Below, in pieces: positions 1-46,649 of a stretch of 46,649 nucleotides of DNA (position 1 is its first letter; the number at the start of each line of letters is the position of its first letter). Origin of the DNA: Ignavibacteriae bacterium HGW-Ignavibacteriae-4 (GTDB lineage: Bacteria > Bacteroidota > Ignavibacteria > Kapaibacteriales > UBA2268); assembly GCA_002839765.1 (NCBI GenBank), contig PGYR01000037.1:1-46649 (forward strand). The letters run 5' to 3'. Both the position numbers and the translations under genes were made by a program. The notes beneath the pieces were generated by a model. That model was not told the DNA's origin, did no database searches, and was given only the letters and a program-made list of their open reading frames with translations.

Positions 1-1933
1 TACTTGTTTCTACTGTTAGTATATATCTTCCAGTTTCATTTACTTCGATGGACTTGCTCGTTTCATCTGTGTTCCAGAGATAGCTAATGTAATCTTGGTT
101 GGCACTTAAAGTAAGTTCACCACCATAACATAGTTTATTCTCACCAAGTATTTCTAAATATAGCTCTTCGTCTTCGAATTGTATATTGATACTACTTGAA
201 TCAACACAACCTTGGAATGAAGTAACATATAACGTGTAATCACCTGCTTTATCGACTTCTATTATTGGCGATGTTTCTCCTGTGCTCCATTTGTATTCGT
301 ATCTTTCTATTATATTCCTAGCTTCTAATCTATATCTTTCTCTTTCACAATCGCCTGTTAACTTGGCTGATATTATCTCTACTCTGGGTAGTGTATCAAC
401 GTAAAGATTGACTATTCTTTCTCGGTTATATCCCATTGTATCTGTCCAAGTTATGTAATATTTTCCTTCGTAGTTGTGGGTAGCGTCAGAAAAGAATGGG
501 TCTTTGATATCTGGGTTTTCCGCAAAGTATTTGTTTATTTCTGCCGCTAGTATAGTATCATTGCTTTCTAGATTAAGCAGCTCCCATTTGAAGTTTGTTC
601 CAACAAACCTATCTTCCCATACATTATTCAAATATGCATCTTCACCCTCGCAGTAACTGACAGAACGTCCTATCATTTGCGATGGGTACTGTGATCGATT
701 CCAGATTACATCTAGTCGAGGTCTAGTTGGTGTTACACCTGGAAAAACACCATTGAATTCAAATCTTAATTCTTTTAATTTAAAGTCTGCTTTAGTTCCT
801 TTTTTATCTGGCCTGTTTATAATCGAAAAATATTGATAAGTATATTCAGGATTAGGGTGGGATTTATCTGTTGGATGGTTCCGATAATACATTTTACCAT
901 TAGGAGCTATTAGCAGATTTGTCCCAATGTCACCACCTCTATTATAAATATTCAAATTTGTATCTAATTCAGCAATTATATTTTCAGATTCTTTTATTCT
1001 ATTAGGATCTAAATCTGAAACATCATATTGAAATAACTTCTTATTTGCTTGGGTGTAAACATATCTTGAGTTCGGTGAGAAATTAAAAAGTATGTCGTAA
1101 TTGGATATTATTCTATCATCAATATATTTGAAATTGGTTATAAAATCTAATTTGCCCTTCTTGTTATCAAAAGTAAATAGATAAACTTCTGAACCAGGTG
1201 CTTCCCAATTGCAAGCTAATAATTTATTACCATCTGGTGATGATTTCAATTCAAAATAATATGGTTGAAGCCCTTGTGCAAAATCTAAACCATTTTCCTC
1301 TAAGTTAAAACTGCTTTTAGGTATTGTATCAATTCCATTCTTATCAGCAAGGTAAGTATGAATAATATGTTTTCTAATATTATGCCCAATTATCCAATGT
1401 TTGCTTGGGTCAGTATGGGGCATTATTGTAAAATCCCACACGGAATCAATTCCAAATTTGAATTTATGTCTTATTCTTTGCTGATTCCTATTTAATGAAA
1501 TGTCATCGTAGGTTAAAATACTATGTTTACCATGATATTTATACTCTTCATAGAATATTCTATATAAACGGACATTTTCAGAGTCTAAGGATTGAAAACC
1601 TGAGAACATTCTAACTCCGTATTCTATTCTTTGGTCATAAAAATTAAAGTAATCCGTATGTTCCAAACTAGATAATACATAATCATTAATCCAAGTTGAA
1701 TCTCTATTAATATGTAAAATTAAATCTCCATTGTTATAATTATAATTTACCATGTCATAAATCCCAATTGTATAGGTATCTAGCATGTGCATTCTACCAT
1801 GAAAAACAACAACAGAGTCATTGTTCCTTCTGAAATCCATTTTATAATCAGACCATATCCATTGTGCATCATGGTATTGAGCTACACAAAGTGATGGGAG
1901 TATAAAGAGTAATATTTTTAGTAGGGTTTTCAT
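1..1933 (-). CDS. Secreted propeller/PKD-like surface protein, 5' part (truncated by window edge)
   Basis: Reading the minus strand from the ATG at 1933 gives 644 uninterrupted codons running off the window start. The product begins with a signal peptide (MKTLLKILLFILPSLCVAQ). The N-terminal two thirds contain repeated phrases typical of non-catalytic beta-propeller or surface-sensor proteins (DGNKLLACNW, FSPNSRYVYTQ, IAPNGKMYYR). The last 150 visible residues contain two PKD/Ig-like repeats with the pattern W-x-TGE/TDE-T-S-x-x-I-E-V, which Bacteroidota cell-surface proteins often carry before a T9SS sorting domain. The C-terminus is outside the window, so T9SS export is an inference. I do not recognise a specific function. 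Confidence 0.8.
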   Translation of the reverse strand, partial: MKTLLKILLFILPSLCVAQYHDAQWIWSDYKMDFRRNNDSVVVFHGRMHMLDTYTIGIYDMVNYNYNNGDLILHINRDSTWINDYVLSSLEHTDYFNFYDQRIEYGVRMFSGFQSLDSENVRLYRIFYEEYKYHGKHSILTYDDISLNRNQQRIRHKFKFGIDSVWDFTIMPHTDPSKHWIIGHNIRKHIIHTYLADKNGIDTIPKSSFNLEENGLDFAQGLQPYYFELKSSPDGNKLLACNWEAPGSEVYLFTFDNKKGKLDFITNFKYIDDRIISNYDILFNFSPNSRYVYTQANKKLFQYDVSDLDPNRIKESENIIAELDTNLNIYNRGGDIGTNLLIAPNGKMYYRNHPTDKSHPNPEYTYQYFSIINRPDKKGTKADFKLKELRFEFNGVFPGVTPTRPRLDVIWNRSQYPSQMIGRSVSYCEGEDAYLNNVWEDRFVGTNFKWELLNLESNDTILAAEINKYFAENPDIKDPFFSDATHNYEGKYYITWTDTMGYNRERIVNLYVDTLPRVEIISAKLTGDCERERYRLEARNIIERYEYKWSTGETSPIIEVDKAGDYTLYVTSFQGCVDSSSINIQFEDEELYLEILGENKLCYGGELTLSANQDYISYLWNTDETSKSIEVNETGRYILTVETS

Positions 1934-2161
1934 AGTGATTTCCACCAATTGTTGAATTCGGCTTCCCTAAACATAATAAAATGAGTGAAATAATGCAAGT
2001 GGGGTGAGTATATTGAACACCTACGGAGTTCTCTTGGTTTCTTCACTCTGATCATAGTTAGATAAATCACTTTTTATCGTACTACTGCAACCCAAATGAC
2101 ATTCTATAATCAATATATTCAGGATAATCCGTTTATTGTCATTATCAATGGGACATAATAA

Positions 2162-3097
2162 ATGACAGATACTTTTCTTGCAGATATATTGGCTGGTCTA
2201 ATCAGATCACCAAAAACTTTACCTTCAATGTATTTCTACAACAAAGCTGGTAGCAAACTATTCCAGACAATAATGCAGCTCCCAGAGTATTATCTAACTA
2301 AATCTGAGTTCGAAATATTAGATACTCAATCAGCCGATATATACAAAGACTTCAACCCTAGTAATAGATTCGAGATAGTCGAATTTGGAGCAGGTGATGG
2401 TAGCAAAACGAAGCTCCTACTAAAAGAAATTCTAACCCATACTGAGGAATTTGTCTATTCCCCAATCGATATTAGTAAATCAGCACTCAAAGGGCTTGAT
2501 AAATCATATAAAGTAGAGTTACCAAAGTTGAATATGAACCCAATTAATGCCGACTATTTCTCAGCATTAGATGGGTTGAAAAGTAAAAGCACGACTAAAC
2601 TCGTACTATTTATGGGTTCGAATATTGGGAATTTCAAAGATGACGGTGAATTAGACTTTCTTAAGAGTATGCGAGCTAATATTTCTGTAGGTGATCATGC
2701 TTTGATCGGATTTGATTTGAAAAAAGATCCTCGGGTAATACTAGATGCTTACAATGATAAAAGTGGAGTAACTAGAGAGTTTAATTTGAATCTACTCAAA
2801 CGAATTAATGCTGAATTGGGTGCCGATTTTGACATCCCAAGTTTTGAGCATTACCCTACATATAATCCCATAACAGGAGAAGCTACGAGTTATCTTATTA
2901 GCTTGAAAGATCAGAATGTTCGTATTGATAACAAACTATTTCATTTTGAGTATGGCGAACCAATATTCACAGAAATCTCAAAGAAATATTCTGATTCTGA
3001 TATATCAAAATTAGCTCTTAGCACTGGCTTTGAGATAGTCAATAACTACTACGATTGTAAGCACTATTTCGTTGATTCCCTATGGAGAGCTGTGTGA
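2162..3097 (+). CDS. egtD: L-histidine N-alpha-methyltransferase, EgtD-like
   Basis: The 311-residue protein matches the EgtD / DUF2260 (Methyltransf_33) family in length and motif order. EgtD uses three SAM molecules to make hercynine, the first step of ergothioneine synthesis. Visible features are the N-terminal SPKTLPSMYFYNKAGSKLF block with PEYYLT (about residues 16-46), the SAM-binding EFGAGDGSKT (74-83), GSNIGN (152-157), DAYNDKSGVT (195-204) and TEIS (270-273). Tyr44, Asn157, Tyr197, Glu271 and Ser273 line up with the mycobacterial EgtD histidine-binding residues Tyr56, Asn166, Tyr206, Glu282 and Ser284. No EgtB-like gene lies beside it, so the partner enzyme must be elsewhere or the pathway may stop at hercynine. 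The gene stands alone, 160 bp before the next gene. Confidence 0.85.
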   Translation: MTDTFLADILAGLIRSPKTLPSMYFYNKAGSKLFQTIMQLPEYYLTKSEFEILDTQSADIYKDFNPSNRFEIVEFGAGDGSKTKLLLKEILTHTEEFVYSPIDISKSALKGLDKSYKVELPKLNMNPINADYFSALDGLKSKSTTKLVLFMGSNIGNFKDDGELDFLKSMRANISVGDHALIGFDLKKDPRVILDAYNDKSGVTREFNLNLLKRINAELGADFDIPSFEHYPTYNPITGEATSYLISLKDQNVRIDNKLFHFEYGEPIFTEISKKYSDSDISKLALSTGFEIVNNYYDCKHYFVDSLWRAV

Positions 3098-3226
3098 GTA
3101 ACACAATTTCCTCATTCAACTAGTTACGCAAATAGAGAAATACAGTGAAGTACTATTCTATTTATGATACAGATTAAAAAATAATTAATCCAGATACAAT
3201 TTGGATTTTACTTCTTCGTTTTGTAA

Positions 3227-3246
3227 GTTAGTGAGTGTTCACTAAC
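3227..3246. promoter_or_regulatory. Palindromic operator, probable TetR-family binding site
   Basis: GTTAGTGA, a 4-base spacer GTGT, then TCACTAAC form a perfect inverted repeat with 8-bp arms. It lies 22 bp before the preferred ATG of the first gene of a train that includes a TetR-family regulator (5294-5881). Size, symmetry and sequence style fit TetR/AcrR operators. Autoregulation by that TetR is inferred from position. Confidence 0.7.
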
Positions 3247-3268
3247 AATTAAATAAAAGGTGTTTGAG

Positions 3269-3676
3269 ATGGAAGGTAAAAGAAATATTGCAATTGGTTT
3301 TTTAACTATGGGTGTATTTATGGCCTATGGTTTTCTTCTAATCTATCTGAGAGATTTTGCTCCTGGTAAAGAGGATTGGATAGCTAATTATGGTCTTGGT
3401 GCGCATTTCGAGAGTCGTTTGGCTCACGTACATGGTAATCTTTTTGCATTTTTGAATATATTAGTCGGGTATCTATTACTTAGGTTTAAAGATGATTTGA
3501 CAAATGTAAAAACAATTTCTTGGCTATCACTCATTGGATTGTTAATGCCTTTGGGTATATTAGCAGAGATTTATCTTGGTGCACCTCCGATTTTTGTACT
3601 TTTGGGTGCAATAGCTATGACTACATCTGTTATTTGGTTAGGTGTTTCCTTCTTTAAAATGAAAACAATTAAATAG
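3269..3676 (+). CDS. Small four-helix inner-membrane protein with an HxH motif
   Basis: The frame opens at a GTG at 3260, but AAAAGG at 3255-3260 lies 8 bases before the ATG at 3269, so the product MEGKRNIAIG... of about 135 residues is preferred. It has four hydrophobic segments (about residues 5-25, 50-70, 80-100 and 105-125). The sequence RLAHVHGNLFAFLN carries a His-x-His at the start of helix 2, a pattern that can bind heme or metal; this is suggestive only. It is the first gene after the palindromic operator and lies 4 bp from the next gene. I do not recognise the family. Confidence 0.75.
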   Translation: MEGKRNIAIGFLTMGVFMAYGFLLIYLRDFAPGKEDWIANYGLGAHFESRLAHVHGNLFAFLNILVGYLLLRFKDDLTNVKTISWLSLIGLLMPLGILAEIYLGAPPIFVLLGAIAMTTSVIWLGVSFFKMKTIK

Positions 3677-3680
3677 ATCT

Positions 3681-5297
3681 ATGAAAAACAAATTCTTAAT
3701 ACATATTATAATATTCTTTCTTTATCTGAATCTCTATTCGAATGAATCACAGATAACCGTTAATGTCGAACCCATAGAGTTCAACGAATTAGGTGGAATT
3801 CATTCATTCGCTTTTGGTCAATATGACGGTAAGTGGTTGATTGTAGGTGGTAGGTTAGATGGACTTCATCAGAGACAACCTTTCGCTGCATTCGACGTGG
3901 CAGGTAATAATAATCAAATTATAGTAATCGACCCTGTGAACAAACAAAAGTGGGTTAGCAGTCTAAGCTCACTCCCTGTCAGTATTCGAGAGCAACTAAG
4001 CTCAACTAATATGGAGTTCATACAGGAAGGGGATTACTTATATTGCTTAGGGGGATACGGTTATAGTAGCACTAAAGCAGACCATACAACTTACGGTAAC
4101 TTAACTGCTATAAATGTAAAAGAGACAATAGAAGCTATAATAAATGGCGATGGTATTGAGAATCAATTCAGACAAATAAATGACCCCCTATTTCAAGTTA
4201 CTGGTGGGCATTTATCAAAAATAGATAATAGATACTATCTGCTTGGTGGTCAAAAATTCCTTGGTAGATATAATCCAATGGGTCCAGATCATGGTCCAGG
4301 TTTTACTCAAGAATACACGAATGCAATTCGTATCTTTAATTTAAATGATGATGGAGAAACTATTACTATAGAACATCTACCATCACATATAGACCAAAAC
4401 AATCTACATAGAAGAGATTACAACGCGGTACAGCAGATTATGCCAAATGGAGATGAGGGAGTTACTATGTTCTCTGGAGTTTTCAGAGAAGATGCGGATT
4501 TACCCTTTTTGAATTCTGTAGATGTTAGCTTGGATAATTACAAAGTCAATAATGATTTCAAACAATATTATAATCATTATCATTGCCCTGTTCTACCTCT
4601 ATATTCTGAATCTGAGAATACGATGCATACTTTATTCTTCGGTGGTATAGCACAGTATTATGATAATAATGGAACTCTAGTTCAAGACAATAATGTACCT
4701 TTTGTCAATACTATAGCAAGAGTGTCAAGAGATAAAGACGGCAATATGGTAGAATATAAAATGCCTGCTGTGATGCCCTCATTACTAGGAGCAGGAGGGG
4801 AATTCATTCCCAATCTTAATCTACCACAATATGATAACGGGGTATTCAAACTAGATGAATTGTCAGGTGATAATATTTTAATCGGCTATATCTATGGTGG
4901 TATTAGTAGTACAGCTCCTAATATATTTACTACAAATGATGGATCACAAAGCACAGCAAATAGTCAAATATTCAAAGTTCATATAAGCACTGGAACAAAA
5001 GCATCTGTTGATGAGATTAATGAATCTAGCATTAGCAACTTAGAGTTTAATATATATCCGAACCCAAGTAAGAAACTTATAAATATAGAATACAAGCTTG
5101 CAAGTAATGATAATGTCAAAATTAGAATTACTGATGTAGAAGGGAAGCTAATAGATGATGTTGTTTTTACAAATCAGACAGCAGGTAAACATACTTATAC
5201 GAAAACTGTAGGAGGATTAGTAAATGGAAGTATTTATTTCCTTACAATTGAAACTACAAACGAAACTGAAACAAGAAAATTAGTGATAGAGAGATGA
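3681..5297 (+). CDS. T9SS-exported Kelch-like beta-propeller protein
   Basis: The 538-residue protein has an N-terminal signal peptide. Its body contains Kelch-type blades with paired glycines after hydrophobic strands (KWLIVGGRLDG, DYLYCLGGYGY, RYYLLGGQKFLG, LFFGGIAQYY, IGYIYGGISS). The last 80 residues form a type A T9SS sorting domain: NIYPNPSKKLINIEY, then KIRITDVEGKLI, ending in a strand TRKLVIER. Such proteins pass the outer membrane by T9SS and are often anchored to the surface. Its stop codon overlaps the start of the TetR gene (ATGA at 5294), so the two are probably translationally coupled, an unusual pairing of a surface protein with a repressor. The ligand is unknown. Confidence 0.85.
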   Translation: MKNKFLIHIIIFFLYLNLYSNESQITVNVEPIEFNELGGIHSFAFGQYDGKWLIVGGRLDGLHQRQPFAAFDVAGNNNQIIVIDPVNKQKWVSSLSSLPVSIREQLSSTNMEFIQEGDYLYCLGGYGYSSTKADHTTYGNLTAINVKETIEAIINGDGIENQFRQINDPLFQVTGGHLSKIDNRYYLLGGQKFLGRYNPMGPDHGPGFTQEYTNAIRIFNLNDDGETITIEHLPSHIDQNNLHRRDYNAVQQIMPNGDEGVTMFSGVFREDADLPFLNSVDVSLDNYKVNNDFKQYYNHYHCPVLPLYSESENTMHTLFFGGIAQYYDNNGTLVQDNNVPFVNTIARVSRDKDGNMVEYKMPAVMPSLLGAGGEFIPNLNLPQYDNGVFKLDELSGDNILIGYIYGGISSTAPNIFTTNDGSQSTANSQIFKVHISTGTKASVDEINESSISNLEFNIYPNPSKKLINIEYKLASNDNVKIRITDVEGKLIDDVVFTNQTAGKHTYTKTVGGLVNGSIYFLTIETTNETETRKLVIER

Positions 5298-5881
5298 TAG
5301 CAGATATAACAGACAGACAATTAGAGATAATTGAAGCATCAGGTAAGCTACTAACCGAAAAAGGAGTAAGTGGACTTACCATCAAGAATATCGCTAAGGA
5401 AATGGAGTTCTCAGAGAGTGCTGTTTACAGACATTTCAAAAGTAAAGAAGATATTATAATTGCAATGCTTAGTTACTTAGCTGAAAACATGAACTTGCGT
5501 TTAACCAAGATTTGCAAAAGTGGAGAACCCTCGGTGCAAATATTAGTTGAAGTCTTCCAAAGTCAACTAGACTTTTTCGAAGAGAATCCAAATTTCGTAG
5601 TAGCTGTATTTTCAGATGGACTATTCGAAGAGAGTCAAAAAATCAACGCAGCTATACAGAAAATAATGTCAGTTAATATGAAAAACTTAATCCCAGTTGT
5701 TAAAGAAGGGCAATCAAGAGGAGAGTTCATAAATACAATGACACCTGAGGAATTGATGCATATAGTAATGGGTTCATTCCGATTACAGATGTATAAATGG
5801 AGAATATCAAATATGAATTTCGATATTCAAACAGAAGGAAAAAGAGTAATTAATAACCTTATCACATTGGTAACGCCATGA
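5294..5881 (+). CDS. TetR/AcrR-family transcriptional regulator
   Basis: This 195-residue protein has a classical N-terminal TetR helix-turn-helix: GLTIKNIAKEMEFSESAVYRHF at about residues 26-47, followed by KSKEDII. The C-terminal three quarters form the helical ligand-binding and dimer domain, with no recognisable ligand motif. It overlaps by 4 bp the gene before it and the gene after it. As the only regulator in the train that ends in an RND efflux pump, it is the obvious candidate to bind the 20-bp palindrome at 3227-3246 and to respond to a substrate or redox stress handled by the operon. Confidence 0.92.
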   Translation: MIADITDRQLEIIEASGKLLTEKGVSGLTIKNIAKEMEFSESAVYRHFKSKEDIIIAMLSYLAENMNLRLTKICKSGEPSVQILVEVFQSQLDFFEENPNFVVAVFSDGLFEESQKINAAIQKIMSVNMKNLIPVVKEGQSRGEFINTMTPEELMHIVMGSFRLQMYKWRISNMNFDIQTEGKRVINNLITLVTP

Positions 5882-6267
5882 ATTTAACAGATAAAATACT
5901 TCTAACCGTTTTATTTCTACTTGGTGCTTTAACGCTAATGCTTAGTGGCTCAGTAATATTCGACTTGTTTGGTATGAGGGAAATGGAAGGGAACTACGTA
6001 GAGTTCATAGTATGGGCTAATTTTATTAGTAGCATACTATATATATATACTGCAGTAGATTTCATAAGAAAAAGACAATGGAATTGGTATTATCTAGCAG
6101 TTTCATTTATTATATTAGTTGTTGCTTCTCTTGGTTTTTGGTTCTATATTGAAAATGGTGGAATACACGAACCAAAGACTATAAATGCTATTATATTTAG
6201 AATAATATTTACAGGAATTTTACTAATTTCATCATATATTAAATACAAAAAGGGTTTGAAAAAATGA
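5878..6267 (+). CDS. Small multi-pass membrane protein
   Basis: The 129-residue hydrophobic protein has four predicted transmembrane segments (about residues 8-30, 42-62, 72-92 and 104-124) and short basic loops (RKRQW, KYKKGLKK). The start overlaps the TetR stop codon (ATGA) and its own stop overlaps the next start, so it belongs to the coupled set. No family is recognised. Context suggests a role linked to the following periplasmic His-rich and heme proteins. Confidence 0.75.
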   Translation: MNLTDKILLTVLFLLGALTLMLSGSVIFDLFGMREMEGNYVEFIVWANFISSILYIYTAVDFIRKRQWNWYYLAVSFIILVVASLGFWFYIENGGIHEPKTINAIIFRIIFTGILLISSYIKYKKGLKK

Positions 6268-6758
6268 AGTATATAATCGGATTACTAACAGCAGGTCTTT
6301 TACTTTTTGGATGCTCAAAAGAGGGCGGTAAAGACCACGGAGATGCACACGGAATGCACGAACATCCAGATGATCATACAGGTCATGGACATGAAGGCCA
6401 TGAGGGGCACGGACAAAACGACCATTCTACAGTGACTGGTATTATGCTGAATAATGGACAGAAATGGATAGCTGATAAGCATACAAATGATAAAGTTAGT
6501 CAAATGAAAAAAGAAATTGCGGACTATAAAGACAGTAAAGACTACGCTAAATTAACTACTAATCTAGAAGCAGATGTAAATGAACTGATAAAAGGCTGCA
6601 CAATGGACGGCGAGCCACATAACCAGCTACACCATTGGTTAGAGCCATTATTAGGATTAGTAAAAGGAATGAAAGATGCTAACAGCGATGCAGATAAATC
6701 AGCTAAAGTTGAAGAATTAGAAAAATCACTCAATCAATACACTGAATATTTCAAATGA
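6264..6758 (+). CDS. His-rich periplasmic lipoprotein, probable metal binder
   Basis: The signal peptide ends in a lipobox (LLFGC, Cys17), predicting a membrane-anchored lipoprotein of about 148 mature residues. Residues 24-55 hold an Asp/His/Gly-rich stretch with repeated HGH, HEGHEGHG and DDHTGH units, typical of Zn, Ni, Cu or Co binding. The remainder is helical, with KGCTMDGEPHNQLHHWLEP, whose Cys and His pattern recalls small four-helix metal or heme proteins. Gene order with a diheme cytochrome-like protein and an RND pump suggests metal or redox sensing and detoxification. Start and stop overlap the neighbours by 4 bp. Confidence 0.8.
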   Translation: MKYIIGLLTAGLLLFGCSKEGGKDHGDAHGMHEHPDDHTGHGHEGHEGHGQNDHSTVTGIMLNNGQKWIADKHTNDKVSQMKKEIADYKDSKDYAKLTTNLEADVNELIKGCTMDGEPHNQLHHWLEPLLGLVKGMKDANSDADKSAKVEELEKSLNQYTEYFK

Positions 6759-7714
6759 AAAAGAATTTTATAATATCATTTAGTGCAATCATCGCAATGC
6801 TTTTCACTATAATAGCATGTGATGATTCGAACGCAAAAGAAAATGCAGATATATCGAAGAAAGACGAGAACAGGAAGGCATTACGAATTATAAGTACAAC
6901 TTGTTTTACTTGCCATTCACCAGAAAGGGAAATGGATCACAAGGGAAGAACAGGGCCTCCAATCTTTAAGATTCGTCAGCACTATATGCGTGACGGAATA
7001 ACTAGAGATGAGTTCGTAGCAGAAATAAGTAGTTTCCTCAAAGAGCCAACAGAGGCTAAAGCTAAACTAAAAGGGGCTATTCGTAATTTTGGACTTATGC
7101 CTCGTATGCCATTACCTAATGAAGATATCCGAATGATAGCGGAGTACCTCTACGATAATGATATGACAGCTGAGCAATGGGGAAAAGCTGGTAAAATGGC
7201 GATGATAACCGGTGATGATAAGTCTATGAACTACGAAGAACTTGGAAGAGAATATGCGATGGGTACGAAAGCAGTGCTAGGTAAAAACCTAATGGGAGCA
7301 ATCAAATCTAATGGTGCACCACACGCAGTTGATTTCTGTAATACTCGAGCATATCCACTTACAGATAGCATGGCTAAGGAATATAATGTTAGCATAAAGA
7401 GAGTAAGCGATAAGCCACGTAACCCAAACAATGCTGCTAACAAAGATGAAATAGCATTCATCAATGTATTGCATGAACGCATTGCAAAAGGTGAAGAACT
7501 TGGTTCAAAAGTTAGCGAACTCAACGGTAAGATGGTTGGTTACTACCCAATAGAAACAAATGCTATGTGTTTGCAGTGCCACGGTACTCCAGAAAAAGAT
7601 ATAGAAAAATTGACACAGAATAAGATAAAAGAAAAGTATCCGAATGATAAAGCTACTGGCTACGGAGTGAACGAAATCCGTGGTATATGGGTAGTGGAGA
7701 TGGATAAGAAGTAG
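6755..7714 (+). CDS. Diheme c-type cytochrome lipoprotein with DUF3365 (Tll0287-like) domain
   Basis: The 319-residue protein starts with a signal peptide and lipobox-like IIAC (Cys22). A first c-heme site CFTCH at residues 50-54 is followed by a cytochrome c-like domain with a candidate axial Met in GLMPRMPLPNEDI (about 110-122). The C-terminal half matches the Tll0287/DUF3365 sensor fold, with VDFCNTRAYPLTD, SDKPRNPNN and a second heme site CLQCH at 272-276. DUF3365 domains occur in periplasmic sensors and in small heme proteins thought to sense redox state or gases. It overlaps the His-rich lipoprotein gene by 4 bp and is separated from the efflux genes by a palindromic element. Electron partner and ligand are unknown. 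Confidence 0.85.
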   Translation: MKKNFIISFSAIIAMLFTIIACDDSNAKENADISKKDENRKALRIISTTCFTCHSPEREMDHKGRTGPPIFKIRQHYMRDGITRDEFVAEISSFLKEPTEAKAKLKGAIRNFGLMPRMPLPNEDIRMIAEYLYDNDMTAEQWGKAGKMAMITGDDKSMNYEELGREYAMGTKAVLGKNLMGAIKSNGAPHAVDFCNTRAYPLTDSMAKEYNVSIKRVSDKPRNPNNAANKDEIAFINVLHERIAKGEELGSKVSELNGKMVGYYPIETNAMCLQCHGTPEKDIEKLTQNKIKEKYPNDKATGYGVNEIRGIWVVEMDKK

Positions 7715-7723
7715 AGCTATTAT

Positions 7724-7851
7724 GAATTGTGCTCCTTTGGAGGAGCTGGCTCGAGCTTGCGAGAGACTGAGGAGGAAAATTATCAATATTCATCTTCGTT
7801 TGTCCACCTCCGTCTTCCGATTTCATCGGAAGCCACCTCCGCCAGCGGAGG
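7724..7851. mobile_element. Paired-hairpin palindromic element, gene-less copy (element B)
   Basis: Order on the plus strand: hairpin GCTCCTTTGGAGGAGC (7731-7746), linker, small hairpin CTCG...CGAG, then GACTGAGGAGG; a 28-base core; CCACCTCCGTC; hairpin TTCCGATTTCATCGGAA (7815-7831); linker GCCA; hairpin CCTCCGCCAGCGGAGG (7836-7851). The two halves are inverted relative to each other in architecture. The same layout recurs at 46507-46634 and, with a DUF559 gene in the middle, at 24320-24850. It lies between the diheme protein gene and the TolC-like gene, inside the efflux gene train. It is open in several frames, but I see no gene. Confidence 0.85.
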
Positions 7852-7931
7852 ACATTCAGTGGTTTTGAGAGCGAAGCATACATGCGGAGCTAGAGAGTTA
7901 GTACGATTTAAAACGATTGTATAATAAATAA

Positions 7932-9275
7932 ATGCGTTTAATTATGAAGTTAGTAAGTATTCACAAACGTTTCGCTATTGCTGGAATATTTCTATTCTCA
8001 GCGCTTGGAGTGTCATCGCTTCGGGCAGAGGAATGGTCATTGCAGAAGTGCATAGACTCTGCTATTGTACATAATAAGAGTCTAGAAATCAGCAAGAATG
8101 AGATAGAAATAAGCCGAGAGAAAGAGTCGGAAGTATATGCCAATTTGATTCCAAAATTGGAGTTCAATTCTGAATATAAGTACTTCACTGATTTGCCATA
8201 TCAGATTATGCCTATGAGTCTATTCGGCGGGCCTGCTGGCAAATTCAAAGAAGTGCAGTTCGGGGTTCCACATAATATCAATGCAAACATATTACTAACA
8301 ATGCCTCTATATAACTCCCAAATATATGGTGGTATATCAGCTAGTGGTAAAGGTATGGAAATGAAGCAACTTCTTTACCAAAAATCAGAAGAAGACTTAA
8401 TCTACCAAGTTTCTAATTTGTATTATAATCTTCAAATAATTGAGAGTACTCGAATATTCCTTGATAGTAATGTGATAAATAGTAAGAAACTATTGAGTAC
8501 AATCACTTTACTTAAAGACAATCAGCTCGCTACTGGAGTAGATGTTAAGAAAATAGAACTACAGCTAAATCAACTAGAAAATAAGATTGAGACTCTTAAT
8601 AATCAGCAGTTGCAAGCGCTAAATATGTTGAAGTTTCTTATCGGAAAAAATGGCTCGAATATAGAAGTATCTGACGAGATAATAATTGGAAATACAAGTG
8701 ATAATTACGAAGTCAATCCGATAAACGTAAAGCTGAAAGAAAAGAAAGTAGAATTAATCAGACAAGAGATAACTAATCTGAAAAATGAGAGATTACCTTC
8801 TCTTATGCTAATAGGGAACTACGGTACTACTGGTTTTGGTTACAATGAGAAGCCAAATGATTTCCTCAACTTCTACCCTATCGGATTTGTAGGACTAAAG
8901 CTGAATGTACCAATATTCACTGGCACAGTACTTCCAAAGAAAGTTGAGCAAAAATCTATTGAACTTCAGAATAATGAATTAGAAATAAATATAATAAAAG
9001 ATAAAAATAAGATAGATATAGAAAACGCTATCAACATAAGACAAACTACTTTCAAACAAATAGAAAATTCTAAAACTAATGTAGAATTGGCAAATACTAT
9101 TTACAATCAAACACTACTGCAACATAGTCAAGGATTAGCCAATATCACAGATATACTGCTTGCAGACAATACACTACGACAATCACAACAAGAATATTTA
9201 TCAAACTTAATTGATTATCTGAAATCAGATCTTGAATACAGAAGACTGACAGGACATCTCTCAAATAACGAGTAA
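7932..9275 (+). CDS. TolC-family outer-membrane efflux protein
   Basis: The 447-residue protein has a signal peptide (LFSALGVSSLRAEE) followed by two OEP domains. The typical opening WSLQKCIDSAIVHNKSLEISKNEI and long coiled-coil helices (LQLNQLENKIETLNNQQLQAL; QTLLQHSQGLANITDILLADNTLRQSQQEYL) are those of the TolC periplasmic tunnel. It forms the outer-membrane exit duct of the tripartite pump encoded with the next two genes, 7 bp and 8 bp apart. The start at 7932 is used; an in-frame ATG at 7944 is an alternative. Confidence 0.9.
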   Translation: MRLIMKLVSIHKRFAIAGIFLFSALGVSSLRAEEWSLQKCIDSAIVHNKSLEISKNEIEISREKESEVYANLIPKLEFNSEYKYFTDLPYQIMPMSLFGGPAGKFKEVQFGVPHNINANILLTMPLYNSQIYGGISASGKGMEMKQLLYQKSEEDLIYQVSNLYYNLQIIESTRIFLDSNVINSKKLLSTITLLKDNQLATGVDVKKIELQLNQLENKIETLNNQQLQALNMLKFLIGKNGSNIEVSDEIIIGNTSDNYEVNPINVKLKEKKVELIRQEITNLKNERLPSLMLIGNYGTTGFGYNEKPNDFLNFYPIGFVGLKLNVPIFTGTVLPKKVEQKSIELQNNELEINIIKDKNKIDIENAINIRQTTFKQIENSKTNVELANTIYNQTLLQHSQGLANITDILLADNTLRQSQQEYLSNLIDYLKSDLEYRRLTGHLSNNE

Positions 9276-9282
9276 GAAAATT

Positions 9283-10335
9283 ATGAAAAAAATAATATAT
9301 ATAATAGCAGCAATTGCTTTAGTCGCTATCATCGCATTCCAGTTAATGAGTAACAAAGAGATTACTCAAAAGAGAGTCTATAAGTATGATAAATCAGCTC
9401 CAATAGACGTGAATGTTGAAGTAATAGATAATAAATCAATCGAATTTGAAGTGATAATGGCTGGTAATTTCCTCCCTTATAAAGAAGTGAAACTGAACAC
9501 AGAAGTGCAAGGTAAAATCGCGAACATACTCGTAGATGAGGGTGATGTAGTGAAGAAAGGTCAAACCCTAATCCAAATAGATAACACACTTCTGAAATTG
9601 CAGCTAGAAGCTGTAGAAATTCAGATTAGCGGTTTGGAAGTAGATATGAAACGATATAAAATACTAAATGACGCTGATGCTATACAAGGTGTGAAGTTAG
9701 AAAAAGTAGAACTAGGGTTACTTACAGCAAAAAATCAACTAAAAACAATTCAAGAGCAGATTAACAAGAGTACTATCAGAGCTCCTTTCGATGGTATAGT
9801 AACTATGAAATTCGTAGAAGTAGGAGCGTTCGCAGCACCTGGTGTTCCGCTATTGCAAATAACTGATATTTCTAAGTTGAAATTCACAGTTAATGCTTCA
9901 GAGAGTCAGTTGTCATTATTCAAAAATGATAAATCTTATAAACTTATTGTTGACGCATATCCTGACTTAGAGATGAGTGGGAAAGTATCTATGATAGGTA
10001 GCAAGGGTAATATGTCAAACAATTACCCTATTATTTTTGAAGTAGATAATACAAATGATAGACTTATAAAAGCAGGTATGTTTGGTAAATTCATATCGAC
10101 TAGAAAAACTAGTGCCGATGAGATATACATTGCTACAAAAAGCTTAATTGGTTCTAGTTCAAACCCACAAATCTATATCGTGGAGAATGGAAAAGCAAAG
10201 CTTAAAAAGATAACGGTCGCTGAGAGGATAGGCGAAAAAGTAGTAGTCTCCGATGGATTAAGTATCGGTGATACGATAGTAACTAGCGGGTTTATAAACC
10301 TATTTGATAATGCTAATATAAGCGTAAGTAAATAG
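9283..10335 (+). CDS. RND efflux periplasmic adaptor (membrane fusion protein)
   Basis: The 350-residue protein has an N-terminal membrane anchor (about residues 4-22), then the split lipoyl half-motifs: EVQGKIANILVDEGDVVKKGQTLIQID (about 68-95) and STIRAPFDGIVTMKFVEVGAF (about 165-186), flanking a short alpha-hairpin. The beta-barrel domain follows (LKFTVNASESQL) and then a membrane-proximal domain ending at IGDTIVTSG. It bridges the RND pump and the TolC-like channel. It shows no His-rich or Met-rich metal-binding extension, so the substrate class cannot be read from this gene. Confidence 0.92.
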   Translation: MKKIIYIIAAIALVAIIAFQLMSNKEITQKRVYKYDKSAPIDVNVEVIDNKSIEFEVIMAGNFLPYKEVKLNTEVQGKIANILVDEGDVVKKGQTLIQIDNTLLKLQLEAVEIQISGLEVDMKRYKILNDADAIQGVKLEKVELGLLTAKNQLKTIQEQINKSTIRAPFDGIVTMKFVEVGAFAAPGVPLLQITDISKLKFTVNASESQLSLFKNDKSYKLIVDAYPDLEMSGKVSMIGSKGNMSNNYPIIFEVDNTNDRLIKAGMFGKFISTRKTSADEIYIATKSLIGSSSNPQIYIVENGKAKLKKITVAERIGEKVVVSDGLSIGDTIVTSGFINLFDNANISVSK

Positions 10336-10343
10336 GAAACACC

Positions 10344-13300
10344 ATGAATATTACAGAAATATCGATTAATAGACCCTCGCTGATTATAGTACTATTTAGT
10401 GTGCTTGTTTTATTAGGCTATATAGGTTTTACTAACCTAAGCTATGAACTAATGCCTGATTTCAATCAGCCAGTAGTGGTTATCAAAACTGTCTATCCGG
10501 GTGCATCACCCGAAGAAGTAGAAAGCTCTGTTTCTAAAACGGTAGAGGACGCACTTTCTAATTTAGAAGGTGTCGATTTTATAGTAACTAAATCACTACC
10601 GAATGCATCTGTTGTTATTGCAAATCTGAAATATGGTACGGATGTAAATAAGACTATGCAAGATGCTCAGAGGTATATAGATAATGTCAGCAAAGACTTG
10701 CCCGATGAAGTCTATAGTCCAGAGATGAGTAGTGTTTCACCTAATGACTTACCTATTATCTCGGTAAGTGCTATTAGTAATCTACCTGCTACGGAATTTT
10801 ACCAAAGATTAAAAGATGACTATCTGCCGCAACTACAACAGCTGAAAGGTGTAGCTGAAATAACGATACTTGGTGGTGAAGAAAGAGAAATACAAGTCAA
10901 AGTAGATAGAGAAAAAATGCAGTTAAACAAAGTCTCTTTACTGCAAATAATAGAAGCAATAAAAAGGTCTGGACTAGATTTGCCAGCTGGTAAAGTCGAA
11001 TCAGACGAGACAAACAGCTCCGTTAGGCTGACTGGAAAATTTAAGAATATAGAAGCTATAAAGAACGTTCAAATAGCAATGCCGATGCCGGGTAGCCCCA
11101 TATACCTCCGTGATGTCGCTAATGTAGTTGATGGTATAAAAGACCCAACTTCTATTAGTAGATATAACGGTAAAAATGGTATCGGCTTGCTTATTAAAAA
11201 ACAAGGTGACGCAAACGCCGTTGATGTATCTGGATTAATCGAAGCCAAATTCGAAGAGATAGAACAAAAAAACAAAGACGCTGGTGTAAATTTCACAATC
11301 ACTGATAATAGTACAGACAACACGATAGAAGCTGTGAACTCCGTAGTCGTAGATTTGATTCTTGCGGTTCTATTAGTGTCGCTCGTTATGTTACTATTCT
11401 TACGTAGCCTTCGTAACTCATTAATAGTGCTTATTGCTATTCCTACATCGTTGGTAACGGCATTCGCAGTTATGTGGCTTTTGGGCTATACTCTGAACCT
11501 AATGACTCTGCTCGCCATGTCGCTAATCATCGGTATTCTGGTCGATGATGCAACAGTAGTACTCGAGAATATACAGCGACACTTGGATATGAAAAAAGAA
11601 AAGCGAGTTGCTGCTCTCGATGGTCGTATGGAAATAGGCTTCTCTGCCCTATCTATTACCCTAGTAGATGTGGTAGTGTTCGTTCCTATACTATTCCTAC
11701 AAGTTTTCGTAGCGGATATGTTAAAGCAATTCTCGGTAGTGGTTGTTACTTCTACTCTGACTAGTTTGCTAGTAGGATTTACACTTACTCCATGGCTTGC
11801 CTCTCGAATAGGTAAATCAGAAGATTTGCAACCCACTAACCCTTTCAATAGATTCCTTCTTTGGTTCGAAGTGCAACTAGATACTTTCACTGAATGGTAT
11901 GGCCGCCAATTAGAATGGGTGCTGAAACATAAGTTGCTATTCGGTGCATTCGTTATACTACTTTTCGTAGGTACTGGTGCTATGATGACACAAGGAATAA
12001 TAGGGAGTGAGCTAATAGCAACAGGTGACCAAGGTAAATTCAAAATGACTTTGGAATATGATAAATCCATTCCTCTGAAACAGAACAACATAAACTCTAA
12101 GAAAATAGAAGAATTCATACTTCAACAGCCAGAGGTAAAATCTGTATTTAGTAATGTAGGTGGCGCTGGAACTGGAATAGGTAGTTTGGGAGTAGGTTCA
12201 TCGAATAAGACTGAGCTAACTATACAGCTAAAATCCAAAGAAGAGAGAAATAATATATCAACTGAAGATTTTATGAAATATATACGACCACAATTACAAG
12301 AAAAATATCCTGAAGTTAATTATTCTATGATGGGTCTGGGGTTAGTACCTAGGACTTCGCCTATAGAAATAACACTCAGTGGTTCTAATGTAAAAGATGT
12401 AATGACAGCAGCTAATAGTCTGAAAAACACTATCGAGGAAATACCTGGTTCGGACAATGTACAGCTATCTGTAGAAGAAGGAGCGCAAGAGTACAAAGTA
12501 GTACCTAATTCGGACAAGATGCAAAGATTAGGTCTAAATGCCGCTTATGTGGGTATGAGTTTACGATACTCTTTAACTGGGAACGATGATGCTGACTTAA
12601 CCGAAGATGGAGTTGAATATCCAATCAGAATTTCACTAGATGATTTCAATAGAAAAAATTACGACGACCTAAAAGACCTAGTAATAGTTAACCCAATGGG
12701 AATGCCTATAGATGTTTCACAATTCGCTACTATAGTGCAGGATAATTCGCCGTCACTACTTGAGCGAAAAGACAGACAACCAGCCGTAACTCTTACTGCA
12801 GATGCACTGGGCAGACCATCAGGAACAGTAGCCGATGAAGTTGTCGCATATTTGAAAAAGAATCCATTACCAGAAGGCATACAAATGGCGTGGGGTAGTG
12901 ATATCAAACGTCAGAATGATAGTTTCTCGGCTCTTGGGTCAGTGTTGTTAGTATCATTTTTGCTTATCTATTTGATTATGGTAGCTCTTTATGATAGTTT
13001 TATTTACCCTTTCGTAGTGCTATTCTCGATACCAGTAGCAGCGATTGGTGCATTCCTAGCTCTCAATCTATCACTAAGTCATCTTAGTCTTTTCGCATTA
13101 TTGGGGCTGATTATGCTAATGGGACTTGTTGCAAAAAATGCCATTTTAATAGTCGATTTCACCAATCATCTAAAAGCAGAAGGTATGCACTTCAGTAAAG
13201 CTTTAGTAATAGCTGGTAAAGGACGGCTAAGACCTATCCTTATGACTACAATAGCTATGGTTATTGGTATGCTACCAATTGCCCTTGCTAAAGGTACAGG

Positions 13301-13439
13301 AAGCGAATGGAAGAATGGATTGGCTTGGGTTATAATTGGTGGACTACTGTCATCACTTATACTCACTGTTTACCTAGTACCTGTCGTTTACTACGCTGTT
13401 GATAGTATCAAGGAGCGATTCGCTAAGAAGAAGTTCTGA
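10344..13439 (+). CDS. RND-superfamily proton-driven efflux pump
   Basis: The 1031-residue protein has the AcrB/HAE1 layout: TM1, a large periplasmic loop, six helices, a second loop, six helices. Proton-relay residues are present: Asp401-Asp402 in GILVDDATVVLEN (TM4), and a Lys in GLVAKNAILIVDF (TM10), matching AcrB Asp407/Asp408 and Lys940. The opening NITEISINRPSLIIVLFSVL and the YPGASPEEVE motif are diagnostic. A hydrophobic or amphiphilic-compound pump is more likely than a heavy-metal CzcA type, because the TM4 metal-pump pattern is absent. It is the last gene of the train; a hairpin overlapping the stop codon follows. Confidence 0.95.
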   Translation: MNITEISINRPSLIIVLFSVLVLLGYIGFTNLSYELMPDFNQPVVVIKTVYPGASPEEVESSVSKTVEDALSNLEGVDFIVTKSLPNASVVIANLKYGTDVNKTMQDAQRYIDNVSKDLPDEVYSPEMSSVSPNDLPIISVSAISNLPATEFYQRLKDDYLPQLQQLKGVAEITILGGEEREIQVKVDREKMQLNKVSLLQIIEAIKRSGLDLPAGKVESDETNSSVRLTGKFKNIEAIKNVQIAMPMPGSPIYLRDVANVVDGIKDPTSISRYNGKNGIGLLIKKQGDANAVDVSGLIEAKFEEIEQKNKDAGVNFTITDNSTDNTIEAVNSVVVDLILAVLLVSLVMLLFLRSLRNSLIVLIAIPTSLVTAFAVMWLLGYTLNLMTLLAMSLIIGILVDDATVVLENIQRHLDMKKEKRVAALDGRMEIGFSALSITLVDVVVFVPILFLQVFVADMLKQFSVVVVTSTLTSLLVGFTLTPWLASRIGKSEDLQPTNPFNRFLLWFEVQLDTFTEWYGRQLEWVLKHKLLFGAFVILLFVGTGAMMTQGIIGSELIATGDQGKFKMTLEYDKSIPLKQNNINSKKIEEFILQQPEVKSVFSNVGGAGTGIGSLGVGSSNKTELTIQLKSKEERNNISTEDFMKYIRPQLQEKYPEVNYSMMGLGLVPRTSPIEITLSGSNVKDVMTAANSLKNTIEEIPGSDNVQLSVEEGAQEYKVVPNSDKMQRLGLNAAYVGMSLRYSLTGNDDADLTEDGVEYPIRISLDDFNRKNYDDLKDLVIVNPMGMPIDVSQFATIVQDNSPSLLERKDRQPAVTLTADALGRPSGTVADEVVAYLKKNPLPEGIQMAWGSDIKRQNDSFSALGSVLLVSFLLIYLIMVALYDSFIYPFVVLFSIPVAAIGAFLALNLSLSHLSLFALLGLIMLMGLVAKNAILIVDFTNHLKAEGMHFSKALVIAGKGRLRPILMTTIAMVIGMLPIALAKGTGSEWKNGLAWVIIGGLLSSLILTVYLVPVVYYAVDSIKERFAKKKF

Positions 13440-13455
13440 TTTCGCTTATCAGAAC
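13433..13455 (+). terminator. Hairpin at the end of the efflux gene train
   Basis: GTTCTGAT (13433-13440), a 7-base loop, then ATCAGAAC (13448-13455) is a perfect 8-bp stem overlapping the pump stop codon. No U-run follows directly, so it may terminate weakly, stabilise the transcript end, or be part of the dispersed repeat that begins at 13447. Confidence 0.5.
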
Positions 13456-13477
13456 AGGTTTGCGAGATGATTAAGAT
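13447..13477. repeat. Dispersed intergenic repeat, copy 1
   Basis: TATCAGAACAGG followed by a GATGATTAAGAT-like stretch is shared with 32296-32336 (TATCAGAACAGGATTG... TTAAGATTAACAGGAT). Both copies lie just downstream of a gene end. Similar strings are common as intergenic repeats in FCB-group genomes. Confidence 0.5.
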
Positions 13478-13547
13478 GATTTTATTAGTCAGAATCACAG
13501 ATTATTTATTTTTAGAAGTGTAGAATAATATTAAGTCCTGAATTCCA

Positions 13548-13555
13548 TATATTTG
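13548..13555 (+). promoter_or_regulatory. Bacteroidota-type -7 promoter element
   Basis: TATATTTG fits the TAnnTTTG -7 consensus of Bacteroidota sigma-A promoters and lies 38 bp before the ATG at 13594. No clear -33 TTG is visible at the usual spacing. Confidence 0.45.
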
Positions 13556-13593
13556 TAAAACTAATAATTACTCAATAACAATGGGTTTTGGCT

Positions 13594-15129
13594 ATGGGAT
13601 TCAAATCTTTTACTATTAAAATGCCTACTGATTATACCGAAGATACGCTTCGGTATTCAATCGGAAAAATGATTTCAACTACGGAATTTGAATATTCTAT
13701 AGATAAAAAATCACTCGATGGCAGACAAAAAAACAATATACATTGGCTTATTAAAATCTCAGTTTCCTCAAAAGCAATCAAAGGAGGAGAAGAATTCGAC
13801 TCCCCCGAACTAGATATACCAAAAGTGAATACTGATAAGTTAGCTATAGTAGTTGGTAGTGGTCCGGCTGGTTTCTATTCTGCATACGTACTCCGAAAAG
13901 CTGGATTCAGAGTTAGGTTAATCGAACAAGGCCCAGAAGTATTCCAAAGAATAAAAGATGTGAAGCTTTTCCATAAAAAACGCATACTAAACGAAAGATC
14001 AAACTATGCATTCGGAGAAGGAGGGGCTGGAACATTTTCGGATGGAAAGCTTACTTCAAGAACTAAAACTATTAAACTAGAACGAAATTTTATATTCAAT
14101 GAGTATATAGAGGCAGGAGCCCCAGAGGAGATTCGTTACCTTTCCAAACCACATATTGGCTCCAACTTGCTTGTTAGGACAGCTAAAAACTTGCGGATGA
14201 AGTTTATTGACCTCGGTGGTGAAATGCTCTTCGATACTGAAATGACAGATATAAATCTCAACGATGGTATCGTTACATCAATTGAGACTAACAAAGGGCA
14301 AATGGAGGCTGATTATTTCGTTATAGCAACGGGTCATTCTAGCTATCCAGTTTATGAAATGTTAATCAAAGCTGGAGTAGTGTTCCAAACTAAGCCATTT
14401 GCAATTGGTAATAGAGTCGAACATACTCAAGACATTATAAATAGTGCACAATGGAGAACTAAAGAGCTCCCAGGAGTTAAAGCTGCCGACTATGCACTAA
14501 CATTCAATGATGCTTCAAACCCCGTTTATACTTTCTGTATGTGTCCAGGGGGTAATGTGGTTTCAGCACCACCTACGCATGGGGTGAACCTAGTCAATGG
14601 TATGAGCAATTATAAACGTAATTACCCTTTTGCAAACTCTGCAATCGTTGCGGGATTAGACTTAAAAAAACAACTCGGTCGCGAAGTTCAACCACTTGAA
14701 GCATTAGATTGGGTTATGAACTTAGAGCGAAAATTCTATAACTACGTTGATGGATATGATGCACCAGCCGTTAAAGTTGCTGATTTTATAAATGGAAAAA
14801 CGACTTCTATTTTCCCAGAATCTAGTTACCCCTTCGATTTAAGAACTGCTGATATGGCTGATTTATTACCGGCAAATATTATAAACTCACAAAAAGAAGC
14901 TTTAAGGAAATTCAATAAACAAATGAAGGGCTTTGATCAGGGAATTCTGATGGGGCTGGAATCGCGTACTTCTTCGCCAATCCAAGCCGACCGCTCTAGG
15001 GAGGGGTTATGCGATGGTTTCATTAACCTTTATTTCGTGGGAGAAGGTTCTGGCTTCTCTGGTGGTATTGTTTCCAGTGGTGCCGATGGAATAAAAGCAG
15101 CGATTGATATAGCCAGAAAGGAAGCATAG
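13594..15129 (+). CDS. FAD-dependent dehydrogenase, COG2509 type
   Basis: The frame also allows a TTG at 13588, but the ATG at 13594 (MGFKSFTIKMP) is preferred, giving 511 residues. After an N-terminal domain of about 80 residues comes a Rossmann FAD site AIVVGSGPAGFYSAYVLRKAG, then the family signature FGEGGAGTFSDGKLTSRTKT. The C-terminus has the second FAD contact YFVGEGSGFSGGIVSSGADG. COG2509 proteins are widespread flavoproteins with no agreed substrate. The gene has its own promoter-like element and is monocistronic, convergent with the PorE-like gene. Confidence 0.88.
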   Translation: MGFKSFTIKMPTDYTEDTLRYSIGKMISTTEFEYSIDKKSLDGRQKNNIHWLIKISVSSKAIKGGEEFDSPELDIPKVNTDKLAIVVGSGPAGFYSAYVLRKAGFRVRLIEQGPEVFQRIKDVKLFHKKRILNERSNYAFGEGGAGTFSDGKLTSRTKTIKLERNFIFNEYIEAGAPEEIRYLSKPHIGSNLLVRTAKNLRMKFIDLGGEMLFDTEMTDINLNDGIVTSIETNKGQMEADYFVIATGHSSYPVYEMLIKAGVVFQTKPFAIGNRVEHTQDIINSAQWRTKELPGVKAADYALTFNDASNPVYTFCMCPGGNVVSAPPTHGVNLVNGMSNYKRNYPFANSAIVAGLDLKKQLGREVQPLEALDWVMNLERKFYNYVDGYDAPAVKVADFINGKTTSIFPESSYPFDLRTADMADLLPANIINSQKEALRKFNKQMKGFDQGILMGLESRTSSPIQADRSREGLCDGFINLYFVGEGSGFSGGIVSSGADGIKAAIDIARKEA

Positions 15130-15164
15130 TACAACTGTATATGCCCATTCTCAAAATTCAATTT

Positions 15165-17168
15165 CTATTCCATTATTATCTCCACACGCCTATTTTTCGA
15201 GTCATCTGAGGAATCGATTGGCTCCGTTGCACCTTTACCAATTGTGGTTATATTCATCTTTGGTAGTGATTTTATTATATATTCTTTAACTGATATTGCA
15301 CGGTTGAGAGAGAGCTTTTTGTTATACTCCTCAGTTCCTACTTTGTCTGTATGACCTATTATTTTTAATTTTTCTACACTGTTCTTCTTTACGAAATCTA
15401 CTAATCGTAATAACTCCGATGTTGATTCTTTTTTTAGTATAGCAGAATCGAAATCGAAGAAAATATTATTGATAGTTATTGAGCTGGATTTGTTTTTCAT
15501 ATCACTGATAGAAACTATCTCAATATCTACTTTTCGGCGATCACCGTCTTTACTCTTCGTCAAATCTATACTATTAGAAGTTGGATAATAGCCGTCCTTT
15601 TTTACATAATAGCCATAGTTTTTCCCTACTGGTAGGGCAATGAAGTAATGACCGCTCATCATATTACTCTTAGTTGTACCTAATACTTCACCGGTTGTTA
15701 AATCTTCCCAAATCACATCGGCTTGCAAATTATTCCCCTTATTATCAGTGATTGTACCGCTGACCATTACTATAGGGTTCGGACGGGCATCTTTTGGTAA
15801 AGTAACTGAATACAAATCCCATTGACCATATCCATTAGTACGGGCGAACCCAGAGAAAAAGGCACTGTCACCAGTTATTCCTACTTTATAACCCCAATCA
15901 TTGAGTATAGTGTTTATCTCTTTACCCAGATTTACAGGCTTTGACCAGTTAGTCCAAGTCTCATCTAATCTAACAGATTTGAATACATCTAGTCCACCTA
16001 AACCGGCATGTCCATCGGAACTAAAATAAAGTGATTTGCCGTCGGGATGCAAATATGGAGATCTCTCGGCATAAGGGGTGTTAATGGTCTTACCAAGATT
16101 CACAGGATTACTCCAACCGGAATCGGTCATAAAACAAACATATATATCCATATTCCCCATTATTGAGCCATTACCATAAGTATTGAGTGGAATGAATTCC
16201 CCTATACCTCCGGGTCTATCAGAAGAAAAGAGTAAAGCTTTCCTATCTGCGGTTATATTACCACCCTCATCTACATGCTCAGTATTAATAGGGTAAGGGT
16301 AATGATATAAATCACCCCAATCGTCACCAACTTTATCAATAGCGTAAATATCAAATTTTCCAAAAGTACCCATAAAGTCACCTGAGAGTAGAAGAGTATT
16401 ACCGTCAGCAGAAATATTATCAATCGTCTCGTCACGTTCACCATTGATTTTTGGGCCTAGGTTTTGCGGAACTTGCCATACACCATCTACAAGTGATGAG
16501 ACCCAGACATCGTCGCCACCGAGCCCACCAGCACGAGGGTTTCCTGAAAAGTAAATTTGAGTTCCTTCGGAAGTTGGGTTAGGATCCCACTCACTAACGT
16601 AAGTATTGATTTTGTCACCTAGGTTAGTTACTCTTAACCCTTCATCTTTACGAGTTATTATTTCTATCAAATCTTGAAAGTGTTGTTGTTTATTAGGAAA
16701 TGCTGGAGCAAATCGCTTAATATCATTGATTGCATTTTGCCATCTTCCATAGTTTATATCATCGGATATGTATCGAGTAAATGCAACGTAAGCATCTTCC
16801 GTTGGTGCATATCTTATCGCATAACTCTCATATAAAGCACGATTCACTGAATCGGGATACTGCGTGAGTGCATTGTTCTCATATTGTTTTAGATTATCTA
16901 ATAATACTTTTTCTTGCTCAGGGAACAAATGAGTGTATCGCTCCAACCAAGTAAAAGCGTTGATAGATTTACCAATTCTATAAAAAGTATATGCTACTTG
17001 TGTTACAGCATTATAAGCTGCCGCATCGGGGGCATTTACTTTTATCATAGAGTCCAATCTATCGAGGTTTTCAGTAGTTAGAGGTTTGTTCAGTTGATAA
17101 TCTGGTGTATTCTGCGCATATAATACAGAAGAAAGAACAAATAAGAAAAATAACCGTATTAATTTCAT
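15165..17168 (-). CDS. PorE-like envelope protein: TPR, WD40-like propeller, CRD and OmpA domain
   Basis: The 667-residue protein starts with a signal peptide (ending LYAQ) and has, in order: a helical TPR-like region (about 25-170); a PD40/WD40-like propeller with at least four blades (IYFSGNPRAGG, LLFSSDRPGG, LYFSSDGHAG, AFFSGFARTNG); a carboxypeptidase regulatory-like domain (GTITDNKGNNLQADVIWED); and a C-terminal OmpA domain (FDFDSAILKKES, GHTDKVGTEEYNKKLSLNRA, NRRVEI), with the Asp and Arg that bind diaminopimelate. This is the domain order and length of PorE, the T9SS component that anchors the translocon to peptidoglycan. Unlike PorE of Porphyromonas, no lipobox cysteine is visible. 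It is divergent from the 17232 gene, with 63 bp between. T9SS substrates elsewhere in the window fit this role, but OmpA/propeller paralogues are common, so the identity is probable only. Confidence 0.75.
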   Translation of the reverse strand: MKLIRLFFLFVLSSVLYAQNTPDYQLNKPLTTENLDRLDSMIKVNAPDAAAYNAVTQVAYTFYRIGKSINAFTWLERYTHLFPEQEKVLLDNLKQYENNALTQYPDSVNRALYESYAIRYAPTEDAYVAFTRYISDDINYGRWQNAINDIKRFAPAFPNKQQHFQDLIEIITRKDEGLRVTNLGDKINTYVSEWDPNPTSEGTQIYFSGNPRAGGLGGDDVWVSSLVDGVWQVPQNLGPKINGERDETIDNISADGNTLLLSGDFMGTFGKFDIYAIDKVGDDWGDLYHYPYPINTEHVDEGGNITADRKALLFSSDRPGGIGEFIPLNTYGNGSIMGNMDIYVCFMTDSGWSNPVNLGKTINTPYAERSPYLHPDGKSLYFSSDGHAGLGGLDVFKSVRLDETWTNWSKPVNLGKEINTILNDWGYKVGITGDSAFFSGFARTNGYGQWDLYSVTLPKDARPNPIVMVSGTITDNKGNNLQADVIWEDLTTGEVLGTTKSNMMSGHYFIALPVGKNYGYYVKKDGYYPTSNSIDLTKSKDGDRRKVDIEIVSISDMKNKSSSITINNIFFDFDSAILKKESTSELLRLVDFVKKNSVEKLKIIGHTDKVGTEEYNKKLSLNRAISVKEYIIKSLPKMNITTIGKGATEPIDSSDDSKNRRVEIIME

Positions 17169-17231
17169 AGAAATATTATTTTTTATATTTTGAAAAACTT
17201 TTTTGTGTCAAAACTAACTTAGGACTAATTT

Positions 17232-17870
17232 ATGAAATCTATAACGGTAATAGCAGTATTTTTGTTGGCAATATTTGGAATTAATGCTCAAACAGGTGAT
17301 ATTGGGCAACAAGTAATGGTAAAAGCGAAGGTAATTGATATAAACACTAAGCAACCTATTAGCATAGAGTTAGAATTCCAACCTACAACTGGTAATAAAT
17401 TTGTGGTAAAATCAAAAGAAGGCACTGGAACTTTCGACCAATTATTCCAAGCTAATGAGACTTATACAGTTACTTTTACTGGTGACAATGTATATAGAAC
17501 AGAATCTACTTTCACTCCAAAGTCTAACGAAGGATATAGTGAAATAAACCAAACATTTGAAGTAAAGGGATTGGCTCCCGGGGTAGTTGTTGAGGATTTG
17601 GATATATTTGGTGCAAATAGTACTGATCTAACTGCTAAAGGTAAAGAAGCATTGAATAATATGAAAATATCTATGCGATTCAATAGAAACACAGAATTCC
17701 TATTCCAAGTGAATGCTCCCAACAAAACATTGGCAGAAAACAGATTAAAAACTTTGAAAGATTACACAAGTAATTGGAGAAGATTACTAGATAGAGTAGT
17801 TTTCCAATCGGGAAACAATGGAAATAATCTAATAATAAAGGTAAATAAAGTTGAAGATGTCATGAAATAA
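17232..17870 (+). CDS. Secreted protein with degenerate OmpA-like fold
   Basis: The 212-residue protein has a signal peptide (FLLAIFGINAQ). An N-terminal CarboxypepD_reg-like beta domain (VKAKVIDINTKQPISIELEF) is followed by an OmpA-like alpha/beta segment: DLTAKGKEALNNM, then AENRLKTLKDYTSNWR and LDRVVFQSG. The segment keeps the spacing of OmpA_C but lacks the peptidoglycan-binding GHTD and NRRVE motifs. It is transcribed divergently from the PorE-like gene and may act with it in the envelope. Confidence 0.65.
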   Translation: MKSITVIAVFLLAIFGINAQTGDIGQQVMVKAKVIDINTKQPISIELEFQPTTGNKFVVKSKEGTGTFDQLFQANETYTVTFTGDNVYRTESTFTPKSNEGYSEINQTFEVKGLAPGVVVEDLDIFGANSTDLTAKGKEALNNMKISMRFNRNTEFLFQVNAPNKTLAENRLKTLKDYTSNWRRLLDRVVFQSGNNGNNLIIKVNKVEDVMK

Positions 17871-17991
17871 GATTTAATTAAGATAAAAGTGCATATTTCT
17901 TTTTTTATGTTACATTTTTATATTTAATTGCTTATAATTGTAAAACGCTTTAAACAAATAAAGCCCTAGGGGTAACTTTTCCAGGAAGGTA

Positions 17992-18999
17992 ATGAAGAAA
18001 GTAGATAAAAGTCATTTTTCAGAAGCACATATACTAACAGTAGCAAGTGCTTTTAGACAAAGTAAGATACTTCTAACGTCAATTGAGTTAGGGGTGTTCT
18101 CACTTTTAGGAAGCCGTGAGCTAACAGCAAAAGATGTTGCTTTTGAATTGCAAACGGATGAGGATACTACTGAAAGGTTACTTAACTCATTGACTGCTCT
18201 TGGATTTACCACTAAATATCGAAATCATTACAAAAACACTTCCGATAGTCTCCGTTTTCTAGATAAGATAAGTCCTGATTATCTTGGATCTTTGCTCCAC
18301 ATGAACTTAAATTGGGAGAGTTGGGGTAAACTAACAGAAGTAGTCCGTACTGGGAAGTCAATATACAAGAACTTATATGAGGAAAGATCAGATGAGTTCA
18401 TCAAAGCTTATGTTGATTCAGTACATCGCTCATATAACTACGAAGCAGAGGGCGTTTCTAAAGCTATCACTCTTAAAAATGTAAAAAAGATGATGGATTT
18501 GGGTTGCGGTTCAGGTATGTATAGTATAGAGTTCATGAAACGTAATCCAGATATGGAAGTAGTTCTGATGGACTATCCTAAGGTAATACCAATTACTGAA
18601 AAGTATATGGAGCAAGCCAAACTAAATACTAATAATTATAGGTTCATCGCTGGCAAAGTTAAAGATGATGACTTTGAATCTGGCTTTGATTTGATTTACG
18701 CTTCTTTCTTATTTGAAGAGTTTACGATTTGGGAGAATATGGACATTATGCGTAAGTGCTTCAACTCTTTGAATAAGGGTGGAAGATTGATTATACACGA
18801 GAATTTTATTAATAATGACAGAACTTCCCCAGTTCATAGTGTAGTTTATTCGCTCAATTTGAAATTACACACCGAGAACGGTAATACATTTTCAGAAAAT
18901 GATTATTGGATAATGCTGAAAGAAGCTGGTTTCCAAAAAGTTGATAATTTAGTAACAGATTACGGTACTATACTAATTCGTGGTACAAAGACTTATTAG
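17992..18999 (+). CDS. SAM-dependent methyltransferase, O-methyltransferase family 2 type
   Basis: The 335-residue protein has an N-terminal winged-helix dimerisation domain (GVFSLLGSRELTAKDVAFELQ...ERLLNSLTALGFTTK) and a C-terminal Rossmann domain with the SAM site MMDLGCGSGMYSIEF (about 165-179) and the acidic strand VVLMDYPKV. This is the layout of the acetylserotonin/CrtF/BchU-type O- and C-methyltransferases. A strong ribosome-binding site (AGGAAGGT) lies 2 bases before the ATG. No biosynthetic neighbours identify the substrate. A hairpin at 19020-19037 follows the stop. Confidence 0.85.
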   Translation: MKKVDKSHFSEAHILTVASAFRQSKILLTSIELGVFSLLGSRELTAKDVAFELQTDEDTTERLLNSLTALGFTTKYRNHYKNTSDSLRFLDKISPDYLGSLLHMNLNWESWGKLTEVVRTGKSIYKNLYEERSDEFIKAYVDSVHRSYNYEAEGVSKAITLKNVKKMMDLGCGSGMYSIEFMKRNPDMEVVLMDYPKVIPITEKYMEQAKLNTNNYRFIAGKVKDDDFESGFDLIYASFLFEEFTIWENMDIMRKCFNSLNKGGRLIIHENFINNDRTSPVHSVVYSLNLKLHTENGNTFSENDYWIMLKEAGFQKVDNLVTDYGTILIRGTKTY

Positions 19000-19019
19000 T
19001 TTGAATTATTCTATTCTAA

Positions 19020-19037
19020 TAGAAAATCAATTTTCTA
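19020..19037 (+). terminator. Short terminator-like hairpin
   Basis: TAGAAAA-TCAA-TTTTCTA forms a perfect 7-bp stem 21 bp after the methyltransferase stop, followed by TGTTTTAAT. It is A/T-only, so termination strength is doubtful. Confidence 0.4.
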
Positions 19038-19097
19038 TGTTTTAATAAATTCACTATTTTAGAGCCGAGTTTTATTTATATATTCGGAATTTATTAA

Positions 19098-20324
19098 ATG
19101 CATCTTCGCGTCTATTTTATACTAATTTTCATTAGTTCCTTATCATTTCTGAATTCAACGACTCTTACTTTAGATATACGAAGTAGTGTTAGTAGTATAG
19201 TTCTAGAACCTGATAGTGTTGTTGTATATAACAAAACAGAAGATATCAGTTATACTTTTACAAAAACAAATGAACTCAACTTAGATATTATAACTTCTAT
19301 AGATGATGAATTAGAATCAAATTATAACCCTTTTACTCTTAATATCTATTCTTATAATGGCCAACTTATAAAAACTAATTTTTTAGGAAAGCAGTATGTA
19401 GAACTTTCTGGGGTATTTAAAGAGTTAAATAGTGGCTTATATCTGATAGAGAGACAGTACTTGAATGGAGAAATAGTTAGGAATGTGGTATTTTTAGATG
19501 CTTATTTAAACCAATTTAAATCGAATACAGTCAGTCTTAATTATTTATTAGAAAAAGAATATGATATAAGCATCTATAAGCATGGTTATGGAACAATTAC
19601 TCTCGATAATATTAAAGTAAATATGGACGAAAAAATACCCTTGCTATTAACCCCTGAGTTTGATAAGTTCTATAATCGTATTGTACTTAGTATAAATGGA
19701 ATTTGGAAAGAAGGAAAAGTAAATTCTGAAGTAACAGAAAATGGGAATCAGAAGTATTCTACCAATGATGTCAAATCAGAATTGAAAGATGAGATTGATT
19801 TCAAAAACACCGAATTACGAGAGTTAAATGATGCTTGCTACGATAAAGTTATGGAAGGAATTAATAAGAATTTGAAATGCAGTGAAGACTTTCCAATAAA
19901 AGAAGATTCTATTTACTTTTGTGGTTTGGAATGTTCAAAACCGAGTAACTCATATAGTGAACTATATGCAAATACCGTCTATGCTATTTTTAATGAATCT
20001 AAAGATACTATTCAATTCTTAAATTTTCATTATAGAATTGGGTCTTTTGAAGAAAGTGGATATCCTTCTAAAAAACAGGAATATAAATCTGTTGACATCG
20101 CTCTTTCAAACCTACCTTTTGTAGAGGATTCAGATAAATACACTATAACACTAGTCAATTCTCAAATTAGAAATCACATTTCTTTTTTCTATTGGAATGA
20201 ATTCTATGACGGTATAGATTTTCACCCTCCATTTAACAGGGGTAAATCAACTACCAATTACAATGGTGATTTGGATATAAAATCAGATGCAAAAATTGAG
20301 TTAATTATTTATAAATCGAAGTAA
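19098..20324 (+). CDS. Secreted protein of unknown function
   Basis: The 408-residue protein has a signal peptide (VYFILIFISSLSFLNS). The first 200 residues look like beta-sandwich modules: LNIYSYNGQLIKTNF resembles the core of T9SS/FlgD-like Ig folds, and YDISIYKHGYGTITLDNIKV resembles PEGA or carboxypeptidase-regulatory repeats. The C-terminal half has two Cys residues in FCGLECS and no known motif. It ends one base before the convergent PPK2 gene stop. Composition is more AT-rich than the neighbouring enzymes, as for fast-evolving secreted proteins. Confidence 0.65.
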   Translation: MHLRVYFILIFISSLSFLNSTTLTLDIRSSVSSIVLEPDSVVVYNKTEDISYTFTKTNELNLDIITSIDDELESNYNPFTLNIYSYNGQLIKTNFLGKQYVELSGVFKELNSGLYLIERQYLNGEIVRNVVFLDAYLNQFKSNTVSLNYLLEKEYDISIYKHGYGTITLDNIKVNMDEKIPLLLTPEFDKFYNRIVLSINGIWKEGKVNSEVTENGNQKYSTNDVKSELKDEIDFKNTELRELNDACYDKVMEGINKNLKCSEDFPIKEDSIYFCGLECSKPSNSYSELYANTVYAIFNESKDTIQFLNFHYRIGSFEESGYPSKKQEYKSVDIALSNLPFVEDSDKYTITLVNSQIRNHISFFYWNEFYDGIDFHPPFNRGKSTTNYNGDLDIKSDAKIELIIYKSK

Positions 20325-21101
20325 CTAACCTTCATACGGAATGGTATCAAGTATATGATTAATAACTTCTAATCTAGCTTTAGATTTTTGATTTGCATCT
20401 ATTATCACCCATGGTGCGTAATCGGTGTTAGTCTCCTCGAACATTTTTTTCTTATACTTAGTATATTCTTCCCAAAGGCGTTGTGAGTTCTCATCAACTG
20501 TAGTCATTTTCCATCTTTTCGAAGGATTTTTTCGTATTTCATCGAATCGTTTTGCTTGCTCATCTTTGGTAATTGAGAAATATATTTTGATAAGATATGT
20601 TTCTGAATCAACTAACATTTTCTCATACTCATTGACTTGTCCCATGAATATTTCATATTCCTTTTCTGTACAAAATCCATTTACGGGTTCTACCACAGCT
20701 CTATTATACCAGCTTCTATCAAATAGTACCATTTCCCCAGGTTTGGGTAATTGATTTATATATCTTTGGAAAAACCACTGTTTCCTCTCATCTTCTGTGG
20801 GGATATTCAGAGCCACAATACGGAAATGCCTAGGGTTTATATGTTCCGTAACTCTTCTAATAGCTCCACCCTTACCGGCAGCATCACGACCTTCGAAGAT
20901 AATAACTATTTTCTTATTATTCTTTATTGTCCAATTCTGAAGCTTAATCATCTCTTCTTGCTGCTCTTTGAGAGCTACTAAATATCTAGCTTCCTCTAAT
21001 GACTTTTTTAAATTTACTTTTTTATTTCTCAAAAGTGAGAGTAGCCCAACTTTAGAGTTTAATAATGCTACATCTTCATCTGTTAATTCTATTTTACTCA
21101 T
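20325..21101 (-). CDS. ppk2: Polyphosphate kinase 2 family protein (tandem copy 2)
   Basis: The 258-residue single-domain PPK2 has Walker A EGRDAAGKGG (residues 70-79), the lid region with the IPTEDERKQWFFQRY motif (100-114) and Walker B FDRSWYNRAVVEPV (127-140). PPK2 enzymes transfer phosphate between polyphosphate and nucleoside di- or monophosphates. One-domain length and motifs fit class I (ADP/GDP) or III; residues that would settle the class cannot be judged by eye. It is the second gene of a two-gene unit, 8 bp after the other PPK2 gene, with a ribosome-binding site GAGGAAAAA before ATG. Confidence 0.93.
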   Translation of the reverse strand: MSKIELTDEDVALLNSKVGLLSLLRNKKVNLKKSLEEARYLVALKEQQEEMIKLQNWTIKNNKKIVIIFEGRDAAGKGGAIRRVTEHINPRHFRIVALNIPTEDERKQWFFQRYINQLPKPGEMVLFDRSWYNRAVVEPVNGFCTEKEYEIFMGQVNEYEKMLVDSETYLIKIYFSITKDEQAKRFDEIRKNPSKRWKMTTVDENSQRLWEEYTKYKKKMFEETNTDYAPWVIIDANQKSKARLEVINHILDTIPYEG

Positions 21102-21109
21102 TTTTTCCT

Positions 21110-21967
21110 CTAAACGTCTAATTGAATTACACTTCTGTTAAAACGCATCACTACATTTGGGTCTGGGAGTAATGATATACCTGAATTTCCCTTCCCTTCG
21201 TAGTCGAATTGTGATAGTATATATCTCATACTTTCTAATCTCGCTTGTTTCTTATCATTTGCTTTTACAATAATCCAAGGGCTAAAATTCGTATGAGTTT
21301 TACTAAACATCTGTTCTTTAAAGTGAGTATAATCATCCCATAATTCTTGCCCTTTCATATCCACCGGGCTGAATTTCCACTGCTTCAAAGGGTCACTGAG
21401 CCTAGCGTCAAATCTTTTCGCTTGTTCACCTTTAGATATGGAGAACCAGAATTTTATAATTTTTAGATTATCTTCGTAGAGGAGGTGCTCGAACTCAGGT
21501 ACTTGCATAATGAATTTATTGTATTGTTCTTTTGAACAGAAACCCATTACCGGCTCTACTACAGCTCTATTATACCAGCTACGATCAAAGAATACTACTT
21601 CACTAGGGTCGGGTAAAACCTTAATATATCTACGGAAATACCATTGACCTTGCTCGACTTCAGTAGGTTTAGTTAGCGCTACTACGCGAGATGTCCTAGG
21701 ATTCAGATGCTCTTTAAACCTCTTAATCGTTCCACCCTTACCAGAAGCATCTCTTCCCTCAAAAATTATAGCTACTCGCATTTTGTTCTTTGCTATCCAC
21801 TTTTGCAAATCCACAAATTCAGATTGCAACTGAGCTATTTTGGTTTCATATTTCAATTTATTTAGAGTCTTTGAAATAGGTATTCCGTTATCTTCGGCTA
21901 TTTTCTTTAAATCTCTTCTTGTTTCAGCTTGCAGTAGTTGTTCTTTCGTATATCTCATAGCCACCAT
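21110..21967 (-). CDS. ppk2: Polyphosphate kinase 2 family protein (tandem copy 1)
   Basis: The 285-residue PPK2 has Walker A EGRDASGKGG at 70-79 and Walker B FDRSWYNRAVVEPV at 127-140, aligned residue for residue with the downstream copy but clearly diverged elsewhere, with a C-terminal extension (GNSGISLLPDPNVVMRFN). It is upstream and probably co-transcribed with the second PPK2. Two diverged copies suggest different nucleotide preference or hetero-oligomers; both keep their catalytic motifs. The start at 21967 (MVAMRYTK) is followed by an in-frame ATG three codons later that could be used instead. Confidence 0.92.
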   Translation of the reverse strand: MVAMRYTKEQLLQAETRRDLKKIAEDNGIPISKTLNKLKYETKIAQLQSEFVDLQKWIAKNKMRVAIIFEGRDASGKGGTIKRFKEHLNPRTSRVVALTKPTEVEQGQWYFRRYIKVLPDPSEVVFFDRSWYNRAVVEPVMGFCSKEQYNKFIMQVPEFEHLLYEDNLKIIKFWFSISKGEQAKRFDARLSDPLKQWKFSPVDMKGQELWDDYTHFKEQMFSKTHTNFSPWIIVKANDKKQARLESMRYILSQFDYEGKGNSGISLLPDPNVVMRFNRSVIQLDV

Positions 21968-22040
21968 CTGGTTTGTACAGATTATAAAATAGTGATTTTA
22001 GTATCTATTATTCTCTAAAAATTACCCCATAGCACATATG

Positions 22041-23603
22041 TTATTTCATCAATATAGTTTTTAGGGTTTTTACTTTCCCATCTATTGAAAGTGTATAGTA
22101 GTAAGATCCAGAAGTCAGGTTTAATTCGTTCATATTAATCGGTATTATATGTCCACCATATCCCATGTCTTCATTATCAATTATGGTTTTTATTAATTTC
22201 CCTTTTTCATCGAACAATTCTAACTTTATACTTGACAGTTCGTGAAGTTTGAAAGACACGTAACTTATATTCGGTGTAGGGTTCGGATAAAGTCGAGTAT
22301 CATTATTATTAAAAGCATTTTCGCTATCTACAGAACTAATAATTTCGTCTAGCGGTGTTACATTAGTCCATGTACTTAATTTTCCAGAATCGAATCTAGT
22401 CCATATCGGTCGTACAATATTATTATGAGCTACTATATTTGAATAATCGCCGAAAAACACCCCTTCATTTGGTATAAAGGGTGATTCACTTATCCTAGTA
22501 TTTATAAATTTTGACCCACCATCAGTGGATAAAGCCATATATACATCTGTTTTAGTATCATCATAGTTTCTACGATCATAAAACACAAAGAATAGATTCC
22601 CATTAATTTGGTCTATATCCATCCAAGTTAAAAATTGATGTTTCTCAGAATTATCATCATTTACTCTAATTGATTCTGACCAAGTATTGCCACCATCAGT
22701 AGATTTTTTCAGCCAAATATCCGTATTATCTAAGCCATTCTTCTGATCAGACCAATTGATATATATTGTACCATGATTGGGACCACCACTAAGGTCACAT
22801 TTAGTTACGGGTAAACCGTTGCATCTCAGTATGCCGGGAATATCATAAGCCCAACCCCCTGATAATGAATCAACTATTATATCTTCAATCATCCAGGTTT
22901 CCCCTTCATCTGTAGAGCGATTGAATACAATTCCTCTTGCACTAGCCCAAGAAACATATACTTCACCATTTGGGCCTACTGCTGGCACAGCTCCCTCAAC
23001 CGTATTATCATTGTCTATACAATCACCAGATACTTGATTTATTTTCTTGGGCTCAGACCATGTTTCTCCGGCATCCAACGACTTCGAGAATAATATTCTA
23101 CTGCTATCTGCTGTGTTACTACTTCCATATTTATCGAATTCAGTCCAAGTTAAATATATATTATTATTATTTCTATCTATTGCACTCCATTGCTTATCTT
23201 GTGCTTTCGTCCCACTCAAACCCGTGTAAGATCCATTTGACCAAGTATCTCCTTCATCTTCAGACTTTTGACAAACAATCCTATCAATCCAATTTCCTCC
23301 TGGTGTATTCGAAAGATGGAAGAAATAAAAATTTCCTTCAGTATCTACGTTAATAGCTGGATCACCCCATACACCGTAAGTTGAATTCAAAGTTTTCAAT
23401 TTCCATGTTAGCCCTCCATCACTTGAATTATAAACGTAATTTAAGTTGGCTCCCGCTACTAGTATATTGGGATTATTATAATCCATCATAATTGATGGTT
23501 CATTGGACTGACCTACATTCGTAATAAGTACATTCTGTGCTAATGCACTTTGTACTGAGGACATAGAAAGGATTAGAACTAATATATAGATGATATTTTT
23601 CAT
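22041..23603 (-). CDS. T9SS-exported BNR/sialidase-like beta-propeller protein
   Basis: The open frame reaches 23681, but a TATATTTG promoter element lies inside that extension (23636-23643). The ATG at 23603 begins a proper signal peptide (MKNIIYILVLILSMSSVQSALAQ), so 520 residues are annotated. The body has repeated Asp-box-like turns S-x-D-x-G-x-T-W (SSDGGLTWK, SEDEGDTWS, SLDAGETWS, STDEGETWM, STDGGNTWS, STDGGSKF), the BNR pattern of sialidase-type propellers. No catalytic sialidase Arg triad is obvious. The C-terminus is a type A T9SS sorting domain (RLYPNPTPNISYVSF, KLELFDEKGKLIKTI, TLKTILMK). A surface-bound binding or lytic protein is inferred. Confidence 0.85.
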   Translation of the reverse strand: MKNIIYILVLILSMSSVQSALAQNVLITNVGQSNEPSIMMDYNNPNILVAGANLNYVYNSSDGGLTWKLKTLNSTYGVWGDPAINVDTEGNFYFFHLSNTPGGNWIDRIVCQKSEDEGDTWSNGSYTGLSGTKAQDKQWSAIDRNNNNIYLTWTEFDKYGSSNTADSSRILFSKSLDAGETWSEPKKINQVSGDCIDNDNTVEGAVPAVGPNGEVYVSWASARGIVFNRSTDEGETWMIEDIIVDSLSGGWAYDIPGILRCNGLPVTKCDLSGGPNHGTIYINWSDQKNGLDNTDIWLKKSTDGGNTWSESIRVNDDNSEKHQFLTWMDIDQINGNLFFVFYDRRNYDDTKTDVYMALSTDGGSKFINTRISESPFIPNEGVFFGDYSNIVAHNNIVRPIWTRFDSGKLSTWTNVTPLDEIISSVDSENAFNNNDTRLYPNPTPNISYVSFKLHELSSIKLELFDEKGKLIKTIIDNEDMGYGGHIIPINMNELNLTSGSYYYTLSIDGKVKTLKTILMK

Positions 23604-23635
23604 GCTTGATAGGTTTAATTTATTATTTATTCCAA

Positions 23636-23643
23636 CAAATATA
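23636..23643 (-). promoter_or_regulatory. Bacteroidota-type -7 promoter element
   Basis: On the minus strand TATATTTG matches TAnnTTTG and lies 32 bp before the ATG at 23603. It supports that start rather than the longer frame. Confidence 0.5.
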
Positions 23644-23730
23644 CGAAATTTGATTGTTTCTCGTTGAGTCTTATTCAACATTTCATTTATTTGTAATTAG
23701 TCACTTATAACTTCATTATCGAAGAATAAT

Positions 23731-24282
23731 ATGAATATACTTGCTATATCAGGCAGTACTAAAAGCAATTCCACCAGCCACCATATATTGAATCATATAA
23801 AGTCAATATATAGAAGCCACCTAGTACTAAACATATTCGATGGAATAGATAAGTTACCTCATTTCAATCCAGGCATAGCAGATGAAGATTTGCCAAAAGA
23901 AGTATTAGACTTCAGAAACAGAATAGCAGTTGCAGATGGAGTGATTTTCTGTACTCCTGAATATGTGTTTAGTATTCCTGGGAGCTTGAAAAATGCGATA
24001 GAATGGTGTGTATCAACCACAGTATTTTCTCATAAACCAACTGCTATTATAGTAGCCGCCGCATCTGGTGAAAAGGCATACGAGTCATTAGGTTTGATAA
24101 TGACAACGATTGAGACTATACTCCCCGAAGAATCAAAACTACTGATACAAGGTGCTAAAGGGAAAGTCAACACCACAGGTGAAATCACAGATAGCGATAC
24201 ACTAGAGCAAATAGAAAGGGTAATACAATCTCTAGTAGCTACTATCGAAGACGAAAATAAACGACCAACTAAATTGAGATAA
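23731..24282 (+). CDS. NADPH-dependent FMN reductase family protein
   Basis: The 183-residue flavodoxin-like protein has the phosphate loop SGSTKSNSTSHHIL (residues 7-20) and the FMN/active-site motif CTPEYVFSIPGSLKNAIEW (about 75-93), the signature of NADPH-dependent FMN reductases such as ChrR/YieF. Length is normal for the family. It is monocistronic, divergent from the propeller gene. Electron acceptor (quinone, azo dye, chromate) is unknown. Confidence 0.9.
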   Translation: MNILAISGSTKSNSTSHHILNHIKSIYRSHLVLNIFDGIDKLPHFNPGIADEDLPKEVLDFRNRIAVADGVIFCTPEYVFSIPGSLKNAIEWCVSTTVFSHKPTAIIVAAASGEKAYESLGLIMTTIETILPEESKLLIQGAKGKVNTTGEITDSDTLEQIERVIQSLVATIEDENKRPTKLR

Positions 24283-24293
24283 TTAAAAGGGGT

Positions 24294-24319
24294 TTACGGC
24301 TTATCGAAATGATGATAAT
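24294..24319 (-). pseudogene. Duplicate of the M15 peptidase 3' end, cut by element A
   Basis: On the minus strand this reads YHHFDKP-stop and matches the end of the M15 peptidase gene at 25370-25395 with two mismatches. The match resumes on the far side of the inserted element, where AAAAGATT precedes it. The AAT at 24317-24319 is one copy of the 3-bp direct repeat flanking the element. Confidence 0.7.
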
Positions 24320-24850
24320 TCCCCTTTTCTTGAAAAGGGGTGGCAGACTCACGCAGTGTGTCTGACGGGGTATTCACATACCCACAAACTCCGCCATTAT
24401 ACGATTCTTCAAATCTAGAATAACATTATCCAAATTGGATTTTACATCCAGGTCAGCATATCTAATAACTGTCAAACCAAGACTGTTTAAGTAGTTGTCC
24501 CTTATCTCATCTTCTTCAATTTTTTCATTGTGGCTTACACCATCTATCTCAATTACAATTCCTAGTTTTTTAATATAAAAATCTACTATATAATCCCCGA
24601 TTATTTTTTGTCTGTCGAAATCTAAACCAAGTATTTTTTTTGTTTTACCTCTTTCCAAAATAGTACTTCTGACAAAATTCCCTGTTTACGAAGTTCTCTC
24701 GCTCTTTCTTTTAGTTGTGGATTTGAGGGTAGATTTAATATTCTTTGTTTGAATTTATAGTTACTCATTTAACATTGGTTTTATTAATTAAACACCCCGT
24801 CTCACGCCTTTGGCGTGATCCACCCCTCTTTCGCTATGCTTAAAGAGGGG
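24320..24850. mobile_element. Paired-hairpin mobile element carrying a DUF559 nuclease gene (element A)
   Basis: Left end: hairpin with arms CCCCTTTTC/GAAAAGGGG (24321-24340), linker TGG, second hairpin with arms CAGAC...GTCTG (24344-24364), then ACGGGGT. Right end: ACCCCGT (24794-24800), hairpin TCACGCC-TTT-GGCGTGA (24802-24818), linker TCCA, hairpin CCCCTCTTT...AAAGAGGGG (24823-24850). The ends are inverted repeats in architecture and linkers, while the hairpin stems differ in sequence. AAT occurs directly at both flanks (24317-24319, 24851-24853). Removing the element and one AAT restores a GATGATAATCTTTT junction identical to the intact M15 gene. The DUF559 gene is transcribed from the right end towards the left. 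Confidence 0.85.
24374..24768 (-). pseudogene. DUF559 (Vsr-like) endonuclease gene with a single frameshift
   Basis: From the ATG at 24768 the first frame reads MSNYKFKQRILNLPSNPQ... KERARELRKQGILSEVLFWKEVKQKK, the usual DUF559 N-terminus. It then meets a stop just after an A8 run (24634-24641 on the opposite strand). The -1 frame continues ILGLDFDRQKIIGDYIVDFYIKKLGIVIEIDG to the TGA at 24374. Together they make a full-length protein of about 130 residues. The core has the PD-(D/E)XK-like acidic residues of DUF559/Vsr nucleases in DYIVDF and IEIDG. The run A-AAA-AAA could support programmed -1 frameshifting; otherwise it is a one-base deletion or a homopolymer sequencing error. It is the only gene of element A. 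Confidence 0.8.
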
Positions 24851-24853
24851 AAT

Positions 24854-24944
24854 CTTTTGCTATCACTGTTCCTACGTTTCCTAAGTGGTCTTTTACTACG
24901 ACTTCGTTCAGCACAAGTATCTCATATTTACTCAAATCGTCAGT
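24854..24944 (-). pseudogene. Remnant reading frame upstream of element A
   Basis: A minus-strand frame is open here (DDLSKYEILVLNEVV, then HLGNVGTVIAKD) and, with the element removed, continues directly into YHHFDKP-stop. It lacks a start codon and does not resemble the M15 peptidase upstream of KDYHHFDKP. Part of it contains a CTTGTGCTGAACGAAGTCG string like a common FCB-group intergenic repeat. It is probably a composite of decayed DNA. Confidence 0.4.
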
Positions 24945-24966
24945 TCAATATTTAATTATTGCTATT

Positions 24967-25359
24967 TTAACCTAATAATCCGTTAAAAGGAACAGGATTT
25001 AATAGTGCTATAAACAAACCTAAAATATAATAGATAAGAATTAGAATGTTCATCCTATAAAGGTATCTATGTTTTTTCCCATGTTTTTTGAATTTTGAAG
25101 TTCGATTGACACAATACATAGAATAAATAGAAGCTAAGAAGAATCCGATTAATACATATGGTTCAACAATTCCTCTTAATCTCATTACTATAGCATAATC
25201 ACCAAGCGTTACTGACCTAGTGTTAACTAGAAAATATTCAGGATGCCCTAATATTATATAAAAAATGTCATAAAGGAAAAAAATGAACACTAATAATATT
25301 ATATTAGTTATACTTAGTAATAATACATTATCTATTTTTTTTTCTTGTTTTTTAATCAT
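24967..25359 (-). CDS. Small membrane protein of unknown function
   Basis: The open frame begins at 25383 inside the upstream peptidase gene. The ATG at 25359 is preferred because TAGGGAT lies about 8 bases before it and no overlap is needed. The product of about 130 residues has a basic N-terminus (MIKKQEKK) and three hydrophobic segments (about 12-35, 65-85, 105-125) with a basic loop NRTSKFKKHGKKHR. No family recognised. It follows the M15 peptidase by 10 bp. Confidence 0.65.
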   Translation of the reverse strand: MIKKQEKKIDNVLLLSITNIILLVFIFFLYDIFYIILGHPEYFLVNTRSVTLGDYAIVMRLRGIVEPYVLIGFFLASIYSMYCVNRTSKFKKHGKKHRYLYRMNILILIYYILGLFIALLNPVPFNGLLG

Positions 25360-25369
25360 AATTTTATCC

Positions 25370-25972
25370 CTACGGCTTATCAAAGTGATGATAATCTTTT
25401 AGTGAAGTCCAATCGCCGCCCCATCTCCAGCCTCGAGCTTTCATCTCTTTTACTATTCGTCCATCAGCAGTGAATACACCAGGATTTCCGGGTATGTACT
25501 TCGCACCTTTGGGTGAGGTTTTAGGTGGGTCTTTGTATATAACCGGATTGAAAAATGGGTTTATATCTATCGCTTTACCGAAAGAATGATTAGAAAGTCT
25601 TGTAGTACCAGCTATGAACCTGTAGTTAAACGCTGATGAGTTATTAGCACTCATAGAAGCATCATCATCCCATTTGTATTTTACTATTGGGACTACTTGC
25701 TTAATAGGAAACTTCTCTTCCATTGCCATCTGGAAAAAGTACTTTACGTCTTCTTCGACTGACTTGTGAACTAATATCTGTCCTTGGTGTAGCTTTTTAT
25801 CAGTGGAGTAATACTCGACATTCAGCAGAACAATTGAATCTAATAATTCTTTAGGTGCCTTCGTTCCTTTGGTTGCTTCCTCGAAACTCATTTTGCTATC
25901 TACTATTGTCAAGCCGCCTCCGAGCAGGGTAGTTGTTATTATTAAAGCGATGATTAATATTGTTGTTTTCAT
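25370..25972 (-). CDS. M15-family zinc D-Ala-D-Ala carboxypeptidase-like protein
   Basis: The 200-residue secreted or membrane-anchored protein has a signal peptide (ILIIALIITTTLLGGGLT). The peptidase M15 (VanY/DacA-like M15_4) core is present: FIAGTTRLSNHSFGKAIDINPFFNP supplies the zinc ligands His and Asp of S-x-H-x-x-G-x-A-x-D, and WGGDWTSLKDYHHFDKP supplies the catalytic acid and the third His ligand. Such enzymes trim peptidoglycan stem peptides. The last nine codons are duplicated at 24294-24319 and there interrupted by element A. Confidence 0.88.
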   Translation of the reverse strand: MKTTILIIALIITTTLLGGGLTIVDSKMSFEEATKGTKAPKELLDSIVLLNVEYYSTDKKLHQGQILVHKSVEEDVKYFFQMAMEEKFPIKQVVPIVKYKWDDDASMSANNSSAFNYRFIAGTTRLSNHSFGKAIDINPFFNPVIYKDPPKTSPKGAKYIPGNPGVFTADGRIVKEMKARGWRWGGDWTSLKDYHHFDKP

Positions 25973-26038
25973 AGTAATATAATACGTTTAATTATGATTC
26001 CAGGTTTTTGACACAAAATAATGATGTCTTATATTCAA

Positions 26039-27016
26039 TTACTTTGTTAAATAATCAATTTTACCATCTTTAAAGAATTTACTCCATTTAGTTTTATTTT
26101 CATCATCAATTTTTGCCTTCTTGATTGCTCTGAAACACATGTAAAAAGATGTTTTACCCTGAATTAAAAACCATAATTGAGATTCTGGATTGTCGTCCTT
26201 TTTATACTCAGCGCAATCAATAGTAAACATTATCCAAGGATATTCTGCTTTCAAATCCTTTTCTAAAAATGTTAAATTCGGGCTTTCACAAGTTTTCTTG
26301 CTTTCTTCAAAAAGCATATTCATTCCACTTTCTAAATCAATATTTCTAATACCAATAAGTGATTGCATTTGACCAAGCTCTGTCCAATTTGCGAATGTCT
26401 CATTGTCTCTTAATAATTGCATCGTATTAATTTCTTCTGAGCTTTGATTATCGCCAACTCTCCAGTTCTCATCATCAGGCCAGTCAAGAGCAAATCTTTC
26501 CTTTTTATCAATTTGATCAGGGCAAAATTTTAATAGATACTCTTCTGCTTTCTTCTTATTCATTGATTGCAGTTTAACGAAATCCTCACAAGCTTCCACT
26601 TTCTCTTTTAGGACAATTCTCATCTGTCCTCTCATAGCATAGGCATCTTCAAACTCAGGATTTATTTCTATTACCTTTGAATAATATTCTTCTGCATCTT
26701 CATAATCCTTATTATTTACATGGAATGTTGCAATTTGATAAGGAGCCATAAAATAATTTTCATCAATCTCTAGGGTCTCTTCAAAGTCATCCATTGCTTT
26801 ATCTAATTTGTTCAACATTAGGTAAGCTATACCTCTATTGTACCACGCCAAAACATACTTTTCATCTGCTTCTATAGCTTTAGTATATTCGTCTATTGCA
26901 CCAGTATAATCTTGAGAATTATGTTTCTCCCAACCGGAGTTATAAAATTCTCTAGCCGATTGAGAATATAAATTGAATTGACTAAAAAGGAGTAAAGTAA
27001 TTATGATTGTTTTCAT
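26039..27016 (-). CDS. Secreted tetratricopeptide repeat protein
   Basis: The 325-residue protein has a signal peptide (IIITLLLFSQFNLYSQ) and four consecutive TPR units between about residues 23 and 158: AREFYNSGWEKHNSQDYTG, VLAWYNRGIAYLMLNKLDKA, FMAPYQIATFHVNNKDYEDA and EDAYAMRGQMRIVLKEKVEA. The C-terminal half (WPDDENWRVGDNQSSEEIN... LWFLIQGKTSFYMCFRA) has no recognised domain. A periplasmic scaffold role is likely. It is divergent from the Gfo/Idh/MocA gene. Confidence 0.82.
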   Translation of the reverse strand: MKTIIITLLLFSQFNLYSQSAREFYNSGWEKHNSQDYTGAIDEYTKAIEADEKYVLAWYNRGIAYLMLNKLDKAMDDFEETLEIDENYFMAPYQIATFHVNNKDYEDAEEYYSKVIEINPEFEDAYAMRGQMRIVLKEKVEACEDFVKLQSMNKKKAEEYLLKFCPDQIDKKERFALDWPDDENWRVGDNQSSEEINTMQLLRDNETFANWTELGQMQSLIGIRNIDLESGMNMLFEESKKTCESPNLTFLEKDLKAEYPWIMFTIDCAEYKKDDNPESQLWFLIQGKTSFYMCFRAIKKAKIDDENKTKWSKFFKDGKIDYLTK

Positions 27017-27175
27017 AGAATCCCAAGAATTTTTTTTTGTAAAACCTATATATCCAATTTACAAAAAAACTCTAACTAATATTTGATTCAACTTTTTAAG
27101 AAACTAAAGTTGTAAACCCCGCAACTAAAATCAATAATTATAGTATTATCTTTTTCATTTTATACGAATAGCCGT

Positions 27176-27183
27176 TAACTTTG
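27176..27183 (+). promoter_or_regulatory. Bacteroidota-type -7 promoter element
   Basis: TAACTTTG matches TAnnTTTG 34 bp before the ATG at 27218. No convincing -33 TTG is present. Confidence 0.4.
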
Positions 27184-27217
27184 TATTACCAAAATAAATA
27201 AAAATCATCGGAAATCT

Positions 27218-28228
27218 ATGAAAATTGCAGTTATTGGATGCGGATATTGGGGGACACACCTACTTAGGAACTTTTTCCAATCAAAAGACTGGGAGCTTGC
27301 TTACGCTTGTGACACCGACCAAAAGCACCTAGACAAGGTCAAAACAATGTATCAGAACGCAAAAACGACTACTGATTACACAGAAGTAATGAACGATAGC
27401 TCAATAGACGCTGTCGCTATAGCCACTCCTGTAAATACTCACTATGAGATAGCACTAGCCGCTCTCGAAGCTGGTAAACACGCTTGGGTAGAAAAGCCAT
27501 TGACAGATTCATCGGCTACTGCTCGTAAGTTAATAGAAGCAGCCGAAAAGAATAATGTGCAGCTTCACGTAGATCACACTTATATCTACACGCCTGCTGT
27601 GCAAAAAATAAAAGACCTGATTGATAATGGTGAGCTTGGTGATTTCCGTTACTTTGATTCTATTCGTGTCAATTTAGGACTATTCCAACATGATATAAAC
27701 GTGGTTTGGGATTTGGCTCCGCACGATTTCTCTATTCTGCACTATTGCATTGGCAAAAAGCCAATAGCGGTAAATGCGACTGGTAAAGCGTTGGAGAAAT
27801 ACGGTACAAAAGAGATCGAAAGCATTGCATATATCACCGTTCATTTCGAAGATAATACAATGGCTCATTTCAATGTGAATTGGATGTCACCAGTGAAAAT
27901 ACGTCAGATTATAGTCGGTGGTAGCAAGAAAATGCTTGTATTCAATGATATGAGTACAGACGAGAAATTGAAAATATATGATACTGGTGTTAGTATCCAG
28001 AATCGTGAGGAAATCTACGATACTCTGATACAATACCGCACAGGCGATATGTACTCTCCGAGAGTGGAGAACAAGGAAGCTCTGAAAACAGAAGTTGACC
28101 ATTTCTACGAATGCGTAAAAGCTGGTAAAGCGACTATCACTGATGGTACTTCTGGACTTTATGTTGTCCAACTACTAGAAGCAGCAGAGATTTCTATCAA
28201 AAATAATGGGAAGTTAGTCGAGCTATAA
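27218..28228 (+). CDS. Gfo/Idh/MocA-family oxidoreductase, probably sugar-nucleotide 3-dehydrogenase
   Basis: The 336-residue protein has the NAD(P) site VIGCGYWGTHLLRNF (5-19), the family EKP motif (92-94) and the catalytic DLAPHD block (165-170). Length and motifs resemble WlbA/WbpB, which oxidise UDP-GlcNAc(A) at C3 before transamination. A DegT/DnrJ/EryC1 aminotransferase and a FemAB/GNAT-like gene follow at 29741-31834, fitting the oxidise, transaminate, acylate order of 3-amino sugar synthesis. Two unrelated genes and an attC-like structure separate it from them. Confidence 0.85.
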   Translation: MKIAVIGCGYWGTHLLRNFFQSKDWELAYACDTDQKHLDKVKTMYQNAKTTTDYTEVMNDSSIDAVAIATPVNTHYEIALAALEAGKHAWVEKPLTDSSATARKLIEAAEKNNVQLHVDHTYIYTPAVQKIKDLIDNGELGDFRYFDSIRVNLGLFQHDINVVWDLAPHDFSILHYCIGKKPIAVNATGKALEKYGTKEIESIAYITVHFEDNTMAHFNVNWMSPVKIRQIIVGGSKKMLVFNDMSTDEKLKIYDTGVSIQNREEIYDTLIQYRTGDMYSPRVENKEALKTEVDHFYECVKAGKATITDGTSGLYVVQLLEAAEISIKNNGKLVEL

Positions 28229-28422
28229 TCTTATACTTTAGGAATATAGTTGGATATAATGATGTTTACAAGGAATATGTTATAAATTTCGTAAGTTGGT
28301 TATATACAAACGTTGTAAACAATTATGAGAAACGTGTTTACTCAACCAAAAGGTTCGTTTACTCATTCATCTTTTTATTACTTCCGAATAAGAAATAAAT
28401 TTGGATATAAACCAAAAACACT

Positions 28423-28890
28423 ATGAAAAGACTTCTAACACTATTTTTAATATTGACTATTTTTTCTTGCAAACAAAAAGAAATCACAAAAGCGGATTTA
28501 TCTTTCAAACTAATAAGTTGGGGAAGTTTTTATGGAGCAGAACCTGAACAATTAGAGAAGTTTGAAAAAATATTTGACAGTATTATAAAAAATCCGAACG
28601 CTAAAAAACAGGACAAAGAATTAGCCGATTTTTTTGTAAGACTAAACGATAATGGATTATTTACATCACCTTACATAAACTTACGAATTGGGAACGATTC
28701 GACTTTGGTCGTTTACCTTTCCGAAACTGAATACAAAAAAGTAAAAGATTTTAATCATAACGATTTACTCAAACGGAATAAAAAAGTGGAATTAGAATTA
28801 GATATTATAAAAAAAGACATTGACATATATTATGCTGAACGAATTATAAGCGTGAATGAAGTTGATGGACAAACATATTGGAAAAAATAA
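28423..28890 (+). CDS. Small lipoprotein of unknown function, probable cassette gene
   Basis: The 155-residue protein has a lipoprotein signal (LTIFSC, Cys16). The mature part is charged and Lys-rich (AEPEQLEKFEKIFDSIIKNPNAKK; YLSETEYKKVKD) without a known domain. It overlaps the next frame by 13 bp. The pair ends 22 bp before an attC-like structure and sits between genes of one apparent amino-sugar pathway. Sequence style (CGA/CGG and GGA codons, GGAATTG strings) differs from neighbours that favour AGA and GGT. Acquisition as a gene cassette is inferred. Confidence 0.65.
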   Translation: MKRLLTLFLILTIFSCKQKEITKADLSFKLISWGSFYGAEPEQLEKFEKIFDSIIKNPNAKKQDKELADFFVRLNDNGLFTSPYINLRIGNDSTLVVYLSETEYKKVKDFNHNDLLKRNKKVELELDIIKKDIDIYYAERIISVNEVDGQTYWKK

Positions 28891-29363
28891 CTCATTTGAA
28901 TAAAACGACAAGAAATAAATTAATCATTTTCCCAATCCTATTGATATTAGGATTTTTTCTATTTTATAAATTTATGACTTACGACCGAAATTATACTTGG
29001 TCAAAAGAATACTCATTTGAAGTTGAAAACGCTTTAGAAAATCTTGACTTTGAATTTCAGAAGTCGGAGAATATAAATACTGAAAATATTAAATTACCGA
29101 ATGAAAAGTGGATTAAACTCAAAATTCAAAAATTGTTGAATAAAGTTGATTTAATGAATTATGGAACTGAATTCGGAGAAAAAATCACGTTGAATTCAAC
29201 TAAATCGGAACAGTTACTAATCTGCAAAGGTTGGTGTTTGAGCGACCATTTAATCGGAATTGAAATTGAGTATAAAAATATTGACGCAAAAACATTTGAA
29301 AAAATAAAACAACAATTTGAAAGCCAATTTCCCAATTATAAATTAATTTGGACTGAATTATAA
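28878..29363 (+). CDS. Single-pass membrane protein, probable cassette gene
   Basis: The frame starts at a TTG (28878) within the end of the preceding gene; no ATG occurs before residue 34, and residues 15-33 are the transmembrane segment LIIFPILLILGFFLFYKF. The TTG start is therefore likely. The remaining 125 residues are extracytoplasmic, with IENLDFEFQ-like helices and two Cys in LLICKGWCLSD. Family unknown. Its stop lies 22 bp before the attC-like structure, as expected for the last gene of an integron-type cassette. Confidence 0.6.
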   Translation: MEKITHLNKTTRNKLIIFPILLILGFFLFYKFMTYDRNYTWSKEYSFEVENALENLDFEFQKSENINTENIKLPNEKWIKLKIQKLLNKVDLMNYGTEFGEKITLNSTKSEQLLICKGWCLSDHLIGIEIEYKNIDAKTFEKIKQQFESQFPNYKLIWTEL

Positions 29364-29384
29364 ACCGAAAAAATAAAGCCAGTT

Positions 29385-29513
29385 GCCAATACCGTGTATA
29401 ATTAATGGCTGGTTCTCGCTTACTTACGAAAATCCTCGCGGATTTTCTATTCGGTTTTTATTTGCTAAATTAGGTGCTTAATCACGCCACTAATCATACA
29501 CAATCCCGTTGGC
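29385..29513 (+). other. attC-like recombination site (129 bp)
   Basis: Ends form an imperfect inverted repeat of about 25 bases: GCCAATACCGTGTATAATTA... at the left and CACTAATCATACACAATCCC... at the right; the GTGTAT/ATACAC and GGC/GCC parts pair. The middle holds a perfect hairpin AAAATCC-TCGC-GGATTTT (29429-29446). The right end reads CCCGTTGGC, followed by GTTAAGC (29518-29524), which matches the GTTRRRY core of integron sites. Length, strand asymmetry and position right after a small gene pair are typical of attC. No integrase is in the window, so this is a solitary site. Confidence 0.55.
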
Positions 29514-29740
29514 TACCGTTAAGCCCGAAACTCGTTATTTATTCTACGATTTGTTTTAATGTGCCACAAATTGAATATCTATCATTGATTTATTTTATAC
29601 AGTTTTCATATATTGAATCTTAGTTAATTTGCAATCGTTAATAATCCTATTAATTAAAAATAAATGAAGAAATTACAGCATTTGTAACTTGTTCACTGTA
29701 AGTCTATGTATATCAACAACAGAATATTATTCGAGCTTTA

Positions 29741-30719
29741 ATGTCCAACTATTCAGTAGAAAAATATAGTCCTGATAACTATGACGAATGGCAAGATTTC
29801 GTTAGGATGAGTGTGAATGGAACGCTCTTCCACGAGCAGAAATTCCTATCTTATCACGAAGAAGGCAAGTTTGAAGATTGCTCACTTATGATATATAAGA
29901 AAGGTGAGCTAATCGCTTTATTCCCTGCTGCTGTGCTGCAAAGAGGAGAAAAGCGAGTGCTAAAATCACACCCCGGTACATCGTATGGTGGTGCTATTTT
30001 CAGTACATTAGCAAAGCTAAAAGAAGTGATGGCAGTGCAATCAGCAATCGAGGAATATGCAAAAGCGAATGGCATCAGCAGAGTAGAATTCCGCCAAGCA
30101 CCTAAAATATTCGTGGAAATGCCATTCGACCAACTTGATTTTGCTCTAGTCCAACTCGGCTACGAACGTGAAGACCAAGAGCTTTCTACTTGCTATCCAT
30201 TGTTAGAATACCGCGATATTCCTATCGAGGATATGGTCAAGTTATTCGAGAATGATGGACGTAACAAAGTCCGCAAGAACGTCCGCAAAGCTATAAGAGC
30301 AGGGCTGGAATTCCGCGAGTTAGACAATTCGGAAATAGAAAAATATTACGAGATATTACTAGACAATCTGGTTAGGCACGATGCAAAGCCAGCTCACAGT
30401 CTAGCAGATGTACAAAAGTTAAAAGAGCTTTACCCCGAAAGAGTACGGCTATATGGCGTGTTCATAGATGGTGATATGGCTGCAGGTTATTTGATATTCA
30501 ATATCAACTCTATCGGCTGGCACGTATTCTATGGCTCTATGAACTACTTTCGGATTATTCATGCTACTAAAAGTCCTAGCTGACAAGGGGTATGAGTATC
30601 TGAACATGGGCATCAGCACCGAAGACGGTGGTAAAACAGTGAATTGGGGGCTTCTCGATTTCAAAGAGAGCTTCAATGGCACTGGAATAATTAGAACATA
30701 TTGGAGTAAAGATTTATAA
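29741..30719 (+). pseudogene. FemAB/GNAT-like acyltransferase gene with one frameshift
   Basis: The first frame gives 280 residues to a TGA at 30583. Homology-like sequence resumes in the +1 frame (GLFMLLKVLADKGYEYLNMG, STEDGGKTVNWGLLDFKESF) and ends at TAA 30717-30719, overlapping the next ATG. Removing one T from 30548-30550 joins the frames as NYFGLFMLLKVL, giving about 326 residues. The protein resembles FemAB-related GNAT proteins, with DGRNKVRKNVRKAIRAGLEF in the middle and a glycine-rich C-terminal acceptor region. In this locus it probably acylates an amino sugar or an envelope component. Either a recent pseudogene or a sequence error. Confidence 0.75.
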
Positions 30720-31834
30720 TGAAAGTTCCTTTTTTAGATTTAAGAGCTCAGTACCACTCAATCAAAGATGAAGTAGATACGGCAGTACTGAAAGTGTTGG
30801 AATCAACGGCTTATGCCTCTGGTCCATTTGTAGAAGAATTCGAAAAAAACTATGCGGCAGCACACGATGTAGCACATTGCGTAGCTGTTAATTCAGGTAC
30901 ATCGGCTTTGCATTTGGCACTATTAGCATTAGGCATAGGGCAAGGCGATGAAGTTATAATCCCGGCTCATACTTTTGTGGCGACAGCTTGGGCAGTTTCT
31001 TATGTCGGTGCTACTCCTGTCTTCTGCGATGTGACTAATGATACTTACACACTAGACCCCTTGAAAATAGAAGCTCTGATAACAGAGCGAACTAAGGCGA
31101 TAATCCCTGTTCATCTGTACGGGCAGCCAGCAGATATGGATACAATAATGCTAGTTGCAGAAAAATATAATCTTCGAGTTATAGAAGATGCTGCACAGTC
31201 TCACATAGCTGAGTATAACGGAAAGAAAATTGGTGGATTAGCTGATATTGCTTGCTTTAGCTTTTACCCAGGGAAGAACCTCGGTGCTTATGGCGAGGGG
31301 GGTGCAATCACAACAAACAGTGATATATTAGCTGAAAAATGCAAGCTACTACGTAATCACGCGCAGCCAGTGAAATATGTACACACGGAAGTGGGATACA
31401 ATTACCGTATGGATGGCATACAAGGTGCTATATTGAACGTAAAGCTACGACACCTATCTAACTGGACTGAACTAAGAAGAAGCGTAGCAGAGCGATATAC
31501 TGCAGCTTTTGCGAATGTCGATGGAATCACTCCTCCAAAAGAAAGAGAACACACGAAGCACGTTTATCACCTATACGAGTTAGGGTTAGAAACTAAAGAA
31601 AAGCGTGATGAGTTAATGACATTTTTAAATGAAAATGGAATCCAAAGCGGACTCCACTACCCTATTCCTACGCATTTGCAAGAGGCATACACAGGATTGG
31701 GCTACAAAGTTGGAGATTTCCCAGTAACAGAGTGGTGTGCTGACCACCTACTCTCATTACCTATGTACCCTGATATGACTGACGATATGGTAGAATTCGT
31801 TATAGAAAAAGTAACAGCGTTTGCTAAAAGATGA
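30719..31834 (+). CDS. DegT/DnrJ/EryC1-family PLP aminotransferase
   Basis: The 371-residue protein has the full family pattern: VNSGTSALHLAL (58-69), PAHTFVATAWAV, VIEDAAQSH (154-162) with the PLP Asp157 and Gln160, SFYPGKNLGAYGEGGA with the Schiff-base Lys186, and YNYRMDGIQGAIL. It is closest in style to WlbC/WbpE-type 3-keto sugar aminotransferases. It overlaps the FemAB-like gene end (TAATG) and the following small gene (ATGA), so it is in a coupled unit. The dehydrogenase at 27218 would supply the keto sugar. Confidence 0.92.
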   Translation: MKVPFLDLRAQYHSIKDEVDTAVLKVLESTAYASGPFVEEFEKNYAAAHDVAHCVAVNSGTSALHLALLALGIGQGDEVIIPAHTFVATAWAVSYVGATPVFCDVTNDTYTLDPLKIEALITERTKAIIPVHLYGQPADMDTIMLVAEKYNLRVIEDAAQSHIAEYNGKKIGGLADIACFSFYPGKNLGAYGEGGAITTNSDILAEKCKLLRNHAQPVKYVHTEVGYNYRMDGIQGAILNVKLRHLSNWTELRRSVAERYTAAFANVDGITPPKEREHTKHVYHLYELGLETKEKRDELMTFLNENGIQSGLHYPIPTHLQEAYTGLGYKVGDFPVTEWCADHLLSLPMYPDMTDDMVEFVIEKVTAFAKR

Positions 31835-32262
31835 TAGTCAACTCAAAAAAATCGAGCAAGACTAGGAAGATTGCCTACATAGTAGCAGGATTGATAGTAG
31901 GTTTTTACGTAGTGACGATTGCTATGCAGATGATAAACGGAAAGGGCGACTATATGGACACTATGTCCGATTTTGCTTTTTTCTTGGGTTTCTCGCTATT
32001 CATATTCCTTATATTCCCTCCTGAGCATTTCGAATTTAAATCTGATGAAATAACTTTCCGACCAATGGCAGATTACAGACGCCGCACCGTAAAGCTAGCC
32101 GACATAGACTACCTCCACTACGAATCGAACAGAATATTACTAGAAACGAAAGCCGGGAAAAGATTTGAGATAGGCCTCTCTAGCTTCAGCTATGACGAGA
32201 TACAAGAGATAAAAGCACAAGTGAAAATGCTGAATATCAACGAGTTGGTGGATGAGGATTGA
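31831..32262 (+). CDS. Membrane protein with PH-like cytoplasmic domain
   Basis: The 143-residue protein has two transmembrane helices (about 12-32 and 46-64) followed by a short beta domain FEFKSDEITFRP, TVKLADIDYLHYES, NRILLETKAGKRFEI and a final helix SYDEIQEIKAQVKML. This is the layout of small bacterial PH-like (YcxB/YdbT-type) membrane proteins. The gene at 35142 has the same ending pattern (GYKKIQEIKAEIVKL) and is a probable distant paralogue. Start overlaps the aminotransferase stop by 4 bp. Confidence 0.65.
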   Translation: MIVNSKKSSKTRKIAYIVAGLIVGFYVVTIAMQMINGKGDYMDTMSDFAFFLGFSLFIFLIFPPEHFEFKSDEITFRPMADYRRRTVKLADIDYLHYESNRILLETKAGKRFEIGLSSFSYDEIQEIKAQVKMLNINELVDED

Positions 32263-32271
32263 AAATTTGTA

Positions 32272-32292
32272 GAGACGTATTGAATACGTCTC
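32272..32292. repeat. Hairpin GAGACGTAT-TGA-ATACGTCTC
   Basis: Perfect 9-bp arms with a TGA loop, 10 bp after the stop of the PH-like gene. The GAGACG...CGTCTC palindrome type recurs as an intergenic repeat in many bacteria; it may also terminate transcription, although no T-run follows. Confidence 0.6.
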
Positions 32293-32295
32293 AAA

Positions 32296-32336
32296 TATCA
32301 GAACAGGATTGTATGATAATTAAGATTAACAGGATG
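32296..32336. repeat. Dispersed intergenic repeat, copy 2
   Basis: TATCAGAACAGGATTG...TTAAGATTAACAGGAT shares its first 12 bases and a TTAAGAT block with 13447-13477. No coding potential. Confidence 0.45.
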
Positions 32337-32384
32337 TATTTCCAATGAATGTCCCTGCCAAGCAGAGGCATGAGAAATCTCTAA

Positions 32385-32545
32385 TTCCCTGTCATTCCGA
32401 GCGAAGCGTGGGAATCTCTAATCCCCCAAACCCCTTTTAACAAGGAGGCTTCAAGCTGTTCGTCACTCAGAGGATGCGAAGCATCCGAAGAGTCCAGGCA
32501 AAAAGAATTCCTTAAAAGCCCCAGCGGGATTATATATCTGTAGCC
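32385..32545. repeat. Cluster of at least three different REP-like palindromes
   Basis: This part of the 513-bp gap before the gene at 32776 holds: an ATTCCGAGCGAAGCG...GGAATC unit (32394-32416), with a partial neighbouring copy of its AATCTCTAAT tail; the perfect hairpin GGATGC-GAA-GCATCC (32472-32486); and a truncated GCCCCAGCGGG unit followed by ATATATCTGTAGCC (32518-32545). CCCCTTTTAACAAGGAGG at 32431-32448 resembles the outer hairpin of the DUF559 element but lacks its linkers. I see no gene here. Confidence 0.6.
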
Positions 32546-32775
32546 AACATATAATAACACCAAATCAACAAATATTATATCCCTATGAGATATACCTAAA
32601 AATAAAGAATAGAAATAATCAACCAATATACTGTGAACTCCATTCCACACAATCACTTAGGAAATTCAACGATTATGTCTTTTTGATTAAGATTGCCACT
32701 TTTATGTTAAAAAAGAATGTAGAAGATACTTCATTATTTGTATATTTGATTGAGTCAATAATCACAAAGGACGTT

Positions 32776-35142
32776 ATGAAAAGATTTATTTACCTATTAA
32801 CCACACTACTAATCTTTACTTACGGTACTGTGAAGTCCGAAACATTTGAGACTAATTATAATCACTATTCTGCATTTGCTGGCGATGATGAGAATTTCTA
32901 TATAGGGCTACATAATGGTTTTGTGGTTCAAAATATAGAGTCTGGAGAAGCCATATATTATAATAGTATTAATTCAAACCTCGGAACAAATTACATTGAC
33001 GATATTGCTGTACATAATGGAACTGTATATATAACAGGGCCTGGTGGATTATATACTTATGCAGATGGAACTTTTAAAGAAATTTTACTAGGCAGTAATG
33101 GGGCAAGAAAACTTCACTTCGTGGATGATATACTTTGGACGTTTGATGGCAGTTCTATTTATAAATATGATGGAGTAAATACTCAGAAATATGATATTGG
33201 GAAAGATATAAGCTATAGATATGAAATAGCGCGAATCGATATTCATAATAAGCATATTTGGATATCTATGTTCTCAAATTCTAACTCTAAAGACTATTAT
33301 TACTCACAATTTAAATACATTAATTACAGATTTGCAGCTCTTAACCTAGAGAATAATGAACTTAATACATTTACTCCCTTTGAAAGGGGCTTTGAAAGTG
33401 AAAGTTCAATTCCATTTCAAACGATTTCAAATAATGAAGTATGGGTAGGGATAAGTGATAAGAGATGTTTTATATACAACTTAGAGCTAGGTTACTGGAG
33501 GCAAAACGGAATACTAAAACTTATACCTGAAGGATATGAATTTGAATATAGGGATGCCCTTACAGATAATAATGGAGATATATGGTTTAGTATAATCCCA
33601 ATTGGTTCAGAATATGGAGAGAATAAGCCTGCTGTTTATAGTTATAAAACAAATACTATAACAATGAAATTTAAAGATAAGATTGCTGATACAAACTTCA
33701 CTTCTTTATTTTTTAAACAAATGGGAGATGATATTTTTATTTATGGTCATAAGAACTATTACATAGTTAATGGTGATAGTATAGTGACTATCAATAGAAA
33801 TGAAATTTCAGAGAAACCCTACTCTATTGGTCAAATAAGTAAGTTTAATAATAACTATTACGGAATGATTTCCAAAACAGATGTCTTTAATAAGCCTATT
33901 CAATTTATAAATCTAATAAGTAAGGAGAAAACAGACTATGCCTTAAATGTCAAGTCGATTTTACCCATACCAGCTTATGACGCCTATTTGAAAGATAATA
34001 ATACAGAACTAATCATGGATGGTAAAGCTTTACTAATTAGCTATGAAGATTATATTCTGCATAATGGCAATTGGTTAAGGACAGATGATTCTTTGGTCAA
34101 GAGAAGTTTTTATGAAAATAATTATGATAGATTTGAAAATGGGAATTTGGTAATTAAGACTAGAGAGAGTTTGATTGGGCTTAGGAATGGTAATGCCAAT
34201 AATTACAATAATATAAATAAGAGAGTTGCTGAGAATAATGTGATTAGTGATTTCAAAATATTTGAAGATAAAATGTATGTATATGGTTACTATAAAAAAA
34301 CAGATAATAATTTTAATACTTTTATTTCTGTAATGAACAGAGGAAATAGTCAAATATTTCAATATAATGATAGTAATAGCTGTCTTACTGATTTTTCACT
34401 TGAAGGAGGGGTCATTTTCTCTTATGTTGATTCCGTTTCAATGAGCATAGAAATAGATAATAAGGGAAATATTTGGGTGTTAACTAGAAAGAGTCTTTTT
34501 AAGATTGATGAGAATTTGAATTGTGAGTATATTGATAATTTACCAAGGCAGGATCATGAATACTCATTTTTGATGTTGTATGATATAGTTTACTCAAAGA
34601 ACAAAGAGACTCTTTTTGGAGTAGGAGGAAACACCATTTACAATCTAAACAGCAATTTCTTAGACACAGTTAATGTAATTGATCAGGGGCTTTCAAATAT
34701 CAAATACTTCGGAGCCTGCTCTGATGGGAATGTTTATGTTACAACCGAAACTGGTGGGCTTTATAGAGTAAAGAATATTAGGGAATTAATCCCAATCGAA
34801 GTTGTTCCAGGAAAAATAGAATTAGGCATACCAATCAATCATGTTTCTTATTTCAAAGATACTCTGTATGTATCTACTGATGTTGGGTTGTTCAAAGTAG
34901 ATAACCGATTAACTTCAGTAGAAGATGGTGGGAATGAACTTTCAAGCAATCTATTTTATCCGAACCCATCTACTGATTATATAAATATAGAAGCTACAAA
35001 TCAAAATATAAGTATTTCATCTATGACTGGAACTATAGTAAATCAAGTAACAGGTGAAACTAGAATAGATATTTCTGATTTACCAAGCGGTGTCTATTTT
35101 GTTAGGATAGGTGATAGAATAAAAAAACTAATTAAGTATTGA
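32776..35142 (+). CDS. T9SS-exported beta-propeller protein
   Basis: The frame opens at 32683, but AAAGG precedes the ATG at 32776 by 5 bases and a signal peptide starts there (MKRFIYLLTTLLIFTYGTVKSE), giving 788 residues. Repeated short blades (NKHIWISMFS, NNEVWVGISD, NGDIWFSIIP, KGNIWVLTRKSLFKI, DTLYVSTDVGLFKV) are those of ligand-binding propellers of the two-component-regulator-propeller type, here not attached to a kinase. The last 70 residues are a T9SS sorting domain (NLFYPNPSTDYINIEA, ISISSMTGTIV, VYFVRIGDRIKKL). It overlaps the next gene by one base (TGATG). Confidence 0.85.
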   Translation: MKRFIYLLTTLLIFTYGTVKSETFETNYNHYSAFAGDDENFYIGLHNGFVVQNIESGEAIYYNSINSNLGTNYIDDIAVHNGTVYITGPGGLYTYADGTFKEILLGSNGARKLHFVDDILWTFDGSSIYKYDGVNTQKYDIGKDISYRYEIARIDIHNKHIWISMFSNSNSKDYYYSQFKYINYRFAALNLENNELNTFTPFERGFESESSIPFQTISNNEVWVGISDKRCFIYNLELGYWRQNGILKLIPEGYEFEYRDALTDNNGDIWFSIIPIGSEYGENKPAVYSYKTNTITMKFKDKIADTNFTSLFFKQMGDDIFIYGHKNYYIVNGDSIVTINRNEISEKPYSIGQISKFNNNYYGMISKTDVFNKPIQFINLISKEKTDYALNVKSILPIPAYDAYLKDNNTELIMDGKALLISYEDYILHNGNWLRTDDSLVKRSFYENNYDRFENGNLVIKTRESLIGLRNGNANNYNNINKRVAENNVISDFKIFEDKMYVYGYYKKTDNNFNTFISVMNRGNSQIFQYNDSNSCLTDFSLEGGVIFSYVDSVSMSIEIDNKGNIWVLTRKSLFKIDENLNCEYIDNLPRQDHEYSFLMLYDIVYSKNKETLFGVGGNTIYNLNSNFLDTVNVIDQGLSNIKYFGACSDGNVYVTTETGGLYRVKNIRELIPIEVVPGKIELGIPINHVSYFKDTLYVSTDVGLFKVDNRLTSVEDGGNELSSNLFYPNPSTDYINIEATNQNISISSMTGTIVNQVTGETRIDISDLPSGVYFVRIGDRIKKLIKY

Positions 35143-35627
35143 TGAAAAAAATAGAAGCAAATGTAATGAAGAATAATGTCAGAAATGGCAGAGCCTCAAT
35201 TTGGTTTGCTGCTTCAATATCCTTGATATCTATTCCAATACAACTAATCTTTAATCTTAACCTCTGGTTTTTTACTATATTCTCAGGTATTGCAGCCGTT
35301 ATTGGGCAATTTGTATTAAAGAGTAAATTTCATGAAGCATATATTTCATTCTATGAGAACTATTTTGAGTATAAAAACAGTTTTGAAAACGATATAAAAA
35401 TGTTTACTCATATTGAGACGATGTATGACTTGAAAATGAAAGGAATTAAAATCTTCTACAAAGATATTGTTTCGTTGAAACAAACATATAATAAGATTAA
35501 CATATCTTTGAAAGATGGAAAAAATTATGAGCTAGATTTTCTTGAGTTCGGCTACAAAAAAATCCAAGAGATAAAAGCAGAAATTGTTAAGCTAGAAACA
35601 AAGTTATTGAAGGAAGAAGATGAATAG
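35142..35627 (+). CDS. Membrane protein with PH-like domain
   Basis: The ATG at 35142 overlaps the stop of the propeller gene (TGATG), giving 161 residues. Two hydrophobic segments (about 20-40 and 44-62) precede a beta-rich domain and a final helix GYKKIQEIKAEIVKLETK, as in the 31831 gene. Its first 49 bp are duplicated at 36441-36489 with one mismatch. Function unknown; co-translation with the propeller and the lipoprotein suggests an envelope role. Confidence 0.65.
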   Translation: MKKIEANVMKNNVRNGRASIWFAASISLISIPIQLIFNLNLWFFTIFSGIAAVIGQFVLKSKFHEAYISFYENYFEYKNSFENDIKMFTHIETMYDLKMKGIKIFYKDIVSLKQTYNKINISLKDGKNYELDFLEFGYKKIQEIKAEIVKLETKLLKEEDE

Positions 35628-36357
35628 TTTTATGAAATATTTAATAATTATCTCTATCACTATACTTTTCTGTTCTTGCACTAATAGGCAAGAGCCAGTA
35701 GAACAACTTAGCAAAGTAGATAGCTTGAAGAAGGTTGCTTATAAATATACGTCAGCTTATCTTATGGGAGAATCATTTGATAAGTATTTGAAATATTTGA
35801 ATGATGATTCTGTTAGTGTGAGCTCAGAGATAGCACTTAGTCACTTGAATTATTACTATAATTTAGAAGAAAATGCTGTAAGAGAGAAAAAAGGATATGA
35901 AAATATTACTTACGAATTAGAAGGTGACAGCTTTTTACCTACGTTATACGTAATCACGATAATTAGCGACTTAGGTTTACATAACTATACAACTGCTTTT
36001 GATGATGAAGGTACCATATATTTCCTATTTGGATTTAAACACTCCCAATTCGATGTCCTACTTAAAAGAAATATCAAACACATCGAAACAATAGATGAGG
36101 CAAATCAGATTATTGACTTGTATAATCAACTCAACTATATTTTGGATGTTTATGAAATAAAGAAATTTGAGAGAAAGAATGATAGCTTGGCTTTGAGTAA
36201 GTTGAATCAACCTAAGATAGACGGCGACACGATTGTAGTAGAAAGACTATACTATGCTGACCAATTAGAAAGATACATAAAGCAAACTTATAGAATTTCA
36301 AAAGACTTGGATTTTGATGTTAAAATGGAAAGACTTTTAAGTATAGACAGAGACTAA
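35620..36357 (+). CDS. Lipoprotein of unknown function
   Basis: The 245-residue protein begins MNSFMKYLIIISITILFCSC, with a lipobox ending at Cys20. A Shine-Dalgarno-like GGAAGAAG directly precedes the ATG and the start lies inside the end of the preceding gene (8-bp overlap). The mature protein is acidic and mostly helical, with a central beta segment (YELEGDSFLPTLYVITII). No known domain. Confidence 0.7.
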   Translation: MNSFMKYLIIISITILFCSCTNRQEPVEQLSKVDSLKKVAYKYTSAYLMGESFDKYLKYLNDDSVSVSSEIALSHLNYYYNLEENAVREKKGYENITYELEGDSFLPTLYVITIISDLGLHNYTTAFDDEGTIYFLFGFKHSQFDVLLKRNIKHIETIDEANQIIDLYNQLNYILDVYEIKKFERKNDSLALSKLNQPKIDGDTIVVERLYYADQLERYIKQTYRISKDLDFDVKMERLLSIDRD

Positions 36358-36440
36358 GATAAAAGGCTTAAGTTCCTAATTAAAAACAAACAAATAAATG
36401 AAAAAAATACTTGAGTGTGATCATAGGAAGTAATAACTAA

Positions 36441-36566
36441 ATGAAAAGAATAGAAGCAAATGTAATGAAGAATAATGTCAGAAATGGCAAATCAAACGCT
36501 TATTTCGTTCTATTTTGTATTACAGCTATTATTCCGCATGAAATTAAATTATATGGTATCAAATAA
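36441..36566 (+). pseudogene. Partial duplicate of the 5' end of the 35142 gene
   Basis: 36441-36489 matches 35142-35190 over 49 bp with one mismatch (MKRIEANVMKNNVRNG). The frame then diverges and stops after 41 codons at 36566. It overlaps the convergent gene at 36500. This looks like the surviving head of a tandem duplicate, or a short duplication that left a decoy open frame. Confidence 0.75.
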
Positions 36567-36919
36567 AATATATAACTTAAAATTACTTTTAAGGGCCAAC
36601 CTATTCCAAAACTACCATTATAAATTCGCATGATTGTTTCTTTGCTCTTATTGCTTATCACCTTAGTCCATGGGTCATCCATACCCATTTTATAAGTGTC
36701 AAAACCATAAAGTTTATAAATTAGTTCTTTTGATAATTCTTCAGACCAATAAACCAAAAATGTGAATAAAATAAAAGTAAGGATAAGAGAAATAAAAACA
36801 AGTAAGAAATAGTTTTTGTTTTTTAATTTCCTAATAATCAGAAGAGGTGTTGCTAATATGAGTAGAAAAGTAAAGAATGAAATAATAGTAAATAGAATTT
36901 CAACCGTTCTAGCTTCCAT
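36500..36919 (-). CDS. Small multi-pass membrane protein
   Basis: The 139-residue protein has three or four hydrophobic segments (about 8-28, 36-58, 108-135). A soluble loop EELSKELIYKLYGFDTYKMGMDD separates the helices. No family recognised. It is monocistronic on the minus strand and its 3' end overlaps the duplicated 5' fragment on the other strand. Confidence 0.6.
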   Translation of the reverse strand: MEARTVEILFTIISFFTFLLILATPLLIIRKLKNKNYFLLVFISLILTFILFTFLVYWSEELSKELIYKLYGFDTYKMGMDDPWTKVISNKSKETIMRIYNGSFGIGWPLKVILSYIFYLIPYNLISCGIIAVIQNRTK

Positions 36920-37163
36920 TTTATTTCTCTATTTATTAATATCTAATTTATAATTACTTTATTTCCAACTACTTTACGTTCTTTTGATTGAAATAGTTGC
37001 GTATATTATAGAACCGTTTAATCTGTGATTCAGACCAATGAGATAGCTCCGTTGACTCTTTACTTCGGCGTTGCTCAGCACAGGCGCTTCGTTCGGAGTG
37101 AAGCATTTTACAGAGGGTTGTGTGAGCTAAGAGGAATTCAGTATTTTATACGTATTCTGATAC

Positions 37164-37961
37164 CTACACTTTCTGCTTGCCGCTCGACTTTATTAGTAAT
37201 ACAATTCCGAGTATAATAAGTGGTATGCTTAGAAGTTGTCCCATGTTTAGGAACATCCCATTCTCGAAAGCGGATTGGTTTTCTTTTGTGAATTCGATGA
37301 GGAATCGAGCACTGAATATCATAATCAGGAATCTAGAGAATAGAGCATAATCTGCAGTCTTCTCTTTCCATTTGCTATAGTGAGCCCATAGTACTGCAAA
37401 TATGCCCAAATAAGCTATTGCCTCGTACATTTGAGATGGGTGGCGAGCAATCTCATCTATTCTATGAAATACGACTGCCCATGGCAAATCTGAAGGTGTC
37501 CCAAGTATCTCTGAATTGAAGAAATTTCCCAAACGAATGAAAAAACCTGCCGAAGCAACTACAATAACTATTCTATCAACTATCCAAGGGTAAGATATGT
37601 CTTTGTTTTTCTGTGCGAATATATATAGTGAAGTTAGGATACCTATTGCCGCACCGTGACTAGCAAGCCCTCCGTTCCATACTTTGAGTATTTCAATCGG
37701 GTTAGATAAATAATAAGATGGCTCATAGAAAAGACAATGACCTAGACGAGCACCGATTACGGTTCCCAAGATCATATATACGGTTAGTGAATCTAGTTGC
37801 TTTTGTGTGTGTCCCTCGTGTTTGAATATCTTATTTATTATTTGATATCCTAAAACGAAAGAGAGTGCAAAAAGTAACCCATACCAACGTATTTTTAATA
37901 TTCCAAAATCAATTATTTCAGGGCTGACAGCCCAATCTATATAAGCAATAAAATGTTCGAT
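37164..37961 (-). CDS. lgt: Prolipoprotein diacylglyceryl transferase with apparent ATC start
   Basis: The conserved N-terminus of Lgt (WAVSPEIIDFGILKIRWYGLLFA) is encoded upstream of the first in-frame ATG at 37775. No ATG, GTG or TTG occurs between it and an in-frame TAG at 37965-37967. The best start is ATC at 37959-37961: AGGAG lies 8 bases before it, and it sits in a TAATC overlap with the nadK stop, the place where this genome elsewhere has TAATG. This gives 265 residues, normal for Lgt. Signatures present: GGLASHGAAIG with the catalytic His, RLGNFFNSEILG, and RHPSQMYEA. Lgt attaches diacylglycerol to lipoprotein cysteines in the inner membrane. It is the last gene of the rsmI-dut-fmt-pfkA-nadK-lgt operon. 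Confidence 0.88.
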   Translation of the reverse strand: MEHFIAYIDWAVSPEIIDFGILKIRWYGLLFALSFVLGYQIINKIFKHEGHTQKQLDSLTVYMILGTVIGARLGHCLFYEPSYYLSNPIEILKVWNGGLASHGAAIGILTSLYIFAQKNKDISYPWIVDRIVIVVASAGFFIRLGNFFNSEILGTPSDLPWAVVFHRIDEIARHPSQMYEAIAYLGIFAVLWAHYSKWKEKTADYALFSRFLIMIFSARFLIEFTKENQSAFENGMFLNMGQLLSIPLIILGIVLLIKSSGKQKV

Positions 37962-38833
37962 TATCTAATCTCCTTATTCGTTCTGTGTTCTGCCCAAAGG
38001 AATTTATCCCTCAGTACATCGAAGAACGAGCTATTCTCAGGTTCTACAAGTTTAACGGTTTCGTCCGATTTTCTAATCTGGATTATATCACCATTTTTAA
38101 TTTTCGTTCTTACTTTTCCATCAGCTACTAATTTCAACTCTCCAGTTCGGCTATATACTTCAAACTCTAATTGCTGATTATCTGGTACTACGAGTGGTCT
38201 ATGAGTTAGCGAATGTGGTGAAACCGGTGTTATGCAAAGCACAGGTGAAGTTGGGAAAATAACTGGGCCACCCGCTGAAAGACTGTATGCAGTCGAACCA
38301 GTAGGTGTAGCTATTATCAGACCATCCGCGAAGTACTCGCCAATGAAATGCTTGTTAGAATAAGCCTTGATTTCCACCATGTGCGAAGTCTCGCTCTTCT
38401 CTATTACCATATCATTGAGGGCGTAGATAGTTTCACCGTCAATTGTCGTCTGGATAGCTGAACGAGTGATAACCTTATAGTTACCATTCATCAGATCTTT
38501 GAGAGTCTCTTCTAGTCCCGTAACTACGAATTCTGCTAGAAAACCAAGTTTCCCTACGTTGAATCCCATAATAGGAACATCGGAAGTAATATAAGATTGG
38601 ACTGCGGAAAGTATAGTACCATCACCGCCGAATGTGATAATCACATCAGCTATATCGTCATAGCTTAAGCGGTTGCATACCCTAATATCAGGCATGCTAT
38701 CGCCATACTTCTCTACCAAAGTCTCCGAAACGCAGACATTTGCTCCCAGTCTCTGAAGAATCTCAATTGCCTTGATAGCAAGCTCTTCAGCTTCGGGTCT
38801 GTCTATAGCTTCGAATATGGCATAAGTTTTCAT
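37961..38833 (-). CDS. nadK: NAD kinase
   Basis: The 290-residue protein has the NAD kinase GGDGT motif (69-73), GFNVGKLGFLAEF, NDMVIEKSETSHM and the glycine-rich ATPTGSTAYSLSAGGP loop. It makes NADP from NAD with ATP. Length is typical. The start is 3 bp after the pfkA stop; its stop TAA overlaps the lgt start. Confidence 0.95.
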   Translation of the reverse strand: MKTYAIFEAIDRPEAEELAIKAIEILQRLGANVCVSETLVEKYGDSMPDIRVCNRLSYDDIADVIITFGGDGTILSAVQSYITSDVPIMGFNVGKLGFLAEFVVTGLEETLKDLMNGNYKVITRSAIQTTIDGETIYALNDMVIEKSETSHMVEIKAYSNKHFIGEYFADGLIIATPTGSTAYSLSAGGPVIFPTSPVLCITPVSPHSLTHRPLVVPDNQQLEFEVYSRTGELKLVADGKVRTKIKNGDIIQIRKSDETVKLVEPENSSFFDVLRDKFLWAEHRTNKEIR

Positions 38834-38836
38834 ATA

Positions 38837-39799
38837 TTATGCAAGTAGCTCTGCTAAATCAAACATATATGGTTGCAATTCTTTTCTCTTAGTCCATGTC
38901 TCTGGGAATGGAGTATAAGTTATGTTATGATGAACTCGTCCAACTAATACGTTTGTCTTACCAGCTAATAGTGCATCTACTGCAGATAGTCCTAAGTGGC
39001 TGGCTAAGTTTCTATCACGAACTGTAGGTGAGCCACCACGTTGGATGTGACCTAATACTGCACATTTAGCGTCTATATTGTATTCGGATTTCAATGCTTC
39101 TGCTAATTGATAAGCACCTTTGTACTTACCGCCACCTTCTCCGATTACTATGATAGTACGGTTGTGGAAGCCAAGTTGAGTGTATTTATCATACAGGATT
39201 TCTAGGTTAGTTACTGCTTCTGGAACAGAGATATACTCCGCACCGCAAGAGATACCAACTTCCATTGCTATGTGACCTTCGTGTCTGCCCATTACTTCTA
39301 CTATGAATACTCGACCATGCGAATCAGCTGTATCGCGAATTCTATCAATCGCCTCTGCCGCAGTGTTACAAGCAGTATCAAATCCAATAGTGTAATAAGT
39401 ACCGTACAAATCATTGTCAATAGTACCAGGTGTACCGACAATCCTAACTCCATGCTCTTTGAATAGTGCGTGTGCTCCTTTCAGAGTACCATCACCACCA
39501 CAAGCAATCAAACCATCTATTTTATTATCTTTTAATTGTTGTGCACCCTTTATTCTTCCTTCTTTCGATAAGAATACTTCAGAGCGACTCGTTTTTAGTA
39601 TAGTCCCACCTTGCGAAACTATGTTTACAGTGTCTTTTCTTTCTAAATTTCTGAAGTTTCCTTCCATCAATCCTTCATAACCGCCAACTACACCTACTAC
39701 CTCTAGTCCGCGAGCTATTCCCGTACGTACTACTGCTCTTATGTGGGCGTTCATTCCTGGGGCATCGCCACCACTGGTTAATATCGCTATTCTTTTCAT
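38837..39799 (-). CDS. pfkA: ATP-dependent 6-phosphofructokinase
   Basis: The 320-residue protein has the bacterial PfkA pattern: ILTSGGDAPGMNAHIRAVVR at the N-terminus, CGGDGTLKGA (Gly after GGD, as in ATP- rather than PPi-dependent enzymes), the catalytic GTPGTIDNDLYGT with its Asp, and EVMGRHEGHIA. Glycolytic phosphorylation of fructose 6-phosphate. The start overlaps the fmt stop (ATGA) and nadK follows after 3 bp. Confidence 0.95.
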   Translation of the reverse strand: MKRIAILTSGGDAPGMNAHIRAVVRTGIARGLEVVGVVGGYEGLMEGNFRNLERKDTVNIVSQGGTILKTSRSEVFLSKEGRIKGAQQLKDNKIDGLIACGGDGTLKGAHALFKEHGVRIVGTPGTIDNDLYGTYYTIGFDTACNTAAEAIDRIRDTADSHGRVFIVEVMGRHEGHIAMEVGISCGAEYISVPEAVTNLEILYDKYTQLGFHNRTIIVIGEGGGKYKGAYQLAEALKSEYNIDAKCAVLGHIQRGGSPTVRDRNLASHLGLSAVDALLAGKTNVLVGRVHHNITYTPFPETWTKRKELQPYMFDLAELLA

Positions 39800-40722
39800 T
39801 CTAATATACCTTCTTTATTACCTCTATATCCTGCTAGGAAATCGCGTATTTGCATAACTTTTTTTCCTTCAGGTTGGATTACTAATACTTTAACAGTTCC
39901 AGACGAAGTTTGTAACAGAAAATTATCATTTTTTATTAAATAATTCTTAGGTTTTGTGTGAATTTCTGATGAAATTTCACTTTTTAGCAATTTTACTTTC
40001 TTTCCATCTAATTCTGTCCATGCTCCTGGTATAGGAGACATCCCGTTTATGAAGTTTTTCAAGTCCTCGGCACCCAAATTGAAGTCAATTTTACAATCTT
40101 CTCTGAATATCTTCGGTGCTGGAGTAGCTAAGCTATCATCTTGAGTTAATCTCTGATACTCTCCCGAAAGTAATTGTTTGCAAGTCTCGACCGCTAGCTC
40201 AGCAGCTAATGGCATAAGCTCATCGTGCAGCTCACCTGCTGTCATCGATTCACCGATTGCTACTTCTCTAGTTCCAACTATATTGCCTGTGTCTATGTTC
40301 TCGTCTAAGATGAATGAAGTAACACCGCTTTTCTTTTCGCCTTTGATTATAGCCCAGTTAATAGGGGCAGCACCTCTGAACTTAGGAAGTAAACTAGTAT
40401 GTACATTGAACGAAGCAATTTTTGGCAAAGTGAATACTGCCGTTGGCAATATTCTGAATGCGACTATACAGAATATATCCGCATCAATCTCTTTCAGCTC
40501 ATTGATGAAATCCTCATCTTTCAGAGAGACTGGTTGCAATACTCGCAATCCTAATTCTTCAGCGGCTGCTTTCACAGGAGATGGCATCATCTTCTGTCCT
40601 CTACCTTTTGGCTTGTCAGGAACAGTTACCACAGCTGGTATCTCGAAATGCTCGTGGAGTGCTTTCAAAGTTGGTACAGAAAACTCTGGAGTACCCATGA
40701 ATACTATTCTCGGACGGCTCAT
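39796..40722 (-). CDS. fmt: Methionyl-tRNA formyltransferase
   Basis: The open frame extends to 40794, but the ATG at 40722 (MSRPRIVFMGTPEFSVPTL) is the conserved start and overlaps the dut stop by ATGA, giving 308 residues. Catalytic Asn, His and Asp are in FNVHTSLLPKFRGAAPIN and ENIDTGN, and the SLLP motif is intact. The C-terminal OB-like domain (FINGMSPIPGAWTELDGKKV) is present. It formylates initiator Met-tRNA. Confidence 0.95.
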   Translation of the reverse strand: MSRPRIVFMGTPEFSVPTLKALHEHFEIPAVVTVPDKPKGRGQKMMPSPVKAAAEELGLRVLQPVSLKDEDFINELKEIDADIFCIVAFRILPTAVFTLPKIASFNVHTSLLPKFRGAAPINWAIIKGEKKSGVTSFILDENIDTGNIVGTREVAIGESMTAGELHDELMPLAAELAVETCKQLLSGEYQRLTQDDSLATPAPKIFREDCKIDFNLGAEDLKNFINGMSPIPGAWTELDGKKVKLLKSEISSEIHTKPKNYLIKNDNFLLQTSSGTVKVLVIQPEGKKVMQIRDFLAGYRGNKEGILE

Positions 40723-41168
40723 TGCTTCACTCCAGTACTTCCGAAGCCGCCTTCTCCTCTGTCCGTCTCGTCTAATGACTCGACTTCGCTCCAACCAATA
40801 TGCTCGTACTGAGCTATAACTAACTGAGCGATTCTATCACCACGTTCGACAGTGAAATCTGCCTCACCGAAATTAGCAAGAATTATCTTTATCTCACCTC
40901 GGTAATCGCTATCCACAGTGCCAGGGGCATTCAGAGCAAAAACACCATTTTTAGCTGCCAGCCCACTACGTGAGCGAACTTGACATTCGTACCCACTCTC
41001 TAAGGCAATAGCCAGATTAGTAGGTATCATTTTTACTTCGCCGTGCTTTATAGTTATCGGCTCATCGGTAGTGGCATATACATCCATACCTGCCGAACCG
41101 CCTGTTGCGTAGCTAGGTAATGGCAAATCATTATACTTTTGGTTTATTCTTCTAATCTTTACTTTCAT
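40719..41168 (-). CDS. dut: Deoxyuridine 5'-triphosphate nucleotidohydrolase
   Basis: The frame opens at 41192, but the ATG at 41168 (MKVKIRRINQKY) matches the usual dUTPase start, giving 149 residues; an ATG two codons earlier is possible. All five trimeric dUTPase motifs are visible: AGMDVYA, RSRSGLAAKNGV, GTVDSDYRGEI, RGDRIAQLVI and RGEGGFGSTG. It hydrolyses dUTP to dUMP. It overlaps the rsmI 3' end by 17 bp. Confidence 0.95.
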   Translation of the reverse strand: MKVKIRRINQKYNDLPLPSYATGGSAGMDVYATTDEPITIKHGEVKMIPTNLAIALESGYECQVRSRSGLAAKNGVFALNAPGTVDSDYRGEIKIILANFGEADFTVERGDRIAQLVIAQYEHIGWSEVESLDETDRGEGGFGSTGVKQ

Positions 41169-42618
41169 TATCATTTTTTGGTTTCTTATCAACTATATCA
41201 TCTTTTCTCCAACCAGCGAAATTGCGAACTTCCTTCTCAGTATTATCGCCTGCATCTCTGCTTCTTCGTTGGACTTGCGATCTACCTAATTCGTCTTTTC
41301 TACGAGGAAGTTTTTTTATATCATCGCGTCTTGGTCTCGATTCTCTATCTGAGCGAGGTCTATCGCCGTCACCGCTATCTCTACGTGGAGGTCTTTCGCC
41401 ACCTCTATCATCACGGTTGAATTTTGGTCTATCGCCATCGCGGTCGTCTCTACGAGGTCTATCGTCATCTCTGCGAGGACTGTCTGCACCTTCCTCTTTT
41501 CGACGTCTGCCAATTCGGTCTTCGCTGAATGGTCTAGCTTCACGATTGAAACGTGGTTTGTCGCCTCCGCCACCTTCTCTACGTGGCGGTCTATCGCCAC
41601 CTCTACTATCACGACTGAATTTCGGTCTGTCGCTACTACCACCATCTCTTCTCTGTGGTCTGTCGCTACTGCCTCCATCGCCTTCAGGGTTCTGACCACG
41701 ACCTTCATTACGTCTTGGGCTAGATGCACGAGGGAAACGAGGACGGTCAGCACGTTTTTCTTTGTGTACAAATCCTCCACGATCGTCTCTTCTCGGTCCG
41801 CGATTGTCTCTTCTATCGTCGAATCTAGGAGCGCGGTCATCACGACTTTCTTCGTTTCTGATGTCGTACTCATAGCTAGGCTCAGTGCTACGTTCTATAT
41901 ATTTTATTTTGTCCAAAGGTAGTCCAGAAGTATTCCCCTGAATAACTAAGACAAATTCCATTTTCACTTTCTTGTCTAAGAACTTATCGTGAAGCTCTTG
42001 GATAGTACCATAGTGATGAGTTTCGTTTTTCATAGTCAGATTGCAAGCAAGATACGCTCTCCTAGTTGGGATAACCTGAACGGCATCTTCTAGTAAAGGC
42101 ATAAGGCGATACGGAGTTTCCAGCAAACAGAATGTATCATCATTCATCGATAGTTTGCGTAGCTCGGCTACTCGCTCAGGCGATGTACGAGACAAAAATC
42201 CTGCAAAGTAGAATCGCTCTATATCGAATCCACAGCGTACCAATGCAGTCATAATGCTAGTAGCACCTGGTAGCACTTGCACATCCAGATTGCGGCTAAC
42301 AGCAGTATTGATAAGTTGATTGCCCGGATCGGCGAAAGCTGGAGTTCCACAATCAGAGATAAGAGCAATAGTTTTGCCTTCCTCTATCATCATAATGAAC
42401 TCTGGGTAACGCTCATCTTCGCTTTTCACAGTTATGCTATCCAGCTCTTTGTCCAAACTGAAGTATTTCAGCAAAGCCGCAGCTTCTTTGAAATTCTCGC
42501 AAAGTATTAAATCGGCCTCACGCAAGACGTTCAAGGCACGAATCGTAATATCATTATAGTTACCGATAGGAGTTGATACTACGTACAACCTACCTTCTTT
42601 TGGTGTTAATTTACTCAA
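41152..42618 (-). CDS. rsmI: RsmI-family rRNA methyltransferase with a long Arg/Asp/Gly-rich tail
   Basis: Residues 1-230 are a tetrapyrrole-methylase-fold RsmI domain: VVSTPIGNYNDITIRALNVL, ALISDCGTPAFADPGNQLI, LPGATSIMTALVRCGF, RFYFAGFLSR. RsmI 2'-O-methylates C1402 of 16S rRNA. The usual EDTR motif is replaced by ENFKEA, a divergence that could affect specificity. Residues from about 250 to 488 are a low-complexity, disordered tail with repeats such as RPRRDDRD, GDRPKFNRDDRGG and GGDKPRFNREARP. Such RGG/RD-rich tails bind RNA; they are common on DEAD-box helicases but unusual here. The family is normally about 230-290 residues, so this protein is nearly double. First gene of the operon. 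Confidence 0.85.
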   Translation of the reverse strand: MSKLTPKEGRLYVVSTPIGNYNDITIRALNVLREADLILCENFKEAAALLKYFSLDKELDSITVKSEDERYPEFIMMIEEGKTIALISDCGTPAFADPGNQLINTAVSRNLDVQVLPGATSIMTALVRCGFDIERFYFAGFLSRTSPERVAELRKLSMNDDTFCLLETPYRLMPLLEDAVQVIPTRRAYLACNLTMKNETHHYGTIQELHDKFLDKKVKMEFVLVIQGNTSGLPLDKIKYIERSTEPSYEYDIRNEESRDDRAPRFDDRRDNRGPRRDDRGGFVHKEKRADRPRFPRASSPRRNEGRGQNPEGDGGSSDRPQRRDGGSSDRPKFSRDSRGGDRPPRREGGGGDKPRFNREARPFSEDRIGRRRKEEGADSPRRDDDRPRRDDRDGDRPKFNRDDRGGERPPRRDSGDGDRPRSDRESRPRRDDIKKLPRRKDELGRSQVQRRSRDAGDNTEKEVRNFAGWRKDDIVDKKPKNDNESKD

Positions 42619-42693
42619 TTTCGTATTTCTAGTTAGTTTACAGATTACAAATTAATGAAAATAACGCTCAACTAGAAGTATTCTTTTAGAATA

Positions 42694-42751
42694 GGGGGTT
42701 TGGGTGGGGGGAGAATGGGATTTTTTGTATATTTGGGGGAGGGGGTATGGG
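42694..42751 (+). other. G-quadruplex-forming intergenic tract
   Basis: 42694-42719 reads G5-TTT-G3-T-G6-AGAAT-G3, a full intramolecular quadruplex pattern. 42735-42751 adds G5-A-G5-TAT-G3. This is a striking departure from the AT-rich background. It lies between the divergent rsmI operon and the 42783 gene, around the probable promoter of the latter. Confidence 0.75.
42728..42735 (+). promoter_or_regulatory. Bacteroidota-type -7 promoter element
   Basis: TATATTTG matches TAnnTTTG 47 bp before the ATG at 42783. The predicted transcript would begin inside or just after the second G-run, placing a quadruplex motif on each side of the -7 element. Confidence 0.5.
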
Positions 42752-42782
42752 ATTTGAATTTTAATAAATAAATAGAATTAGT

Positions 42783-43544
42783 ATGAATTTAGAAAATATA
42801 ATACATCAAGGACTTAGGGAAGGTTATGAGTTAGATGTCTCTTTTAATTTGGTTGAAGATGAATTTTCACATTCCATGATTGAGTATTTATTAACTGTTT
42901 CAATAGCAAAAAGGATTAAAAATTATTTCGATGATGAAAGTATACATGGTTATAAAATCATTCTAGAGTATTCATTAATACAATTTTATCTAAATTGCTT
43001 CCCACTAAAATATGAAGAGTTTGAAGATAATAACCCTTTTATAATTCGAACTATATATAGAGTAATTGATGGTTTACAAAAAAATCAAAAACGTTTAGAT
43101 ATAGCACTAATTGGTATTGATAATAATAGGACTTTTTATGGGATAGAATTAAAAGGTATAAACCCAAAAAAAAAGAAAAAACTCGATGACTTAGACAGAC
43201 TCGCAATAGGTTATGAAAATGTATCGAATATGATAGACTCATCTCTAGAGAATTGTTTTTTTGGTTATATTTATAACCCAAGTAGTAAAAATAAAATATA
43301 TAATAATTCACATGATTCGATAAAATTAATTGAATCTGTAATTGAAATTGATAAAAATGCATTTGAATTGAACCACCCAACATTAGTGATAGAAAGCACT
43401 TATGAAATACTGAAAGAATCAACTTCAGATAATTTTAATAAGGAATTTGATTTTGACGAAGTTACCCGTCTAACGGGTATTATTTTTTCAGTACTGTATA
43501 AAATAGTAAAAAAAGAATTAACCCCTCAATTGAAAATAGTATAG
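42783..43544 (+). CDS. PD-(D/E)XK nuclease-like protein
   Basis: The 253-residue protein has a restriction-endonuclease-like core: Asp106 in RLDIALIGID, then Glu122-x-Lys124 in FYGIELKG, the D...E-x-K spacing of PD-(D/E)XK enzymes. A helix with Glu34 (SMIEYLLTVSIAKRI) may be the conserved first helix. The lysine run KKKKK (129-133) follows. No family name is recognised and the nuclease assignment rests on this motif alone. Very low GC. It lies 101 bp before a TIR/deoxyribosyltransferase-like gene, and the two may form a defence unit. Confidence 0.6.
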   Translation: MNLENIIHQGLREGYELDVSFNLVEDEFSHSMIEYLLTVSIAKRIKNYFDDESIHGYKIILEYSLIQFYLNCFPLKYEEFEDNNPFIIRTIYRVIDGLQKNQKRLDIALIGIDNNRTFYGIELKGINPKKKKKLDDLDRLAIGYENVSNMIDSSLENCFFGYIYNPSSKNKIYNNSHDSIKLIESVIEIDKNAFELNHPTLVIESTYEILKESTSDNFNKEFDFDEVTRLTGIIFSVLYKIVKKELTPQLKIV

Positions 43545-43645
43545 ATAATAAAACATGAACAATTAGTAACATAGTAGATAGAAAATAGATAGTTTTTTGT
43601 ATATTGAGCATATATAAATATTAACAATTAATTTAGCAGAAACAA

Positions 43646-44428
43646 ATGGAAAAATGCTTTGTGATTCAACCCTTTGATAACGATAAGTTTGATAAGCGAT
43701 TTGAAGATATATTTAAACCTGCAATTCAGAATGCTGGTCTCGAACCGTATAGAATTGACAAAGACCTCAGTGTTAGAATTATGATTGACGAGATAGAACA
43801 GAACATTTCTGACTCTGTCATATGCTTCGCTGAAATTACTAGTGATAATCCAAATGTTTGGTACGAACTAGGTTTTGCTTTTGCCAAAAATAAGGATGTG
43901 GTTATGATATGTTCAGATGAACGAAATGATAAGTTTCCATTTGATATTCAGCATAGACACATAATCAAGTATAGTACAAATTCTAAAAGTGACTTTGAAG
44001 ATTTAGAAGACACCATTACCCGCAAAATCAAAGCTTATATGAGTAAAACTATGACTGCAAAATCAATAAGTTCTGCTCCAATAGCTGATCGTGAAGGTTT
44101 AAAAAGCCATGAAATTGCCCTTTTAGTCTTGGCGATAGAAAATCAAATAACTACTGAAGATTCGATTCTAGTTTATCAATTAAAAAATGAAATGAATAAA
44201 GCAGGTTACACAGATGTGGCAACTAGTGTGGGAATCAGATCGCTAAAAAGTTCTGGACTTATCGAAACATTTAAAGAAATTGATGAATGGAATAATGGAC
44301 AAGAATATCTTGCTTGCAGACTAACAGATTTAGGGGAACAATGGATAATGCAAAATCAAGATACACTTGAATTTAAAATATCACAACAAAGCTTCACAAC
44401 GAATGAAGATGATGATGTACCATTTTAA
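43646..44428 (+). CDS. TIR/nucleoside-deoxyribosyltransferase-like protein with C-terminal winged helix
   Basis: The 260-residue protein begins KCFVIQPFDNDKFDKRF and contains ITSDNPNVWYELGFAFA (64-80), with Glu74 at the position of the catalytic glutamate of nucleoside 2-deoxyribosyltransferase-like and TIR-like NADase domains, then KFPFDIQHRHIIKY. Residues 150-245 look like a winged-helix module (SHEIALLVLAIENQ, DVATSVGIRSLKSSGLIET, RLTDLGEQW). Proteins with this N-terminus occur in antiphage and nucleotide-signalling contexts, where they degrade NAD or nucleotides. A sensor (winged helix) joined to an effector is inferred. Confidence 0.7.
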   Translation: MEKCFVIQPFDNDKFDKRFEDIFKPAIQNAGLEPYRIDKDLSVRIMIDEIEQNISDSVICFAEITSDNPNVWYELGFAFAKNKDVVMICSDERNDKFPFDIQHRHIIKYSTNSKSDFEDLEDTITRKIKAYMSKTMTAKSISSAPIADREGLKSHEIALLVLAIENQITTEDSILVYQLKNEMNKAGYTDVATSVGIRSLKSSGLIETFKEIDEWNNGQEYLACRLTDLGEQWIMQNQDTLEFKISQQSFTTNEDDDVPF

Positions 44429-44516
44429 TTGTTAAATTGCTCTCAGCAACTATAAATAACAAATCTGACATTATAAGACACATTTAAACAACTTGATATT
44501 AGCACTTTGAGCATAA

Positions 44517-44822
44517 GAAATTTACTCAACCATCTCTTTTTCAATTAGGAAAACGAAGAGTTGGGACTACGAGACTGATAAACGAATAAAAGAATCAAAG
44601 CGACACGCTGACATCTATGTCTTCTGCCACCTAAAGCATACAGAACAAGCAACAATAGACCCACTGAAAATGGAACAATGGGACTTCTACATCCTCCCAA
44701 CCCAACGTCTTAATAATTACGAACGTAGTCAGAGCTCTATTACAATAAACTCCCTCCGAAAACTCACCGACGCAAAGCCATATTCTGAACTTAGTGCAGC
44801 AATAGAAGATGCTTGTCTTTGA
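44517..44822 (+). pseudogene. C-terminal remnant of a foreign gene
   Basis: This lies in the 596-bp gap between 44428 and 45025. The frame is open from 44517 to TGA at 44820-44822 but has no start until codon 52. It encodes KSWDYETDKRIKESKRHADI, then YVFCHLKH, IDPLKMEQWDFYILPT and SITINSLRKLTDA, an evidently real protein end. The pattern of DPLxxxQWxFYxLPT recalls conserved C-termini of restriction-associated proteins; this is from memory and uncertain. C-rich codons (CTC, CCA, ACC) differ from neighbours. The rest of the gap shows nothing recognisable. Confidence 0.65.
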
Positions 44823-45024
44823 TGAATTTTTATACAAACATCATTATCGTTTTTGTGAGAATGATAATTCTAGAATCAGGATATTCTGCGGTTATTTGGT
44901 GTTAATAAAATTGTGATTCAAATCATCTTTATCTATTGAATTAAATAATTTTACACCTTTAACTCCATTTATAGCTAAATTGCATCTTGAACTTTTCACT
45001 TTTATAAAAATAGTTATTTAAAAT

Positions 45025-46299
45025 ATGTCATTTGAAAATATCGGATTATCAGAATCCATCCTCCGTGCAGTAGAAAAACAAGGTTACGATAAGCCTTCTC
45101 CAATTCAAGAAAAAGTAATACCATTGATTTTAGCGGGCAAAGATGTCCTAGCATCAGCTCAAACTGGTACCGGTAAAACAGCTGGGTTCACACTCCCAAT
45201 GCTTCAGATACTTTCAGAAGCACAACAATCTGGTAAAAAACCTGTCAGAGCATTAGTGCTTACTCCAACTAGAGAATTAGCGGCTCAAGTACACGAAAGT
45301 GTAGAATCTTACAGTGAGTTTTTAGATATAAGCTCAACAGTGATTTTCGGGGGTGTAAAGCAAATGAAACAAGTTGCTAGAATAAAGAAGGGTATTGATA
45401 TACTAATAGCAACACCAGGTAGATTATTAGATTTAGTTGATCAGGGTTTACTCTTCTTAGATAAAGTTGAATTCTTGGTATTAGATGAAGCTGATAGAAT
45501 GCTTGATATGGGTTTTGCTCGTGATATAAATAAAGTATTAGCACTTTTACCATCAAAACGTCAGAATTTATTATTCTCAGCGACATTTTCGTCTGAAATC
45601 AAAACGCTTGCTAAAAAATTCATGCATTATCCGACTCTAGTTGAAGCTGAACCAGAGAACAGTACAGTTGATAAAATTATCCAAACTGCCTATAGGGTAG
45701 ATACAAATGATAAACTTCCAGTGCTTATTAATATGATAAATGATGGGAATTGGAAACAAGTATTAGTATTTACAAGAACTAAACATAGAGCTAATAAAAT
45801 AGCTGACAAACTAAACAGAGCTAATATAAGCGCCTCCGCAATACATGGTAATAAAAGCCAAGGAGCAAGAACAAAGGCCTTAGAAGATTTTAAAAATAGC
45901 ACGATTCGAATATTGGTAGCTACCGATATTGCTGCTCGTGGATTAGATATACCATTACTACCTCACGTTATCAACTTCGAGTTACCAAATATACCAGAAG
46001 ATTATGTCCACAGGATAGGCCGTACAGGTAGAGCAGGAGCTAGTGGAGAAGCGATTTCACTTGTTGCACACGATGAAGTAGATTATGTAGCTAGCATCGA
46101 GAAGCTATTAGGTGAGGAATTCGAAAGAAAGATAATTGAAGGATATGAGCCACAATTAAAAGATGCTCGTCCAACTCCACAAGGAAATGGTGGTGCTAAT
46201 AGACAAAAATCAAGACCTAAATCAAGTCCACCTTCAAAAAGTAGAGCAGAAACACAGCTAAATTGGAAGAAAAAGAAAAAGTTCTTAGGTAAGAAGTAG
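45025..46299 (+). CDS. rhlE: DEAD-box RNA helicase, RhlE-like
   Basis: The 424-residue protein has all core motifs: Q motif ([14 protein letters not shown]), motif [21 protein letters not shown] in [16 protein letters not shown] in [16 protein letters not shown] and HRIGRTGR. A basic C-terminal tail ([28 protein letters not shown]) is typical of RhlE proteins of this group. It unwinds RNA in ribosome assembly or cold adaptation. Confidence 0.93.
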
Positions 46300-46394
46300 G
46301 AAGTTAAATCAACTCTAACACGACTCTTTAGGTGCTCAATATCCTTTGAGTGACTCAGAGCGTAGATCTACTAGCTAAGATGAATAGTACTTAT

Positions 46395-46422
46395 ATTGCC
46401 GTTGGCTTTAGCTGACGGCAAT
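46395..46422. repeat. Long hairpin, terminator-like or dispersed repeat
   Basis: ATTGCCGTTGGCT-TT-AGCTGACGGCAAT is a 13-bp stem with two G-T wobble pairs and a TT loop. It lies between the convergent ends of the helicase gene and the T9SS gene and could terminate both. No long T-run follows. Confidence 0.55.
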
Positions 46423-46439
46423 ACTGCTAGAATTATCGT

Positions 46440-46649
46440 CTACTCCACCACAATCACGCTCTTCGTAATAGCATCGTAAGGTGTAATTAATCTTACTTGA
46501 AATAACGAACTGTGCTCCTTTGGAGGAGCTGTCTCGAGCATGCGAGAGACTGAGGAGGATGATTTAGAAAGTTCTTCTTCGTTTGTCCACCTCCGTCTGA
46601 CACCTGCGGTGTCAGCCACCTCCGCCAGCGGAGGAAAATGCCCTACTCC
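46440..46649 (-). CDS. 3' end of a T9SS-exported protein gene, containing element C in frame
   Basis: Reading the minus strand from the window edge gives 69 open codons ending at TAG 46440-46442. The last 23 residues, SSLFQVRLITPYDAITKSVI then VVE, are the final strands of a type A T9SS sorting domain. The preceding 40 or so codons are element C, translated without a stop (PPLAEVADTAG, RRRWTNEEELSKSSSSVS, RMLETAPPKEH). The gene continues beyond the window, so whether the reading frame upstream is intact cannot be seen. Confidence 0.6.
   Translation of the reverse strand, partial: GVGHFPPLAEVADTAGVRRRWTNEEELSKSSSSVSRMLETAPPKEHSSLFQVRLITPYDAITKSVIVVE
46507..46634. mobile_element. Paired-hairpin palindromic element, gene-less copy (element C)
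   Basis: Hairpin GCTCCTTTGGAGGAGC (46514-46529), small hairpin TCTCG...CGAGA (46532-46547), TGAGGAGG; a 28-base core; CCACCTCCGTC; hairpin TGACACC-TGC-GGTGTCA (46598-46614); GCCA; hairpin CCTCCGCCAGCGGAGG (46619-46634). It is 128 bp like element B, with nearly identical left hairpins, outer right hairpin and linkers, but a different inner right hairpin, which argues for selection on pairing rather than sequence. Confidence 0.85.

Follow-up and report, generated by a model that had tools for sequence, protein, structure and literature searches.

A DUF559 nuclease gene between inverted paired-hairpin ends: a candidate mobile element from an Ignavibacteriae genome and its relation to BoxC/PIT-type repeats

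Introduction

Among the closest described systems are the REP and REPIN sequences mobilised with RAYT (TnpA_REP), in which each REP hairpin carries a GTAG or CGTC tag as defined in PMC3733652. A second is formed by the BoxC/PIT/TM_ECO repeats, for which PMC4666352 gives 23 copies in Escherichia coli K-12, some of them inverted pairs, and an occurrence in more than 260 genomes. There (Holder et al. 2015) they are described as an orphan triplex motif, near which no remnants of transposases or integrases are said ever to have been found (PMC4666352). How repeats of this type spread has gone unexplained since the 1990s. The DUF559 domain, including E. coli YcjD, is already classed as a PD-(D/E)XK nuclease in PMC1189080.

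Here we describe a DUF559 gene enclosed by inverted ends, each built of two hairpins and a G-rich tag. It lies in a stretch of 46,649 nucleotides (the window; contig PGYR01000037.1 of Ignavibacteriae bacterium HGW-Ignavibacteriae-4, assembly GCA_002839765.1). A reading made from the sequence alone had proposed it as an undescribed mobile element with a target duplication, and we compare this proposal with related loci across the bacteria.

Results

The unit in the window

The unit and its flanks are arranged as listed, with scores from R1, a covariance model built from 35 ends.

24318-24853: hairpin-ended DUF559 unit, 536 bp, which begins ATTCCCC and finishes GGGGAAT
24318-24371, + strand: end on the gene's 3' side, consisting of ATT, outer hairpin, TGG, inner hairpin and ACGGGGT (R1 62.5 bits; folding)
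Parts of this end: ATT 24318-24320; outer hairpin 24321-24340; TGG 24341-24343; inner hairpin 24344-24364; ACGGGGT 24365-24371
24374-24768, - strand: gene for a DUF559 (PF04480, 3e-21) Vsr-like nuclease, frameshifted at an A8 run
24794-24853, - strand: inverted end on the gene's 5' side, consisting of ACCCCGT, inner hairpin, CCA, outer hairpin and AAT (R1 68.5 bits at 24787-24853; folding)
Parts of this end: ACCCCGT 24794-24800; inner hairpin 24802-24818; CCA 24820-24822; outer hairpin 24823-24850; AAT 24851-24853
24294-24317, - strand: left flank, in which the 3' end of the adjacent M15 peptidase gene is repeated (..DYHHFDKP-stop), recognised by eye
24854-24943, - strand: right flank, a fragment reading ..LNEVVVKDHLGNVGTVIAKD

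The inverted paired-hairpin ends that the sequence-only reading placed around the DUF559 gene are present at the sequence level, far beyond chance. As single-stranded DNA, both ends fold on both strands with z scores of -4.4 to -6.5 against shuffles. A flavodoxin-like gene lies on one side of the unit and the M15 peptidase gene on the other; the right-flank fragment is presumably RHS-like, and a Pfam search with its longer relatives gave no match. Rfam detected no intron in 23900-25400, its one sub-threshold match being to a miRNA model (23.8 bits against a required 70). Further away, at 20325-21967, two PPK2-like genes stand side by side (Pfam was run on the first one only).

Pfam finds DUF559 and a weak MTES_1575 match in the gene product, and nothing else. 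The DUF559 frame breaks at the A8 run (a T-run at 24634-24641 on the + strand), a run of eight adenines that is absent from the three intact relatives compared, and the window copy of the nuclease is therefore probably inactive.

Copies in the genus

A search of four genomes of the genus with R1 returned 112 ends, 45 of them in the window's own genome, with some of the weak matches among the 112 being ends of a related class present at the DUF559 locus L002. Two gene-less units of this second class lie in the window itself.

7731-7852: gene-less repeat unit of the class found beside the L002 DUF559 gene, with hairpins at both ends (31.3 bits at 7799-7856)
46514-46634: another gene-less unit of the same class (36.8 bits at 46582-46639)

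The ends include 17 inward-facing pairs, seven with a gene (523-610 bp) and ten without (175-217 bp), and 78 solo ends. All ten gene-less pairs retain 5-10 of the nuclease's last ten residues together with its stop, against a maximum of 4 in 200 control stretches, so the short units are deletion derivatives of gene-bearing copies. The proposal of a defined element is thereby borne out: the gene and its paired-hairpin ends form a multi-copy unit with gene-less derivatives. Among four intact copies of the family-A nuclease, dN/dS is 0.04-0.13, which indicates evolution under constraint. Two elements from different species, with different flanks, are 95.8% identical, compared with 86.0% in a single segment of host DNA that itself includes a short element. 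Elsewhere the window's own genome has five more stand-alone PF04480 genes and one fusion without repeats, labelled helicase-like from the gene's long open frame.

Some elements of the genus (L185, L184, L006) lie within gene fragments that we take to be RHS-like, in some cases with the fragment duplicated on either side. A gene-poor region, L169 (G000:C15:2700-12100), holds a DUF559 unit together with four gene-less pairs; its counterpart in a congener, L297, is without a family-A end.

Target duplication and empty sites

The AAT on both sides of the unit had been read as a target duplication. In the genus, 17 of 17 inward-facing pairs finish GGGGAAT and 16 of 17 begin ATTCCCC (the remaining one ATTCTCC), and ATT/AAT therefore belongs to the element, as its own terminal repeat, and not to the target. 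The ends are sharp: over 50 distinct ends, information is 1.86 bits at position -3 and just 0.57 at -4. Two flanking bases are in common in 1 of 16 pairs (0.75 expected) and three or more in none of the 16. The end consensus (17 pairs) and the flank comparison (16 pairs) together rule out a 3-bp target duplication.

Removal of the unit with one AAT had also been said to restore a junction, GATGATAATCTTTT, that recurs in the intact M15 gene. The match is literally there, and it stops five bases past the AAT. Since the left flank is itself a copy of the M15 tail, GATGATAATCTTTT proves no clean empty site. The expectation of such a site at this locus in related genomes fared no better: the congener G001 has no element, yet the surrounding DNA is also different, G003 has a short gene-less unit and G002 a copy. 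The window and G002 copies at this matching locus are 97.1% identical over 309 bases, against 79% for the neighbouring gene. We found no two-sided clean empty site in nucleotide comparisons at the window locus (three congeners), at G000:C15 against G002, at two short elements or at two sites of another genus, one of which (G014 against G019) was aligned, and no transposition event was observed. In that alignment, G019 carries the unit minus its inner hairpin. At one site in two congeners (L261 1486-1575, and L317), one has a full end and the other an end from which the inner hairpin, and nothing else, is missing, with a GGGGTG copy on either side of the gap.

Structure of the ends and the matching nuclease clade

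The consensus of the 35 ends, which come from many phyla, is ATTCCCCT..AGGGGTGG..ACGGGGT. That the ends are structured pairs is confirmed by covariation: 94.7% of cells are paired, where shuffles give 74.8%, and the ends score 0.520 for covariation, compared with 0.149 for shuffles and at most 0.143 with sliding partners, the regular expression that collected the ends having fixed the C4/G4 runs and linkers and left free the inner stem and outer pairs 8-11, where the changes fall.

Paired hairpins were expected at both ends of related genes, and in the window's nuclease clade this holds. With a label chosen after the scores were known (an R1 end of at least 28 bits within 400 bp), 27 of the 32 nearest relatives are positive, 19 of them on both sides, and 4 of 48 more distant ones. 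Two short loci, L016 and L018, were omitted from the tree and from the R1 locus searches, for which the count is 9 of 46 searched and not 9 of 48. In a tree built from 126 DUF559 domains, with few columns and numerous open forks, the end label changes 6 times, against at least 27 times in 300 shuffles; none of a separate 500 shuffles was as low. One clade (SH-aLRT 92) has 36 positive among 38 rows, the 38 being in one count all the positives ("36 of 38 positives"). Its hosts belong to the Bacteroidota, Pseudomonadota, Bacillota, Actinomycetota, Acidobacteriota, Cyanobacteriota, Spirochaetota, Thermodesulfobacteriota and others.

One genome can hold several nucleases, each flanked by its own distinct repeat, and the host therefore does not explain the pairing of nuclease and end. 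Among 148 Bacteroidota genomes, 24 have R1 matches, and PF04480 is found in 19 of these against 59 of the 124 others (p 0.0038), part of the counts coming from stricter filters and thus being lower bounds. The five R1-bearing genomes without a PF04480 match are G112, G012, G009, G098 and G145; G098, with seven ends, may be a relic. A cognate pairing of nuclease and ends is well supported.

Repeats beside other stand-alone DUF559 genes

Among the 91 stand-alone DUF559 genes whose flanks were long enough, 64 have a repeat common to both sides, compared with 6 of 550 control positions, the control windows overlapping and being drawn from the same loci. Another 15 loci had been dropped for a flank shorter than 150 bp. 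By source, the repeat-flanked genes are 11/15 in the genus, 12/15 in the phylum sample, 40/57 across all bacteria and 1/4 on viral contigs (nine loci, four of them usable). The repeats are direct only at 27 loci, inverted only at 18 and both at 19. The 27 genes that fail the test include L005, L006, L013 and L017, which nevertheless have clear paired ends, as the measure misses diverged inverted ends, the window's own included. Two layouts recur: the gene lies within one inverted pair, as in the window's family, or between repeat units in direct order (L001, L028, L042).

Hairpins at gene ends are common, and terminators or chance hairpins near a small gene would be the most ordinary account of the locus. 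A scan of 24200-25000 found 0 terminator-like sites with 0.5 expected, and the account is already contradicted by the flank test, the covariation and the 112 dispersed copies; we give it next to no weight.

Insertions inside host genes

Many DUF559 domains in long open frames consist of DUF559 and translated hairpin repeats, in frame within a host gene. The long-frame loci number 31, of which 19 were read by eye and nine scanned with Pfam; all nine scanned have PF04480 together with host domains. The hosts of the nine are leuS-like (two), metH-like (two), HsdR-like (two), radical SAM (one, called lipA-like by eye), a DNA methylase (one) and a type ISP restriction protein (one). In one LeuRS, 161 residues stand in place of 3 in chain 1h3n, and residues 301-460 are without a counterpart between its positions 236 and 240. 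In one MetH, residues 464-627 (164) replace 19 of 9ssp, with strong matches on either side. In two metH genes the insert, which measures 153 and 165 residues with the borders that were set, lies between inverted hairpin repeats; two leuS genes have a clear hairpin on the 3' side and a weak one on the 5' side. The LeuRS compared with 1h3n (L021) has a second insert at residues 154-212, without DUF559, possibly a gene-less relative.

Set against uninterrupted proteins, the LeuRS and MetH inserts appear as clear two-sided insertion boundaries, as judged from protein sequence. The fusions of DUF559 with restriction proteins could have other causes too. Insertion as such is well supported.

The enzyme

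Alignments of 14 and of 25 proteins have the same invariant residues, E34, W38, Q54, D63, F64, E74, G77, H80, D87 and R103, among them the Vsr-like acidic/histidine set of the putative active site (E34, D63, E74, H80 and D87). The AlphaFold model (pLDDT 88.8) has as its best Foldseek matches 3hrl, a gonococcal endonuclease-like protein, and the domain of the homing endonuclease I-Bth0305I (3r3p), with a weaker match to Vsr (1vsr, E 0.056, probability 0.98). The assignment of DUF559 to the Vsr-like PD-(D/E)XK nucleases thus agrees with the Vsr/I-Bth0305I fold predicted for it. A role in defence was considered and set aside, as PADLOC gave only weak matches for the three proteins tested.

The nearest characterised relative is thus a homing endonuclease and not a transposase, and the main rival explanation is homing, in which the repeats spread by other means, DUF559 cuts its cognate repeats and the gene is copied in by break repair, leaving repeat-gene-repeat. 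I-Bth0305I is a relative in sequence as well as fold, and one of the three proteins matched the PADLOC homing endonuclease model (1.8e-7). Homing into pre-existing repeats could explain the direct-order layout, and direct repeats lie across the gene at 46 of 91 loci (27 with direct repeats alone, 19 with both kinds), the pattern that splitting and duplication of a repeat would give. Against this, the ten gene-less pairs all keep the nuclease tail and hence descend from gene-bearing copies, Rfam finds no intron at the window locus, and units lie within the coding sequence of several gene families. We consider homing unlikely.

The resemblance to the repair endonuclease Vsr suggests another role, in which DUF559 is a host repair nuclease for hairpins or triplexes that selection has kept beside the repeats. 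The Caulobacter DUF559 protein VsrA is tied to DNA damage in PMC12907096. Such maintenance is hard to reconcile with coexisting nucleases that each have their own repeats in one genome, with patchy presence, with in-frame insertion in unrelated genes and with ends common across phyla, and we regard it as very improbable.

ycjD and the BoxC/PIT repeats

The E. coli DUF559 gene is ycjD, and the repeat downstream of it, which ends GAGAGGGTTAGGGTGAGGGG, is the BoxC/PIT/TM_ECO triplex repeat. Allowing at most two mismatches, we counted 24 occurrences of this 20-mer in E. coli H240, 12 on an Azospirillum replicon, where a DUF559 gene is present as well, and 4 in a record from the gonococcus; the reversed 20-mer, used as a control, gave no match. 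Beside ycjD there is a C-rich hairpin with a G-rich third strand after it, and the window ends are similar but have a second, inner hairpin. Upstream of ycjD only an unrelated hairpin was seen.

A ycjD query was matched over at least 80% of its length in 3,332 of 5,426 E. coli genomes. We rejected ycjD as a presence/absence insertion site: lineages without it have in its place an efflux operon, named eefRABCD in PMC12817139. BoxC copies vary between E. coli strains, and at five BoxC sites we found no insertion that is clean on both sides. At the alx-sstT pair (L222 against L313 and L314, both variants aligned), a deletion between two hairpin loops leaves one hybrid hairpin; the Discussion of PMC4666352 likewise describes the collapse of palindromic BoxC copies.

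Discussion

The unit is, we think, probably a mobile element of about 530 bp, whose Vsr-like nuclease is matched to its two-hairpin, G-tagged ends in an arrangement like that of REP and RAYT with an unrelated enzyme. The gene-less pairs and solo ends would then be non-autonomous descendants of the gene-bearing element. We infer that the nuclease recognises the hairpins at its own ends: it would bind the hairpin and G tag exposed in single-stranded DNA and nick beside the hairpin, and replication and repair would copy the freed unit elsewhere, with no target duplication made in the window's family. Hairpin nicking, this pathway of transposition and the view that movement is driven by the nuclease and not by an enzyme of the host are suggestions of the model.

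A broader proposal, for and against which we find the case evenly balanced, is that the elements with DUF559 make up a new superfamily of transposable elements with hairpin ends, present across a large part of the bacterial tree. Each nuclease clade would mobilise its own G-tagged hairpin repeat by way of DNA in single-stranded, hairpin or triplex form. Many orphan G/C-rich repeats, BoxC/PIT among them, would be non-autonomous members, and open reading through the ends would allow in-frame settling in housekeeping genes, leuS and metH for example. A nuclease family matched to BoxC/PIT-type repeats gives these a concrete partner, E. coli K-12 included. If true, the proposal would mean that the REP/RAYT problem has been solved a second time by unrelated means, and it would give a use to a very common domain of unknown function; it would also mean that housekeeping proteins tolerate a mobile nuclease domain in mid-sequence. 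In keeping with the description of the element as new, our search of open-access full-text literature (preprints as such lay outside its scope) returned no paper linking DUF559 to such repeats, an absence that is not proof; the link of BoxC/PIT to DUF559 is new here.

Of the known systems, classical IS elements (DDE) resemble the unit in having terminal inverted repeats, here ATTCCCC/GGGGAAT, and differ from it in that the unit has no DDE transposase and no target-site duplication (0 of 16 pairs with at least 3 bp). The window ends resemble BoxC/PIT/TM_ECO, in which a G-rich third strand comes after a C-rich hairpin, but have a second, inner hairpin; single copies and inverted pairs occur in both, and the ycjD-side type is itself one of these repeats. 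The parallel with REP/REPIN and RAYT that had been drawn from the sequence fits: one small nuclease gene is flanked, and far outnumbered, by short hairpin repeats that frequently form inverted pairs. RAYT is, however, an HUH (Y1) enzyme, whereas DUF559 has a predicted Vsr-like PD-(D/E)XK fold and no HUH match by Pfam or Foldseek, and in place of the REP tag beside a hairpin the window ends have two hairpins and the G-rich ACGGGGT, with no GTAG or CGTC. Vsr and the EDxHD homing endonucleases (1vsr, I-Bth0305I 3r3p, 3hrl) are relatives of DUF559 in fold and sequence; Vsr is a repair enzyme and I-Bth0305I is intron-encoded, whereas the DUF559 unit in the window is without an intron by Rfam. We know of no hairpin repeats that bracket either Vsr or I-Bth0305I. 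Finally, the Rickettsia palindromic elements, which to our knowledge carry no nuclease gene, are like the DUF559 inserts in being palindromic repeats that lie in frame within housekeeping genes.
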